In this document: piece by piece, positions 1 through 46,131 of the stretch
How the letters are laid out: the number at the start of each line of letters is the position of its first letter
Position numbering within the stretch: position 1 is the first letter of the stretch
Assembly: GCA_012800795.1 (NCBI GenBank)
Contig: JAAZIQ010000055.1
Coordinates: 1-46,131 of the forward strand
Source of the DNA: Bacillota bacterium
Lineage (GTDB): Bacteria; Bacillota; Dethiobacteria; Dethiobacterales; Dethiobacteraceae
Length of the DNA stretch: 46,131 nucleotides
Reading direction: 5' to 3'
The notes under the pieces: model-generated
Database searches by the model: none
Told to the model about the DNA's origin: nothing
What the model saw: the letters and a program-made list of their open reading frames with translations, nothing else
Translations under genes and position numbers: made by a program

Positions 1-64
1 ATAAATGTGATTTCGAGTGGGCGTCCTTTCAGGATTGGTGAAATTATTTTTTCCCTACAGTGGG

Positions 65-93
65 TTGACACTATCAGATTCCAGTCATATTGT
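65..93 (+). promoter_or_regulatory. Sigma-A promoter of glmU
   Basis: A TTGACA -35 box at 65-70 and a TATTGT -10 box at 88-93 are separated by 17 bp. The predicted transcript starts near 100 and carries glmU, whose ATG lies about 60 nt further on. Nothing else recognisable lies in the first 150 bases. Confidence 0.75.
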
Positions 94-158
94 AGCATTC
101 TGCCAGTAGAAAGGGTAAAATAAATAAGAGGCAGGTCTGAAAAAGGGGGCAATAATTT

Positions 159-1535
159 ATGGAGCGAGCTGCAATTATTTTAGCTGCCGGTGAAGGCAAA
201 CGGATGCAATCTGATCTACCCAAAGTACTGCACTCAATCTGCGGCTGTTCAATGGTAAAGCATGTGCTCAATGCCGTCAGCAGCGTTTGTGCTAACAAAA
301 TAGTTGTTGTTGGTTATCGTGGCGAGCAGGTTAAAGCAGCCTTGGGGGATAGTGTACAATATGCGGAACAAAAACAGCAATTGGGTACAGGGCATGCTGT
401 AATGCAGGCCGTGCCTCTGCTGCCTGAAAAAGGACTAGTGGTGATAGCGTGTGGCGATACTCCTTTACTGGAAGCGGCCACTATAGAAAAGCTTTTGGCA
501 GATTACCAGCAGTCACAGGCTGCAGCTGCAATATTAACGGCTGTCGTCCCCGACCCTTTTGGTTATGGGCGCATTGTGCGTGACGATAAAGGCCAGGTAC
601 GCAAAATCGTTGAGGAGAGGGATGCTACCGACAGAGAACGCTCAATCCGGGAAATTAATACGGGTACATATATATTTGATGTGGCTGCCTTAAAAGAGTC
701 GCTGGCAAACATTGGTAATAACAATGCTCAAGGTGAATACTACCTGACTGATTGTATTGCCTATTTGATTGCACAAAAAAAACCGGTTATTACCAGCTTA
801 CTGGCTGATTACCGGGAGGCCATGGGTGTCAATGACAGATGCCAATTGGCCAAGGTGCAGGCGATAATGCAAAGCCGCATTAATAACAAGTTAATGGCAA
901 ACGGTGTCACATTGGTGGATCCGCAGACAACCTATGTGGATGCCAATGTTGTGGTGGGCCGTGATACTGTGATTATGCCCAATACTATATTAAGAGGGGC
1001 AACACGCATAGGCAAAGGATGTGAAATCGGACCTAATACTGAGCTGATAGATTGCCAGGTTGGTAATGGAGTTAGCATTCGTCATTCTGTGGCTACCGGC
1101 AGTGTCTTGGAAGATGGTGTAAAGGTAGGCCCATTTGCGCATCTGAGGCCGGAAACAGTGTTACGCCAAGGTGCTAAAATTGGCGATTTCGTGGAAATAA
1201 AGAAATCGCAAATAGGGGAAAACACAAAAGTTGCCCATCTTACTTATATTGGAGATGCTCAGATTGGTAATGGAGTCAATATGGGCGGAGGCATTATTGT
1301 GGTAAATTATGATGGTCGGCAGAAGCATAAAACAATCATAGAGGACGGAGCGTTTGTGGGCTGCAACACAAATTTGGTGGCTCCCGTTACTATAGGGGAA
1401 GGAGCTTTTGTTGCCGCCGGCTCCACCATTACCAAGGATGTACCGGCAGGATCTTTGGCGCTGGCCAGAGCTTTGCAGGTCAATAAAGAAGGCTTGGCGA
1501 AGCGATATTTAGGGAAAAAAGATGAAGAATCATGA
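159..1535 (+). CDS. glmU: Bifunctional UDP-GlcNAc pyrophosphorylase / glucosamine-1-phosphate acetyltransferase
   Basis: GlmU makes UDP-N-acetylglucosamine in the cytoplasm for peptidoglycan. The C-terminal domain acetylates glucosamine-1-phosphate and the N-terminal domain transfers UMP. The 458 residues match the family length. The nucleotidyltransferase signature LAAGEGKRM is at residues 8-16 with K22 following, and QQLGTGH is at 73-79. From about residue 250 to the end there are left-handed beta-helix hexapeptide repeats, with the acetyltransferase residues in HLTYIGDA and NYDG near 360-385. The usual GAGTITCNYDG stretch reads MGGGIIVVNYDG here, a mild deviation. An AAGGGGG ribosome binding site precedes the ATG. 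It is the first gene of the conserved glmU-prs-ctc-pth string. Confidence 0.97.
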   Translation: MERAAIILAAGEGKRMQSDLPKVLHSICGCSMVKHVLNAVSSVCANKIVVVGYRGEQVKAALGDSVQYAEQKQQLGTGHAVMQAVPLLPEKGLVVIACGDTPLLEAATIEKLLADYQQSQAAAAILTAVVPDPFGYGRIVRDDKGQVRKIVEERDATDRERSIREINTGTYIFDVAALKESLANIGNNNAQGEYYLTDCIAYLIAQKKPVITSLLADYREAMGVNDRCQLAKVQAIMQSRINNKLMANGVTLVDPQTTYVDANVVVGRDTVIMPNTILRGATRIGKGCEIGPNTELIDCQVGNGVSIRHSVATGSVLEDGVKVGPFAHLRPETVLRQGAKIGDFVEIKKSQIGENTKVAHLTYIGDAQIGNGVNMGGGIIVVNYDGRQKHKTIIEDGAFVGCNTNLVAPVTIGEGAFVAAGSTITKDVPAGSLALARALQVNKEGLAKRYLGKKDEES

Positions 1536-1540
1536 ATAAT

Positions 1541-1559
1541 GCAGGAATAGTATTCCTGC
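1541..1559. repeat. Perfect inverted repeat between glmU and prs
   Basis: Arms GCAGGAATA and TATTCCTGC (9 bp each) flank a single G, so the element can fold as a hairpin with 6 bp of stem and a 7-nt loop. No T-tract follows, so it is a poor terminator. It could be an mRNA processing or stability element, or a protein site, between glmU and prs. Confidence 0.5.
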
Positions 1560-1607
1560 TAAGCGAACTTAAAGCTGTTACCAGCAATACTGTCAGGAGG
1601 GTAAGGT

Positions 1608-2549
1608 GTGTATAAAGGGAAAAAACTCCACATCTTTAGTGGCACGGCCAATTTAGCATTAAGTACAGAAATAGCAGAGCACATCGGTGTTTCCTTGGGA
1701 CAAGCATCTGTTAACAGATTTAGCGATGGTGAAATTAATATTTATATCGGCGAAAGTGTGCGCGGTTCAAATGTTTTTATTGTCCAGCCTATTTGCTGCC
1801 CGGCCAATGAAAATTTAATGGAATTGCTTATTATGATGGATGCTATGAAAAGAGCATCAGCAAAAAGTATTAATGCTGTTTTGCCATACTATGGTTATGC
1901 ACGGCAGGATAGAAAAACAAGAGCCAGGGATCCTATTACTGCCAAACTGGTTGCGGACTTGTTAACGACGGCAGGTGCAAACAGGGTAATTACCATGGAT
2001 CTGCATGCCGGGCAAATTCAGGGATTTTTTAATATCCCTGTGGATCATTTAAAAAGCCTGCCAATTCTTGCAAATTATTTTCAGCAGAAGAATTTTCAGG
2101 ATGCTGTGGTTGTTTCGCCAGATATGGGTGGTGTTACGAGAGCCAGGGAATTGGCAGAGCGTCTTCACTTACCCATTGCCATTATTGATAAAAGACGTCC
2201 CAAACCGAATGTGGCAGAAGTAATGCATATTATTGGTGACGTAAAAGGTAAAACCGTTATTATGATAGATGATATTATCGATACGGCCGGTACCATTACC
2301 ATGGGTGCGCAAGCTTTGCTTGATCAGGGCGCTACAGAAGTTTATGCCTGCTGCACACACCCTGTCTTATCGGGACCGGCGCTGGAACGAATTAAAAACT
2401 CGCCAATAAATGAGATTGTGGTTACTAATACCATTCCCTATGTAGGAGAGCCTAATGATAAAATAAAGGTTTTATCCGTTGCACCTCTAATCGGTGACGC
2501 AATCATTCGTATTCATGAAGAATTATCAGTTTCTAAGCTCTTTGATTAG
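1608..2549 (+). CDS. prs: Ribose-phosphate pyrophosphokinase (PRPP synthetase)
   Basis: Prs transfers pyrophosphate from ATP to ribose-5-phosphate. The PRPP product feeds purine, pyrimidine, histidine and NAD synthesis, and hpt further along this window also uses it. The 313 residues fit class I enzymes. Visible motifs are the metal and ribose-phosphate site [11 protein letters not shown] near residue 130, the flexible-loop region [17 protein letters not shown] near 168, and the PRPP-binding loop [11 protein letters not shown] near 221. The start is the GTG at 1608, placed 5 nt after an AGGAGG. It follows glmU with a 72-nt gap and probably shares its transcript. Confidence 0.97.
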
Positions 2550-2554
2550 TTGGT

Positions 2555-2584
2555 TTGACTGAGTAGGGAAATTTGGGGTATAAT
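2555..2584 (+). promoter_or_regulatory. Sigma-A promoter of ctc-pth
   Basis: TTGACT at 2555-2560 and a consensus TATAAT at 2579-2584 are 18 bp apart, immediately after the prs stop codon. In Bacillus ctc is under sigma-B. Here the visible promoter is of the vegetative type. Confidence 0.75.
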
Positions 2585-2623
2585 ACCAGAGTATTCAGAA
2601 GAACAGGAGAAGGAGGATGAATC

Positions 2624-3268
2624 ATGGAGCGACTACATGTCGTAGCAAAACCACGGGCAACTTCAACCAAGAGCCAGCTGCGTCAGCTGCGGAGAGACGG
2701 CTACGTACCCGGTGTGGTTTATGGCAGAAACAGTGAACCCGTAAATATTACGGTTGATAGTAAAGATATTGTTGCTATTTTAAATACACCGACAGGTATT
2801 AATACATTAGTAGATTTAGAGGTTGATGGCAGCAAAACACTTGCTATTATTAAAGAGCTGCAAAGAGATATTCTGGTGCCTGACCGTTTCATTAGTGTCG
2901 ATTTTATGCGTGTTTCTTTAAGAGATAAACTGGAGGTTCAAGTACCGGTTGTCTTGATGGGTGAAGCGGCAGGGGTAAAGGAAGGCGGCGTTTTGCAGCA
3001 GTTACTGCGGGAGGTAACATTAAAATGCCTTCCTACCAGTATCCCAGAGCAGCTGGAACTGGATATTTCAGAACTTGCTGTGGGTGAGAGCCTAACAGTA
3101 GCTGATTTAACTATCCCGGAAGATAGTGAAATGATTACTGACGCGGAAGACATCGTGGTGACCGTTACTGCGCCACGTCTGGAGCTGGAGGAAGAAGCAG
3201 TGGAGGAAGAAGAGGCACCAGAGGAAGCTGCTGCAGACGCTGGCGTTGCAGAGGAAACACAAGAGTAA
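2624..3268 (+). CDS. ctc: 50S ribosomal protein L25, long CTC form
   Basis: bL25 binds 5S rRNA in the large ribosomal subunit. The 214-residue length identifies the two-domain general-stress (TL5/CTC) form, not the roughly 95-residue gamma-proteobacterial form. The N-terminal RNA-binding barrel spans about residues 1-95 and includes GYVPGVVYG near 26. A C-terminal beta domain runs to about residue 185, followed by a very acidic, alanine-rich tail of poly-Glu runs (about 188-214). The ATG at 2624 is preceded by AGGAGG with 7-nt spacing. It is probably co-transcribed with pth 11 nt downstream. The acidic tail is common in this subfamily and its role is not known. Confidence 0.95.
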   Translation: MERLHVVAKPRATSTKSQLRQLRRDGYVPGVVYGRNSEPVNITVDSKDIVAILNTPTGINTLVDLEVDGSKTLAIIKELQRDILVPDRFISVDFMRVSLRDKLEVQVPVVLMGEAAGVKEGGVLQQLLREVTLKCLPTSIPEQLELDISELAVGESLTVADLTIPEDSEMITDAEDIVVTVTAPRLELEEEAVEEEEAPEEAAADAGVAEETQE

Positions 3269-3279
3269 TAGGAGCCGTT

Positions 3280-3846
3280 ATGTTCATTATCCTTGGTCTA
3301 GGCAATCCCGGTCCCCAATATGCCTTGACGCGTCATAATGTTGGTTTTCGTGCCATTGATCAATTAAGCAGAGTAGCTAGAATTCCACTTTACAAAGTCA
3401 ATTATCATGCTTTTTGGGGTAAAGGAAATTGGGCAGGTCAAGCCGTGGTACTGGCTAAACCCATGACTTTTATGAATAACAGCGGTAAGGCGGCCGCAGC
3501 CCTTTGCCGTCACTTTGGCCTTTCACCTGCATCACTATTTGTTATTTATGATGATCTGGATTTGCCCCTTGGCGCGTTGCGCTTACGGCGGCAAGGCGGA
3601 AGTGGAGGACACAATGGTCTTAAATCCATAATTGCCAGTTTGCAGACAGAGGAGTTTCCCCGACTACGTATTGGTATTGGCCGCCCTGCAAGCAAAGATG
3701 ATGTGGTGGATTACGTTTTAGCCCCCTTTTCTAGGGCGGAGGAAAAGATTTTAGCACCGGTTCTAGAGACTGCGGTAGAGGCCTCCCGGCATTTTATCCT
3801 GGAAGGGATAGAAGCAGCGATGAACCGCTATAATAAGCGTGTTTAG
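3280..3846 (+). CDS. pth: Peptidyl-tRNA hydrolase
   Basis: Pth (SpoVC in Bacillus) cleaves peptides from peptidyl-tRNA that drops off ribosomes, recycling the tRNA. The 188 residues are the normal length. The substrate site is visible in LGNPGPQYALTRHNVGF near residues 6-22, with the catalytic histidine in RHNVG. The motifs KPMTFMNNSG, YDDLDLPLG and GGSGGHNGLKSI follow, with the conserved Asn, Asp and Gly-rich segments. It lies 11 nt after ctc. A strong terminator begins a few bases after its stop, which closes the ctc-pth unit. Confidence 0.96.
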   Translation: MFIILGLGNPGPQYALTRHNVGFRAIDQLSRVARIPLYKVNYHAFWGKGNWAGQAVVLAKPMTFMNNSGKAAAALCRHFGLSPASLFVIYDDLDLPLGALRLRRQGGSGGHNGLKSIIASLQTEEFPRLRIGIGRPASKDDVVDYVLAPFSRAEEKILAPVLETAVEASRHFILEGIEAAMNRYNKRV

Positions 3847-3850
3847 ATTA

Positions 3851-3880
3851 AACCTGCACTAAAAATGTGCAGGTTTTTAA
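3851..3880 (+). terminator. Intrinsic terminator after pth
   Basis: Stem AACCTGCAC / GTGCAGGTT (3851-3859 with 3867-3875), a 7-nt loop, then a short T-run. Confidence 0.8.
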
Positions 3881-3961
3881 TTATGCTTTTGTTGTTCGGC
3901 CCTAACGTATAAAGGAGGCTTCTGAGTTTAATAATAAATTATAAAGCTACGGGAGCATACT

Positions 3962-4348
3962 ATGAATTGGTTACAGGCCGGCCTGGCTGCTGCAGCTATT
4001 GCTTACCTTCTCAATCAGGCGGCTTATAAGTTATGGCACAAAAATGTTATTATCGGTGCTGTGCCGCTGGTAGAAGAGGTTGCTAAAACAATGACAGCTT
4101 TTTTCTTTAGTACTGACATTTTTTATACCCATTTAGCATTTGGTGTAATAGAAGGACTGTTGGATGTTGTCAGCGGTAAAAAGGGATGGTTGCCTGCATT
4201 TTTTGCCGTTTTGGCGCATAGTTTATTAGGGTGGGTTACTATCAAAGTTGCCAGTGAAACAAATATGCTGGGGGCAGGAATTATGGCCGCCGTAATTGTG
4301 CATTTAGTCTTGAATATAGCTTTGCTCTATCGTTTTGTTAAGAGTTGA
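3962..4348 (+). CDS. Small PrsW/CPBP-like integral membrane protein
   Basis: This is a 128-residue, very hydrophobic protein with about four predicted membrane segments (near 4-20, 60-80, 83-97 and 103-125). It carries motifs reminiscent of PrsW/CPBP intramembrane metalloproteases: PLVEEVAKT near residues 36-44 (EExxK), FGVIEGLLD near 60 (a conserved Glu), LAHSLLGW near 82 and VHLVLN near 114, where the histidines would be metal ligands. It is much shorter than PrsW (about 220 residues) and would be a minimal core. Protease activity is inference. The start is supported by GGGAG 6 nt upstream. It occupies the pth-mfd interval where fin sits in Bacillus, but it is not Fin, which is a zinc-ribbon protein. 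Confidence 0.65.
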   Translation: MNWLQAGLAAAAIAYLLNQAAYKLWHKNVIIGAVPLVEEVAKTMTAFFFSTDIFYTHLAFGVIEGLLDVVSGKKGWLPAFFAVLAHSLLGWVTIKVASETNMLGAGIMAAVIVHLVLNIALLYRFVKS

Positions 4349-4369
4349 AGCTGTGCGGCTAAGCTGGGA

Positions 4370-4555
4370 ATGAGCAATTGCTTTCGGCAAAACCGCCTGG
4401 TGGCACGGGAAGACAATCCTCATTATGCTTCGTTGACGGCACAGGTAGGTGAAGATATAATAGAATTGATTAATCTTACGTTAGCCAAAATAGCGCAAAC
4501 ATGTAAAACAGGCCTTGCCGGTACAAGGTCTTCTTTGTGTTTTTGTAAAGGATAA
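4370..4555 (+). CDS. Doubtful small open frame upstream of mfd
   Basis: A 61-codon frame lies between the PrsW-like gene and mfd. It has no recognised motif beyond a protein-like helical middle (EDIIELINLTLAKI) and a weak upstream ribosome binding site. Its last 15 codons overlap a terminator-like hairpin, which argues against a functional C-terminus. It lacks the CxxC pairs of Fin, the anti-sigma factor usually encoded here. It may be a degraded gene or non-coding spacer. Confidence 0.25.
   Translation: MSNCFRQNRLVAREDNPHYASLTAQVGEDIIELINLTLAKIAQTCKTGLAGTRSSLCFCKG
4510..4545 (+). terminator. Candidate terminator upstream of mfd
   Basis: Stem AGGCCTTG / CAAGGTCT (4510-4517 with 4524-4531, one G-T pair) followed by a T-rich but interrupted run. 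It would separate the PrsW-like gene from mfd. Confidence 0.45.
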
Positions 4556-4569
4556 CCGGAGGCATGATG

Positions 4570-7500
4570 ATGAAAAGTTTATTAAGTGAAATTATAGATA
4601 TACAGCAGTTAAAAGCAATTTTTAGCGGCCTGGAAAAGGCGGCACGCAGTCAACTTATTTATGGCCTTGATGGAAGTGCCAGACATATGGTTATGGCCGC
4701 CATCTACAATTATATGCAGAAGCCGCTGCTGATTGTAACGGCTGACACGCTTCAGGCAGGTAAAGTTTATGAGGATTTATTGGCTGTTTTTGGTGATGAT
4801 GAAGTTTTTCTGTTTCCTGGTAAAGAGCTTTTATATTACCATGATTTATATTCAGAAAGCGGCGATGCTTCAGTCCAGCGCATCAGTGTGATGAAGCAAT
4901 TAGCCACGGGCAGGCGGATTATTGTTGTTACCAGCATTTTAGGCCTGATTGAAAAAATGTGCCCGCTTGCGCCGTGGCAAAATGCTTGTTTTAGCGTGAA
5001 AGTAGGACAGGAGCTTGATTTAGAAGAATTGGTCAGTAAAATAATTGCTGCTGGCTATGAACGTGTTGATCTGGTGGAGCTGCCCGGGCAGCTTTCTGTG
5101 CGGGGAGGGATACTTGATGTTTTCCCCTTGGGAGAAACAGCGCCTGTCCGCCTGGAGTTTTTTGGCGATTATATAGATTCCATACGCACTTTTGACCCTG
5201 GTACTCAACGTTCTGCAAAAAACTTATCCGCTCTGCAGTTGGCTCCGGCAAAAGAATTGGTGATTGAAAAATCAGCACGGCAGCGAGCAATTGCAGCGCT
5301 GGAGGCAGAGCAAAAGAAGCTGACCGAACAAGTCAAAAAAAATGGTGCCGGGGAACGGCTGTTGGAAAAGTTAACGGAACATTTAGAAAAAATACGTCAC
5401 AATATATATTTTCCCTGTATTGAACAATATTTGCTATATTTTTACCCTCAGCCGGCCGGTTTATTGGATTGGTTTCCGGATGATGCGCTTCTTTTTCTCA
5501 ATGACCCGTTGCGCTGCCAGCAGGCGGTGGAACAGCTAACCAATGAGTTGGGAGAGATGCAAAGCACTCTTTTTGCCCAGGGAGAACTTTTGGCGCAGCA
5601 AGTGGAATTAATCTGGGATTATGAGCAAATACTAACAAAAACAAAAAAGCAAATAGTTGCCTTTTCTGTTTTTACGCAGAAGGGCAGTGCTGTTAAATAC
5701 AGGCATGCAGTCTCACTGTCTGCAAAACCGGTACCGCGCTTTTTGGGCCAATGGGATCTTTTTGCTCAAGAGGTCAGTCACTGGCGTCGGCAGGGATATC
5801 GCGTTGCTATTTTAACATCTACACGTCAGCGCAGTTCCGGCATTATTGAAATATTGGCTGAACACCAAATCCCAAGTGTTTATACTTTGTCGCGGCCTGA
5901 GCTTGTACCCCGTAGTGTTACTTTAATGCACGGCACCTTGGAAAGCGGTTTTGTGCTGCCGGAGATTAAACTTGCTGTTCTAACTGAACAGGATATTTTA
6001 CCACAAAGAAAAAAGCAACGACGTTTGAAGCAAAAGGAAGGCGTCCGCATAGGTGATTACCACGAGCTGCAGGTGGGCGATTTTGTGGTTCATGAGCAGC
6101 ATGGTATTGGGCAGTATTTGGGGCTGCGTACGCTTGAAGTAGGTGGTGTCCAGCGCGATTATCTTTATATTCAGTATGCTGGTAATGATAAGCTTTATAT
6201 TCCCATTGAGCAGTTGGATGTGGTGCGAAAATATATTGGCGTTGAAGGGAAACGTCCCAAACTATCATCATTAGGAGGCGGTGAATGGAGCCGCATTAAA
6301 GCACGTGTACAGTCATCGGTACAGGAGCTGGCAAAGGAGCTTTTGGCCCTTTATGCGGCACGTGAGACAGAAGAAGGACACGCTTTTTCACCCGACAGCA
6401 GTTGGCAGCGGGAATTTGAAGATTCTTTTGCCTTTGAGGAAACACCTGACCAGCTGCAGGCGATTAAGGAAATAAAGGCAGATATGGAAAAAAGCCGGCC
6501 CATGGACCGCCTGTTATGTGGGGACGTGGGATATGGTAAAACAGAGGTGGCACTGCGTGCTGCTTTTAAAGCTATTATGGATGGGATGCAGGTGGCATTT
6601 CTCGTGCCTACCACTATTTTGGCTCAGCAGCATTATCATACTTTTACAGAGCGACTGGCCAATTTCCCGGTAAAAATAGCTATCTTAAGCCGCTTCCAAA
6701 GCAAAAAAGAACAAAAAGAAACTATCCAAGGGCTTAAAGATGGCACAATAGATTTGGTGGTGGGAACACACCGGCTCCTTTCCAAAGATGTTCGTTTTCG
6801 TAATTTAGGGTTACTTGTTGTTGACGAGGAACAGCGCTTTGGTGTCCGCCATAAAGAGAAAATAAAAATGCTGAAAAAAAATGTTGATGTGCTGACTATG
6901 ACTGCCACACCCATTCCACGTACACTGCATATGGCCTTGGTGGGCGTTCGTGATATGAGTGTCATAGAAACACCGCCTGAGGATCGTTACCCTATTCAGA
7001 CATATGTCTTAGAGTATTCTGATACTTTAATTCGTGAAGCCATTATACGGGAAATGGGGCGAGGCGGTCAGGTTTACTTTGTGCATAATCGTGTACAATC
7101 TATAGACAGGTGGGCGGCTAAACTGCGCAAGCTGGTTCCAGAAGCTAGAATCGCTGTTGGCCATGGCCAGATGCCGGAAGAGCAGCTGGAAAAAGTAATG
7201 ATTGATTTTATGGAAGGCGAATATGATGTGCTGTTATCTACAACTATTGTGGAAGCCGGTTTAGATATCCCTAATGTAAACACAATCATTATTCATGATG
7301 CCGATAAATTTGGGTTGGCACAGCTTTATCAGTTAAGGGGGCGTGTTGGCCGGTCTAACCGAATTGCTTACTGCTATTTAACCTACCAAAAAGATAAAGT
7401 TCTCTCTGAAGTGGCAGAAAAAAGGCTACAAGCCATTAAGGAATTTACTGAATTGGGTTCCGGCTTTAAAATTGCTCTGCGAGATCTGGAAATCCGCGGT

Positions 7501-8103
7501 TCCGGTAATATCCTGGGACCGGAACAACATGGCCATATGATGGCTGTAGGTTTCGATATGTATGTTAAATTATTGGAAGATGCCATTCGTACTTATAAAG
7601 GGATAAAAGAGGAGAAAAAAATTCTGGCGCGTATTGAAGTGCAGACTAATGCCTATTTACCCGCCAGTTATATTTCAGATACAAGGCAAAAAATAGTGTT
7701 TTACCAAAAAGTAGCCTCTGTGCAAACAGAAGAAGAAATTCAAGAGGCACGGGAAGAGCTTTGTGATCGCTACGGGCCTTTGCCGCCGGCAGCAGAAAAC
7801 TTGCTGCGCGTTACACAGATCAGATTAATGGCAGAGGAATTGTCGATAACTGCCATTACAGAGGAGCGCAGTGAAATTTTAATTCATTTTGCCTCCCAAT
7901 CAATTTTTCATGCCAATCAGTTATTGGCAGTTGCCAAGCGGCACCAGGGACGCCTAACAACAGGTATGGCAAAAAACTTCATTTTAGCCATTAGAAGTCA
8001 GTTTAAAAATGATGAGCAGAAATTGTTATACCTGCTGGATTTATGTCGAGAGCTAAAGCATTTGTCATCCAGCACAGAAAGTCGGGTGGTCAGTGAAGAG
8101 TAA
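4570..8103 (+). CDS. mfd: Transcription-repair coupling factor Mfd
   Basis: Mfd displaces RNA polymerase stalled at DNA lesions and recruits UvrA. At about 1177 residues it is full length. The N-terminal third is the UvrB-like/UvrA-binding region (LPGQLSVRGGILDVFPLG near 172). The CarD/RNA-polymerase-interacting domain starts at VGDFVVHEQHGIG near 501. The motor follows: Walker A GDVGYGKTE near 650, DEEQ box near 750, TATPIPR near 777, and RGRVGR plus the TRG region near 922-980. The C-terminal D7 domain closes the protein. Three ATGs occur in a row at 4564, 4567 and 4570; GGAGG at 4558-4562 has good spacing only for 4570, so that start is preferred. Confidence 0.97.
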   Translation: MKSLLSEIIDIQQLKAIFSGLEKAARSQLIYGLDGSARHMVMAAIYNYMQKPLLIVTADTLQAGKVYEDLLAVFGDDEVFLFPGKELLYYHDLYSESGDASVQRISVMKQLATGRRIIVVTSILGLIEKMCPLAPWQNACFSVKVGQELDLEELVSKIIAAGYERVDLVELPGQLSVRGGILDVFPLGETAPVRLEFFGDYIDSIRTFDPGTQRSAKNLSALQLAPAKELVIEKSARQRAIAALEAEQKKLTEQVKKNGAGERLLEKLTEHLEKIRHNIYFPCIEQYLLYFYPQPAGLLDWFPDDALLFLNDPLRCQQAVEQLTNELGEMQSTLFAQGELLAQQVELIWDYEQILTKTKKQIVAFSVFTQKGSAVKYRHAVSLSAKPVPRFLGQWDLFAQEVSHWRRQGYRVAILTSTRQRSSGIIEILAEHQIPSVYTLSRPELVPRSVTLMHGTLESGFVLPEIKLAVLTEQDILPQRKKQRRLKQKEGVRIGDYHELQVGDFVVHEQHGIGQYLGLRTLEVGGVQRDYLYIQYAGNDKLYIPIEQLDVVRKYIGVEGKRPKLSSLGGGEWSRIKARVQSSVQELAKELLALYAARETEEGHAFSPDSSWQREFEDSFAFEETPDQLQAIKEIKADMEKSRPMDRLLCGDVGYGKTEVALRAAFKAIMDGMQVAFLVPTTILAQQHYHTFTERLANFPVKIAILSRFQSKKEQKETIQGLKDGTIDLVVGTHRLLSKDVRFRNLGLLVVDEEQRFGVRHKEKIKMLKKNVDVLTMTATPIPRTLHMALVGVRDMSVIETPPEDRYPIQTYVLEYSDTLIREAIIREMGRGGQVYFVHNRVQSIDRWAAKLRKLVPEARIAVGHGQMPEEQLEKVMIDFMEGEYDVLLSTTIVEAGLDIPNVNTIIIHDADKFGLAQLYQLRGRVGRSNRIAYCYLTYQKDKVLSEVAEKRLQAIKEFTELGSGFKIALRDLEIRGSGNILGPEQHGHMMAVGFDMYVKLLEDAIRTYKGIKEEKKILARIEVQTNAYLPASYISDTRQKIVFYQKVASVQTEEEIQEAREELCDRYGPLPPAAENLLRVTQIRLMAEELSITAITEERSEILIHFASQSIFHANQLLAVAKRHQGRLTTGMAKNFILAIRSQFKNDEQKLLYLLDLCRELKHLSSSTESRVVSEE

Positions 8104-8108
8104 CTAAT

Positions 8109-8138
8109 GAATAAAAGGATTATCTGCGATATATACTA
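8109..8138 (+). promoter_or_regulatory. Candidate sigma-G (forespore) promoter of spoVT
   Basis: GAATA at 8109-8113 and TATACTA at 8132-8138 are separated by 18 bp. This resembles the sigma-F/sigma-G pattern GNATR-N18-CATNNTA with one mismatch in the -10. In Bacillus spoVT is a sigma-G gene, which fits. The match alone is suggestive only. Confidence 0.5.
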
Positions 8139-8190
8139 TGACTAGAGGTTAAGACTGTAATTCTATACAGAAAAAGGAGGGGAAGTCTGC

Positions 8191-8745
8191 TTGAAGGCAA
8201 CAGGGATTGTACGCAGGATCGATGATTTAGGACGTGTTGTCATCCCCAAAGAGATCCGCAGGACACTAAAAATCCGCGAAGGTGATCCGTTGGAGATCTT
8301 TGTCGATCGTGACGGAGAAGTGATCCTGAAAAAATATTCGCCAATTGGTGAACTTGGCGATTTTGCTCAGGAATATGCAGATTCTCTTTATGAAGCAATG
8401 GGTCATATTGCACTTATTGCTGACAGGGATACAATTATTGCTGTCGCTGGAGCACCTAAAAAAGAATTTGTAAACAGGCCGCTTTCTCCTGCCGTTGAAA
8501 AGGTAATGGAAACCCGGAAGAGCATTCTCATCAGCAATACTGCTGAACATAAATATTATCAGGAAGCTGAAGAGGATGGCGCTCCCAAGTTTGCTGTGGA
8601 AGCAATTGCACCGATTATTTCCGGAGGTGATCCTATCGGCGCAGTAATTCTGGGCTCAAAGGACAGTAACACCAAAATGGGAGATCTGGAAATTAAGCTG
8701 GTAGAAACGGCGGCAGGTTTTCTAGCCAAACAAATGGAACAATGA
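8191..8745 (+). CDS. spoVT: Stage V sporulation regulator SpoVT
   Basis: SpoVT is a forespore transcription factor that tunes sigma-G-dependent genes. The N-terminal AbrB-type swapped-hairpin DNA-binding domain (residues 1-53) shows GIVRRIDDLGRVVIPKEIRR near 5-24. A C-terminal GAF-like domain (about 55-180) follows, as in all SpoVT proteins, and the length of 184 is close to the Bacillus 178. The start is TTG at 8191, set 8-10 nt after AAGGAGGGG. It stands alone between its own candidate promoter and a strong terminator, downstream of mfd as in Bacillus. Confidence 0.95.
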   Translation: MKATGIVRRIDDLGRVVIPKEIRRTLKIREGDPLEIFVDRDGEVILKKYSPIGELGDFAQEYADSLYEAMGHIALIADRDTIIAVAGAPKKEFVNRPLSPAVEKVMETRKSILISNTAEHKYYQEAEEDGAPKFAVEAIAPIISGGDPIGAVILGSKDSNTKMGDLEIKLVETAAGFLAKQMEQ

Positions 8746-8768
8746 GAAAGTTTAAAAGGGATTAACTT

Positions 8769-8800
8769 AAAGAAGCAGTACAAAATGCTGCTTCTTTTGC
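8769..8800 (+). terminator. Intrinsic terminator after spoVT
   Basis: A 10-bp stem AAAGAAGCAG / CTGCTTCTTT (8769-8778 with 8788-8797), a 9-nt loop, then a T-rich tail. Confidence 0.8.
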
Positions 8801-8867
8801 TTTTGCTTATTTTTGCACTTAAAACAATTAACCCTATAAATAAAATTCATAATATTTTGCATATTGA

Positions 8868-8896
8868 TTGACTTTAGGTCAATTAAACAATATAAT
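8868..8896 (+). promoter_or_regulatory. Near-consensus sigma-A promoter with a -35 palindrome
   Basis: TTGACT at 8868-8873, a 17-bp spacer and TATAAT at 8891-8896. The -35 box is embedded in ATTGAC-N5-GTCAAT (8867-8883). This inverted repeat is placed where a repressor would block RNA polymerase. It drives the methyltransferase-like gene at 8955. Confidence 0.75.
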
Positions 8897-8954
8897 TTTA
8901 ATAGCAGTAGTAAGTAAACAAGCAGGTAAAAGTATGAGGGAAAGGAGTTAAAAG

Positions 8955-10334
8955 ATGAAAGAGGAAGTCAAAAGATTGCAAGAGCAGCGTGCCAAACTAT
9001 TTAATGATTTTTACAATCACAAAATACCGGAAAGGCTTTTCGTAAGTGTTTCTGTGTCTAGTCATATCCTGGCTGAATTTGGTGGTTTAAATATTTTTGA
9101 GGTGCAATACGACTACTCTAAACTGGCGGAACCGGCAAAAAAGATTTGTGCAATGATTTATTCTGATACAAGCCCGGTAAGGCCGGTCGGGATTATCTCC
9201 AGACCACCTGCATTTTATCAGCTATTAGGTTCACAATCATTTGTTATGGGTAATAAGGGCTTTGTCCAACATCCGGAAGTAGTAGGAATGTATGAAGATG
9301 AATATCAGGACTTGATTGCTGATCCCTATGCCTTTTTACTGGAAAAAGTAATTCCCAGACAGTACAAAGAATTGGATCCTGCCAATCCGATGAGAGCGCT
9401 GAGCAGAATGCAAATGGCCAAAGCTGCCCTTGCCAATGATTCTGCGGCCTGCATGCCATGGTACATGGAAATTATGGAGGAATATGGCTACCATACAGGT
9501 CCGCCCAGAGGTTCCGGCGGTTTTACTGCAGCTCCTTATGATTTTATTGCAGACCAGCTGCGCAGTTTTAGCGGCATTAGTAAGGATATCAGAAGACGCC
9601 GCGAGGAATTGAAAGAAGCTTGCGAGGCGATACTGCCGCTGATGTTTAAAATGGGTCTACCGTCTAATCCGCACCCGGAAGGCGCCGTGAGTACGCCTTT
9701 ACATATGCCTACCTTTATGAGGGAAAAGGATTTTATGGAAGTGTGGATGCCTACCTACAAAAGAATGCTGGAAAATTATGCTGCGCTGGGTGTGCGTGTT
9801 TCTGCATTTTGTGAAGATGATTGGACACGCTATTTAGATAATCTGCTTGAACTGCCGGCCGGCACAAAATTAATGTTTGAGTATGGCGATCCGAAGCAAA
9901 TTAAGGATAAACTTGGCAAAAAATTCCTGATCCAAGGTTTATATCCCATTGATTTAATTAAGCACGGTACTAAACAGCAGTGTATTGACAAGGCCAAAGA
10001 ACTGCTTGATATCATGATGCCCGGAGGCGGCTATATTTTCGGCTTTGATAAGGGCCCGCTTACTTTATCTGATGTCAATTTAGAAAATCTGGCTGCTGTT
10101 GCAGAAACTGTCCGGGATTATGGCGTTTATGACAATGCCGGAGAAAGTTTTGGTACTCCCCTAAATAGTGAAAACTTTGTTTTTGATGAAAGTATTACGA
10201 AAGTAGACTCTAAATACTTCTTTAACTGGGAGGAGTTTAAGGCTCAAAATCCCCTTGTGCCGGATTCAGCCCGGGCTTATTTTGAAAAATTAGATAAAGA
10301 ATTATTTAATTTTTACATGATGATGTTGGTCTAA
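8955..10334 (+). CDS. UroD-family protein, probable corrinoid-linked methyltransferase
   Basis: This 459-residue protein resembles the uroporphyrinogen decarboxylase/MtaA superfamily. In anaerobes many members move methyl groups between corrinoid proteins and acceptors instead of making heme. Recognisable segments are RPPAFYQLLGSQSFVMGNKG near 75, LPSNPHPEGAVSTPLHMP near 233, the core segment SAFCEDDWTRYLDN near 282 and GGGYIFGFDKGPL near 356. It is longer than true HemE (about 350 residues) and no heme genes are nearby. No corrinoid-binding protein gene is in the window, so the substrate is unknown. It has its own strong promoter with an operator-like palindrome and a strong terminator. It interrupts the usual spoVT-spoVB-like order, suggesting a later insertion. 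Confidence 0.7.
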   Translation: MKEEVKRLQEQRAKLFNDFYNHKIPERLFVSVSVSSHILAEFGGLNIFEVQYDYSKLAEPAKKICAMIYSDTSPVRPVGIISRPPAFYQLLGSQSFVMGNKGFVQHPEVVGMYEDEYQDLIADPYAFLLEKVIPRQYKELDPANPMRALSRMQMAKAALANDSAACMPWYMEIMEEYGYHTGPPRGSGGFTAAPYDFIADQLRSFSGISKDIRRRREELKEACEAILPLMFKMGLPSNPHPEGAVSTPLHMPTFMREKDFMEVWMPTYKRMLENYAALGVRVSAFCEDDWTRYLDNLLELPAGTKLMFEYGDPKQIKDKLGKKFLIQGLYPIDLIKHGTKQQCIDKAKELLDIMMPGGGYIFGFDKGPLTLSDVNLENLAAVAETVRDYGVYDNAGESFGTPLNSENFVFDESITKVDSKYFFNWEEFKAQNPLVPDSARAYFEKLDKELFNFYMMMLV

Positions 10335-10375
10335 AAAAACTAATACTGAACCAGCATAAATCTTGGGTTATGAAT

Positions 10376-10420
10376 AAGCCGCTATAAGCAGCATTGCTTA
10401 TGTAGCGGCTTGCTTTTTTT
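10376..10420 (+). terminator. Strong terminator after the UroD-like gene
   Basis: A bipartite stem AAGCCGCTA+TAAGCA / TGCTTA+TAGCGGCTT with a 2-nt bulge, a 4-nt GCAT loop and a T7 tail at 10414-10420. Confidence 0.9.
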
Positions 10421-10537
10421 AGTATTGTTAAAACGGGAAAGCTTTGTGTAAATTAATTGACAAGATGGTTATTTTTGCTGCCTATGCTATAATAAGATGA
10501 GATTGCAGGGTGAAATTCACACATATGGGGTGAGGTC

Positions 10538-12157
10538 TTGACCAAGCAATCTTTCCTCAAAGGTGCTGCCATCTTAACTCTGGCGGGTCTCTTGGTGCGG
10601 ATTGTCGGTGCATTTTTTCGGATTGTGCTGGCAATGTTGATGACAGACGAGGGTGTCGGACTATATCAAATGGCTTATCCTGTCTATAGTCTGCTTTTAG
10701 CTGTTTCCACAGCCGGTATTCCCACGGCCATTTCCAAGCTAGTAGCAGAAAATTTAGCCCATGGAAATTATTGCGGTGCATACCGTATTTTTCAAACGGC
10801 ACTTATCTTGTTAGGTTTATCCGGTCTTATTATTTCTGTTCTTTTGTATCAGAGCGCAGAATATTTTGCCGAAGTAATTTTTCTGGACTCCAGAGCATAT
10901 TTACCTCTTATCAGTATCTCTCCGGCCATTTTTTTTGTTACCGTAATGTCTGCTTACCGCGGTTTTTTTCAGGGACAGCAGCAAATGCTGCCAACGGCCC
11001 TGTCCCAGATAATCGAGCAGTTGGGGCGTGTCATAATCGGCCTTTTTTTGGTGATATATCTTTTGCCAAAGGGCTTGGAGTATGCAGCAGCAGCCGCAAG
11101 TTTTGGCGCCGCTGCCGGCGCTTTATGCGGCTTATTGGCTTTAATATTCATTTGGTGGCGTCAAAGAAAAAAATATATGCTGAAGTTAAAAAGGCAGGGC
11201 AAGAAAAATGTTCACTCCTTTACGCGGATTATGCGTGAAATTTTGAGAATTGCCGTTCCCATAACTTTAGGCAGCTTAGTAATGCCGCTGATATCTATTG
11301 TCGATTTGGCCGTTGTGCCGCTGCGCTTACGTGCCGCCGGCTTTTTAGGCAATCGGGCTACCGCTTTATATGGGCAGCTGGCCGGCATGGCTAGTCCCAT
11401 TATACATATTCCCACCATTATTACAGTGGCCCTTGCCATTTCCTTGGTTCCGGCCGTTTCTGAAGCTCTGGCGCTGCGTAAATACAGTCTGCTACGGCAA
11501 AGGGCATATCAGGCTATACGGATGACGCTTATTTTAGCCATACCTTCAGCCATAGGACTCTATCTGTTGGCCGAGCCGATATGTGTTTTATTATATCAGA
11601 ATGCAGAAGCCGGAGCTGTCTTGGCCGTTATGGCTTTAGGTGTGGTTTTTTTGACTTTGTACCAAACGACCTCGGCTGTTTTACAAGGATTGGGGCATGC
11701 CATGATCCCGGTAACTAACTTGTTTTGGGGTGCTGTTGTCAAAACCGGCTTTACCTGGATTTTAACGGCTTGGCCGGAGTTAAACGTACGCGGTGCAGCT
11801 TTAGCCACTGTACTGGGTTTTGGTACGGCAGCTTTGTTAAATGTCTATCAGCTACAAAAAATAACGGATTTACATCTGGCGGCTGTGGAAACTATTGCCA
11901 AACCCTTATGCGCCGCCGGAGTGATGGGCATAATTGTGATTTATTTGTATAATACACTTGAGCCCACACTGCTATCTTTAGGAATTACTGCTGCCAATCA
12001 GATTACGACGCTTTTATCAGTGCTGGTTGGGGCGGCGGTATATTTCGTAAGCTTAATGTTTTTGGGTGGGCTTTATAAGAGTGATTTATTACTGTTGCCT
12101 AAAATTGGTGCAATTTTAGTGCGGATAGCGGAAAGATTTCATCTGATAAGGGGTTGA
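10538..12157 (+). CDS. SpoVB/YabM-like polysaccharide flippase (MOP superfamily)
   Basis: This is a 539-residue polytopic membrane protein with about 14 predicted helices. It belongs to the MOP exporter group (SpoVB/MurJ/Wzx), which flips lipid-linked saccharides across the membrane. The N-terminus KGAAILTLAGLLVRIVGAFF and the segment MTDEGVGLYQMAYPVYSL near residue 33 are typical of SpoVB-type proteins, as is FQGQQQMLPTALSQIIEQ near 145. In Bacillus yabM occupies this position before yabN. A role in spore cortex or cell-wall precursor export is likely but not shown. The start is TTG at 10538, close behind GGTGAGG. A TATAAT lies at 10488-10493 but no well-spaced -35 box is obvious. The gene is 6 nt from the mazG-type gene that follows. 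Confidence 0.88.
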   Translation: MTKQSFLKGAAILTLAGLLVRIVGAFFRIVLAMLMTDEGVGLYQMAYPVYSLLLAVSTAGIPTAISKLVAENLAHGNYCGAYRIFQTALILLGLSGLIISVLLYQSAEYFAEVIFLDSRAYLPLISISPAIFFVTVMSAYRGFFQGQQQMLPTALSQIIEQLGRVIIGLFLVIYLLPKGLEYAAAAASFGAAAGALCGLLALIFIWWRQRKKYMLKLKRQGKKNVHSFTRIMREILRIAVPITLGSLVMPLISIVDLAVVPLRLRAAGFLGNRATALYGQLAGMASPIIHIPTIITVALAISLVPAVSEALALRKYSLLRQRAYQAIRMTLILAIPSAIGLYLLAEPICVLLYQNAEAGAVLAVMALGVVFLTLYQTTSAVLQGLGHAMIPVTNLFWGAVVKTGFTWILTAWPELNVRGAALATVLGFGTAALLNVYQLQKITDLHLAAVETIAKPLCAAGVMGIIVIYLYNTLEPTLLSLGITAANQITTLLSVLVGAAVYFVSLMFLGGLYKSDLLLLPKIGAILVRIAERFHLIRG

Positions 12158-12163
12158 TTAACT

Positions 12164-13609
12164 ATGAAGACTATATATCTGCTTGGCTTAGGGCCAGGTG
12201 ATCCAGAGGCAATTACACTGCAATCACTTTCTAAATTAAAGCAGATAAAACACGTTTATCTGCGTACTGCCAGGCATCCTGCTGTAAAAGTTTTGCGTGA
12301 TCACCGAATACCCTTTAAAGCCTTAGATTTTTTTTATCAGCACAGCGATACTTTTGCTGAAGTTTACCGCCGAATAGCATATTTTGTCCTTAATGCCGCT
12401 TTGCATTTTGGCAGTGCAGCTTATGTTGTTCCCGGTAGTCCCTTATTTGCAGAAAAAGCAGTGGAGATTATACTGGAAAAGGCCGGCAAAGCCGGGATTG
12501 AATGTCGGATCCTGCCGGCCGTGTCATTTTTAGAGGCAGTTATGGCAGAACTGCGGCTGCCGCGGGAAAAAGATTTGCTTGTTTTAGATGCACTGGAAAC
12601 GGACAAGCTGTTGTCTGCACCGGAAAAGAATTTATTAATTATACAAGCATATAATCAACGTATTGCTTCTGGTGTTAAGCTGGAGCTTTTAAAGCTGTAT
12701 CCTCCGGAACATCCCATTACATTAATCAGAGCTGCCGGTTTATCCCGCGGCAAACGTGTTGTCACAGTGCCGTTGTACCAAATTGACAGACAGCGGTGGA
12801 TAGATCATCTGACAACGCTGTATGTGCCTCCGCTTGCCAAGTATAATATGAGTGATTTGCTGCAGGTAATGCGTATCCTCAGAAGTGAACATGGCTGTCC
12901 CTGGGATCAGGAGCAGGACCATATTTCTCTAAAACCATATTTATTGGAAGAGACATATGAAGTGCTGGCAGCAATTGATGCTGATAATAAAGATAATTTT
13001 TGTGAAGAGCTGGGAGATTTACTGCTGCAGATTGTTTTTCACAGTGAAATAGCCGCAGAAAGGCAAGATTTTTCTTTTTATGATGTGATTGCGCGGATTA
13101 TAGAGAAATTAAAACGCAGGCATCCCCATGTTTTTGGCAGTGAAAAAGCTAAAACAGCTGAAGAGGTGCTGTGCACATGGGAGCAGATTAAAAAAGAAGA
13201 AAAAAAAGAAAGGACTTCTCTTTTTACTGTAGAAGCATCTTTTCCTGCATTGCTGCGTGCCCAGAAATTGCAGCGTCAGGCTGCTTCCGTCGGTTTTGAT
13301 TGGCCGGAGATAGACGGTGCTTGGGAAAAAGTCCAAGAAGAGTTAAAGGAGTTAAAAGATGCATACAATCTTGGCAATGCGGCAAAAATAGAAGAAGAAC
13401 TAGGCGATTTGCTCTTTGCTGTTGTTAATGTGGCACGTTTTCTGTATGTTGATGCTGAACAGGCCTTGACTGCCAGTATAAACAAATTTTATCAGCGTCT
13501 GAGATTTGTGGAAGAGCAAGTGCAAAAAGAGGGGGGAAAAATGTCAGATTATCCTTTGGAGAAACTTGACGAATGGTGGAATTTAGCCAAAAGGCAGCAA
13601 AAACGGTAA
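12164..13609 (+). CDS. yabN: YabN: tetrapyrrole methylase-like domain fused to MazG pyrophosphohydrolase
   Basis: MazG-type enzymes hydrolyse nucleoside triphosphates to monophosphates and pyrophosphate, clearing aberrant nucleotides. The first ~220 residues form a corrin/porphyrin methyltransferase-like domain starting with LLGLGPGDPEAITLQS near residue 5. The rest contains tandem MazG modules: HGCPWDQEQDHISLKPYL near 244, EELGDLLLQIVFHSEIAAE near 284, and a second EELGDLLFAVVNVARF near 412. The metal-binding EExxE/ExxD acidic residues are present. At 481 residues it has the normal YabN architecture. The methylase half lacks known activity in this family. It lies 6 nt after the flippase, so translational coupling is likely. 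Confidence 0.93.
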   Translation: MKTIYLLGLGPGDPEAITLQSLSKLKQIKHVYLRTARHPAVKVLRDHRIPFKALDFFYQHSDTFAEVYRRIAYFVLNAALHFGSAAYVVPGSPLFAEKAVEIILEKAGKAGIECRILPAVSFLEAVMAELRLPREKDLLVLDALETDKLLSAPEKNLLIIQAYNQRIASGVKLELLKLYPPEHPITLIRAAGLSRGKRVVTVPLYQIDRQRWIDHLTTLYVPPLAKYNMSDLLQVMRILRSEHGCPWDQEQDHISLKPYLLEETYEVLAAIDADNKDNFCEELGDLLLQIVFHSEIAAERQDFSFYDVIARIIEKLKRRHPHVFGSEKAKTAEEVLCTWEQIKKEEKKERTSLFTVEASFPALLRAQKLQRQAASVGFDWPEIDGAWEKVQEELKELKDAYNLGNAAKIEEELGDLLFAVVNVARFLYVDAEQALTASINKFYQRLRFVEEQVQKEGGKMSDYPLEKLDEWWNLAKRQQKR

Positions 13610-13702
13610 AAAGTCTTTGATTTTTGCAGGATTTATAAAAATTTTCACGAATATGCAAAAGTATTCCAGATATTTTATTTATGGTAGTAGGAGGGAAATT
13701 TT

Positions 13703-13975
13703 GTGAACAAATCTGAACTTATTAGTGTTGTTGCGGAAAAAACCGGCTTTACAAAAAAAGACACAGAAAAAGTAGTAAATGCAGTTTTCGACGGAATCGG
13801 CGAAGCCCTGGCCAAAGGCGATAAAGTACAAATTATTGGTTTCGGCACTTTTGATGTACGTGATCGTAAAGAACGCGAAGGACGCAATCCGGCTACGGGA
13901 GAAACAATTACCATTCCTGCAGTCAGAGTGCCTGTTTTTAAACCGGGCAAGGCGCTCAAAGAGAGTGTTAAGTAA
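13703..13975 (+). CDS. hup: Histone-like DNA-binding protein HU
   Basis: HU is a small homodimeric nucleoid protein that bends DNA. The 90 residues are the exact family length. The signature GFGTFDVRDRKEREGRNPAT around residues 46-65 and PAVRVPVFKPGKALKESVK at the C-terminus are characteristic of the DNA-binding arms. The start is GTG at 13703, after AGGAGGG. It is followed by a compact terminator, so it is a single-gene unit. HU is not found at this position in Bacillus, but it is common between mazG and yabP in Clostridia. Confidence 0.97.
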   Translation: MNKSELISVVAEKTGFTKKDTEKVVNAVFDGIGEALAKGDKVQIIGFGTFDVRDRKEREGRNPATGETITIPAVRVPVFKPGKALKESVK

Positions 13976-13977
13976 AT

Positions 13978-14005
13978 TTAGGCCGCTTTAGGCCTAATTT
14001 TTTTT
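13978..14005 (+). terminator. Intrinsic terminator after hup
   Basis: Stem TTAGGCC / GGCCTAA (13978-13984 with 13991-13997), a 6-nt loop and an 8-T tail. Confidence 0.85.
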
Positions 14006-14029
14006 GGTTTAATTTTAGAGTTTCTCTCC

Positions 14030-14040
14030 CATACTATAAA
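14030..14040 (+). promoter_or_regulatory. Possible -10 element for the SpoIID-type gene
   Basis: CATACTATAAA resembles a sigma-E -10 (CATACAMT, 7 of 8) and also contains a TATAAA usable by sigma-A. No convincing -35 is present at either spacing, so the class of promoter is undecided. Confidence 0.3.
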
Positions 14041-14061
14041 AAAATAGTGGGAGGAATAATT

Positions 14062-15069
14062 GTGACATCTAAACGAATATTTATGGCTTTAATGTTGATT
14101 TTTTTCTGTTTGCTGGCAGGCTGTGGTTGGCTGCGGCGATCTCCGGAACGTGTGCCCGAACCTATCCGACCGGAAGAAAAAGCCAAAACGGCTCCGGAAG
14201 TTACCATTCCCAAAGCCATTAATCAAGGCGACAAGCAGGAACCGGAGCTGCGAGTGTACATTGCGGAAAAAAATAAAGTGGAAACAATGCCTATGGAAAA
14301 ATATATTCAAGGGGTAGTGGCAGCGGAAATGGATCCCAGCTGGCCCAAAGAGGCACTAGCAGCTCAGGCCATTATTGCCCGCAGCTTTACTTTGCAAAAA
14401 ATTGCGGAAAGTGGCGGAGTTCCGGCCCGCAATGCTCATGCATCCACGGATATTAAGGAGTTTCAAGCTTATGATGCCTCTCGGATTAATGAAAATGTGC
14501 GGCAAGCAGTGGAAAGTACGCGGGGGAAAGTTGCAGTCTATGGTAATGAATTTATTCGCGGCTGGTTTCATGCTTATGCCGGACCACGCACTGCAATGGC
14601 CAAGGAAGGATTGGAATTTAAAGGACCTAATCCCCCATATATTAAAATTGTAGACAGTCCTGCCGGAGATATTATTCCGGAAGAAGAAAAAAATTGGCAG
14701 GCAACTTTTCCCCTAAAGCGCATTAGGGAAGTGACGCAGAAAATAACCGGACAAGATCCGGGGGAAGTTACAAAAATAGAGATAGCAGAAAAAGGTCCCT
14801 CAGGACGTGTGGTTCGTTTTCGTATTAATGAAGTAGAGGTATCGGGACCGCAGCTGCGTCTTGCTTTGGATAGTACTGTCATGCGCTCGACTTATATCGA
14901 AGAAATATCCATTGAAGACAATAATATTACGCTAAAAGGCACAGGCTATGGCCATGGTGTCGGCATGTGCCAGTGGGGTGCCCGCAGCTTGGCGGAGAAA
15001 GGCAAAAATGCCGAAGAAATAGTAAAGTATTACTATCGCAATATAGATATTGTAAAACTATGGGAATAA
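14062..15069 (+). CDS. SpoIID/LytB-domain lipoprotein
   Basis: SpoIID-domain proteins are lytic transglycosylases that trim peptidoglycan stems, notably during engulfment. This 335-residue form begins with a lipoprotein signal peptide whose lipobox LLAGC places the anchored cysteine at residue 21. The domain body includes MEKYIQGVVAAEMDPSWP near 82, with the conserved catalytic-type glutamate, and the family signature GYGHGVGMCQWGARSLAEKG near 300. A GTG at 14047 would put the ribosome binding site inside the gene; GGGAGG at 14049-14054 with 7-nt spacing supports GTG 14062. It sits just before yabP, fitting a sporulation role. Bacillus SpoIID is encoded elsewhere and is not a lipoprotein, so this may be a paralogue. 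Confidence 0.87.
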   Translation: MTSKRIFMALMLIFFCLLAGCGWLRRSPERVPEPIRPEEKAKTAPEVTIPKAINQGDKQEPELRVYIAEKNKVETMPMEKYIQGVVAAEMDPSWPKEALAAQAIIARSFTLQKIAESGGVPARNAHASTDIKEFQAYDASRINENVRQAVESTRGKVAVYGNEFIRGWFHAYAGPRTAMAKEGLEFKGPNPPYIKIVDSPAGDIIPEEEKNWQATFPLKRIREVTQKITGQDPGEVTKIEIAEKGPSGRVVRFRINEVEVSGPQLRLALDSTVMRSTYIEEISIEDNNITLKGTGYGHGVGMCQWGARSLAEKGKNAEEIVKYYYRNIDIVKLWE

Positions 15070-15071
15070 AA

Positions 15072-15097
15072 AAGCGGCCTCGTGGCCGTTTTTTTGT
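15072..15097 (+). terminator. Intrinsic terminator after the SpoIID-type gene
   Basis: Stem AGCGGCC / GGCCGTT with a TCGT loop (15073-15079 with 15084-15090, one G-T pair), followed by a T-run. Confidence 0.85.
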
Positions 15098-15113
15098 TTT
15101 TCTAATTTTACAG

Positions 15114-15141
15114 GCATAAAATCTTGTCCCCCTCATATGAT
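15114..15141 (+). promoter_or_regulatory. Candidate sigma-E promoter of yabP-yabQ
   Basis: GCATAAA at 15114-15120 and CATATGAT at 15134-15141 are 13 bp apart. They resemble the sigma-E elements (KMATATT, CATACAMT) with mismatches and a spacer one base short. yabP and yabQ are sigma-E genes in Bacillus, and a terminator lies just upstream, so a promoter is needed here. Confidence 0.4.
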
Positions 15142-15170
15142 GGAATAGAAATGTGCGAGGAGGGCTGGAT

Positions 15171-15458
15171 TTGGAAAATTATAATAAGACACCAACGGAC
15201 CATCGTTTGGTTATTGACAATCGTGAACTTTTACATGTTACCGGGGTAGTGCATGTCGACAGTTTTGATGATGAAGAGGTGGTGCTGGAAACGGAACAGG
15301 GCTTGTTAGCGGTTCGGGGAGAAGATTTGCATATAAAACAGCTGAATCTGGAAAAGGGAGAGCTGGCCATAGAAGGGCTGATATTGGAGCTTGCTTATTC
15401 AGAAGATAGACGCCTGCGTGACCGGGGGAAAAGCCTTTTTGAACGTCTTTTTAAATAA
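15171..15458 (+). CDS. yabP: Sporulation protein YabP
   Basis: YabP is a small mother-cell sporulation protein of unknown biochemical role in the YabP/YqfC family. The body HRLVIDNRELLHVTGVVHVD near residues 11-30, followed by SFDDEEVVLETEQGLLAVRG and an LHIKQLNLEKGELAIEG segment, is a clear family match. A GTG at 15153 lies upstream of the AGGAGGG (15158-15164). The TTG at 15171, 6 nt after it, gives a 95-residue protein beginning MENYNK, typical of YabP, and is chosen. It forms an operon with yabQ and divIC. Confidence 0.93.
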   Translation: MENYNKTPTDHRLVIDNRELLHVTGVVHVDSFDDEEVVLETEQGLLAVRGEDLHIKQLNLEKGELAIEGLILELAYSEDRRLRDRGKSLFERLFK

Positions 15459-15478
15459 GGAAGAGAGGATCTGGGAGG

Positions 15479-15955
15479 ATGCCGGGGGCTGAAACCTTTG
15501 TCATGCAGCAATTTATTGTTTTGTTTGTTGCTGTTATACTTGGCTTGATGATGGGGATGGTTTTTGAAATTGTAGATGTTTTTTGCAATTTTATGCGCAT
15601 CTCCCGTCTATTGCAAGCCATTATTGATCTATTGTTTTGTTTTGGAATGACTGCCGCAGTATTTATAACACTTTTGCATTTTAATTGGGGAGAAGTTCGC
15701 GCCCATACCTTTCTGGGAATTGGGACAGGAGCTCTGCTTTACTACCTACTGCTGCACCGTTTTGTGAACCGTTTGCTGGTAAAAGTATTGGAGATGATTG
15801 AAGCAGCAGTTCAGTTTATGGTAAAACCATTTGTGATGGTGGTGCGGCTGCTGCGAAAAAGTGCCAAAAAGCTTAAGCAGCTTCTTACACGCATGGAAAC
15901 TGCCGGCCGTAAATTACAGAAAAAAATGAGCTTTCTCCGGAAAAAGAAGGAATAA
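15479..15955 (+). CDS. yabQ: Spore cortex membrane protein YabQ
   Basis: YabQ is a polytopic membrane protein needed for spore cortex formation in Bacillus. This 158-residue homologue shows predicted membrane helices at about 9-30, 42-64 and 72-92, with the family pattern GLMMGMVFEIVDVFCNFMR near 22 and a basic, coiled C-terminus of Lys-rich residues. The ATG at 15479 directly abuts GGGAGG. The ribosome binding site that fits is AGAGAGG near 15462-15468; an alternative start is the in-frame ATG at 15503. It lies 20 nt after yabP. Confidence 0.88.
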   Translation: MPGAETFVMQQFIVLFVAVILGLMMGMVFEIVDVFCNFMRISRLLQAIIDLLFCFGMTAAVFITLLHFNWGEVRAHTFLGIGTGALLYYLLLHRFVNRLLVKVLEMIEAAVQFMVKPFVMVVRLLRKSAKKLKQLLTRMETAGRKLQKKMSFLRKKKE

Positions 15956-16016
15956 CAAGTTGTGGGGAAGAACTAATATAGTATTCTCTCTATTTGATTT
16001 GGTGGAAGGTTATATT

Positions 16017-16385
16017 ATGGCAGTGCCAATTAGACAGCGAAACAAGAAAATTGTATATTTTCCTAAAGTAAAAACTGCAGGCAATAAGAAAAAAAAGCTG
16101 CCTTTACTGCTTTTGCTTTTTGCTCTGCTTTATTTTACTGCTCTTTTTGCCTGTCAGTACTGGCGGCTTTTCCAATTAAGGCGTTCCTTGGAGACGGTTC
16201 AAGCTGAAATTGAGAAGGTAAAAATGCAAAATGAAGCAATGAGCCGGGAAATAGAACGTCTGCACTCCCCCTCCTATCTTGAGCAGTTAGCAAGGGAGGA
16301 TTTGGGGATGGTTCGCTCGGGTGAGCTGCTTTTTTTCCTGCAGGAAAAGGACAAACCTTCTGATGCGGAACCAGAAGCCGAATAA
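16017..16385 (+). CDS. divIC: Cell-division protein DivIC (FtsB/DivIC family)
   Basis: DivIC is a bitopic divisome protein that works with FtsL and DivIB at the septum. The 122-residue protein has a basic cytoplasmic N-terminus, one membrane helix at about residues 26-46, an extracytoplasmic coiled coil (SLETVQAEIEKVKMQNEAM near 57) and the family end motif YLEQLAREDLGMVRSGELLF near 86-105. A TTG at 15960 extends the frame, but the ATG at 16017 with TGGAAGG 7-8 nt upstream fits both the family and the signal-anchor topology. It is the third gene of the yabP-yabQ-divIC unit. Confidence 0.93.
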   Translation: MAVPIRQRNKKIVYFPKVKTAGNKKKKLPLLLLLFALLYFTALFACQYWRLFQLRRSLETVQAEIEKVKMQNEAMSREIERLHSPSYLEQLAREDLGMVRSGELLFFLQEKDKPSDAEPEAE

Positions 16386-16403
16386 GGAAAGCGGCTGATT
16401 TTC

Positions 16404-16431
16404 TTGACAAATAAGGAAAAGCGGATATAAT
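16404..16431 (+). promoter_or_regulatory. Sigma-A promoter of yabR
   Basis: Consensus TTGACA at 16404-16409 and TATAAT at 16426-16431 with a 16-bp spacer. Confidence 0.8.
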
Positions 16432-16467
16432 GAGGTTAGATAATTTGCAAGGGGGAAATTCTTTCGT

Positions 16468-16863
16468 ATGTCTTTAGTGGTGGGCGCCATTGTAGAAGGG
16501 GTGGTCACCGGTATCACCCATTTTGGAGCCTTTGTACAGCTTGCCAACGGGGAAACCGGACTTGTCCACATTTCAGAAGTAGCGGATACCTATGTGAAGG
16601 ATATTAATGATTATTTACAAAAAAAAGATAAGGTCATGGTAAAGATTCTCTCCGTTGATGGCAACGGAAAGATTGGTCTTTCCATAAGACAGGCGGCTCC
16701 AAATGCAGGCCGCGGTCACCACGGTAGGGATTCCCGCTTATCGTTTGAGGAAAAACTAAGCAAGTTTCTTAAAGACAGTGACGAGCGCCTGCAGGACCTG
16801 CGCCGTAATACTGAATCAAAGCGTAGGGGCAGGGGTTCATCTTATAAAGCAAATATGTACTAA
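16468..16863 (+). CDS. yabR: S1-domain RNA-binding protein YabR
   Basis: This is a 131-residue protein with a single S1 OB-fold at the N-terminus: GAIVEGVVTGITHFGAFVQL near residues 6-25, GLVHISEVADTYVKDI near 32 and KVMVKILSVDGNGKIGLSIRQ near 54. A charged, probably disordered tail rich in Arg/Lys/Gly follows. It matches YabR, found after divIC in Firmicutes and related to general stress protein 13. It probably binds ribosomal or messenger RNA; the precise role is unknown. The AGGGGGAA ribosome binding site is about 12 nt upstream, a rather long spacing. It has its own promoter and a perfect-stem terminator. Confidence 0.92.
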   Translation: MSLVVGAIVEGVVTGITHFGAFVQLANGETGLVHISEVADTYVKDINDYLQKKDKVMVKILSVDGNGKIGLSIRQAAPNAGRGHHGRDSRLSFEEKLSKFLKDSDERLQDLRRNTESKRRGRGSSYKANMY

Positions 16864-16893
16864 ACAGGTATCTTTAAAGATACCTGTTTTATT
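16862..16893 (+). terminator. Perfect-stem terminator after yabR
   Basis: A nearly uninterrupted palindrome of 13-bp arms beginning AAACAGGTATCTT, with a TTTAAA centre (16862-16889), followed by TTTTAT. Confidence 0.85.
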
Positions 16894-16950
16894 CTCTATA
16901 GGCGATTTAGTTGAAAATTAAGGCAGTTAGGGTCAGAGTCGGAGGCATTT

Positions 16951-17862
16951 ATGTATTTAGCGGCAATAGATTTGGGTACCAATTCTGTGCGCCTATTGGT
17001 GGCGGAAACACAAAAAGACGCACTTGTGCCTGTGCGCCGAGAGTTAATAACCACAAAGCTTGGCAGCGGTCTGATAACAAGCGGACGGTTGTCAGTATCG
17101 GGCCAAGAAGCAACTATGCAGGCGGTTAAAGAGTATTTAAAAATAGCTCGCCATTATGATGCCGCAAAAATAGTTGTTTTTGGCACAAGTGCTTTGCGCC
17201 AAGCCGCAGACGGTCATGCTTTTGCCCGTAGGCTGACGGCAGAAATAGGTCTGCCGGTGGATATTCTATCCGCAAAGGTAGAAGCTTCTCTGTCTTATTT
17301 GGGTGTGACTCAAAGCCTTTCTACGGTAAAAAATGCAGTTGTTTTTGATTTGGGTGGCGGTTCTTGCGAGCTTATTTATCGAGAGAGCAACGAGCTGAAA
17401 ACCCATAGTTATAATTTAGGGGCTCTGTATTTAACAGAAAAGTTTATCAAGCATGATCCGCCGTCGGCAGCAGAAATTGAGTCATTGAGAAAGTATATCT
17501 GTCAGCATTTCGGGAATCATTTAGGAAATAAGAAATGCGGGCAGCTGGTTGGTGTAGGCGGCACTGTGACGGCACTGGCCGCTATGGAGCTTGAGATGAT
17601 GAATTATGATGCCGAGAAATTACATGGTTTAATATTATATAAAGAGGTGATCCAGCGGCAGTTGGCAAAGATGCTGCAGCTTACTGCTGATGAGAGGGCA
17701 AAATTACCCGGGCTGCCACCCGACAGAGCTTTAATTATGCCGGCTGGGGCACTGGTGGTGGCAGAGTTGTTGGCAACTTTTGGGGTAGCACAATTTTTAG
17801 TTTCGCAGGGTGATATTTTACTTGGAAGCCTGTATGCCGCTATTTCATCAGCATCAATTTAG
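16951..17862 (+). CDS. Ppx/GppA-family phosphatase
   Basis: The family comprises exopolyphosphatases and guanosine pentaphosphate phosphohydrolases of the actin-like ATPase fold. The 303-residue length fits the short, single-core form. Phosphate-binding motifs are visible: IDLGTNSVRLLV near residues 6-17, VFGTSALRQA near 75, VFDLGGGSCELIY near 130 and GVGGTVTALAAMEL near 198-211. It may control (p)ppGpp or polyphosphate pools; the substrate cannot be told from sequence. GGAGG lies 5 nt before the ATG. Its 3' end overlaps the convergent ydcZ-like gene by 23 bp, and no terminator for it is seen until 18326. Confidence 0.92.
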   Translation: MYLAAIDLGTNSVRLLVAETQKDALVPVRRELITTKLGSGLITSGRLSVSGQEATMQAVKEYLKIARHYDAAKIVVFGTSALRQAADGHAFARRLTAEIGLPVDILSAKVEASLSYLGVTQSLSTVKNAVVFDLGGGSCELIYRESNELKTHSYNLGALYLTEKFIKHDPPSAAEIESLRKYICQHFGNHLGNKKCGQLVGVGGTVTALAAMELEMMNYDAEKLHGLILYKEVIQRQLAKMLQLTADERAKLPGLPPDRALIMPAGALVVAELLATFGVAQFLVSQGDILLGSLYAAISSASI

Positions 17863-18280
17863 CACCTATGGCGAGGAAGATAACGCCGATGGCTTTGTAC
17901 CAGGTAAAGGGGATCTTTTCCAGACCAAAACAGCCGAAATGATCAAGAAGCAGTGCTGTGCCTACCTGCCCGACAATGATTGCCGTAGTAGCAGTGGCGG
18001 CGCCTGCGTGGGCAATACCTGCCTGTACGGTGTAGAGGATTAACACGCTGATAATGCCACCAAGATAGAGATACCAAGGAACTTCTGCTATCTTGCCTAA
18101 ATCCCCCCTGCCTACCCGCAGCAAGAAAAGCAGTATTAAAAGTGCTAATGTGCCGATAACATGCACAATAAATGTTGATTCCAAAAGACCCACTATTTTA
18201 CCCAGCCCGGTATTGATGGTCCCTTGGACTGCCATGGCAATGCCGGCAATAAATGCTAATAAAAGAGCAATTAGAAACAT
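17840..18280 (-). CDS. YdcZ/DUF606-type DMT-superfamily membrane transporter
   Basis: A 146-residue protein with about five predicted membrane helices, matching YdcZ-type members of the drug/metabolite transporter superfamily, which often act as paired half-transporters. Typical segments are GIAMAVQGTINTGLGKIVG near residues 13-31, SVLILYTVQAGIAHAGAATA near 79 and IVGQVGTALLLDHFG near 102. The substrate is unknown. An upstream ATG at 18343 is rejected because AAAGGAGC lies 7-8 nt before the ATG at 18280. It is the only minus-strand gene in the first 37 kb, overlaps the ppx-type gene tail-to-tail by 23 bp, and has no partner gene nearby. Confidence 0.85.
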   Translation of the reverse strand: MFLIALLLAFIAGIAMAVQGTINTGLGKIVGLLESTFIVHVIGTLALLILLFLLRVGRGDLGKIAEVPWYLYLGGIISVLILYTVQAGIAHAGAATATTAIIVGQVGTALLLDHFGCFGLEKIPFTWYKAIGVIFLAIGAKLMLMK

Positions 18281-18325
18281 TTTTTTTGCTCCTTTCTTTC
18301 CTGTTTTTTTAGTGTGCACGTGCTG

Positions 18326-18372
18326 AGAACCGTCTATGCACAATTTTTTTGTGCAAGACGGTTCTTTTTTTG
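18326..18372 (+). terminator. Long terminator hairpin in the ydcZ-feoB gap
   Basis: Outer stem AGAACCGTCT / AGACGGTTCT (18326-18335 with 18356-18365), inner stem TGCACAA / TTGTGCA with one bulged base, a T5 loop and a T7 tail. It reads on the plus strand, so it either ends transcripts from the ppx-type gene (after crossing ydcZ antisense) or attenuates feoB. TGTGCA at 18313-18318 could pair with TGCACA at 18337-18342 and compete with the inner stem. Confidence 0.8.
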
Positions 18373-18387
18373 CATATTTATTTACAT

Positions 18388-18407
18388 AAGCCCAGAAAGG
18401 CTTTTTT
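18388..18407 (+). terminator. Small hairpin with T-run immediately before the feoB ribosome binding site
   Basis: AAGCC-N6-GGCTT (18388-18392 with 18399-18403) followed by TTTT and then AGGAGG. The stem is only 5 bp, so it may be a weak attenuator or simply a leader structure. Confidence 0.35.
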
Positions 18408-18420
18408 AGGAGGTATGAAA

Positions 18421-20157
18421 ATGAAGAGGGCTGTCTTGGTGGGTTTCCCCAATGTGGGAAAAAGTCTGCTTTTTTATCACTTGACGGGGAACTATATCAC
18501 TGTTTCCAATTACCCGGGGACAACCGTTGAAATTACACATGCTGTGGCCAACTTGGGTGGGCAAACGATAGAGTTTATAGATACTCCGGGTGTCTATAGT
18601 CTTTCTCCATTGTCGGAAGAAGAAGCCGTCACCTGTCGTTTACTGCGGGAGGTTAGCATTGATTGTATTGTTCATGTTGTCGATGCCAAGAATTTACCCC
18701 GTATGCTGCCGCTGACTTTAGAGCTGCTGCAGCTTGGAAGTCCACTCGTTTTGGTGCTAAATATGATGGACGAGGCAGATAAAGCGGGGGTGCGCATTAA
18801 ACATAAGGAATTGGCCGCCTACTTAGGTATTCCGGTAATTAAGGCATCTTTTACTCAAGGCTGGGGTATACAGGCAATAAAAAAAACGGTAGCTGCAATG
18901 GCTACAGCAGGCAAATCTGTGCGGAAGACCGGATTACCATCCTACAGTCAAGGCCGTCAATTGAATTTACAGCAGCAGGCGGAACAGATATTAAAAAACA
19001 TTTATGATGCCGGCAGATTGCTTGATTACGAGAATTGGTTTGAGAGATTTACTCTTATGCCGCTTGGCGGAGCATTTTTAGTGGTTTTGACTCTTTATTT
19101 TGGTCTTTATTTATTTGTGGGCCGTTTTGGAGCAGGTACATTGGTTGATTTGTTGGAGGGAGTGCTGCTGGGGGAGATAGTTCTACCTACTTTATGTGGA
19201 TGGTTAGAAAGCTTTTTGCCTTTGGCGCCGCTTAAAAGCTTATTTTTTGGTGAGTTTGGGCTGGTGACATTAGGCTTTCGTTATGCTTTCGGCATTATAA
19301 TGCCCATTGTCGGCACTTTCTTTTTTATGTTTGCGCTGCTTGAGGATAGCGGCTGCCTTCCACGTTTGGCATATTGGGCTGATACTGCTATGAAAAAAAT
19401 AGGGCTAAACGGGCGGGCCGTTATCCCGCTGACTTTGGGTTTGGGCTGTGGTACCATGGCTGTACTGGTCACTAGAATCCTTGAAAGCCGCCGTGAACGA
19501 ATCATTGCGACTTTTCTTTTAGCTTTGGCAGTACCTTGTTCGGCACAGTTAGGCCTGATTATGGCTTTACTGGCTCAGGATTCTTTTTATTTGTGGTGCT
19601 GGTTTGGTGTGATAAGCGTCATGTTGCTGCTGAGTTCTCTCTGTTTACAACTTCTGCTGCCGGGAAGGGAGCCTTATTTTTATCTGGAGCTGCCACCTCT
19701 ACGGCGGCCTTCCTTGAATGCCATTTTTAAAAAAACAGCCGCGCGTATGCGTTGGTATTTTAGGGAGGTTATTCCTGTTTTTCTGTTGGTCAGTTTTTGC
19801 CTCTGGCTGCTGCAGGAAAGCGGCTTATTAAGTTGGTTATCATTTTTTATGCAACCTCTGCTGGGGCAGATGGGGCTGCCGCCGACTTTAAGCACTGTTT
19901 TTCTTTCAGGTTTTTTCCGGCGTGATTACGGGACGGCAGGATTATATGATTTATACCGTTTAGGGCTGTTGTCCGGTGAGCAATTATTGCTTGCCGCCAC
20001 CGTACTAACACTCTTTCTGCCCTGTTTGGCGCAACTGGTAATGATGATTCGTGAAAGGGGCTTTTTGACAGCAATTTCAATTGCCGCAGGCGTATCCGTC
20101 ATAGCAGTGGTGACAGGTATAATCATGCGCATTTTTTTAGGGCTGCCTGTTTTATGA
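18421..20157 (+). CDS. feoB: FeoB-type ferrous iron transporter (short form)
   Basis: FeoB couples a cytoplasmic G-protein domain to a membrane pore for Fe2+ uptake in anaerobes. At 578 residues it is shorter than E. coli FeoB (773). The G1 loop reads GFPNVGKS (8-15; N or Q is usual at the second position). Switch I holds NYPGTT, G3 is DTPG and G4 is NMMDEAD. Membrane helices start near residue 210. The Gate-type sequence LGLGCGTMAVLVTRILESRR near 340-360 and the VPCSAQLG cysteine motif near 374 are present. Of two ATGs, 18421 has the proper 7-nt spacing from AGGAGG. Iron specificity is inferred from the adjacent feoA. The pair is inserted into the yab cluster. Confidence 0.88.
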   Translation: MKRAVLVGFPNVGKSLLFYHLTGNYITVSNYPGTTVEITHAVANLGGQTIEFIDTPGVYSLSPLSEEEAVTCRLLREVSIDCIVHVVDAKNLPRMLPLTLELLQLGSPLVLVLNMMDEADKAGVRIKHKELAAYLGIPVIKASFTQGWGIQAIKKTVAAMATAGKSVRKTGLPSYSQGRQLNLQQQAEQILKNIYDAGRLLDYENWFERFTLMPLGGAFLVVLTLYFGLYLFVGRFGAGTLVDLLEGVLLGEIVLPTLCGWLESFLPLAPLKSLFFGEFGLVTLGFRYAFGIIMPIVGTFFFMFALLEDSGCLPRLAYWADTAMKKIGLNGRAVIPLTLGLGCGTMAVLVTRILESRRERIIATFLLALAVPCSAQLGLIMALLAQDSFYLWCWFGVISVMLLLSSLCLQLLLPGREPYFYLELPPLRRPSLNAIFKKTAARMRWYFREVIPVFLLVSFCLWLLQESGLLSWLSFFMQPLLGQMGLPPTLSTVFLSGFFRRDYGTAGLYDLYRLGLLSGEQLLLAATVLTLFLPCLAQLVMMIRERGFLTAISIAAGVSVIAVVTGIIMRIFLGLPVL

Positions 20158-20179
20158 GACATAGAAGGGGGAAAGCCAG

Positions 20180-20407
20180 GTGAGTAAAATGCTAACGGAT
20201 TTGGACGTGGGGCAGGCAGGGAAAATTGTTGAACTAACTACAAATGACCGCAAAATGCTGGCTATCTTGATGAGGCTCGGCATAATTCCAGGAGCGTCTT
20301 TACGCTTGCTGCGCCAAAAACCTGCCTTAGTCATACAAATCGGACACAGTAAAGCTGCCTTAGGCCGTGATCTAGCTGCGTTTGTACGTATCAGCCCGCT
20401 TTTATAA
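20180..20407 (+). CDS. feoA: FeoA SH3-like iron-transport accessory protein
   Basis: FeoA is a small cytoplasmic SH3-fold protein that helps FeoB. The 75-residue sequence shows LTDLDVGQAGKIVEL near 5-19, RLGIIPGASLRLLRQKP near 32-48 and GRDLAAFVRI near the end, the usual FeoA pattern. The start is GTG at 20180, 8 nt after GAAGGGGG. Here feoA follows feoB, whereas feoA-feoB is the usual order. The spoIIE regulatory region begins right after its stop. Confidence 0.9.
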   Translation: MSKMLTDLDVGQAGKIVELTTNDRKMLAILMRLGIIPGASLRLLRQKPALVIQIGHSKAALGRDLAAFVRISPLL

Positions 20408-20409
20408 AA

Positions 20410-20416
20410 TGTCGAA
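20410..20416 (+). promoter_or_regulatory. Spo0A box upstream of spoIIE
   Basis: TGTCGAA is a perfect 7-base Spo0A core, 26 bp upstream of a second reverse-orientation 0A-like box (20442-20450) that overlaps the spoIIE -35. Confidence 0.6.
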
Positions 20417-20441
20417 AATTTTTTAATCTCAGTCGTCTGAC

Positions 20442-20475
20442 TGTGACAAATTATTAAACTATAGAGCGGTATAAT
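20442..20475 (+). promoter_or_regulatory. spoIIE promoter with 21-bp spacing and overlapping Spo0A box
   Basis: GTGACA at 20443-20448 and TATAAT at 20470-20475 are 21 bp apart, far from the 17-bp norm. This is the known architecture of Spo0A-activated sigma-A promoters such as Bacillus spoIIE and spoIIG. The complement of 20442-20450 reads TTTGTCACA, 8 of 9 to the 0A consensus, and overlaps the -35. Confidence 0.7.
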
Positions 20476-20506
20476 GTAAGGAAGCGCTAAAGGAAGGGGG
20501 ATACGG

Positions 20507-22684
20507 ATGCCAGATCATTTTACGGCTGTGGAACCATATGTGCGTACGGCTAGTACCCGGTCAAAAGCATCACAGCGGCGGCATAAATTATCCCGTTTAC
20601 ATATACCAGGAGAGCTGCGCAGCTGTGAGACTGTAGGAGCCATCCTGGCGCTTATTTTGCTTACACGTTTGCGCCTGATGGGAGAATTGTCTCCATTCGG
20701 CTTGACTTTTTGGGCAGTGACAAGCCGGGGAGAAACACGGCGTATGTGGCTTTATGGCATTATTATGATTGCTACTGCTTCGTTGGGAAAGGACTGGCTG
20801 TATTCTGGCGGTTTATTGGCTGGTAGTATTACTTTTATTTTGCTGCGCTACCGTCTGCACAGAATTCATCTGCCATATGTAATATGCATAGCTTTAGCTT
20901 TAATGGCCAGTGCTCTACCGAGATTGTGGTTAAACAGCTTTCAGCCCTATGATCTATTTTTGACTGTAATTGAAGTATTATTAGCAATGCTGGCGGCAGC
21001 TGTTTTTTTACAAATTCAAAAATGCCCATTTTCAATTTTATATTCAGAAAATCAACTGGAAGGTTTCACCTCCTGGATTGTATTTATTGGTCTATTGCTT
21101 TTAGCTTTAATTCAGGAGAATACTATTTTTACCGTTGTTGCCAACACCATTGCCAGAGCCATTGTCCTTTTTGCCGCTTACTGGTTTGGTCCCGGCCTGG
21201 CAGCGGCCGCCGGCGCTTTGTTGGGGTTTATTCTAGGTGTCCAAAGTTCAGGATTTATCTGGATTAGTGTCTTAACTTTTTCAGGTTTTCTTGCCGGTTT
21301 GTTTCGCTCGTTTGGCAGACTGGCAGTGGTTGTTTCTTTTCTGCTTGGTACGGCTTCCCTTTCCCTTTATCTCTTTGGTTGGCAGGCACTAGGGGGGGAA
21401 CTTACTGCTTCATTGGCAGTAAGCATCCTGCTTTTATTACTGCCGCTGCTGCCCATTAAAGCAAAGGCTTTAGTGCCTTTTATACAGGGAAAAATTAAGA
21501 GTGAAGCGGAGAAGGTACGAGAGGAAACGGCTGTTCGCTTGCATGAGTGCAGCCTGATTCTGCGTGAACTGGCAAATGCATTTTTAACGGTCGCCGCCGA
21601 TAAACAAGAAAAAAAAGATCCGGTAGTAACGACTTTAATAGAAGGGACGATAATGCGAGTTTGTTGGAGCTGTCCGTCCCGTAGGCGATGTTGGGAAAGA
21701 GATTTGCAGCGAACATACAATGCTACCATTCGCATTTTAAGTGAGCTGGATAAAGGTCGCCTGATAAGTGAGATGCGCGTGCCGGATTATTTTGAGAAGC
21801 AATGCTCCAGGAAGTATGACTATATAAGTACAATGTATTTGCTGCAGGGATTAGAAAAAAACGGACAAGCTTGGCAAAGAAAATTGGCTGATAGTCACGA
21901 GCTTGTGACAATACAACTAATGGGGTTGGCAGAGATTATGATGAAGCTAGGCAAAGAAGTTCGGGAGAATTTTCCCGGCAAAAAACAACAACCGTATCAG
22001 CAATGTTTTTATGTAGAGCTGGGTATTGCGCAGGTAGCTAAGGAACGGCAGGATGTTTGCGGGGATTATTATAGCTACCTGGAGCTGCGTGATGGCAGAC
22101 AGGTCTTTCTTTTGAGTGACGGTATGGGTAACGGCAGTCGCGCGCAGCAGGAGAGCCGTACAGCGGTTAAATTAGTTGAACAATTGCTGCTGGCAGGCTT
22201 TGAGCAGGATGCCGTTATTCGAACAGTCAATACACTTTTACAGCTGCGGTCACAGGAGGAAAGTTTTGCTACCTTAGATATTTTAATGATAGATACAGAG
22301 AAAGGGGAAGCGGAATTTCTGAAAAACGGAGCGGCGCCAAGCTATGTGAAAGCAGAACAAAGTGTGCGCGAAATAAAAAGCCCCTCACTTCCTGTGGGCA
22401 TTCTTAGCGAAGTGGAATTAAAGCCGGTTACTGTTTCACTCCATGATGATTGTATGATAGTGATGGTGACGGACGGTATTTTTGAAGCTTTCCCCCAGCA
22501 GCCGGATTGGTTGAAAAACTATTTACTGGAACAAACATATATGCATCCGCAGGTTTTGGCTGATGAAATTCTGGCTAAAGCCCGGCAGCTTTATGGAAGC
22601 AGTGAACTGCGAGATGATTTGACCATACTTGTCTGTCGTGCCAAACGCCTTAAACATAAAATCAGGGATTATATGACTGCTTAA
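20507..22684 (+). CDS. spoIIE: Stage II sporulation protein E (PP2C phosphatase)
   Basis: SpoIIE dephosphorylates SpoIIAA-P to release sigma-F in the forespore and interacts with FtsZ at the polar septum. The 725 residues (827 in Bacillus) comprise a basic N-terminus, about ten membrane helices (roughly 40-320), a central coiled segment with CWSCPSRRRCWERDL near 386, and a C-terminal PP2C domain from about 510. That domain contains DVCGDYYSYLELRDG, the metal-binding LSDGMGNGSRAQQES near 536 and TDGIFEAF near 655, ending with the DDLTILV motif. AGGAAGGGGG precedes the ATG. Its promoter shows direct Spo0A control. It sits between feoA and tilS, where Bacillus also has spoIIE before tilS. Confidence 0.96.
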   Translation: MPDHFTAVEPYVRTASTRSKASQRRHKLSRLHIPGELRSCETVGAILALILLTRLRLMGELSPFGLTFWAVTSRGETRRMWLYGIIMIATASLGKDWLYSGGLLAGSITFILLRYRLHRIHLPYVICIALALMASALPRLWLNSFQPYDLFLTVIEVLLAMLAAAVFLQIQKCPFSILYSENQLEGFTSWIVFIGLLLLALIQENTIFTVVANTIARAIVLFAAYWFGPGLAAAAGALLGFILGVQSSGFIWISVLTFSGFLAGLFRSFGRLAVVVSFLLGTASLSLYLFGWQALGGELTASLAVSILLLLLPLLPIKAKALVPFIQGKIKSEAEKVREETAVRLHECSLILRELANAFLTVAADKQEKKDPVVTTLIEGTIMRVCWSCPSRRRCWERDLQRTYNATIRILSELDKGRLISEMRVPDYFEKQCSRKYDYISTMYLLQGLEKNGQAWQRKLADSHELVTIQLMGLAEIMMKLGKEVRENFPGKKQQPYQQCFYVELGIAQVAKERQDVCGDYYSYLELRDGRQVFLLSDGMGNGSRAQQESRTAVKLVEQLLLAGFEQDAVIRTVNTLLQLRSQEESFATLDILMIDTEKGEAEFLKNGAAPSYVKAEQSVREIKSPSLPVGILSEVELKPVTVSLHDDCMIVMVTDGIFEAFPQQPDWLKNYLLEQTYMHPQVLADEILAKARQLYGSSELRDDLTILVCRAKRLKHKIRDYMTA

Positions 22685-22705
22685 AAGATCTTTCTGGAAC
22701 AAATT

Positions 22706-22728
22706 AACCTCGTCATGAGGTTTTTTTA
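22706..22728 (+). terminator. Intrinsic terminator after spoIIE
   Basis: Stem AACCTC / GAGGTT (22706-22711 with 22717-22722), a 5-nt loop and a TTTTT tail. Confidence 0.75.
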
Positions 22729-22737
22729 TTTGTATAT

Positions 22738-22767
22738 TTGGCAGACAGGGGCAAAATATGGTATAGT
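22738..22767 (+). promoter_or_regulatory. Sigma-A promoter of tilS
   Basis: TTGGCA at 22738-22743 and TATAGT at 22762-22767 with an 18-bp spacer. It lies downstream of the first ATG of the long open frame, which shows that tilS starts later. Confidence 0.6.
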
Positions 22768-22849
22768 TTTTTTATATAGGGTGAGTGATGCTGCTGCAAA
22801 TGAGGTCGGAATATTGCTTTTCCCCCAGAAAAGAGACGGGGTGGTATTT

Positions 22850-24241
22850 TTGTATAAAGCCGTTATGAAGACAATTAAGGAGCGACAGCTTCTTTTGCCG
22901 GGAGATAAAGTATTGCTTGCAGTATCCGGAGGACCTGACTCTTTATGCTTGCTGCATCTTATGCATAGAATGGCGCCGGAGCTGAAGCTTAAGCTTCATG
23001 CCATTCATATTAATCATTGTTTGCGGCCGGAAGCAGCGGAAGAGGCGGAATTCGTTAAAAAATGGGCAGCTAAACTGTCCGTGCCGGTCACTGTGCGCAA
23101 ACTGCAGGTCAAAGAACTGCAAAAAAGGGAAAAATTGTCGGTTGAAGAGGCGGCAAGGCGTGGCCGCTACCGTCTTTTTTTGGAGACGGCGCGGCAGGTG
23201 GGTGCCAAACGTATTGCCACCGCGCATCATAGTGATGATCGTATTGAAACGCTACTGATGAGGCTTTTAACGGGAAGTGGGCTTGACGGCTTAAGGGGAA
23301 TTCCCAGTAAACGTACTTTAGCCCACGGAATCGAAGTGGTTCGCCCTCTCTATGATGTTTCCAGAGAAGATATTGAGAATTACTGCCGTCGGCATCACCT
23401 GCATCCGGTACAGGATGCTTCCAATTTTTTGCCCATTTATTTTCGCAATCGGGTGCGTTTGCACCTTTTACCTTTTTTGGAGCGGGAATTTGGCCCTCAT
23501 ATCCGGAGAACAATTTTGCGTACCGCCGATTTGTTGGCGGCTGACAGTTCTTTACTGGATAGGGTGACAAGATCGGCATATCAAAAGGTTGCCATTCCGG
23601 GACAAATGCCCCTGCTGCGGCTTGCTGAACTACAAAAGCTGCCCAAAGCCCTGCAGGCTCGTGTTGTTAGGCAGGCCCTATGGGCTGCCGGTGTGGAAAG
23701 AATCACAAGCACTCATATTAAACAAGTTTTGGCAGTTGCTGAATCTGATTCTCCTTCTGCTTCCTGTATTTTACCGGGAGAAACGGTGGTGCAGAGGGAG
23801 TATGATTATCTGAAAATAGGATATTCTGATAGCGGTTCTAACACAGGCACCGCTGAAATACTTGTGACGGAGCCGGGACGGGTTTTCCTGCCCTGGAGCG
23901 ACCAATGGTTGGAGACGAAAATTATGGACCGAGCGGAAGTCTCTTTATCTCCAGCCAATAAGGAGGAGGCTTTTTGTGCTGCCGATGCACTAGAGTGGCC
24001 GCTACGTGTACGCACACGGCGGCCTGGAGATAAGGTGCAGTTACTAGGCAGTCCCGGTACCCGTAAGGTAAAAAAAATTTTAATAGATAAAAAGATTGCA
24101 CGACGGCAGCGTGATCTATTGTCGCTCGTGTTAAGCGGCGGGGATATAATTTGGTTAAGTGGAGTCGATATAGCGGAAAAATATCGTGTCTTACCGTCTA
24201 CAAAAAAGGTTTTACATTTAAAATTAATTAAAAAGCAATAA
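22850..24241 (+). CDS. tilS: tRNA(Ile)-lysidine synthetase
   Basis: TilS modifies cytidine 34 of tRNA-Ile(CAU) to lysidine, changing decoding from AUG to AUA; it is essential. The PP-loop ATPase motif SGGPDSLCLL is near residues 25-34, with HINHCLRPEAAEEAEF near 60, EEAARRGRYRLF near 98 and ATAHHSDDRIETLLMRLLTG near 123. The C-terminal TilS substrate-binding region (RRPGDKVQLLGSPGTRKVKK) follows near 395. The open frame reaches back to 22715, but that point lies in the spoIIE terminator and before the promoter. The TTG at 22850 behind GGGGTGG gives 463 residues, matching the family; ATG 22865 is the alternative. Confidence 0.93.
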   Translation: MYKAVMKTIKERQLLLPGDKVLLAVSGGPDSLCLLHLMHRMAPELKLKLHAIHINHCLRPEAAEEAEFVKKWAAKLSVPVTVRKLQVKELQKREKLSVEEAARRGRYRLFLETARQVGAKRIATAHHSDDRIETLLMRLLTGSGLDGLRGIPSKRTLAHGIEVVRPLYDVSREDIENYCRRHHLHPVQDASNFLPIYFRNRVRLHLLPFLEREFGPHIRRTILRTADLLAADSSLLDRVTRSAYQKVAIPGQMPLLRLAELQKLPKALQARVVRQALWAAGVERITSTHIKQVLAVAESDSPSASCILPGETVVQREYDYLKIGYSDSGSNTGTAEILVTEPGRVFLPWSDQWLETKIMDRAEVSLSPANKEEAFCAADALEWPLRVRTRRPGDKVQLLGSPGTRKVKKILIDKKIARRQRDLLSLVLSGGDIIWLSGVDIAEKYRVLPSTKKVLHLKLIKKQ

Positions 24242-24269
24242 AATTTTATTGGTAAAAGGATGGTGCCTT

Positions 24270-24797
24270 ATGTCGCAAAAGCAAATTCAGAAAATATTAT
24301 TGAGCAGGGAGGAGATTGCAGAAAAAATTGCACAGTTGGGGGAGCAGATCAGTCAAGATTACGCCGGTAAGGAAATTTTGCTTATTTGTGTTTTAAAAGG
24401 AGCCGTCATTTTCTTGGCTGACTTAATGCGCCACATTAGTGTTCCAGTGCAAATCGATTTTATGGCTGTATCTTCTTATGGGGCGGCAACGGAATCCTCC
24501 GGTGTGGTCAGAATTTTGAAAGATTTAGACGGCAGTATTGAAGGTAAACACTGCCTGATTGTGGAGGATATTATTGACAGCGGCTTAACGCTGAAATATT
24601 TGAAAGAAAACCTGCAGTCCCGTCAACCCGCTTCCTTGAAAATAGTTACTCTGTTAGATAAGCCTGAAAGGCGCCGTGTAGAAATTACGCCTGATTACTG
24701 TGGCTTTCAAATTCCCGATGAATTTGTCGTTGGCTATGGCCTGGATTTTGCCGAACAATATCGTTCTTTACCTGATATCTGTGTCTTAGAGTCTTAA
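24270..24797 (+). CDS. hpt: Hypoxanthine-guanine phosphoribosyltransferase
   Basis: Hpt salvages hypoxanthine and guanine to IMP and GMP using PRPP. The 175-residue protein shows the early LICVLKGAVIFLADLMR near 38, SSYGAATESSGVV near 70, the PRPP loop LIVEDIIDSGLTL near 97-109 and the purine-recognition KIVTLLDKPERR near 125. A TTG at 24249 would extend the protein by seven residues; the ATG at 24270, 9 nt after AAAGGA, is preferred. It lies 28 nt after tilS, and the tilS-hpt-ftsH order is classical, although mobA intervenes here. Confidence 0.95.
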   Translation: MSQKQIQKILLSREEIAEKIAQLGEQISQDYAGKEILLICVLKGAVIFLADLMRHISVPVQIDFMAVSSYGAATESSGVVRILKDLDGSIEGKHCLIVEDIIDSGLTLKYLKENLQSRQPASLKIVTLLDKPERRRVEITPDYCGFQIPDEFVVGYGLDFAEQYRSLPDICVLES

Positions 24798-24842
24798 AAC
24801 TGCAGCAGTGTTTTGCTAAAATAGTGAAAGTAGGGAAGTGCA

Positions 24843-25466
24843 TTGTCTGTACTGCAAATGACAGCGGTTATTCTGGCCGGTGGCAGTAGCTCACGTATGG
24901 GGCAAAATAAGCTATTTTTACCTTTGGGGGCAAAACCAATAATAGAGTATCTTATTTCACTGCTGCAGAAGATGTTTGTTCAGACCATTGTTGTGACCGA
25001 CCGGCCGACATTATATCATCATTACCAAATAGAAGTAAAAGAAGATGTTATTGTCTGCGCGAAAAAGAATTCTTTGGCTGGTATTCATGCAGGTTTAATA
25101 CATGCTGATAACGAGTATACTTTTACCGTAGCAGGAGATATGCCCTTTTTACAACGGCAAGTGGTTGCCTACTTGTGTTCCCTGCGAGAAGGTTATGATG
25201 TGGTGGTGCCTAGAGAAGGAAAGTATTATCAACCGCTCTGCGCTGTCTATCGCAAAAGTTGTCTTCCCTTGATTGAGAGGCAGCTGGAAGAAAGGCGTTT
25301 TCGGATTATAGAGTTTTTTCCTAACGTACGGGTGCGGGCAGTTGATTCTGCAGAACTTAAACGCTATGATCCTGATAATATTTCTTTTTTTAATATTAAT
25401 ACACCGCAAGATTATCAATTAGCTCTGCAGATGATAAAAAGAATGCAGCGGGAAGGAGAAATTTAA
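24843..25466 (+). CDS. MobA-like molybdenum-cofactor nucleotidyltransferase
   Basis: A 207-residue nucleotidyltransferase of the GT-A fold. The signature LAGGSSSRMGQNKLFLPLG lies near residues 11-29, followed by SLAGIHAGL near 75 and the metal-binding AGDMPFL near 98. The pattern fits MobA (molybdopterin guanine dinucleotide synthesis), suggesting a molybdo- or tungsto-enzyme elsewhere in the genome. Related MocA/IspD-type enzymes cannot be fully excluded. The start is TTG at 24843 with GGGAAG 6 nt upstream; the ATG at 24858 is an alternative. It is inserted between hpt and ftsH. Confidence 0.82.
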   Translation: MSVLQMTAVILAGGSSSRMGQNKLFLPLGAKPIIEYLISLLQKMFVQTIVVTDRPTLYHHYQIEVKEDVIVCAKKNSLAGIHAGLIHADNEYTFTVAGDMPFLQRQVVAYLCSLREGYDVVVPREGKYYQPLCAVYRKSCLPLIERQLEERRFRIIEFFPNVRVRAVDSAELKRYDPDNISFFNINTPQDYQLALQMIKRMQREGEI

Positions 25467-25574
25467 GATTTTTGTTAGATATTGTTTTGTTTAATAAGAT
25501 AGGATAAATAGAAGGGCAGGAATTAGAGTCCCGAAAGGAGAACTTATGTAAGGTTGAGAAAAAATAAGTTTTGG

Positions 25575-25618
25575 GTTGCACAGGAAGTTTTAAGAGTTTG
25601 TAATCTTGTTGCACAGGA
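25575..25618 (+). repeat. 11-bp direct repeat in the ftsH promoter region
   Basis: GTTGCACAGGA occurs at 25575-25585 and again at 25608-25618. The 33-bp period is about three helical turns. The second copy directly abuts a TATAAT at 25619-25624. This suggests paired sites for a regulator of ftsH. Confidence 0.6.
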
Positions 25619-25624
25619 TATAAT
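25597..25624 (+). promoter_or_regulatory. Likely ftsH promoter
   Basis: A consensus TATAAT at 25619-25624 with only a weak -35 (TTTGTA at 25597-25602, 16-bp spacer). A poor -35 beside direct repeats is typical of an activator-dependent promoter. The leader would be about 50 nt. Confidence 0.5.
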
Positions 25625-25679
25625 ATCTTAGAATTGGAAAATTAAAAATTAGAGCCTTGGGAGAGAGGAGGCATCTTTT

Positions 25680-27629
25680 TTGAATCGATTTATGCGGCAG
25701 ATGATGTTTTACCTCGTTATTCTGCTGATTGCAGTTGCCATCATTAATTATTTTAATAAGCCTCTAGAGGCACCAAAATCATTGCCATATAATGAATTTG
25801 TGGCGCTGGTGGAGGACGGCCAGGTTAAGGAAGTGCTAATTGTCGAAAACAATATCTCCGGAACACTTAAAGACGGCACTAAATTCGAGACATATAATAC
25901 TGAAAGCAAAGAAGTCCTTACACAGCGTCTAATAGATAATAATGTTACTATTAACGGAGAAGACCCTCCAGAGACACAATGGTGGGCAAGCCTTGCTTCG
26001 GTTATTCTTCCCTTTGTTATCTTAATGGTAATTTTCTTTTTCTTTATGCAGCAAACACAGGGCGGCGGTAATCGTGTCATGAATTTTGGTAAATCACGCG
26101 CCCGCCTTCACGATGCTTCTCGCAAGCGTGTTACTTTTGATGATGTGGCCGGTGCTGACGAAGAAAAATACGAATTAGTAGAAATAGTTGAGTTTCTAAA
26201 AGATCCACGTAAATTTGTGGAATTAGGGGCTCGTATTCCTAAAGGCGTATTGTTGGTAGGGCCTCCCGGAACCGGTAAGACTCTTTTGGCGCGTGCCGTG
26301 GCAGGTGAAGCCGGTGTTCCCTTTTTTAGCATCTCAGGTTCTGACTTTGTGGAAATGTTTGTGGGGGTAGGTGCTTCACGAGTACGTGATTTGTTTGATA
26401 CGGCTAAAAAGAATTCCCCGTGTATTGTTTTTATTGACGAAATAGATGCGGTGGGTCGTCAACGCGGTGCAGGTCTTGGCGGTGGCCATGATGAACGCGA
26501 ACAGACTTTAAACCAGCTATTGGTGGAAATGGATGGGTTTGATTCCCATGAGGGGATCATTGTTATTGCTGCCACAAACCGTCCCGATATTCTTGATCCG
26601 GCTTTGCTACGCCCGGGAAGATTTGATCGACAAATTACTGTAAACCTACCTGATGTGAAAGAGCGTGAAGCAATTTTAAAAGTACATGCGCGCAACAAAC
26701 CCTTGGCAAAGGATGTGGATCTGGGCGTTATTGCCCGTAGGACTCCCGGTTTTAGCGGTGCGGACTTGGAAAATATTCTTAACGAGGGCGCGCTGTTGTC
26801 TGGTCGCCGTAATAAAAAACTCATCAGCATGCAGGAGTTGGAGGATGCCATTGATCGCGTTATTGGCGGTACGGAAAAAAGAAGCAGAGTAATAAGCGAG
26901 TTTGAGAAAAAAATTGTGGCTTTTCACGAGGCCGGTCACGCTTTGGTAGGCTACCTTCTGCCCAACACAGACCCTGTGCATAAAGTTTCCATTATTCCTA
27001 GGGGCCGCGCCGGCGGCTATACATTAATGCTGCCTGAGCAGGATCGTTACTATATGACTAAAACTGAATTGCTGGCACGAGTGACAACTTTACTGGCAGG
27101 AAGAGTGGCAGAAGAAGTTGTGTTTAATGAAATCTCAACGGGGGCACAAAATGATTTAGAGCGTGCTACCGATATGGTGCGTAAGATGATTATGGAATAT
27201 GGCATGAGTGAAAGATTAGGCCCAATTACTTTGGGCCGGAAGCAATATGAGCAGGTTTTCCTTGGTCGGGATATAGCGCGTGATCGTGATTATTCCGAAG
27301 AAGTTGCCCGTTCTATAGATAATGAAATCCGGAGAACCATTGATGAGCAGTATCAGCAGGCTGCAGATTTAATCCGTCAGAACCGTGACAAACTAGACGC
27401 TTTGGCCAATGCCCTGTTAGAATTAGAATCGCTCGATGCTGAAGAGGTTACTGCTTTAATGGAGGGGGCAACTATCGAAGAAATTAAAAGTAAACGGGCA
27501 CCAGCGCCTGATGTGCAAAATCGCGCAGAAGACCGCTCAGCGGATACGGCTCAGGGTACGAGAGATGTTTTAAAAAAAAATACTCTACAGGTTTTAATTA
27601 ATGAGGAAGAAATTGATTTAGAAAAATAG
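25680..27629 (+). CDS. ftsH: ATP-dependent zinc metalloprotease FtsH
   Basis: FtsH is a hexameric membrane AAA protease that degrades misfolded membrane proteins and regulators. The 649 residues contain a membrane helix at about 7-25, an extracytoplasmic domain, a second helix near 103-122, Walker A GPPGTGKT near 194, Walker [12 protein letters not shown] near 250, the second region of homology with [17 protein letters not shown] near 301, and the zinc site HEAGH near 416 with its third acidic ligand in [10 protein letters not shown] near 490. The start is TTG at 25680 behind AGAGGAGG. It is monocistronic, ended by a strong terminator. Direct repeats upstream suggest regulated expression. Confidence 0.97.
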
Positions 27630-27631
27630 AT

Positions 27632-27663
27632 AAAAAGGCGGATGATAATCATCCGCCTTTTTT
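27632..27663. terminator. Strong terminator after ftsH
   Basis: A 14-bp perfect stem AAAAAGGCGGATGA / TCATCCGCCTTTTT with a TAA loop (27632-27645 with 27649-27662). A- and T-runs on both sides make it potentially bidirectional. Confidence 0.92.
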
Positions 27664-27875
27664 AACCATAGGGAAGGATTTCGTTTCTTGGCTGTATAGT
27701 TTAATCTTTTTAGTTTGATAATAACAAAGAAAATATTCAAACAAACAATTAATAAATAAAGTATTATTGGCAGTTTCATGAAAAAGTGCTGTATGTGGGC
27801 AGGAATAACAAAACGTGCGTCGAATTGATACAATTGGCACAAAGTATTAGTTAAAATTATAGGAGGGATTTGTTT

Positions 27876-29639
27876 ATGCCACTTGATCCCACAAAGCATG
27901 CTGACTGGGAAATTGCCGAAGCGGCAGAAAAAAATATGAAGACAGTTTATCAGCTTGGAGAAGAGCTGGGACTGGAAAATGAAGAACTTCTGCCCTACGG
28001 CCACTATGTTGCAAAAATTGACTTTGCAAAGGTTTTAGAGCGTCTTAAGGATCGTCCCGATGGCAAATACATAGATGTTACTGCCATCACCCCGACTCCA
28101 CTTGGAGAAGGTAAGTCGACTTCTACCATGGGCTTAACACAAGGACTTGGTAAGCGCGGCAAGAAGGCTATTGCAACAATTCGCCAACCTTCCGGCGGTC
28201 CGACCATGAACGTCAAAGGATCCGCAGCCGGTGGTGGGCTAGCACAATGCATCCCGCTCACACCTTTCTCTTTAGGTTTAACCGGTGATATTAACGCTGT
28301 GATGAATGCGCATAACTTGGCAATGGTGGCATTGACCTCTCGTATTCAGCACGAATTTAACTCTTCCGATGCTTTTCTCGAGAGAAGAGGTCTAAAGCGT
28401 TTAAACATTGATCCACGTAATGTGGAAATGAAGTGGGTTATCGACTTCTGTGCACAAGCTCTACGCAATATCATTATTGGTTTAGGCGGCAAAAGAGATG
28501 GTTTTATGATGAGTTCAGGTTTTGCCATTGCCGTTTCTTCTGAAGTAATGGCTATTTTAGCCGTTGCTAAAGACCTGAAAGATATGCGTGAGCGCATGGG
28601 GCGTATTGTAGTAGCATATGATAAGCAGGGCAATCCTGTTACCACAGAAGATTTGGGTGTAGCCGGTGCCATGACTGCTTGGATGGTTGATGCCTTAAAG
28701 CCGAACCTCCTTCAGACTCTGGAAGGACAGCCTGTCCTTGTTCATGCCGGTCCTTTTGCGAATATCGCCATTGGTCAATCTTCAATTATTGCTGACCGTG
28801 TTGCCTTGAAACTGGGAGAATACGTCATCACTGAATCCGGCTTTGCTGCGGACATTGGTTTTGAGAAATTCTGGAATATTAAGTGCCGGATGTCCGGCTT
28901 AAGGCCGAATGCTGCTGTTGTTGTGGCGACAATTCGTGCTTTAAAAGCTCATGGTGGTGCTCCGCTACCGCTACCCGGCAAGCCGCTTGACCCGGCTTAT
29001 ACTGAGGAAAATCTGGAATGGGTTGAAAAAGGTTGCGAAAACCTCATCCACCATGTCAATACCGTTAAGAAAGCCGGCATTAACCCAGTTGTTTGTATTA
29101 ATGCTTTCCATACAGACACTGATAATGAAATTAAGCTTGTTCGCCGCCTGGCGGAAGAGGCTGGCGCCCGTGTTGCCGTATCTAGACACTGGCAGTATGG
29201 TGGTGATGGCGCCCTAGAGTTTGCCGATGCAGTTATCGATGCTTGCAACGAACCGAACGACTTCAAATTCCTCTATGACTTAGATACTCCTTTACGTGAG
29301 CGTATCCATTTAATTGCAACAGAAGTCTACGGAGCCGACGGTGTAGAATATTCTGCTGAAGCGCAAGAAAAACTGGATCGTATGGAAAAAGATCCCGAAA
29401 TGAAATCTTTAGCTACCTGCATGGTTAAAACACATCTATCCTTATCGGATAACCCCATGCTCAAAGGTGTGCCTAAAGGATGGAAGTTATATGTTCGTGA
29501 CATTTTAACCTACAAAGGGGCCGGTTTCTTAGTTCCGGTGGCAGGTACTATTTCTTTGATGCCTGGAACAGCTGCTACACCTGCTTTCATGCGTGTAGAT
29601 GTTAATACCGAAACCGGTAGAGTTGAAGGTTTATTCTAA
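27876..29639 (+). CDS. fhs: Formate-tetrahydrofolate ligase (10-formyl-THF synthetase), long form
   Basis: Fhs ligates formate to tetrahydrofolate with ATP. It is the entry to the methyl branch of the Wood-Ljungdahl pathway and a source of formyl groups. The nucleotide-binding [20 protein letters not shown] lies near residues 69-88, [13 protein letters not shown] near 117 and [16 protein letters not shown] near 136. The protein has 587 residues versus about 557 in Moorella; extra segments occur near 151-166 ([18 protein letters not shown]) and around [12 protein letters not shown] near 367. From memory this insert-bearing form is best known from sulfate-reducing Deltaproteobacteria, so transfer is possible. 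AGGAGGG sits 8 nt before ATG 27876. The 27664-27860 interval is AT-rich with no clear promoter. Confidence 0.95.
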
Positions 29640-29663
29640 AAAACACTAGTTTTATTTCGCTGA

Positions 29664-29693
29664 TTGTGTTACACTAGAGAAGAAAAATATAAT
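29664..29693 (+). promoter_or_regulatory. Sigma-A promoter of the riboswitch-folT transcript
   Basis: TTGTGT at 29664-29669, an 18-bp spacer and TATAAT at 29688-29693. Transcription would start near 29700, about 45 nt before the riboswitch core. Confidence 0.65.
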
Positions 29694-29718
29694 ATCGACA
29701 ATTTTACTTCAAAAAAAA

Positions 29719-29740
29719 GGCACCGGGGAGACCTGGTGCC
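29719..29740 (+). other. Leader hairpin upstream of the THF riboswitch
   Basis: GGCACC / GGTGCC (29719-29724 with 29735-29740) with a 10-nt loop. No T-run follows, so it is a leader structure, not a terminator. Confidence 0.4.
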
Positions 29741-29743
29741 AAG

Positions 29744-29840
29744 AAAGCAGAGTAGGTGACATGCGTCAAGTGCTATGGGATGGGAAGTTGCCTGTAGACG
29801 AAAGGCCCGGCCTGCGATATGTCACCGCATCCGCTGCCGC
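29744..29840 (+). promoter_or_regulatory. Tetrahydrofolate riboswitch
   Basis: The conserved THF-riboswitch segments are readable in order: AGTAGGTGAC at 29751, GCGTCAAGTG near 29763, GGGATG near 29778, GACGAAAGGC near 29798, then GTCACCGCATCCGCT at 29821-29835. Pairing agrees: GCAG/CTGC closes the element (29747-29750 with 29834-29837) and GGTGACAT/ATGTCACC forms the next helix (29755-29762 with 29819-29826). It precedes folT and follows fhs, consistent with sensing reduced folate. Confidence 0.88.
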
Positions 29841-29858
29841 ACTAAAAGAGATAAGAAG

Positions 29859-29909
29859 ACCTCTTTCCTCTTGGGTGTGGCGCTCTCTGCCATCCTAAGG
29901 GAAGGAGGT
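29859..29909 (+). promoter_or_regulatory. Anti-Shine-Dalgarno hairpin of folT
   Basis: ACCTCTTTCCT at 29859-29869 can pair over 11 positions (two G-U) with GGGAAGGAGGT at 29899-29909, which includes the folT ribosome binding site. A TGGC/GCCA inner stem is possible. This points to translational control by the riboswitch just upstream. Confidence 0.6.
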
Positions 29910-29915
29910 GTTTTT

Positions 29916-30449
29916 TTGAAGCTCAGCACTAGGGATTTAACCAATGCAGGTTTATTTGTAGCCCTGAGTATAGCCCTTACTCGTTTTGCGGCTGTTCAGG
30001 TGGTGCAAGGCACAATTCGTCTCTCTTTTGGTAACATCCCCATCTATGTTGCCGGTTTATTGTTCGGTCCGGTAATCGGGGGATTGGTGGGCGGAGTGGC
30101 TGATCTGGCCGGCTATCTTGTCAATCCGTTTGGTGCAGCCTTTATACCACAAATTACGCTTGCTGCTATCTTACGGGGAGTTATCCCACCACTGGTAATG
30201 CGCCTGCTTGGTGCTAAAAACAGTTTCTGGCAGCTGAAGACCTTTTTGGCAATTATTGCAACAGAAATTGTAAGCGGTGCTTTTTTAACCACCTGGGGCT
30301 TAGCTTGGCTGAATCAAACTCCGTTTATGGTTGTTTTGACACCAAGGCTGGTAGCCCTAGCTGTTCAGATACCTGTTTATACCATTGCAACATATGTTTT
30401 AATTGTGCCACTGCGAGCTTTTCGTGCTCAGCGTTCTGCAGGTAAATAA
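29916..30449 (+). CDS. folT: Folate ECF transporter S component FolT
   Basis: S components of energy-coupling factor transporters bind a vitamin in the membrane and use a shared EcfAAT module encoded elsewhere. This 177-residue protein has about six predicted membrane helices, beginning TRDLTNAGLFVALSIALTRF near residue 5. It includes RLSFGNIPIYVAGLLFGP near 39 and GLVGGVADLAGYLVNPFG near 59. Its position behind a THF riboswitch specifies folate. The open frame runs upstream through the riboswitch, so the real start is the TTG at 29916, 5-6 nt after GGAGGTG. A strong terminator follows. Confidence 0.88.
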   Translation: MKLSTRDLTNAGLFVALSIALTRFAAVQVVQGTIRLSFGNIPIYVAGLLFGPVIGGLVGGVADLAGYLVNPFGAAFIPQITLAAILRGVIPPLVMRLLGAKNSFWQLKTFLAIIATEIVSGAFLTTWGLAWLNQTPFMVVLTPRLVALAVQIPVYTIATYVLIVPLRAFRAQRSAGK

Positions 30450-30461
30450 AGCAGCAATTGG

Positions 30462-30496
30462 AAGAAGCCCGGAAATTTCCGGGCTTCTTGTTCTTT
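30462..30496 (+). terminator. Strong terminator after folT
   Basis: A perfect palindrome with 14-bp arms, AAGAAGCCCGGAAA / TTTCCGGGCTTCTT (30462-30475 with 30476-30489), then a T-rich tail. Confidence 0.85.
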
Positions 30497-30498
30497 CA

Positions 30499-30528
30499 TT
30501 GACAAGCCGGTAGCTGCTCTTTTACAAT
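30499..30528 (+). promoter_or_regulatory. Sigma-A promoter of birA-coaX
   Basis: TTGACA at 30499-30504 and TACAAT at 30523-30528 with an 18-bp spacer. Confidence 0.7.
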
Positions 30529-30557
30529 GAAAATGTTATTAAATGTGGAGGATGCCG

Positions 30558-31337
30558 ATGGAAGCTCTAGTGAGGGAGATAAGAGAGGGCTTATTGACAG
30601 ATATATTGGGGAAAAATTTATACTATAAAAAACAGGTGGATTCGACTAATACTTGGGCAAGGGAGTTGGCCAATGCCGGTGTTCCTGAAGGTACGTTAGT
30701 GTTGGCAGAAAGTCAAAGCGCTGGCCGGGGGCGCCAAGGGAGGCAGTGGTGTTCACCAGGGGGCGGGATATGGCTTAGCCTTATTTTGCGGCCACAAATT
30801 CCGCTGCAGCAGGTACAAATGATGACTTTACTGACGGCGGTAGTATTACGAGAAACTATTGAAGCAGTTTTGGGTTTGTCTGCTGAGATTAAATGGCCCA
30901 ATGATTTGCAGTACAAAGGGAAAAAGTTTGCCGGCATCCTCACGGAAATAGCGGCAGATAAGGATTCTTTGCGTTTTCTGCTTGTGGGGGTAGGCATTAA
31001 TGCCAATGTGAAGATTGAGAGCTTGCCGGCGGATTTGCAGCGGCAGGCCACTTCACTTTGTTTGGAAACGGGAGCAAAGGTAGACAGTAAAGAATTGATA
31101 CTGCAATTTATCCAGCGGTATGAACAGGAATATCTTAGGGCGCAAAGAGAAGGGTTTGCTGATATTTTACGGCGCTGGCGCCAGTATACGGTTACTTTGG
31201 GGCGTGAAGTTACTATCCATTGCAATGGCTGCAGTATTAAGGGTAAAGCTCTAGATATCAATGAACAGGGCGCACTGCTCGTTAAAACTTCTACAGGGGT
31301 TAGGATTTGCTGGGCAGGGGACGTTATTAATCAATAG
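30558..31337 (+). CDS. birA: Biotin--[acetyl-CoA-carboxylase] ligase, monofunctional
   Basis: BirA activates biotin to biotinyl-AMP and attaches it to a lysine on carboxylases. The 259-residue protein shows VDSTNTWARELA near 24-35, the biotinyl-AMP loop GRGRQGRQW near 56-64, KWPNDLQYKGKKFAGILTE near 111-129 and GVGINAN near 145, then the C-terminal SH3-like domain. It lacks the N-terminal helix-turn-helix of bifunctional BirA, so it should not be a repressor. TGGAGG at 30546-30551 selects the ATG at 30558 over 30543 and 30552. It lies 17 nt before coaX. Confidence 0.93.
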   Translation: MEALVREIREGLLTDILGKNLYYKKQVDSTNTWARELANAGVPEGTLVLAESQSAGRGRQGRQWCSPGGGIWLSLILRPQIPLQQVQMMTLLTAVVLRETIEAVLGLSAEIKWPNDLQYKGKKFAGILTEIAADKDSLRFLLVGVGINANVKIESLPADLQRQATSLCLETGAKVDSKELILQFIQRYEQEYLRAQREGFADILRRWRQYTVTLGREVTIHCNGCSIKGKALDINEQGALLVKTSTGVRICWAGDVINQ

Positions 31338-31354
31338 TTTCAAGGGAGGATAAA

Positions 31355-32122
31355 ATGCTTTTAGCTATTGATGCAGGGAATACTAATATTGTCGTGGGTG
31401 TTTTTTGTGGGGATAAACTTATTACATCTTGGCGCATTTCTTCAAATCGTCAGCAAACAGGAGATGAATATGGCATTGTTTTAAAAAACCTATTTACATT
31501 GGCCGGTTTAAATGCTGATCAATTGTCGGGGGTGATTATTTCTTCCGTAGTACCTCCCTTAATGCCGGCTTTAACGGAAATGTCGCGCCGCTATTTACGC
31601 TGTGAACCTATGGTACTCAATTCAGAGTTGCAAACCGGAATAAGGCTGCTGGTGGATAATCCATATGAGGTGGGTGCAGACCGTATTGCCAATGCTGTGG
31701 CCGGCTATGAGCTCTATGGTGGGCCCTTAATTATTGTTGACTTTGGCACAGCCACCACCTTTGATGCAGTTTCCGAATCAGGTGATTATTTGGGTGGAGC
31801 CATAGCTCCGGGCATTGCTATTTCCATGGAAGCCTTGTTTTTACGGGCAGCCAAACTACCTAAAGTAGAACTTGTACATCCACAGCATGTAATTGGACGA
31901 AATACTGTGGCTAGTATGCAGTCAGGTTTAATTTATGGCTTTGCGGGGCAAATTGACGGCATTGTAAAAAAAATGGCAAAGGAATTTTCTTCTCAGCCGC
32001 AAATAATAGCAACCGGGGGGCTGGCTGCATTAATTTCTCAGGAAACGGAAACAAAAATGCAGATAGATCCGTTTCTCACTTTGAAAGGTCTGCAAATTAT
32101 TTTTGCCAGGAACAGCAAATAA
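31355..32122 (+). CDS. coaX: Type III pantothenate kinase
   Basis: CoaX phosphorylates pantothenate, the first step to coenzyme A, and unlike CoaA is not feedback-inhibited and needs a monovalent cation. The 255-residue protein has the ASKHA-fold phosphate motifs IDAGNTNIVVGVF near residues 5-17 and IVDFGTATTFDAVSESGDYLGGAIAPG split around 126-150. The substrate-site sequence PYEVGADRIANA lies near 102-113. GGGAGG is 7 nt before the ATG. It forms a birA-coaX unit; the same order is common in Clostridia. Confidence 0.95.
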   Translation: MLLAIDAGNTNIVVGVFCGDKLITSWRISSNRQQTGDEYGIVLKNLFTLAGLNADQLSGVIISSVVPPLMPALTEMSRRYLRCEPMVLNSELQTGIRLLVDNPYEVGADRIANAVAGYELYGGPLIIVDFGTATTFDAVSESGDYLGGAIAPGIAISMEALFLRAAKLPKVELVHPQHVIGRNTVASMQSGLIYGFAGQIDGIVKKMAKEFSSQPQIIATGGLAALISQETETKMQIDPFLTLKGLQIIFARNSK

Positions 32123-32169
32123 ATGGATCTAAAGACTGCGGGCAAGGCGTATTGTGCTATCTGCTTTGC

Positions 32170-32198
32170 TAGACAAAAAACAGATTAGTAGGTATAAT
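32170..32198 (+). promoter_or_regulatory. Sigma-A promoter of the marR-MATE operon
   Basis: TAGACA at 32170-32175 and TATAAT at 32193-32198 with a 17-bp spacer. The spacer ends with TTAGTAGG (32185-32192), which repeats the half-site of the operator downstream. Confidence 0.65.
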
Positions 32199-32208
32199 TA
32201 TTGATAAA

Positions 32209-32226
32209 TAGTAGGCATGCCTACTA
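32209..32226. promoter_or_regulatory. MarR operator palindrome
   Basis: A perfect 18-bp palindrome, TAGTAGGCA-TGCCTACTA, lies just after the predicted transcription start, with an extra half-site in the promoter spacer. Such sites are typical of autoregulation by MarR-family dimers. Confidence 0.75.
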
Positions 32227-32240
32227 ACAAGGAGAAATTT

Positions 32241-32699
32241 ATGAATGAGATTGCAAAAATACTACAATTGCTAAGAGAGTATGATAATGAAAGAAAAAAT
32301 TACCACAAGACCCTTCGCAGCGGCGGTTGGGACGTAACCGGTGCCCAGGTTAATATTCTGCGTATAGTGGGCAGTGAGCCAGGCATCTGTGTGTCTCGTC
32401 TGAGCGAAGAGGTGGGAATACATATTACAACCGCCCAAGGTTATGTTGATCGGCTGGTGGCAAAAAAATTGCTTTCAATGCAGGTTGATCCGGCGGACAG
32501 ACGGAAAAAGCTGCTATATCTTACAGCGGAAGGGGAAAAAGTTTCCAGAAGCGTTCCCTTAGCTTATAAACCGCTTTTACTAAAAAATCTGCAGCATGCC
32601 ACGGCAGAGGAAAAGCAAATTATTTTGGCCGGTCTAGAGTTAGTAATAAGGTTTATGCAAAGAAAGGATTTGGAAAATGACAAACAGAGTTCAGAATGA
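32241..32699 (+). CDS. MarR-family transcriptional regulator
   Basis: A 152-residue winged-helix dimer protein of the MarR type. The helix-turn-helix sits in GICVSRLSEEVGIHITTAQG near 46-65, followed by YVDRLVAKKLL and the wing sequence DPADRRKKLLYLTAEGE near 77-93. An ATG at 32217 lies inside the operator palindrome; the ATG at 32241, with AAGGAG 7-8 nt upstream, is the supported start. Its 3' end overlaps the MATE gene by 23 bp. It probably represses the operon until an effector drug binds. Confidence 0.9.
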   Translation: MNEIAKILQLLREYDNERKNYHKTLRSGGWDVTGAQVNILRIVGSEPGICVSRLSEEVGIHITTAQGYVDRLVAKKLLSMQVDPADRRKKLLYLTAEGEKVSRSVPLAYKPLLLKNLQHATAEEKQIILAGLELVIRFMQRKDLENDKQSSE

Positions 32700-34074
32700 A
32701 GCGGCGAGATTAGGTGAAGAGAGTATCGGAAAGCTGCTTTGGCGTTTTTCTTTGCCGGCAACCCTGGCTTCAGCCGTTAATGCTTCTTATAATATTATCG
32801 ATACAATTTTTGTGGGAGGCCTGGGCAGCGATGCCATTGCTGCACTGTCCATAGCTTTACCCATGCAGATGGTCATGGGGGCAATTGGAATTGGTACAGG
32901 TGTCGGTGCGGCTTCTCTTATTTCACGTTCTCTGGGGGCAAAAAAAGAAGAGGATGCTAATACCGCCGGAGGGCAGGTTCTAATACTGGCTCTTTTTGTA
33001 GGTCTGCTGTCAACGCTAATTGGTAGGTTATATTTAGAAGAGCTGCTTGTTTTTTTTGGCGCAACGGAAGAAATTATTGACCTGGCCCGCAGTTATATGG
33101 CAGTAATCATTGATGGGGCCGTAATGTTATATTTAATGTGGATAATGAATAATATTATTCGCGCTCAAGGCAATGCCGTTATTCCCATGATCGCAATGAT
33201 TGCTTCGGCATTAACTAACATTATACTTGACCCTATTTTTATCTATAGCTTTGAGATGGGAGTAAGCGGTGCCGCTTTAGCCACTGTGATTGCTAAAATA
33301 GTGGGAGTAGCTATAGAACTGCAATACTTATTGCGGAACAAAGGAATTATAAAAATTAATTTACAGCATTTTAAGCCTTCTTTTAGAATTATTAAGGAAA
33401 TATACCGTGTAGGTTTACCCTCTATGCTTATGCATATAGCCAATGATACTTCCATTATAGTTGCTAACCGGGTGCTTCGCTCATACGGTTATGTACCCAT
33501 TGCCGTACGGGGGCTAACCCAAAGGCTTCAAATGTTTGCTATTATGCCTGCTCGCGGGATATCGCAGGGCTTGGTTCCCATTATTGGCTATAATTTTGGT
33601 GCTCAAAAATATGATCGTGTTCGGGAGGCCATGCTAAAAGCATGTGCCATTGGTGCCTGTTTCACAACTGCGGCCGGAATAGCATATTTTGTTGCACCGG
33701 GCTTTTTCTTATCAATTTTCAATTCAGATCCTGAATTGTTAGCCATTGGCGTAAAAGCAGTGCGGATTGTGGTTGTGATGTACCCCTTAATGGGCATTCA
33801 GGCCATATCTACCACATTTTTTCAAGCCATAGGTAATGGTGTCCCTGCCCTTTTCCTTTCTTTATTGCGGCGGTTAATTTTATATATGCCTTTAGTGCTG
33901 CTGCTGCCCTCAATTTTTGATTTAAACGGGATCTGGTTGGCTGCACCCATTTCTGACTTTTTGGCCTTTGCCATTACACTGTATCTGGTGGCAAGAGAGT
34001 TTAAAAAGTATGATATTCCTCTGTTGAGAAAAGCAGAGAAGATTTTGCCTCAGCCTCAAAGTGATGAATCATAA
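32677..34074 (+). CDS. MATE-family multidrug efflux transporter
   Basis: A 465-residue protein with twelve predicted helices in two bundles, exporting cationic compounds using a sodium or proton gradient. Family segments are the first-bundle NASYNIIDTIFVGGLGSDAIAA split around residues 29-50, MIASALTNIILDPIFIYSFE near 171-190, and second-bundle RGLTQRLQMFAIMPARGISQ near 277, followed by IGYNFGAQKYDRV near 304. The start overlaps the end of marR, indicating translational coupling. The substrate is unknown; control by the adjacent MarR protein suggests induction by a toxic compound. Confidence 0.93.
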   Translation: MTNRVQNEAARLGEESIGKLLWRFSLPATLASAVNASYNIIDTIFVGGLGSDAIAALSIALPMQMVMGAIGIGTGVGAASLISRSLGAKKEEDANTAGGQVLILALFVGLLSTLIGRLYLEELLVFFGATEEIIDLARSYMAVIIDGAVMLYLMWIMNNIIRAQGNAVIPMIAMIASALTNIILDPIFIYSFEMGVSGAALATVIAKIVGVAIELQYLLRNKGIIKINLQHFKPSFRIIKEIYRVGLPSMLMHIANDTSIIVANRVLRSYGYVPIAVRGLTQRLQMFAIMPARGISQGLVPIIGYNFGAQKYDRVREAMLKACAIGACFTTAAGIAYFVAPGFFLSIFNSDPELLAIGVKAVRIVVVMYPLMGIQAISTTFFQAIGNGVPALFLSLLRRLILYMPLVLLLPSIFDLNGIWLAAPISDFLAFAITLYLVAREFKKYDIPLLRKAEKILPQPQSDES

Positions 34075-34113
34075 GGAGGGATAATTGCCTATTAGCAGGT
34101 CGAGATAAAAAGC

Positions 34114-34710
34114 ATGCCGCAAATAATGAAAAAACGCATCAAAATTGCTGTAAGTGTGCTTTTCTTACTGGCAACGATTTTTTTTAGTTCTTTGTACATC
34201 CACATAAAGCGTTTTGGGCAGGTAAGTGACTCCGGACAGGCGGATGTTATAATTGTTCTGGGGGCAGCGGTCTGGCCCGACGGTCCCAGCCCTGCTTTAC
34301 AGGCGCGTGTATGGCATGCACGCGAGCTTTACCTGGAAGGAAGAGCTCCATACATGATAGTTGCGGGAGGAATGGGTCTATATCCACCCACAGAAGCAGA
34401 AGTCATGTCAGCACTGGCCACTGCCTGGAACGTGCCCAAATCCCGCATTATATTGGAGGATAAATCCACCAATACGCGTGAGAATCTCACTTTTACGGCT
34501 CGTATTATGCAGCAACGGGGCTGGCAAACTGCGCTGTTGGTAACAGATGGCTACCACATGCGACGGGCAGCAGCCATGGCGCAGGATTTAGGAATTAAAA
34601 TCTTACGTGCTCCAGTAAAAACGGAAAGGAATTTTTGCGGGAAGTTTTTGCAGTTTAAATATGCGATACGGGAATGTTTTGCTTTTTTGTACTATCTGGT
34701 GACAAAATAG
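34114..34710 (+). CDS. YdcF/SanA-family (DUF218) membrane-anchored protein
   Basis: A 198-residue protein with one N-terminal membrane helix (about residues 10-28) and a DUF218 domain. Members include SanA and ElyC, linked to envelope integrity and vancomycin sensitivity in enterobacteria. Visible motifs are VIIVLGAAVWPDGPSPALQAR near 45-65 in two parts, MIVAGGMG near 81, ILEDKSTNTRENL near 111-123 and LLVTDGYHMRRAAAMAQ near 141. The start could be 34114 or the ATG at 34126; neither has a clear ribosome binding site. It follows the MATE gene by 39 nt, probably in the same operon. Confidence 0.85.
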   Translation: MPQIMKKRIKIAVSVLFLLATIFFSSLYIHIKRFGQVSDSGQADVIIVLGAAVWPDGPSPALQARVWHARELYLEGRAPYMIVAGGMGLYPPTEAEVMSALATAWNVPKSRIILEDKSTNTRENLTFTARIMQQRGWQTALLVTDGYHMRRAAAMAQDLGIKILRAPVKTERNFCGKFLQFKYAIRECFAFLYYLVTK

Positions 34711-34758
34711 AAGCCGGCTTTGGCTTACGGCTATCGGGCAATTATTATGCTAGCGACG

Positions 34759-34785
34759 AAAACGCACCATCGGTGCGTTTTTTTG
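34759..34785 (+). terminator. Intrinsic terminator after the sanA-like gene
   Basis: Stem AACGCACC / GGTGCGTT (34761-34768 with 34772-34779), a 3-nt loop and a T-run. Confidence 0.88.
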
Positions 34786-34786
34786 G

Positions 34787-34815
34787 TTGTGCAATACTTT
34801 TTTTATAGGTATAAT
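34787..34815 (+). promoter_or_regulatory. Sigma-A promoter of the znu-zur operon
   Basis: TTGTGC at 34787-34792 and TATAAT at 34810-34815 with a 17-bp spacer. Confidence 0.6.
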
Positions 34816-34827
34816 AAATCATAAATA

Positions 34828-34854
34828 AGAATATTATTATTTAAATAATATTCT
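34828..34854. promoter_or_regulatory. Candidate Zur operator
   Basis: AGAATATTATT-N5-AATAATATTCT, an inverted repeat with 11-bp arms, lies between the predicted start of transcription and the znuA ribosome binding site. Its AT-rich dyad form is Fur-family-like, and a zur gene ends the operon. Confidence 0.6.
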
Positions 34855-34864
34855 GGAGGTTACT

Positions 34865-35788
34865 ATGTTGCGAAAAAGTATTGTCCTGGGGTTAATGATT
34901 TTACTATTTTTGCTGCCCGGTTGCAGTAAGCAGCAGGAGGAAGTTGATTCTGCGCGTCTTACTGTTTATGCTTCCTTTTATCCGCTTTATGATTTTACCA
35001 AGAAAATAGGCGGCGAACATGTAAATGTCATAAATCTGGTGCCGGCGGGAGCCAATGTGCATGAGTGGGAACCAGGACCGCAGACGGTGGCTTCTTTGCT
35101 GGAGGCAGATTTGCTGATCGTTAATGGCCTTGGAATGGAACCTTGGCTGCCTAAATTACAAGATACCATTGCTGCAGCTGTGCCGATAGTTGATACTTCA
35201 ACCGGCATTACTCCCCTGTATCAAAATCATAACCATCAACATGCCACTGCTTCTTATTTCAAAATTCCTGATCCTCATATTTGGCTGGATCCCCACTATG
35301 CGCTGCGTCAAGCCGAAAATATAGCGGCGGCTTTAATTAAGCTGGATCCTCAAAATCAGGATGATTATCGTAATAATTTAACTGTTTTCGCTCAAAAGAT
35401 AGAGGAGCTTGATCGGTATTTTCGGGAAAGTTTAAAAAAGACAAAGCGGAGAGAATTTGTTGTAACGCACCTGGCTTTTAATTATTTAGCTGAGCGTTAT
35501 CATTTAAAGCAAATCTCTCTTAGCGGCTTAAACCCACAGGCGGAGCCCGGCGCGGCACAAATGGCGGAATTAGAAGATTTTATGCGTGAGCACCAAATTC
35601 GTTATATCTTTCAAGACCCATTTACTGAAAAACGTTTGGCGCAGTCATTGGCTGCAGATGTTAATGCTACCATATTGACACTCAATCCGCTTGCATCCTT
35701 AACAGAGGAGGAAGAAGCGGCAGGAGAAGATTACTTTTCTTTGATGCGCAAAAATATGGAGGCACTGATCAAAGCATTACAGGAATAG
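34865..35788 (+). CDS. znuA: Zinc ABC transporter substrate-binding lipoprotein
   Basis: ZnuA/AdcA-type proteins capture zinc outside the cell and pass it to the permease. The 307-residue protein has a signal peptide with lipobox LLPGC (Cys20). Candidate metal ligands are the histidines in NVHEWEPGP near 66, PHIWLDPH near 136 and VTHLAFNYLAERY near 199, plus the acidic residue in FQDPFTEK near 255. A short HNHQH stretch near 118 is the reduced His-rich loop. This His-His-His-acidic arrangement supports zinc or manganese; the neighbouring Zur protein favours zinc. The family's usual length is about 300. Confidence 0.92.
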   Translation: MLRKSIVLGLMILLFLLPGCSKQQEEVDSARLTVYASFYPLYDFTKKIGGEHVNVINLVPAGANVHEWEPGPQTVASLLEADLLIVNGLGMEPWLPKLQDTIAAAVPIVDTSTGITPLYQNHNHQHATASYFKIPDPHIWLDPHYALRQAENIAAALIKLDPQNQDDYRNNLTVFAQKIEELDRYFRESLKKTKRREFVVTHLAFNYLAERYHLKQISLSGLNPQAEPGAAQMAELEDFMREHQIRYIFQDPFTEKRLAQSLAADVNATILTLNPLASLTEEEEAAGEDYFSLMRKNMEALIKALQE

Positions 35789-35800
35789 GGAGATTTGAAG

Positions 35801-36559
35801 ATGAATCAACCCATCATCCAGCTGGAACATATTTACTTCTATTATGGTCAGCAATTAATACTTGATGATATAAGTCTGACGGTTAACCCCTGTGATTTTG
35901 TTGGCTTAATTGGACCCAATGGTTCGGGCAAAAGTACACTGCTTAAAATAATTGTTGGTCTACTGCAGCCTGCCCGTGGGAGAGTGCGGCTTTTTGGCAG
36001 CGGGCAAAGAAACATTGGCAATTTAACTCGTATTGGTTATGTTGCTCAAAATGCAATATCCTTTAATCAAATCTTTCCCGCAACAGTAGAGGAGATAGTT
36101 TTATCCGGTTTAACTGCTGCTTTAGGCTATTTCAGACGCCCGGGCAAAACAGAAAGGAAGCTTGTACAGCAAACATTACAGCAGGTAGGAATAGAGCATT
36201 TAAGTAAATGTTTGATTGGAGAACTTTCCGGTGGCCAGCAGCAGCGCGCCTTTATTGCTCGCGCTCTGGTTGCTAAGCCGGAATTATTAATACTTGATGA
36301 GCCTACTGTGGGCATTGATGCACAGGCACAGGAAAATTTCTATCGTTTATTGTCTTCTTTGCGCGAGCAAAAGGGGATAACACTGCTCATGGTGAGTCAT
36401 GACCTGAGCAATATTAGCAATCATGTTACCAAATTGGCTTATATTAATAAAAGACTATATTTTTATGGAACACCGTCAGAATTTTGGTCTGATAATACAA
36501 TGGGAAAATTATATGGACCTGTAGCTCAAGTCCCCAAAGGAGGAGCTGAGAATGTTTGA
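35801..36559 (+). CDS. znuC: Zinc ABC transporter ATP-binding protein
   Basis: This 252-residue ATPase powers the zinc importer. Walker A GPNGSGKST lies near residues 39-47, the ABC signature LSGGQQQRAFIARAL near 142, Walker B LLILDEPTVGID near 163 and the H-loop VSHDL near 198. A TTG at 35795 lies in frame, but AGGGAGA at 35787-35793 supports the ATG at 35801. The ribosome binding site overlaps the znuA stop codon, and the 3' end overlaps znuB by 8 bp, so the three genes are tightly coupled. Confidence 0.95.
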   Translation: MNQPIIQLEHIYFYYGQQLILDDISLTVNPCDFVGLIGPNGSGKSTLLKIIVGLLQPARGRVRLFGSGQRNIGNLTRIGYVAQNAISFNQIFPATVEEIVLSGLTAALGYFRRPGKTERKLVQQTLQQVGIEHLSKCLIGELSGGQQQRAFIARALVAKPELLILDEPTVGIDAQAQENFYRLLSSLREQKGITLLMVSHDLSNISNHVTKLAYINKRLYFYGTPSEFWSDNTMGKLYGPVAQVPKGGAENV

Positions 36560-37376
36560 CTTTTTGCATTATGCTTTTATGCAGCGTGCTTTTTTAGCCG
36601 GCACAATAGTGGCGTTTCTTTGCCCTACCATTGGGATCTACTTAGTTTTACGTAGATTGTCCATGGTGGGAAATATGTTTTCCCATGTCTCGCTGGCAGG
36701 TGTGGCCCTGGGTATTTTTACGGGTACTTATCCCTTGGGGGCTGCTTTGGCCTTGTCAGTGGCTTCTGCCGTTATACTGGAAGCACTGCGGCGAACATAT
36801 CGTATTTTTAGTGATTTGGCAATTGCTATTTTAATTTCTGCTGGCATTAGCCTAGCTGTAATTCTCATAAGTCTATCGCGGGCCTTGAATACAGATTTAT
36901 TTTCTTATTTATTTGGCAGTGTAATTGCCATTTCAGAGCAGGACCTTTACCTAATCGCTGTGGTAGGACTGTTTGTCATGCTTTTAGTTTTTGTGCTGCA
37001 GAAAGAACTTTTTTATATTGCATTTGATGAGGCCGGAGCTAGAGCAGCAGGAATAAGGGTTGATTTGGTAAATATGTTGTTTGTGCTGGCAGCATCCCTT
37101 ACCATAGCTGTGGCTATGCGCGTGGTAGGAGCTCTTTTGGTTTCTTCATTGCTGACTGTACCTGTAGCAGCGGCATTGCAGTTTGGAAAGAGTTTCCGAA
37201 CGACTCTGTTTTGGTCTTATTTGCTTGCCCTGACTTCAGTGTTTTCCGGGCTTATGGTGGCATATTACTGTAACTTAGCCCCCGGCGGCAGCATTGTGAT
37301 GTGTTCTCTAATTATTTTTGTTCTCAGTATCATTTGGGGCAGGAGGAGTGGCAGAAAACAAGATGTTGGAACCTAA
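36552..37376 (+). CDS. znuB: Zinc ABC transporter permease
   Basis: A 274-residue ABC-3 family permease with about eight or nine predicted helices. Characteristic segments are YLVLRRLSMVGNMFSHVSLA near 32-51, the coupling-type LFSYLFGSVIAIS near 117, and VVGALLVSSLLTVPVAAAL near 193. AAAGGAGGA sits 6 nt before the ATG. Its start overlaps znuC by 8 bp and its end overlaps zur. It forms the membrane channel of the znuACB importer. Confidence 0.94.
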   Translation: MFDFLHYAFMQRAFLAGTIVAFLCPTIGIYLVLRRLSMVGNMFSHVSLAGVALGIFTGTYPLGAALALSVASAVILEALRRTYRIFSDLAIAILISAGISLAVILISLSRALNTDLFSYLFGSVIAISEQDLYLIAVVGLFVMLLVFVLQKELFYIAFDEAGARAAGIRVDLVNMLFVLAASLTIAVAMRVVGALLVSSLLTVPVAAALQFGKSFRTTLFWSYLLALTSVFSGLMVAYYCNLAPGGSIVMCSLIIFVLSIIWGRRSGRKQDVGT

Positions 37377-37818
37377 GATACTAGTTCGTCTAAAAAAAGA
37401 GGGATATAAACTGACAAAACAGCGTCAGCAGATTTTGGATGTGATGCTGCAAAGCAAAACCCGCCTTACGGCGCAGGAAATATACAAGCAGCTGCAGAGG
37501 AGGGAGCTGTCTGTCAGTCTGGATACAGTCTACCGCAACTTAAAGCTGTTGTCGGCAATTGGTATTGTGCAGCAAATTTCTTTACAATCAGGTGCGTTAT
37601 ATGAACTCATGCAGGAGGAACACCACCATCATTTAGTTTGTGTGGACTGCGAAAAAATTGTTTGCATTTCCGCTTGTCCCGTTATGCCATCATATCTTAA
37701 AGATGCTGATGCCGCCGGCTTTGATATTTTAGGGCATAATTTGGAATTGTACGGACGCTGTAATGACTGCCGCAGCAAAAGACAGCTTCGTAAAGCGGAA
37801 AAATGCGTTAAGGATTGA
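37363..37818 (+). CDS. zur: Fur-family regulator, probably the zinc regulator Zur
   Basis: A 151-residue Fur-family repressor. The winged-helix domain shows GYKLTKQRQQILDVML near 12-27 and VSLDTVYRNLKLL near 52-64. The dimerisation domain carries HHHHLVCVDCEKIVC near 86-100 and a late CNDC near 137, giving the paired CxxC structural zinc site. Placement at the end of znuACB and a palindrome at the operon's front argue for Zur rather than Fur or PerR. The start is uncertain: GTG 37348 abuts AGGAGG, and ATG 37363 lies 16 nt after it. Either way it overlaps znuB. Confidence 0.88.
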   Translation: MLEPKILVRLKKEGYKLTKQRQQILDVMLQSKTRLTAQEIYKQLQRRELSVSLDTVYRNLKLLSAIGIVQQISLQSGALYELMQEEHHHHLVCVDCEKIVCISACPVMPSYLKDADAAGFDILGHNLELYGRCNDCRSKRQLRKAEKCVKD

Positions 37819-37832
37819 TCTGTTTGTTTTAG

Positions 37833-37867
37833 ATAATCCGGTATCCTAAAGGGCACCGGATTATTTT
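37833..37867. terminator. Bidirectional terminator between zur and the glycosyltransferase
   Basis: Stem ATAATCCGGT / ACCGGATTAT (37833-37842 with 37855-37864) with T-rich flanks on both strands. It overlaps the stop codon of the minus-strand gene. Confidence 0.75.
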
Positions 37868-38859
37868 ATTGGGAGTGTCAAAATTTGTTCGTAGATTACT
37901 ATTATCTTGCGAGTTAATTTAGTATTGTCAAATTCTTTTTCTGCCAATTCGCGTCCAAATTTTTGCAGCTGTTGCAGATAGATTTTATTTTGCGTGAGTT
38001 TTGCTAAGTCATAAAAAATATTTTTATAACAAGGGTCATTACCTACTAGTCCGCTTAGATCAATAGCTTTTGCTTTTATCTTTTCAGGGGTTAGGATGCC
38101 CTGGCAGCTGCGTCCTAAAATTATGGCAGCATTACCGCAAGCCAAACCTTCAATGATGGCTCGACCTGTACCGACCACAATATCGGTTTTGGCCAGCAAA
38201 CCTGCCACGTCACTGGTCCAGCCAAGATAATGCGCCGTTTTACTGTTGGGAGGTTTATTTGCCGCGACAAAAAATTCTACCTGTTCGAGAAGATCGACAG
38301 CTTTACAAAAGTGATTGTAACCTTTGAGTTTACTTTGGTCTATACGTCCTACATAGGCTATTTTAACCGGTTCTGATTTGGGAGCTGGCTTAAATTCTTG
38401 TAAATCAACACCATTGGGGACAAGATGAACTTTGGCGGCAAAATCATGCATACTGTTTGCCACCCGGCGGGAGATACAGATGATGGCGCTTGCCTGCTGC
38501 AGATAGGGGCTCATTTCTTGATTATTTAGTCCTAAACCATGACAGGTGATTACCAGGGGGGCAGAGTATTCTCTGGCCAATAAGGCGGCTAAGGGGAAAG
38601 TTAGCGGTGAATGGGCATGAATAACCTGCGGCTGCCAGTGCTGCAGCTGCTGTAAAACAGCCTGCAGATCTCCTGGCTTAACAGTGGTAACACCTAGTTC
38701 ATTTATGGTTTCTCTATAGAGTTCCAATGCCTGATAGGAAGGATTGCCATCCAGAATTAAGCGGGCGTCAAGACCTTGTTTTTGTTGTTCTTTTACCAGG
38801 GAAAAAGCATGGGTCGTTTGGCCTGAATAAAAAAAACGATTCAAATGCAGAACTTTCAC
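37861..38859 (-). CDS. GT4-type glycosyltransferase
   Basis: A 332-residue GT-B fold enzyme of the GT4 group. The N-terminal acceptor half starts MKVLHLNRFFYSGQTTHAF and includes VIHAHSPLTFPLAALLARE near 85. The C-terminal donor half shows VPNGVDLQEFKP near 145, IAYVGRIDQSKLKG near 163 and the nucleotide-sugar acidic motif near AIIEGLACGNAAIILG near 238. The start is GTG at 38859 with AAAGGGG 6 nt upstream; the frame extends further but only through the upstream terminator. A sigma-K-like promoter just upstream suggests late mother-cell expression and a role in spore-surface glycosylation, which is inference. The acceptor and sugar are unknown. Confidence 0.85.
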   Translation of the reverse strand: MKVLHLNRFFYSGQTTHAFSLVKEQQKQGLDARLILDGNPSYQALELYRETINELGVTTVKPGDLQAVLQQLQHWQPQVIHAHSPLTFPLAALLAREYSAPLVITCHGLGLNNQEMSPYLQQASAIICISRRVANSMHDFAAKVHLVPNGVDLQEFKPAPKSEPVKIAYVGRIDQSKLKGYNHFCKAVDLLEQVEFFVAANKPPNSKTAHYLGWTSDVAGLLAKTDIVVGTGRAIIEGLACGNAAIILGRSCQGILTPEKIKAKAIDLSGLVGNDPCYKNIFYDLAKLTQNKIYLQQLQKFGRELAEKEFDNTKLTRKIIVIYEQILTLPIK

Positions 38860-38880
38860 TCTTTCACCCCTTTCTTGTAA

Positions 38881-38909
38881 TAGTGTATGTTCTCTGATAA
38901 GAAGGAGTG
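38881..38909 (-). promoter_or_regulatory. Candidate sigma-K promoter of the minus-strand glycosyltransferase
   Basis: Read on the minus strand, CAC (38909-38907), a 17-bp spacer and CATACACTA (38889-38881) match the sigma-K pattern mACm-N16/17-CATANNNTA. It lies between the CAP-gene terminator and the glycosyltransferase start. Confidence 0.55.
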
Positions 38910-38937
38910 AAAAAAAGGGAGCAGTATTTAGCTCCCT
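38905..38937 (-). terminator. Terminator of the CAP-domain gene
   Basis: On the minus strand AGGGAGC / GCTCCCT with an 8-nt loop is followed by a run of seven T. Confidence 0.85.
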
Positions 38938-38943
38938 CAATAA

Positions 38944-39522
38944 CTAGCGAGTACCTATAAACATTTGTGTAATATAAAGTTGGCGTCCTTTTTGATAAAC
39001 TCCTACCCCCGTCTGGTTAAAACGGGCATTTAAAAGTGTGGAGCGGTGTGTGCTGCTATTCATGAATAAATTTACAGCATTTGCCGCTGATGTGGTTTTA
39101 GCTAAGTTTTCGCCGGCATAACTGTAACGAATGCCGTTATTGCGCATCATATCATAGGCAGTACCATAGCGTGGCGAGCGGTGGGCAAAATAATTATTTT
39201 CAGCCATATCCTTACTTTTCAGGCGGGCAAGCTTTACCAACTCGTAGTTTATTGTTAAAGGTTGTAGTCCACGCATTGCCCGTTCACGGTTAATGCCGTC
39301 AAAAACCATTTGCTCTGCAGCCGTCAGACCGGCAGCAGTAGGCTCTTCAGCTTCTGACCTTGGCGCCGGTTGTGGCGTGGGCATAGGTTGGGCAGGATTT
39401 ACAAACTGGGCAAACCAGGCCGGCTGTGGCCAGCGTGGCGCTAAAGTTGCTGCATATGTGCTGCCAATATTCACGGAGACAAAAAGGACAATAATGGAAA
39501 AGATTAGTACTTGTCGTTTCAT
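38944..39522 (-). CDS. Secreted CAP/SCP-domain protein (YkwD-like)
   Basis: A 192-residue exported protein. A signal peptide covers about residues 1-25, ending STYA-A. A proline-rich linker (PAQPMPTPQPAPR near 41-53) follows, then a CAP domain from about 65. Domain signatures are NRERAMRGLQPLTINYELVKLA around 77-98 in two parts, MAENNYFAHRSP near 106, YAGENLA near 135 and SSTHRSTLLNARFNQTGVGV around 156-175. In Bacillus and Clostridia such proteins are often secreted or coat-associated; the molecular function is unknown. GGAGG lies 7 nt before the ATG at 39522; the frame's earlier ATG at 39552 lacks one. It is followed directly by its own terminator. Confidence 0.88.
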   Translation of the reverse strand: MKRQVLIFSIIVLFVSVNIGSTYAATLAPRWPQPAWFAQFVNPAQPMPTPQPAPRSEAEEPTAAGLTAAEQMVFDGINRERAMRGLQPLTINYELVKLARLKSKDMAENNYFAHRSPRYGTAYDMMRNNGIRYSYAGENLAKTTSAANAVNLFMNSSTHRSTLLNARFNQTGVGVYQKGRQLYITQMFIGTR

Positions 39523-39623
39523 ATAAAACCTCCAATAAAAATGTATCGACAAGTATTAAGTTAACAAACGCTTGTCCGAAAAGCAAACAAGAAATAAGAA
39601 AATTGTTCTGTTTGTAGTTTAGC

Positions 39624-39644
39624 TAGCCAAGTCCAGGTTGGCTA
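39624..39644. repeat. Inverted repeat between the CAP gene and the coiled-coil gene
   Basis: TAGCCAA-N7-TTGGCTA (39624-39630 with 39638-39644). It lies just past the stop of the coiled-coil gene on the minus strand, but no T-run follows. It could be a weak 3' hairpin or a regulator site for the CAP gene. Confidence 0.4.
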
Positions 39645-39659
39645 TAGCAGCGGATCCGG

Positions 39660-41108
39660 CTATTCTTTGGGAAATGTCTTTTTCTGGAATAAGCCGGCGA
39701 CTGTATCCCATACACCTTTTCTTTTTAGTAATTCTTCTTCCAGTGAACTAATTTTCTGCTGTAGTTCTTTCTCCTGTTTTAAGGCAGCGTCAAGTTTTTG
39801 ACGCAGTTGTATCAGTTCTTTATTCTGTGTATTAACTATTGCTTCTGTTTTTTGCAATTTCTTTTGTGTTTGCAGAAAGTTATCGCGGTATTGTTCCAGC
39901 TCTTTGCATTTTGCAGCCAAAGCAGCATTTTCCTCCCGTAATTCTTTTACTTTATTATTGAAATGGGCCAATTTTTCATTAATGGTAATGGTTTGTTTCC
40001 TGATATTGTCTTGTGAAAGTTCCAACATATGACGGAATTGGGCTAGGGTGGCTTCTTTTTTGCTTAACTCATACTCCAGACGTTTTTTTTCGGCCATTAA
40101 ACGGCGGGCATGGAGAAGAAGAGGGTTGTCATCATCTTCTTCTACAGAAGTTTGTATTTGTGAATGTGTCTCGATTTCTACTTTGGCACTTTCCAGTAAA
40201 GTAGTGTTTTCGTCCTTTGTTACTAAAGCTATTTTAACTTTACCGTTCTGCGCTATTCGGACGGGATGTTTGTTGGAGGAAGAGCTTTCTGTTTTTTCCA
40301 CCACTTCATGTGGATTAAAAAAATGTATGTTTTTGTTTTCATCGAAAATCCATAATTTTACCTGTGGGTAAGTTTCGGAAAAGGACATTAACTGAGCTGA
40401 AAAATCAAGAGGATGTGTTAGGGGAGGCTGCCACCCGCCAACCGGCCAGCCACCGGCTAACCTGGCCTGATATTGGAGCATTTGCCCTTGTGCTGAGACC
40501 CAAGCGATATGAATGTTTTGTACGGAATCAAAAAGAAAAGCAGGATGAGTTTGAAGTTGTACTTTCGGGGCCAAAGTGAAGGGCTGCTGATGGTGGTAGT
40601 TTTTTAATTCAACAGTCAGGTAGATAAGCTCCAAAGACTTTAAATCATAAACTAGTAAATGGGCATAGCCATTTTGATCGATAACCATATTTAGGGGGGC
40701 AGGCTGCTGTCCCAAGACTATCTGGTGGTTTCGCTGATCCAATTCTTTTAATGAGGCCAAAATAATTTTAGCATCGCCCTGTGCGCAATAGTAAATCTGC
40801 CCATTGGGACTGCTGGCTAATTGAAAATAGTCTGGTGCTTCTTCTGTAATAAACGGCATCTGCCGCAACTGTTTATCTGTTAAAAGTAAATAATTTAATA
40901 TCTGCGGGTGGCTAACTGCTAAAATATGGAGTTGGTTATTTTGTCCCAATGCTGCTTCAAAGCGCTGACAATTTTCCAGCAACGGCACAGTTTCAGTTTC
41001 GCCTGTCTTCGGGTCTTGTATTTCGCAGATTAAGGTTTCATTATTTAGCATTAAACAATAAGTAATTTCGTCCTGGCAAATATAAGGCAATGTGGAAAAT
41101 GTATTCAT
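39660..41108 (-). CDS. Unrecognised 482-residue protein: beta-rich N-half and coiled-coil C-half
   Basis: I do not recognise this family. The first ~290 residues are short alternating beta-like segments, many ending in aromatic-polar pairs (for instance NGQIYYCAQGDAK, NGYAHLLVYDLK, VQNIHIAWVSAQGQ). This looks like a repeat-built beta-propeller or beta-solenoid. An acidic linker (SVEEDDDNP near 345) precedes a long coiled coil (about 355-465) rich in Glu/Lys/Gln heptads, then a short tail GVWDTVAGLFQKK. There is no signal peptide or membrane segment. The ATG at 41108 has GGAGGG 7 nt upstream; the frame extends beyond it without support. It is divergent from the cysteine-rich protein gene, and a structural role in the spore envelope is plausible. 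Confidence 0.75.
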   Translation of the reverse strand: MNTFSTLPYICQDEITYCLMLNNETLICEIQDPKTGETETVPLLENCQRFEAALGQNNQLHILAVSHPQILNYLLLTDKQLRQMPFITEEAPDYFQLASSPNGQIYYCAQGDAKIILASLKELDQRNHQIVLGQQPAPLNMVIDQNGYAHLLVYDLKSLELIYLTVELKNYHHQQPFTLAPKVQLQTHPAFLFDSVQNIHIAWVSAQGQMLQYQARLAGGWPVGGWQPPLTHPLDFSAQLMSFSETYPQVKLWIFDENKNIHFFNPHEVVEKTESSSSNKHPVRIAQNGKVKIALVTKDENTTLLESAKVEIETHSQIQTSVEEDDDNPLLLHARRLMAEKKRLEYELSKKEATLAQFRHMLELSQDNIRKQTITINEKLAHFNNKVKELREENAALAAKCKELEQYRDNFLQTQKKLQKTEAIVNTQNKELIQLRQKLDAALKQEKELQQKISSLEEELLKRKGVWDTVAGLFQKKTFPKE

Positions 41109-41182
41109 TTTGCATCCCTCCTTTAATAAAAGATATGTTTTCCGAGCATGAACAGAACTACAAAAGTTTCTCGGCTTTACTG

Positions 41183-41211
41183 CACACTCTATACGCAATG
41201 CGCATATATTA
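41183..41211 (+). promoter_or_regulatory. Candidate sigma-K promoter of the cysteine-rich protein gene
   Basis: CAC at 41183-41185, a 17-bp spacer and CATATATTA at 41203-41211 match mACm-N16/17-CATANNNTA. The same geometry is seen for the glycosyltransferase at 38859. The transcript would start near 41218, about 50 nt before the GTG. Confidence 0.55.
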
Positions 41212-41270
41212 GCATAGAACTGTAGGGAGCCTGATCCTACGTACTTAGAAGAAAGGAGGTAGCAAAAAAC

Positions 41271-41921
41271 GTGCAAAAAACAAAAATAGGTGGAAAAGGT
41301 TGCGAGAAGATTGCAGATGTGCAAATAGGCCAATGCGATCCCGTCTATGGCTGTCCTCCTCCGACGGAAATTGTCTGCATACTTGTGGATAAGGTTTATG
41401 ATGAGTGCAAAAATGTGCAAGTTGATGAAGTAAGATTCTGTTATGAAGCATATCCTGATAACCCCATAGTCGATGTTTTGTGTTATAAAGTCAAAATAAT
41501 TGAGGGTCCATGTTGTGAAGTCATAGCGCCTGGCCGGGTACGTGTGGCTGTAAGTTACAGAGTTAAAGTTAAATTAATCTTCGAGGATGGCTCTACACAA
41601 AAGCTGTACGAAGATAATACCGTAATTAAGACCTTTAATGTGCCGCGCGCAGGTGAAAAAGGATTATATCTCCATTGTGAGATTCCTTTCCTAGAGTGCT
41701 TGCAGGCATTTGTTGAAAGAGAAGAATTGGAAGAAGAGGTGCTGCATACTCAAATCGTAGCCTGCATTGGTAAATATACTCTACTCAAGTTACTGGCAAC
41801 TGTACAAATAGCGGTTCCTTCTTACGGATTCTGCCCAGAACCGCCTGATTGTGACGAAGTATTGGGAACATGTCCCGACTTCAATCCAGAGTGGCCGCCT
41901 TATCCTGCACAGGATCGCTAA
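41271..41921 (+). CDS. Cysteine-rich DUF3794/SPOCS-like protein, probable spore-envelope component
   Basis: A 216-residue soluble protein with about sixteen cysteines. It opens with a short segment around ADVQIGQCDPVYGCPPP, then IVCILVDKVYDECKNVQVDE near 35-54. The beta-rich middle includes CCEVIAPGRVRVAVSYRVKV near 83. The C-terminus is PSYGFCPEPPDCDEVLGTCP near 184-203. This layout resembles the clostridial cysteine-rich relatives of the SipL/SPOCS (DUF3794) proteins; the assignment is from pattern memory. Disulfide or metal cross-linking in the spore coat is likely but unproven. The start is GTG at 41271, 10 nt after AAAGGAGGT. A sigma-K-like promoter precedes it and a strong terminator follows. 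Confidence 0.75.
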   Translation: MQKTKIGGKGCEKIADVQIGQCDPVYGCPPPTEIVCILVDKVYDECKNVQVDEVRFCYEAYPDNPIVDVLCYKVKIIEGPCCEVIAPGRVRVAVSYRVKVKLIFEDGSTQKLYEDNTVIKTFNVPRAGEKGLYLHCEIPFLECLQAFVEREELEEEVLHTQIVACIGKYTLLKLLATVQIAVPSYGFCPEPPDCDEVLGTCPDFNPEWPPYPAQDR

Positions 41922-41960
41922 GAAGAGAGTTTAAGTGTGGGGGAAAATTATTCATATGAT

Positions 41961-41998
41961 AAAAAGCAGCAGGTCAAATTGCTCCTGCTGCTTTTTTT
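41961..41998 (+). terminator. Terminator after the cysteine-rich protein gene
   Basis: A 12-bp stem AAAAGCAGCAGG / CCTGCTGCTTTT (41962-41973 with 41984-41995), a 10-nt loop and a T7 run. Confidence 0.9.
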
Positions 41999-42131
41999 AA
42001 GAAAAACTTAAGATTTTAGTTCTTGGAAATTAAAAAATGTGGTTTAGAATTGGGTCAGATTTCAAGATAAGAAAGAGTATTAAGCAGCTATCGTTTGCAT
42101 TGTAAAGCATTTTTGCAGGTTTAAATTTGCT

Positions 42132-42140
42132 TTTGTCGAA
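42132..42140 (+). promoter_or_regulatory. Perfect Spo0A box upstream of the glycosyltransferase at 42274
   Basis: TTTGTCGAA matches the 0A consensus TTTGTCRAA at all nine positions, about 43 bp upstream of a possible -35. The 41922-42273 interval otherwise holds the preceding terminator and no gene. Confidence 0.5.
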
Positions 42141-42182
42141 TCTATTTAGTAATAGGGTGGTGCGGTATGTTTATCTTAGCAC

Positions 42183-42212
42183 TTGATTTGTTTAGTAAAA
42201 ATAGGACATACT
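42183..42212 (+). promoter_or_regulatory. Possible promoter of the glycosyltransferase at 42274
   Basis: TTGATT at 42183-42188 and CATACT at 42207-42212 with an 18-bp spacer, a moderate sigma-A match. An overlapping AGGACAT...GAACA could be read as sigma-H-like. Confidence 0.35.
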
Positions 42213-42273
42213 GACAGTAAGAACAGCTTATGTGAAAAAAGAGCAAGCAATTGATTCTATGGGAGGGTCTCTT

Positions 42274-43431
42274 GTGAAAATCGGCATGTTTACTGATAGT
42301 TACAAGCCGTATACAAGCGGTGTTGTCCGCTCCATTGAAACAACAAAGGCCGAGCTAGTAGCACTGGGCCATGAAGTATATATTTTTGCTCCTAATTATC
42401 CTAACTATGAAGAAGCAGAAAAGGGTGTATACCGCTTTGCTTCTATTCCGACACCGACATACCCGGATTTTGCCATAGCGCTTCCGTTTTCGTTGCATCT
42501 AAACGCAACGGTTAAAGAACTGGGTTTAGATATTATTCATGTTCATTCGCCATTTTCCATGGGATTGTTGGGGTCGAGGTGTGCCAAACGTTTTAATATA
42601 CCACTTGTCTTTACTTATCATACAATGTATGATCGGTATGTACATTATTTTCCCTTTGCCCAGAATTTATCTAAAAAAGTGGTTCTTAAACTGTCCAGCA
42701 ATTTTTGTAATCGCTGCGATTTAGTTATTACACCAACAGAAGTGGTTAAGAGGATAGTTGAACCAAATGTGCAGACAAAAGTACAGGCCCTTCCCACAGG
42801 GATTGATACTAGTGAATTCTCCTTCGTGGACCGACAATGGTTGCGGACAGAGCTAAGGATTCCTCAAGAGAAAAAGATTTTGCTTCATCTTGGCCGTCTG
42901 GGTAAGGAAAAAAATGTGGTCTTTTTGCTTCAAGCTTACAATCAAATTCGGAAGTCTCAGCCCAATACCGTATTGGTGATTGTGGGAGACGGGCCGGAGC
43001 GGGAAGCACTGCAGACCCAGGCTCAGGAAATGGGGCTGGCGCCACATGTTATTTTTACCGGCTCTATGCCGAGGGAAGCGGTAATTAACTGTTATGCCGG
43101 CGCAGATATATTTGTTTTTGCTTCCACAACCGAAACACAAGGGTTGGTATTGGGGGAAGCAAAGGCAGCGGGCTTACCCAGTGTCGCCGTAAAAGCCCTT
43201 GGTGCTTCAGAAATGGTAAATCATGGGGTGGACGGGTTTTTAACCGATCTTGCCGTGGATGAATTTTCCAAGCGCGTTTTACAGTTGCTAGAGAATGAAG
43301 AATTGCTGCGGCGCATGTCAGCAAACTGTCTCGTTACCGTGCAGGAGATTTCCTCCACCAATATGGCAAAAAAATTATTGGCTGCATATGAGGAATTGTT
43401 GGAGAATAAATGCTGCAGCCATGTGGGATAA
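42274..43431 (+). CDS. GT4 glycosyltransferase (diacylglycerol glucosyltransferase-like)
   Basis: A 385-residue GT-B enzyme. The N-terminal MKIGMFTDSYKPYTSGVVRS and IHVHSPFSMGLLG near 88, with TYHTMYDRYVHYFP near 112, are typical of the GT4 subgroup that includes alpha-glucosyl-diacylglycerol synthases. The donor half shows LPTGIDTSEF near 171, HLGRLGKEKN near 201 and the nucleotide-sugar acidic motif TTETQGLVLGEAKAAGLP near 285. Glycolipid synthesis is likely; other acceptors are possible. The frame starts earlier at 42232, but GGGAGGG at 42261-42267 supports GTG 42274. A perfect Spo0A box upstream suggests sporulation-linked control. Confidence 0.87.
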   Translation: MKIGMFTDSYKPYTSGVVRSIETTKAELVALGHEVYIFAPNYPNYEEAEKGVYRFASIPTPTYPDFAIALPFSLHLNATVKELGLDIIHVHSPFSMGLLGSRCAKRFNIPLVFTYHTMYDRYVHYFPFAQNLSKKVVLKLSSNFCNRCDLVITPTEVVKRIVEPNVQTKVQALPTGIDTSEFSFVDRQWLRTELRIPQEKKILLHLGRLGKEKNVVFLLQAYNQIRKSQPNTVLVIVGDGPEREALQTQAQEMGLAPHVIFTGSMPREAVINCYAGADIFVFASTTETQGLVLGEAKAAGLPSVAVKALGASEMVNHGVDGFLTDLAVDEFSKRVLQLLENEELLRRMSANCLVTVQEISSTNMAKKLLAAYEELLENKCCSHVG

Positions 43432-43433
43432 AG

Positions 43434-43460
43434 AAACACCCCGTTTGGGGTGTTTTAATT
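43434..43460 (+). terminator. Terminator after the glycosyltransferase
   Basis: Stem AAACACCCC / GGGGTGTTT (43434-43442 with 43447-43455) with a 4-nt loop and a T-rich tail. It just touches the stop codon of the convergent small gene. Confidence 0.8.
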
Positions 43461-43640
43461 TTCTTCAAGATTGTCCAGCAAATCTTTAATTTTAGCAGCG
43501 GTATGTCCGCTTGTTTCGGCAAATTCAAAAAAAGCTTTTCGTATTTCTTCATTATCTGTTTTTTGGGCAAAGCGTTGATAATCACGCACCTGTTCCTGTT
43601 CATTTAACATGGCTCTTTCCAAGAATGATTTAATTTCCAT
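43455..43640 (-). CDS. 61-residue half-ferritin-like protein
   Basis: A single helical hairpin, rich in Glu and aromatic residues. The spacing in NEQEQVRDYQRFAQKTDN near 13-30 and EEIRKAFFEFAETSGHTAAK near 31-50 resembles one half of a ferritin-like or rubrerythrin four-helix bundle (E...Y..FA, E....F..FAE...H). Two copies could assemble a di-iron site. The usual E-x-x-H pair is here ETSGH, so metal binding is uncertain. The ribosome binding site GGAGGTGA is strong. The gene is convergent with the glycosyltransferase and divergent from the pspC-like gene. Related ferritin-like folds occur in the CotF-type protein at 45232. Confidence 0.75.
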   Translation of the reverse strand: MEIKSFLERAMLNEQEQVRDYQRFAQKTDNEEIRKAFFEFAETSGHTAAKIKDLLDNLEEN

Positions 43641-43718
43641 TTAATCACCTCCATATAATAAGATTACCTGTCGATAACTAATTATGTATAGGATAATGGT
43701 ATAAAAAATTCTTAAGCC

Positions 43719-43731
43719 TTGTTAATAACAA
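43719..43731. repeat. Small palindrome in the divergent half-ferritin/pspC region
   Basis: TTGTTA-A-TAACAA, perfect 6-bp arms around one base. It is followed by an A/T tetranucleotide-like run (AATA repeats, about 43731-43752). It may be a shared operator for the two divergent genes. Confidence 0.4.
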
Positions 43732-43798
43732 TAAATAAATAAAATAAATAAAGGAAGATTTAAATTTTTAACGTATTCTGTATCAGGGAGGTGAAGAA

Positions 43799-44191
43799 AT
43801 GAAAAGGCTATATCGGGCACGGGAGCAGCAAATGATAGGCGGGGTATGTGCAGGTATTGCCAATTATTTTGGTATTGATGTTACTTTAGTTAGATTGGCT
43901 TGGGTAGTTGTAGGCTTGGCTGGCGGTATTGGACTTCCGGCTTACGTTATTGCCTGGATCATCATTCCTGAAGAGCCTGGCATTGATGAGCCTATAGATA
44001 TAGGGCCTGAACCGAAAGCACAACCTGCCGATACTCGTGTGCTGGGCTTAATTCTAATTGCGATAGGAGCATATTTTTTGATTCGCGAAATTTTTCCGTG
44101 GATACATTTGAGACCATATTTTTGGCCCCTAATCATAATTGCTGCCGGTGTCATGCTTCTTAGCGGCGGCCTATGGGGTGGGAAAAAATGA
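43799..44191 (+). CDS. PspC-domain membrane protein
   Basis: A 130-residue protein. Residues 1-60 are a PspC domain (KRLYRAREQQMIGGVCAGIA near 2-21, VTLVRLAWVVVGLAGGIGLP near 30-49, AYVIAWIIIPEEP near 50). Two further predicted helices (about 80-95 and 107-124) of the LiaI/LiaF-type transmembrane region follow. PspC-type proteins sense or counter envelope stress. GGGAGGTGA gives a strong ribosome binding site. Its stop overlaps the start of the next gene as ATGA, so the two are translationally coupled and probably act together at the membrane. Confidence 0.9.
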   Translation: MKRLYRAREQQMIGGVCAGIANYFGIDVTLVRLAWVVVGLAGGIGLPAYVIAWIIIPEEPGIDEPIDIGPEPKAQPADTRVLGLILIAIGAYFLIREIFPWIHLRPYFWPLIIIAAGVMLLSGGLWGGKK

Positions 44192-45075
44192 GAGCAGACC
44201 GGATTGTCCTAGGAACAGCAATGCTGCTGGTTGGTCTGATTTGGTTATGTGTTAATCTAGGTTTTATTCCTGCAGCTGCGGTTGCCAGGCTTTGGCGTTA
44301 TTGGCCTTTACTGCTCATACTATGGGGAGTGTTGTTGCTTTTTGGTAAGGGCAGCGGTAGTGGGTTAGGCTGCCTGTTGGTGATCGTCACAGCGGCGGCT
44401 TTATTCTTTACAGGAATATTTTCATTTTCTTTCCTGCGCGGTACCGGTCAGACTACTATTACCAATATCAGGCATGATGAAAATATTAAAAGTTTACGAC
44501 TGGATCTTATTCAACATGCCGGCGAATTTTATTTGCATGGCCATCATGAAAAGGACCTGCTGCAGTTGAGTCTGCAGTCCACCATTAAGCCGGAAATTAA
44601 TGAGAGTCGTGCAGGTGATGTGGCGGAAGTTACCATACGTGATCCGGAGAATTCTCTTAATTTAAATAAGCGTTTTTCCCGCTGGGATATTGCTGTGCAG
44701 GAAAATTTTCCGCTGGAGATTAAATTAAGAACGGGTGCAACCAATGCGGATTTAGATCTTGCGCACTTAAATGTTACCAGCCTGAATATTAAAGCAGGGG
44801 CCGGTGAGCTGGCAATTAATTTGGGCCCGGCAGTTAAAAGGATTTCAGTGGAAAGCGGAGCCTGCAGTATTGACATAAAAGTTCCTCATGATATTGGTGT
44901 GCGCCTCAAGACAAGCGGTGCCTTAATTAGTGTGGACAGTGAAGGTGGGCATATTCTTAGTGTGGGAGACCGCCTCTACGAAAGTAAGGATTTAGAAAAA
45001 AAGAAAGCTATTGTGGCGATTGAAATCAAAGCTGCTGCGGGTAGCATTACATTGCATAATTATCAAGCCATATGA
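44188..45075 (+). CDS. LiaF/DUF4097-type membrane-anchored beta-solenoid protein
   Basis: A 295-residue protein. The N-terminal ~90 residues have about three predicted helices of the LiaF-type TM region (ILWGVLLLFGKGSGSGLG near 46). The rest is a beta-rich toastrack-like domain with regular short strands (LKIRTG-type repeats: EIKLRTGATNADLDLAHLN, NIKAGAGELAINLG, VESGACSIDIKVP). Such proteins regulate envelope-stress two-component systems or scaffold PspC. An ATG at 44173 is also in frame, but GGGTGGG with 6-nt spacing supports 44188, overlapping the pspC-like stop. No two-component genes are in the window, so the partner is unknown. Confidence 0.85.
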   Translation: MRADRIVLGTAMLLVGLIWLCVNLGFIPAAAVARLWRYWPLLLILWGVLLLFGKGSGSGLGCLLVIVTAAALFFTGIFSFSFLRGTGQTTITNIRHDENIKSLRLDLIQHAGEFYLHGHHEKDLLQLSLQSTIKPEINESRAGDVAEVTIRDPENSLNLNKRFSRWDIAVQENFPLEIKLRTGATNADLDLAHLNVTSLNIKAGAGELAINLGPAVKRISVESGACSIDIKVPHDIGVRLKTSGALISVDSEGGHILSVGDRLYESKDLEKKKAIVAIEIKAAAGSITLHNYQAI

Positions 45076-45186
45076 ATGAAGTGATCAAGAACACCTAAAA
45101 GTAAAAATGCCGGTATTATCGCTTTTTATAAGTTGTGCACACTGTTTGGGGAAAATTATGCGGAAGTTGCCGGGGAGATAAGGAAT

Positions 45187-45230
45187 AAAACACCTCTTAT
45201 TGCAGACACTTTTAATAGGAGGTGTTTTTT
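45187..45230 (+). promoter_or_regulatory. Hairpin sequestering the cotF-type ribosome binding site, terminator-like
   Basis: AAAACACCTCTTATT (45187-45201) pairs with AATAGGAGGTGTTTT (45214-45228) over 15 positions with a single G-U, leaving a 12-nt loop. The right arm contains the complete AGGAGGTG ribosome binding site and ends in a T6 run, directly before AATG. It could therefore act as an intrinsic terminator, an anti-Shine-Dalgarno switch, or both. Confidence 0.75.
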
Positions 45231-45231
45231 A

Positions 45232-45720
45232 ATGCAGTTAACGCAAAAAGAGAGAATGCTTTTAGAGGATCAGAAGAAACATGAAGAGATCTGTATAAAA
45301 AAATACACGGAAGCAGCGCAAAAAGCTAATGACCCTCAACTTGCACAGTTATTTCAAAGTTATGCGGACCAAGAGCGACAGCATTATCAAACAATAGAAC
45401 AGATTTTAAACGGGCAGATCCCCAATATGCAGCAGCAACAAGGCCAGCAAGGCAGCCAGCAAGGTGGAGAGGCGGGGCAGCAGGCAGGACAGAATATGTC
45501 AAATTCCAATACCGGTTTAGTTTCCCAGGCAGATGCGGATCTTTGCAATGATTTGCTGATGACGGAGAAATATGTCTCAGGTACTTATGATACGGCAATT
45601 TTTGAATGTAAAAATTCTCAAATCCGCCAGGTACTAAACCATATTCAAAAGGAAGAACAACAGCACGGTGAAGGTATTTTTAACTATATGCAGCAAAAAG
45701 GGATGTATCAGCCCCAGTAA
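45232..45720 (+). CDS. CotF-type spore coat protein
   Basis: A 162-residue protein built of two ferritin-like coat-F helical hairpins: a first pair (about 5-63, KERMLLEDQKKHEEICIKKY and ADQERQHYQTIEQILNG) and a second (about 104-160, DADLCNDLLMTEKYVSGTYD and VLNHIQKEEQQHGEGIFNYM). They are joined by a Gln/Gly-rich low-complexity linker (about 67-90). CotF-family proteins are spore coat components in Bacillus and Clostridia. The ATG at 45232, 7 nt after AGGAGGTG, is the true start; the frame itself extends to 45133. Its ribosome binding site lies in a strong hairpin. Confidence 0.88.
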   Translation: MQLTQKERMLLEDQKKHEEICIKKYTEAAQKANDPQLAQLFQSYADQERQHYQTIEQILNGQIPNMQQQQGQQGSQQGGEAGQQAGQNMSNSNTGLVSQADADLCNDLLMTEKYVSGTYDTAIFECKNSQIRQVLNHIQKEEQQHGEGIFNYMQQKGMYQPQ

Positions 45721-45725
45721 AAGTA

Positions 45726-45760
45726 AAACCACGGGAAAAACATAGCCCGTGGTTTATCTT
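45726..45760 (+). terminator. Terminator-like hairpin after the cotF-type gene
   Basis: Stem AAACCACGGG / CCCGTGGTTT (45726-45735 with 45746-45755) and a 10-nt loop, with a poor T-run. The same stem sequence recurs at 45913-45947. Confidence 0.65.
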
Positions 45761-45912
45761 ATGAAACTTTTTCTTGCAGTGGGCTGAACATAAGCAAGCA
45801 AAGTGTTGTTTGCTTCGATTTTTGTCAGTACGCGCTACTGTTTTTCTTACAGCCAATGGGTAAAGACCTGGATAACAATAATGGACCTAATAAAGAAACG
45901 CAAATCCAACAA
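45756..45912. other. Non-coding gap between the two matching hairpins
   Basis: No gene is seen. One weak hairpin AAGCAAA-N6-TTTGCTT occurs at 45796-45815, followed by a short T-run. The rest is unremarkable spacer. Confidence 0.5.
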
Positions 45913-45947
45913 AAAACCACGGGAAGCTTAGAAAGTCCCGTGGTTTT
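45911..45947 (-). terminator. Terminator of the tRNA-Pro gene (minus strand)
   Basis: On the minus strand AAAACCACGGGA / TCCCGTGGTTTT (45947-45936 with 45924-45913) runs into T6. It lies 12 nt past the tRNA CCA end and was presumably its original terminator. Confidence 0.75.
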
Positions 45948-45959
45948 CGTATTCTTTGC

Positions 45960-46004
45960 TGGTCGGAGCGACAGGATTTGAACCTGCGACCTCTTGGTCC
46001 CGAA
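45960..46004 (-). pseudogene. 3' fragment of tRNA-Pro(CGG), probable integration-site remnant
   Basis: Read on the minus strand, the 45 nt are in order: anticodon loop TTCGGGA (anticodon CGG), anticodon 3' stem CCAAG, variable loop AGGTC, T-stem GCAGG, T-loop TTCAAAT, T-stem CCTGT, acceptor 3' strand CGCTCCG, A and encoded CCA. The sequence 5' of the loop (CGTTC) does not pair with CCAAG, and no D-arm or 5' acceptor strand is present. The similarity therefore stops exactly at the anticodon loop. This is where many tyrosine recombinases cross over, and a displaced 3' end is left at one side of the element. Confidence 0.85.
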
Positions 46005-46015
46005 GAACGTGGGAG

Positions 46016-46117
46016 ATATTCCCTTTAGTTCCTCTATATGCCCTCAAGTCCCTATTTTACTGCATTCCTTACACTGGCAAGTCCTACTATATTCCCTTGC
46101 GTGGAATCATATTCCCT
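46016..46117 (+). repeat. Three direct copies of ATATTCCCT, possible integrase arm sites
   Basis: ATATTCCCT occurs at 46016-46024, 46089-46097 and 46109-46117, all in one orientation, beginning 12 bp past the tRNA fragment. Short direct repeats beside an att core are typical arm-type binding sites of tyrosine integrases. No coding frame is evident in 46005-46131. Confidence 0.6.
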
Positions 46118-46131
46118 CTGGAAGTGTGTAC

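Follow-up and report, generated by a model that had tools for sequence, protein, structure and literature searches.

The right end of a 46,131-nt contig from an uncultured Bacillota bacterium is, we conclude with high confidence, the attR of an integrative mobile element. The window, that is, the whole 46,131-nt stretch analyzed in this study, is the entire contig C64 of G000, a 1.67-Mb metagenome-assembled genome (MAG) of 99 contigs and ~90% completeness. The conclusion is drawn from a tRNA-Pro(CGG) remnant, its junction with foreign DNA, the empty sites of relatives, the same end in other hosts, and an integrase at the far end in relatives.

A truncated tRNA-Pro(CGG) gene borders foreign DNA

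The features of the junction are as follows.

45911..45947, minus strand: original tRNA-Pro(CGG) terminator, hairpin plus T-run
45960..46004, minus strand: 3′ remnant of tRNA-Pro(CGG) from anticodon loop to CCA, displaced; forms the host side of the predicted attR
45987..46004, minus strand: tRNA stretch common to the rebuilt tRNA and the remnant (attL/attR) in genome G061, TTCGGGACCAAGAGGNCG
46005..46131, no strand: predicted right-hand end of the element, truncated where the contig stops; other MAGs have related ends

The 45-nt piece at 45960-46004, TTCGGGACCAAGAGGTCGCAGGTTCAAATCCTGTCGCTCCGACCA, has the same form as the corresponding part of intact tRNA-Pro(CGG) genes in relatives, and the CCACGGGA...TCCCGTGG hairpin behind it also trails intact tRNA-Pro genes there, as the same kind of terminator. 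ARAGORN called no tRNA anywhere in the window, indicating that the gene is truncated, which confirmed the description in an earlier note of a partial tRNA-Pro(CGG) beside its own terminator. Between the tRNA piece and the contig end lie 127 bp of foreign DNA; the element end sequence is GGGAATATCTCCCACGTTC.

An intact tRNA-Pro(CGG) was not found in the G000 assembly, in which the only tRNA-Pro isoacceptors found were GGG and TGG, as expected if a rebuilt copy sits in an assembly gap; annotation of this MAG could thus falsely suggest loss of the tRNA-Pro(CGG) gene. The tyrosine recombinases found in G000 were XerC/XerD only.

The same locus is uninterrupted in relatives

The last host gene before the tRNA provided the anchor for comparison with relatives.

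45232..45720, plus strand: Coat_F/rubrerythrin-like gene, conserved neighbor of the empty site

In the same-genus genome G001, four genes matching those on the left of the junction (70-88% protein identity) lead up to an uninterrupted tRNA-Pro(CGG). The host genes at the window's right-hand side, of which the Coat_F/rubrerythrin-like gene is the last, also precede an uninterrupted tRNA-Pro(CGG) in G007 and G016, where the order around the tRNA agrees with that of G001; in all three genomes the terminator is of the same kind as the window's. Contigs C21 and C11 of G001 overlap exactly by 127 bp, joining both flanks, and its right flank consists of a short Spo0E-like gene (judged by eye) and then a DUF2229 gene. 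Past the tRNA in G007 are a DUF2229/HGD-D gene, a second such gene and a BadF/BadG ATPase gene, and the same gene kinds follow, by sequence, in G016. The intact locus in these three genomes is the empty site, which thus occurs in the same genus and family, so that the uninterrupted locus which the earlier note had proposed to look for in relatives was indeed found.

The right-flank orthologue in G000 is at the end of contig C69, and the element is therefore expected in the gap between C64 and C69. The two contigs are not joined by sequence, as C69 ends, before reaching the tRNA, in a dispersed repeat that is found at many G000 contig ends and looks like the end of an insertion sequence.

This dispersed repeat, starting GTTAGTGTAAAATTACTATAGG and occurring in two related forms, occupies positions 8690-8786 of C69 and was also seen at the starts or ends of C3, C5, C37, C58, C65, C73, C76, C91, C92, and C94; it resembles the terminus of a family of insertion sequences at which the G000 assembly breaks. 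A similar end is present on the left of the window (positions 1-80, TGATAGTGTCAACCCACTGTAGGG on the minus strand), where a related insertion sequence may bound the contig.

The same element end occurs in other MAGs

A junction-spanning pattern search returned four Bacillota/Clostridiales MAGs with this end, G060 (JAAYHB010000021), G061 (LFTH01000120), G062 (JAAZDU010000173), and, as a more distant case, G063 (JAAZIG010000052), which agrees with G043 in its contig numbers and lengths. Most of the 58 genome matches of the pattern were in Streptomyces and were set aside as chance without inspection, and the loci L080 and L102, among the pattern matches inspected, contained no tRNA. A further case, G120, came from a search of 399 genomes of the phylum. 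Identity of the element end to the window ranged from 91% in G060, the best, down to ~65-70% in G120, and G043 shares the part of the element end nearest the junction. In G060, G061, G062, and G120, the foreign end is joined at the same tRNA position, in the anticodon loop, and the junction is followed by each host's own T-arm and terminator. Similarity extends over the element end and the tRNA piece; past that piece, where the host terminators begin, it is only 33-42%. The foreign end was absent from the empty-site relatives. Viral contigs gave no match to the junction pattern, to the integrase or to a 369-aa protein encoded by the G060 element (see below). The empty sites and the recurrence of this end at one tRNA position in other hosts supported the proposal of the earlier note that a tyrosine integrase had inserted an element at the anticodon loop.

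G060 and G120 appear to fall outside the class of G000; for G060 this is judged from a search of that class with a G060 protein, which did not return G060, and for G120 from its being given as of the same phylum only.

These comparisons also bear on whether the host contig could have been misjoined, via the tRNA sequence, to the element end of another genome. Such a chimera would exploit the tRNA stretch, the only sequence common to host and element, and similar element ends in several MAGs are the kind of repeat at which metagenome assemblies break. Against it, the terminator and flank behind the window's tRNA piece belong to the host, the element end has no identical counterpart among those found (at most 91%), and G000 retains no intact tRNA-Pro(CGG). 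A shared misassembly could hardly be expected to create one junction in several genomes whose flanks differ, and we regard a chimera as very improbable.

Two kinds of repeats mark the element end

The earlier note had described three direct repeats next to the tRNA piece, unique to this place, as arm-type sites. The following copies were located.

46016..46024, plus strand: ATATTCCCT, copy 1, exact, conserved across element ends
46036..46044, plus strand: degenerate copy with one mismatch, ATATGCCCT
46089..46097, plus strand: ATATTCCCT, copy 2, exact, conserved across element ends
46109..46117, plus strand: ATATTCCCT, copy 3, exact, conserved across element ends
46124..46131, minus strand: GTACACAC, half of a conserved TACACAC pair (the first), probable integrase arm site; related elements have pairs at both ends

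Exactly three exact copies of ATATTCCCT exist in the 46-kb window, in line with the note, and all are within 102 bp at this end; ~0.54 copies are expected per whole window, and three anywhere were reached in 1 of 100 shuffles. The repeat positions were conserved at 27/27 in G060, 26/27 in G061, and 22/27 in G120, vs. 88%, 73%, and 63%, respectively, for the rest of the end. The ATATTCCCT repeats are thus real and more conserved than the surrounding DNA, while their reading as arm-type sites fared less well, as copies were seen at this element end only. A putative role in binding an excisionase or accessory protein is reasonable.

TACACAC pairs, whose members start 11-12 bp apart, are better candidates for integrase arm sites than ATATTCCCT, judging from their positions, because they occur at both element ends, whereas ATATTCCCT occurs at one end only. 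Both ends carry them in G061 and G004, as do the integrase end of a tRNA-Leu element in G005 and the far end in G060 and G120; G043 has near-copies. In 215 kb made up of the element-bearing loci and the window, five pairs were counted against 0.0 expected, each of them at an element end or next to a displaced tRNA piece. In the window's own pair, the contig breaks off within the first half, and the second half lies outside it.

A TACACAC pair was also observed at positions 745-783 of locus L193 (G267:C1), between prophage-like-looking genes and another RNA-gene-like 3′ fragment, GGGGTTCGACCCCGGTTTCCGGCACCA, which suggests that the same type of arm site is used with other targets.

The far end carries a rebuilt tRNA and an integrase in relatives

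In G061, an intact tRNA-Pro(CGG) is followed by a TACACAC pair and then by a tyrosine integrase that the contig end cuts down to its C-terminal 71 aa. The T-arm of this intact tRNA (GCGGG...CCCGC) differs from that of the displaced piece (GTGTG...CACAT), indicating that the 3′ half was supplied by the element. The stretch common to attL and attR in G061 is short, beginning at the anticodon loop and ending where the T-arm begins; it bounds the crossover, which lies within it, most likely in the anticodon loop. In G043, an intact tRNA-Pro(GGG) is followed by a 404-aa integrase that is 94% identical to the G061 fragment over 68 aa, and in G004 a related ~6.8 kb island is bounded by an intact tRNA-Pro(TGG) on one side and a displaced piece on the other; its integrase shares 72% identity with the G043 protein. 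The integrases beside tRNA-Pro in G061, G043, and G004 are of one clade (72-94% identical in the aligned parts), which appears to use tRNA-Pro genes with three anticodons (CGG, GGG, and TGG). The integrase beside tRNA-Leu(CAG) in G005 is ~45% identical. The rebuilt tRNA that the earlier note had placed at the far end and the integrase that it had proposed to look for are visible in G061, G043, and the related G004 element, and are unassembled in G000.

The anticodon loop is a usual site of tRNA introns. The break in the window falls in this loop, as it would if the foreign DNA were a self-splicing or archaeal-type intron rather than the end of a mobile element. This reading was rejected, and we give it practically no weight: no 5′ exon is nearby, the same end in G060 extends 1.6 kb into protein genes, and in relatives the tRNA is rebuilt by an alternative 3′ half, with an integrase besides.

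A more serious, if still unlikely, alternative to a complete element is an old insertion that has lost its integrase and most of its genes and left only the tRNA piece and the end. Decayed loci of this kind do exist among the relatives, as in G012:C6, G017:C87, and G006:C68 an intact tRNA-Pro and a displaced piece are ~1-2 kb apart and the integrase is broken or missing. The end in the window, however, is 91% identical to that of another genome and has its repeats intact, which fits a recent and shared element, and the break of the contig at a sequence common to other MAGs also fits a complete copy rather than a decayed remnant.

The tRNA-Pro genes of this class are insertion hot spots, as noted in G012:C6, G017:C87, G006:C68, G003:C22, G004:C23, G012:C48, and G047:C21, where an intact tRNA-Pro or a second tRNA-Pro 3′ piece lies 1-14 kb from the displaced one; some of these loci have broken integrases or toxin-antitoxin-like small genes (judged by eye) in between.

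Genes carried by the element in relatives

The first 1.6 kb of the element in G060 encode a 369-aa protein of unknown function and a 65-aa HTH_17 protein that is phage-excisionase-like.

L107 (G060:C12), 5131-6240: gene of the 369-aa protein, at the element end opposite the integrase

The 369-aa protein had no relative in phage records, no PHROG and no Pfam family above the cut-off. G120 encodes an HTH protein 66% identical to that of G060 and a 587-aa protein with 42% identity to a G003 protein whose gene neighbors a primase-like gene. The related element of G005 leads, over ~13.5 kb, from an integrase gene past a Prim-Pol gene to an excisionase-like gene and a 369-aa-like gene; Prim-Pol was absent from G000, G001, and G060-G063. 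These gene contents suggest an integrative element with an integrase, an excisionase-like protein, and replication genes. As for the genomic island that the earlier note had expected to the right, the same end in other MAGs speaks for it, while the presence of a complete element in G000, its cargo, and its mobility are inferred.

Distant relatives of the 369-aa family (26-30% identity) were observed in G003, G005, and G030, adjoining excisionase-like or HTH genes and primase or replication genes.

Discussion

The preferred reading of the contig end as attR implies the following course of events. A tyrosine integrase would have recombined the attP of the element with the anticodon loop of tRNA-Pro(CGG), so that a replacement 3′ half supplied by the element rebuilt a working tRNA on the opposite side, leaving the original 3′ half and its terminator separated from it at what is now the end of the window. 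The 127 bp past the tRNA piece would be the element's own end, with repeats that are probably protein-binding sites. By analogy with relatives, the integrase gene would lie next to the rebuilt tRNA and point towards it, while the window-side end would encode an excisionase-like HTH protein and, as in G060, possibly also the 369-aa protein; related elements add a replication module of phage or plasmid type.

Insertion at the anticodon loop is a long-known class, and the finding is ordinary in kind. Islander comprises 2083 islands with anticodon-centered sites (subsite A; PMC4383910), and tRNA fragments left by integration have been described as pervasive (PMC9897764). Similar to the Islander islands, a displaced 3′ tRNA fragment at one end and a predicted anticodon-loop crossover were found here, along with the empty locus in relatives and, again in relatives, a tyrosine integrase beside the rebuilt tRNA; unlike them, the island itself is unassembled in G000. 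The integrase of the relatives shares its PF00589 plus Phage_int_SAM_3 layout with that of Flavonifractor phage Castelnaud, its best annotated phage relative (39.5% identical over 91%), but no phage record exceeded 60% identity, in contrast to the 72-94% within the tRNA-Pro clade. Like phage satellites and integrative mobilizable elements, the related elements combine an integrase, an excisionase-like HTH protein, and Prim-Pol or replication-type genes in ~7-14 kb; a PICI-like gene set was only partly seen, in related elements, while the body of the G000 element is unseen.

What appears to be new, from these sequence comparisons, is the tRNA-Pro-specific integrase clade, its isoacceptor range, and the spread of the element end across classes; new, too, is the lack of the element body in the MAGs, where contigs break off at the ends it shares or close to them. 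We put at even chances the broader proposal that a small element, with an integrase clade dedicated to the anticodon loop of all three tRNA-Pro isoacceptors, moves between classes and is routinely lost from MAGs as its near-identical copies break assemblies at its ends. Comparison among hosts can confirm an insertion site from a tRNA fragment at the edge of a contig, even with the island unassembled. It further points to a mobile element common to classes of uncultured Bacillota, and raises the question of how the crossover tolerates three different anticodon loops.
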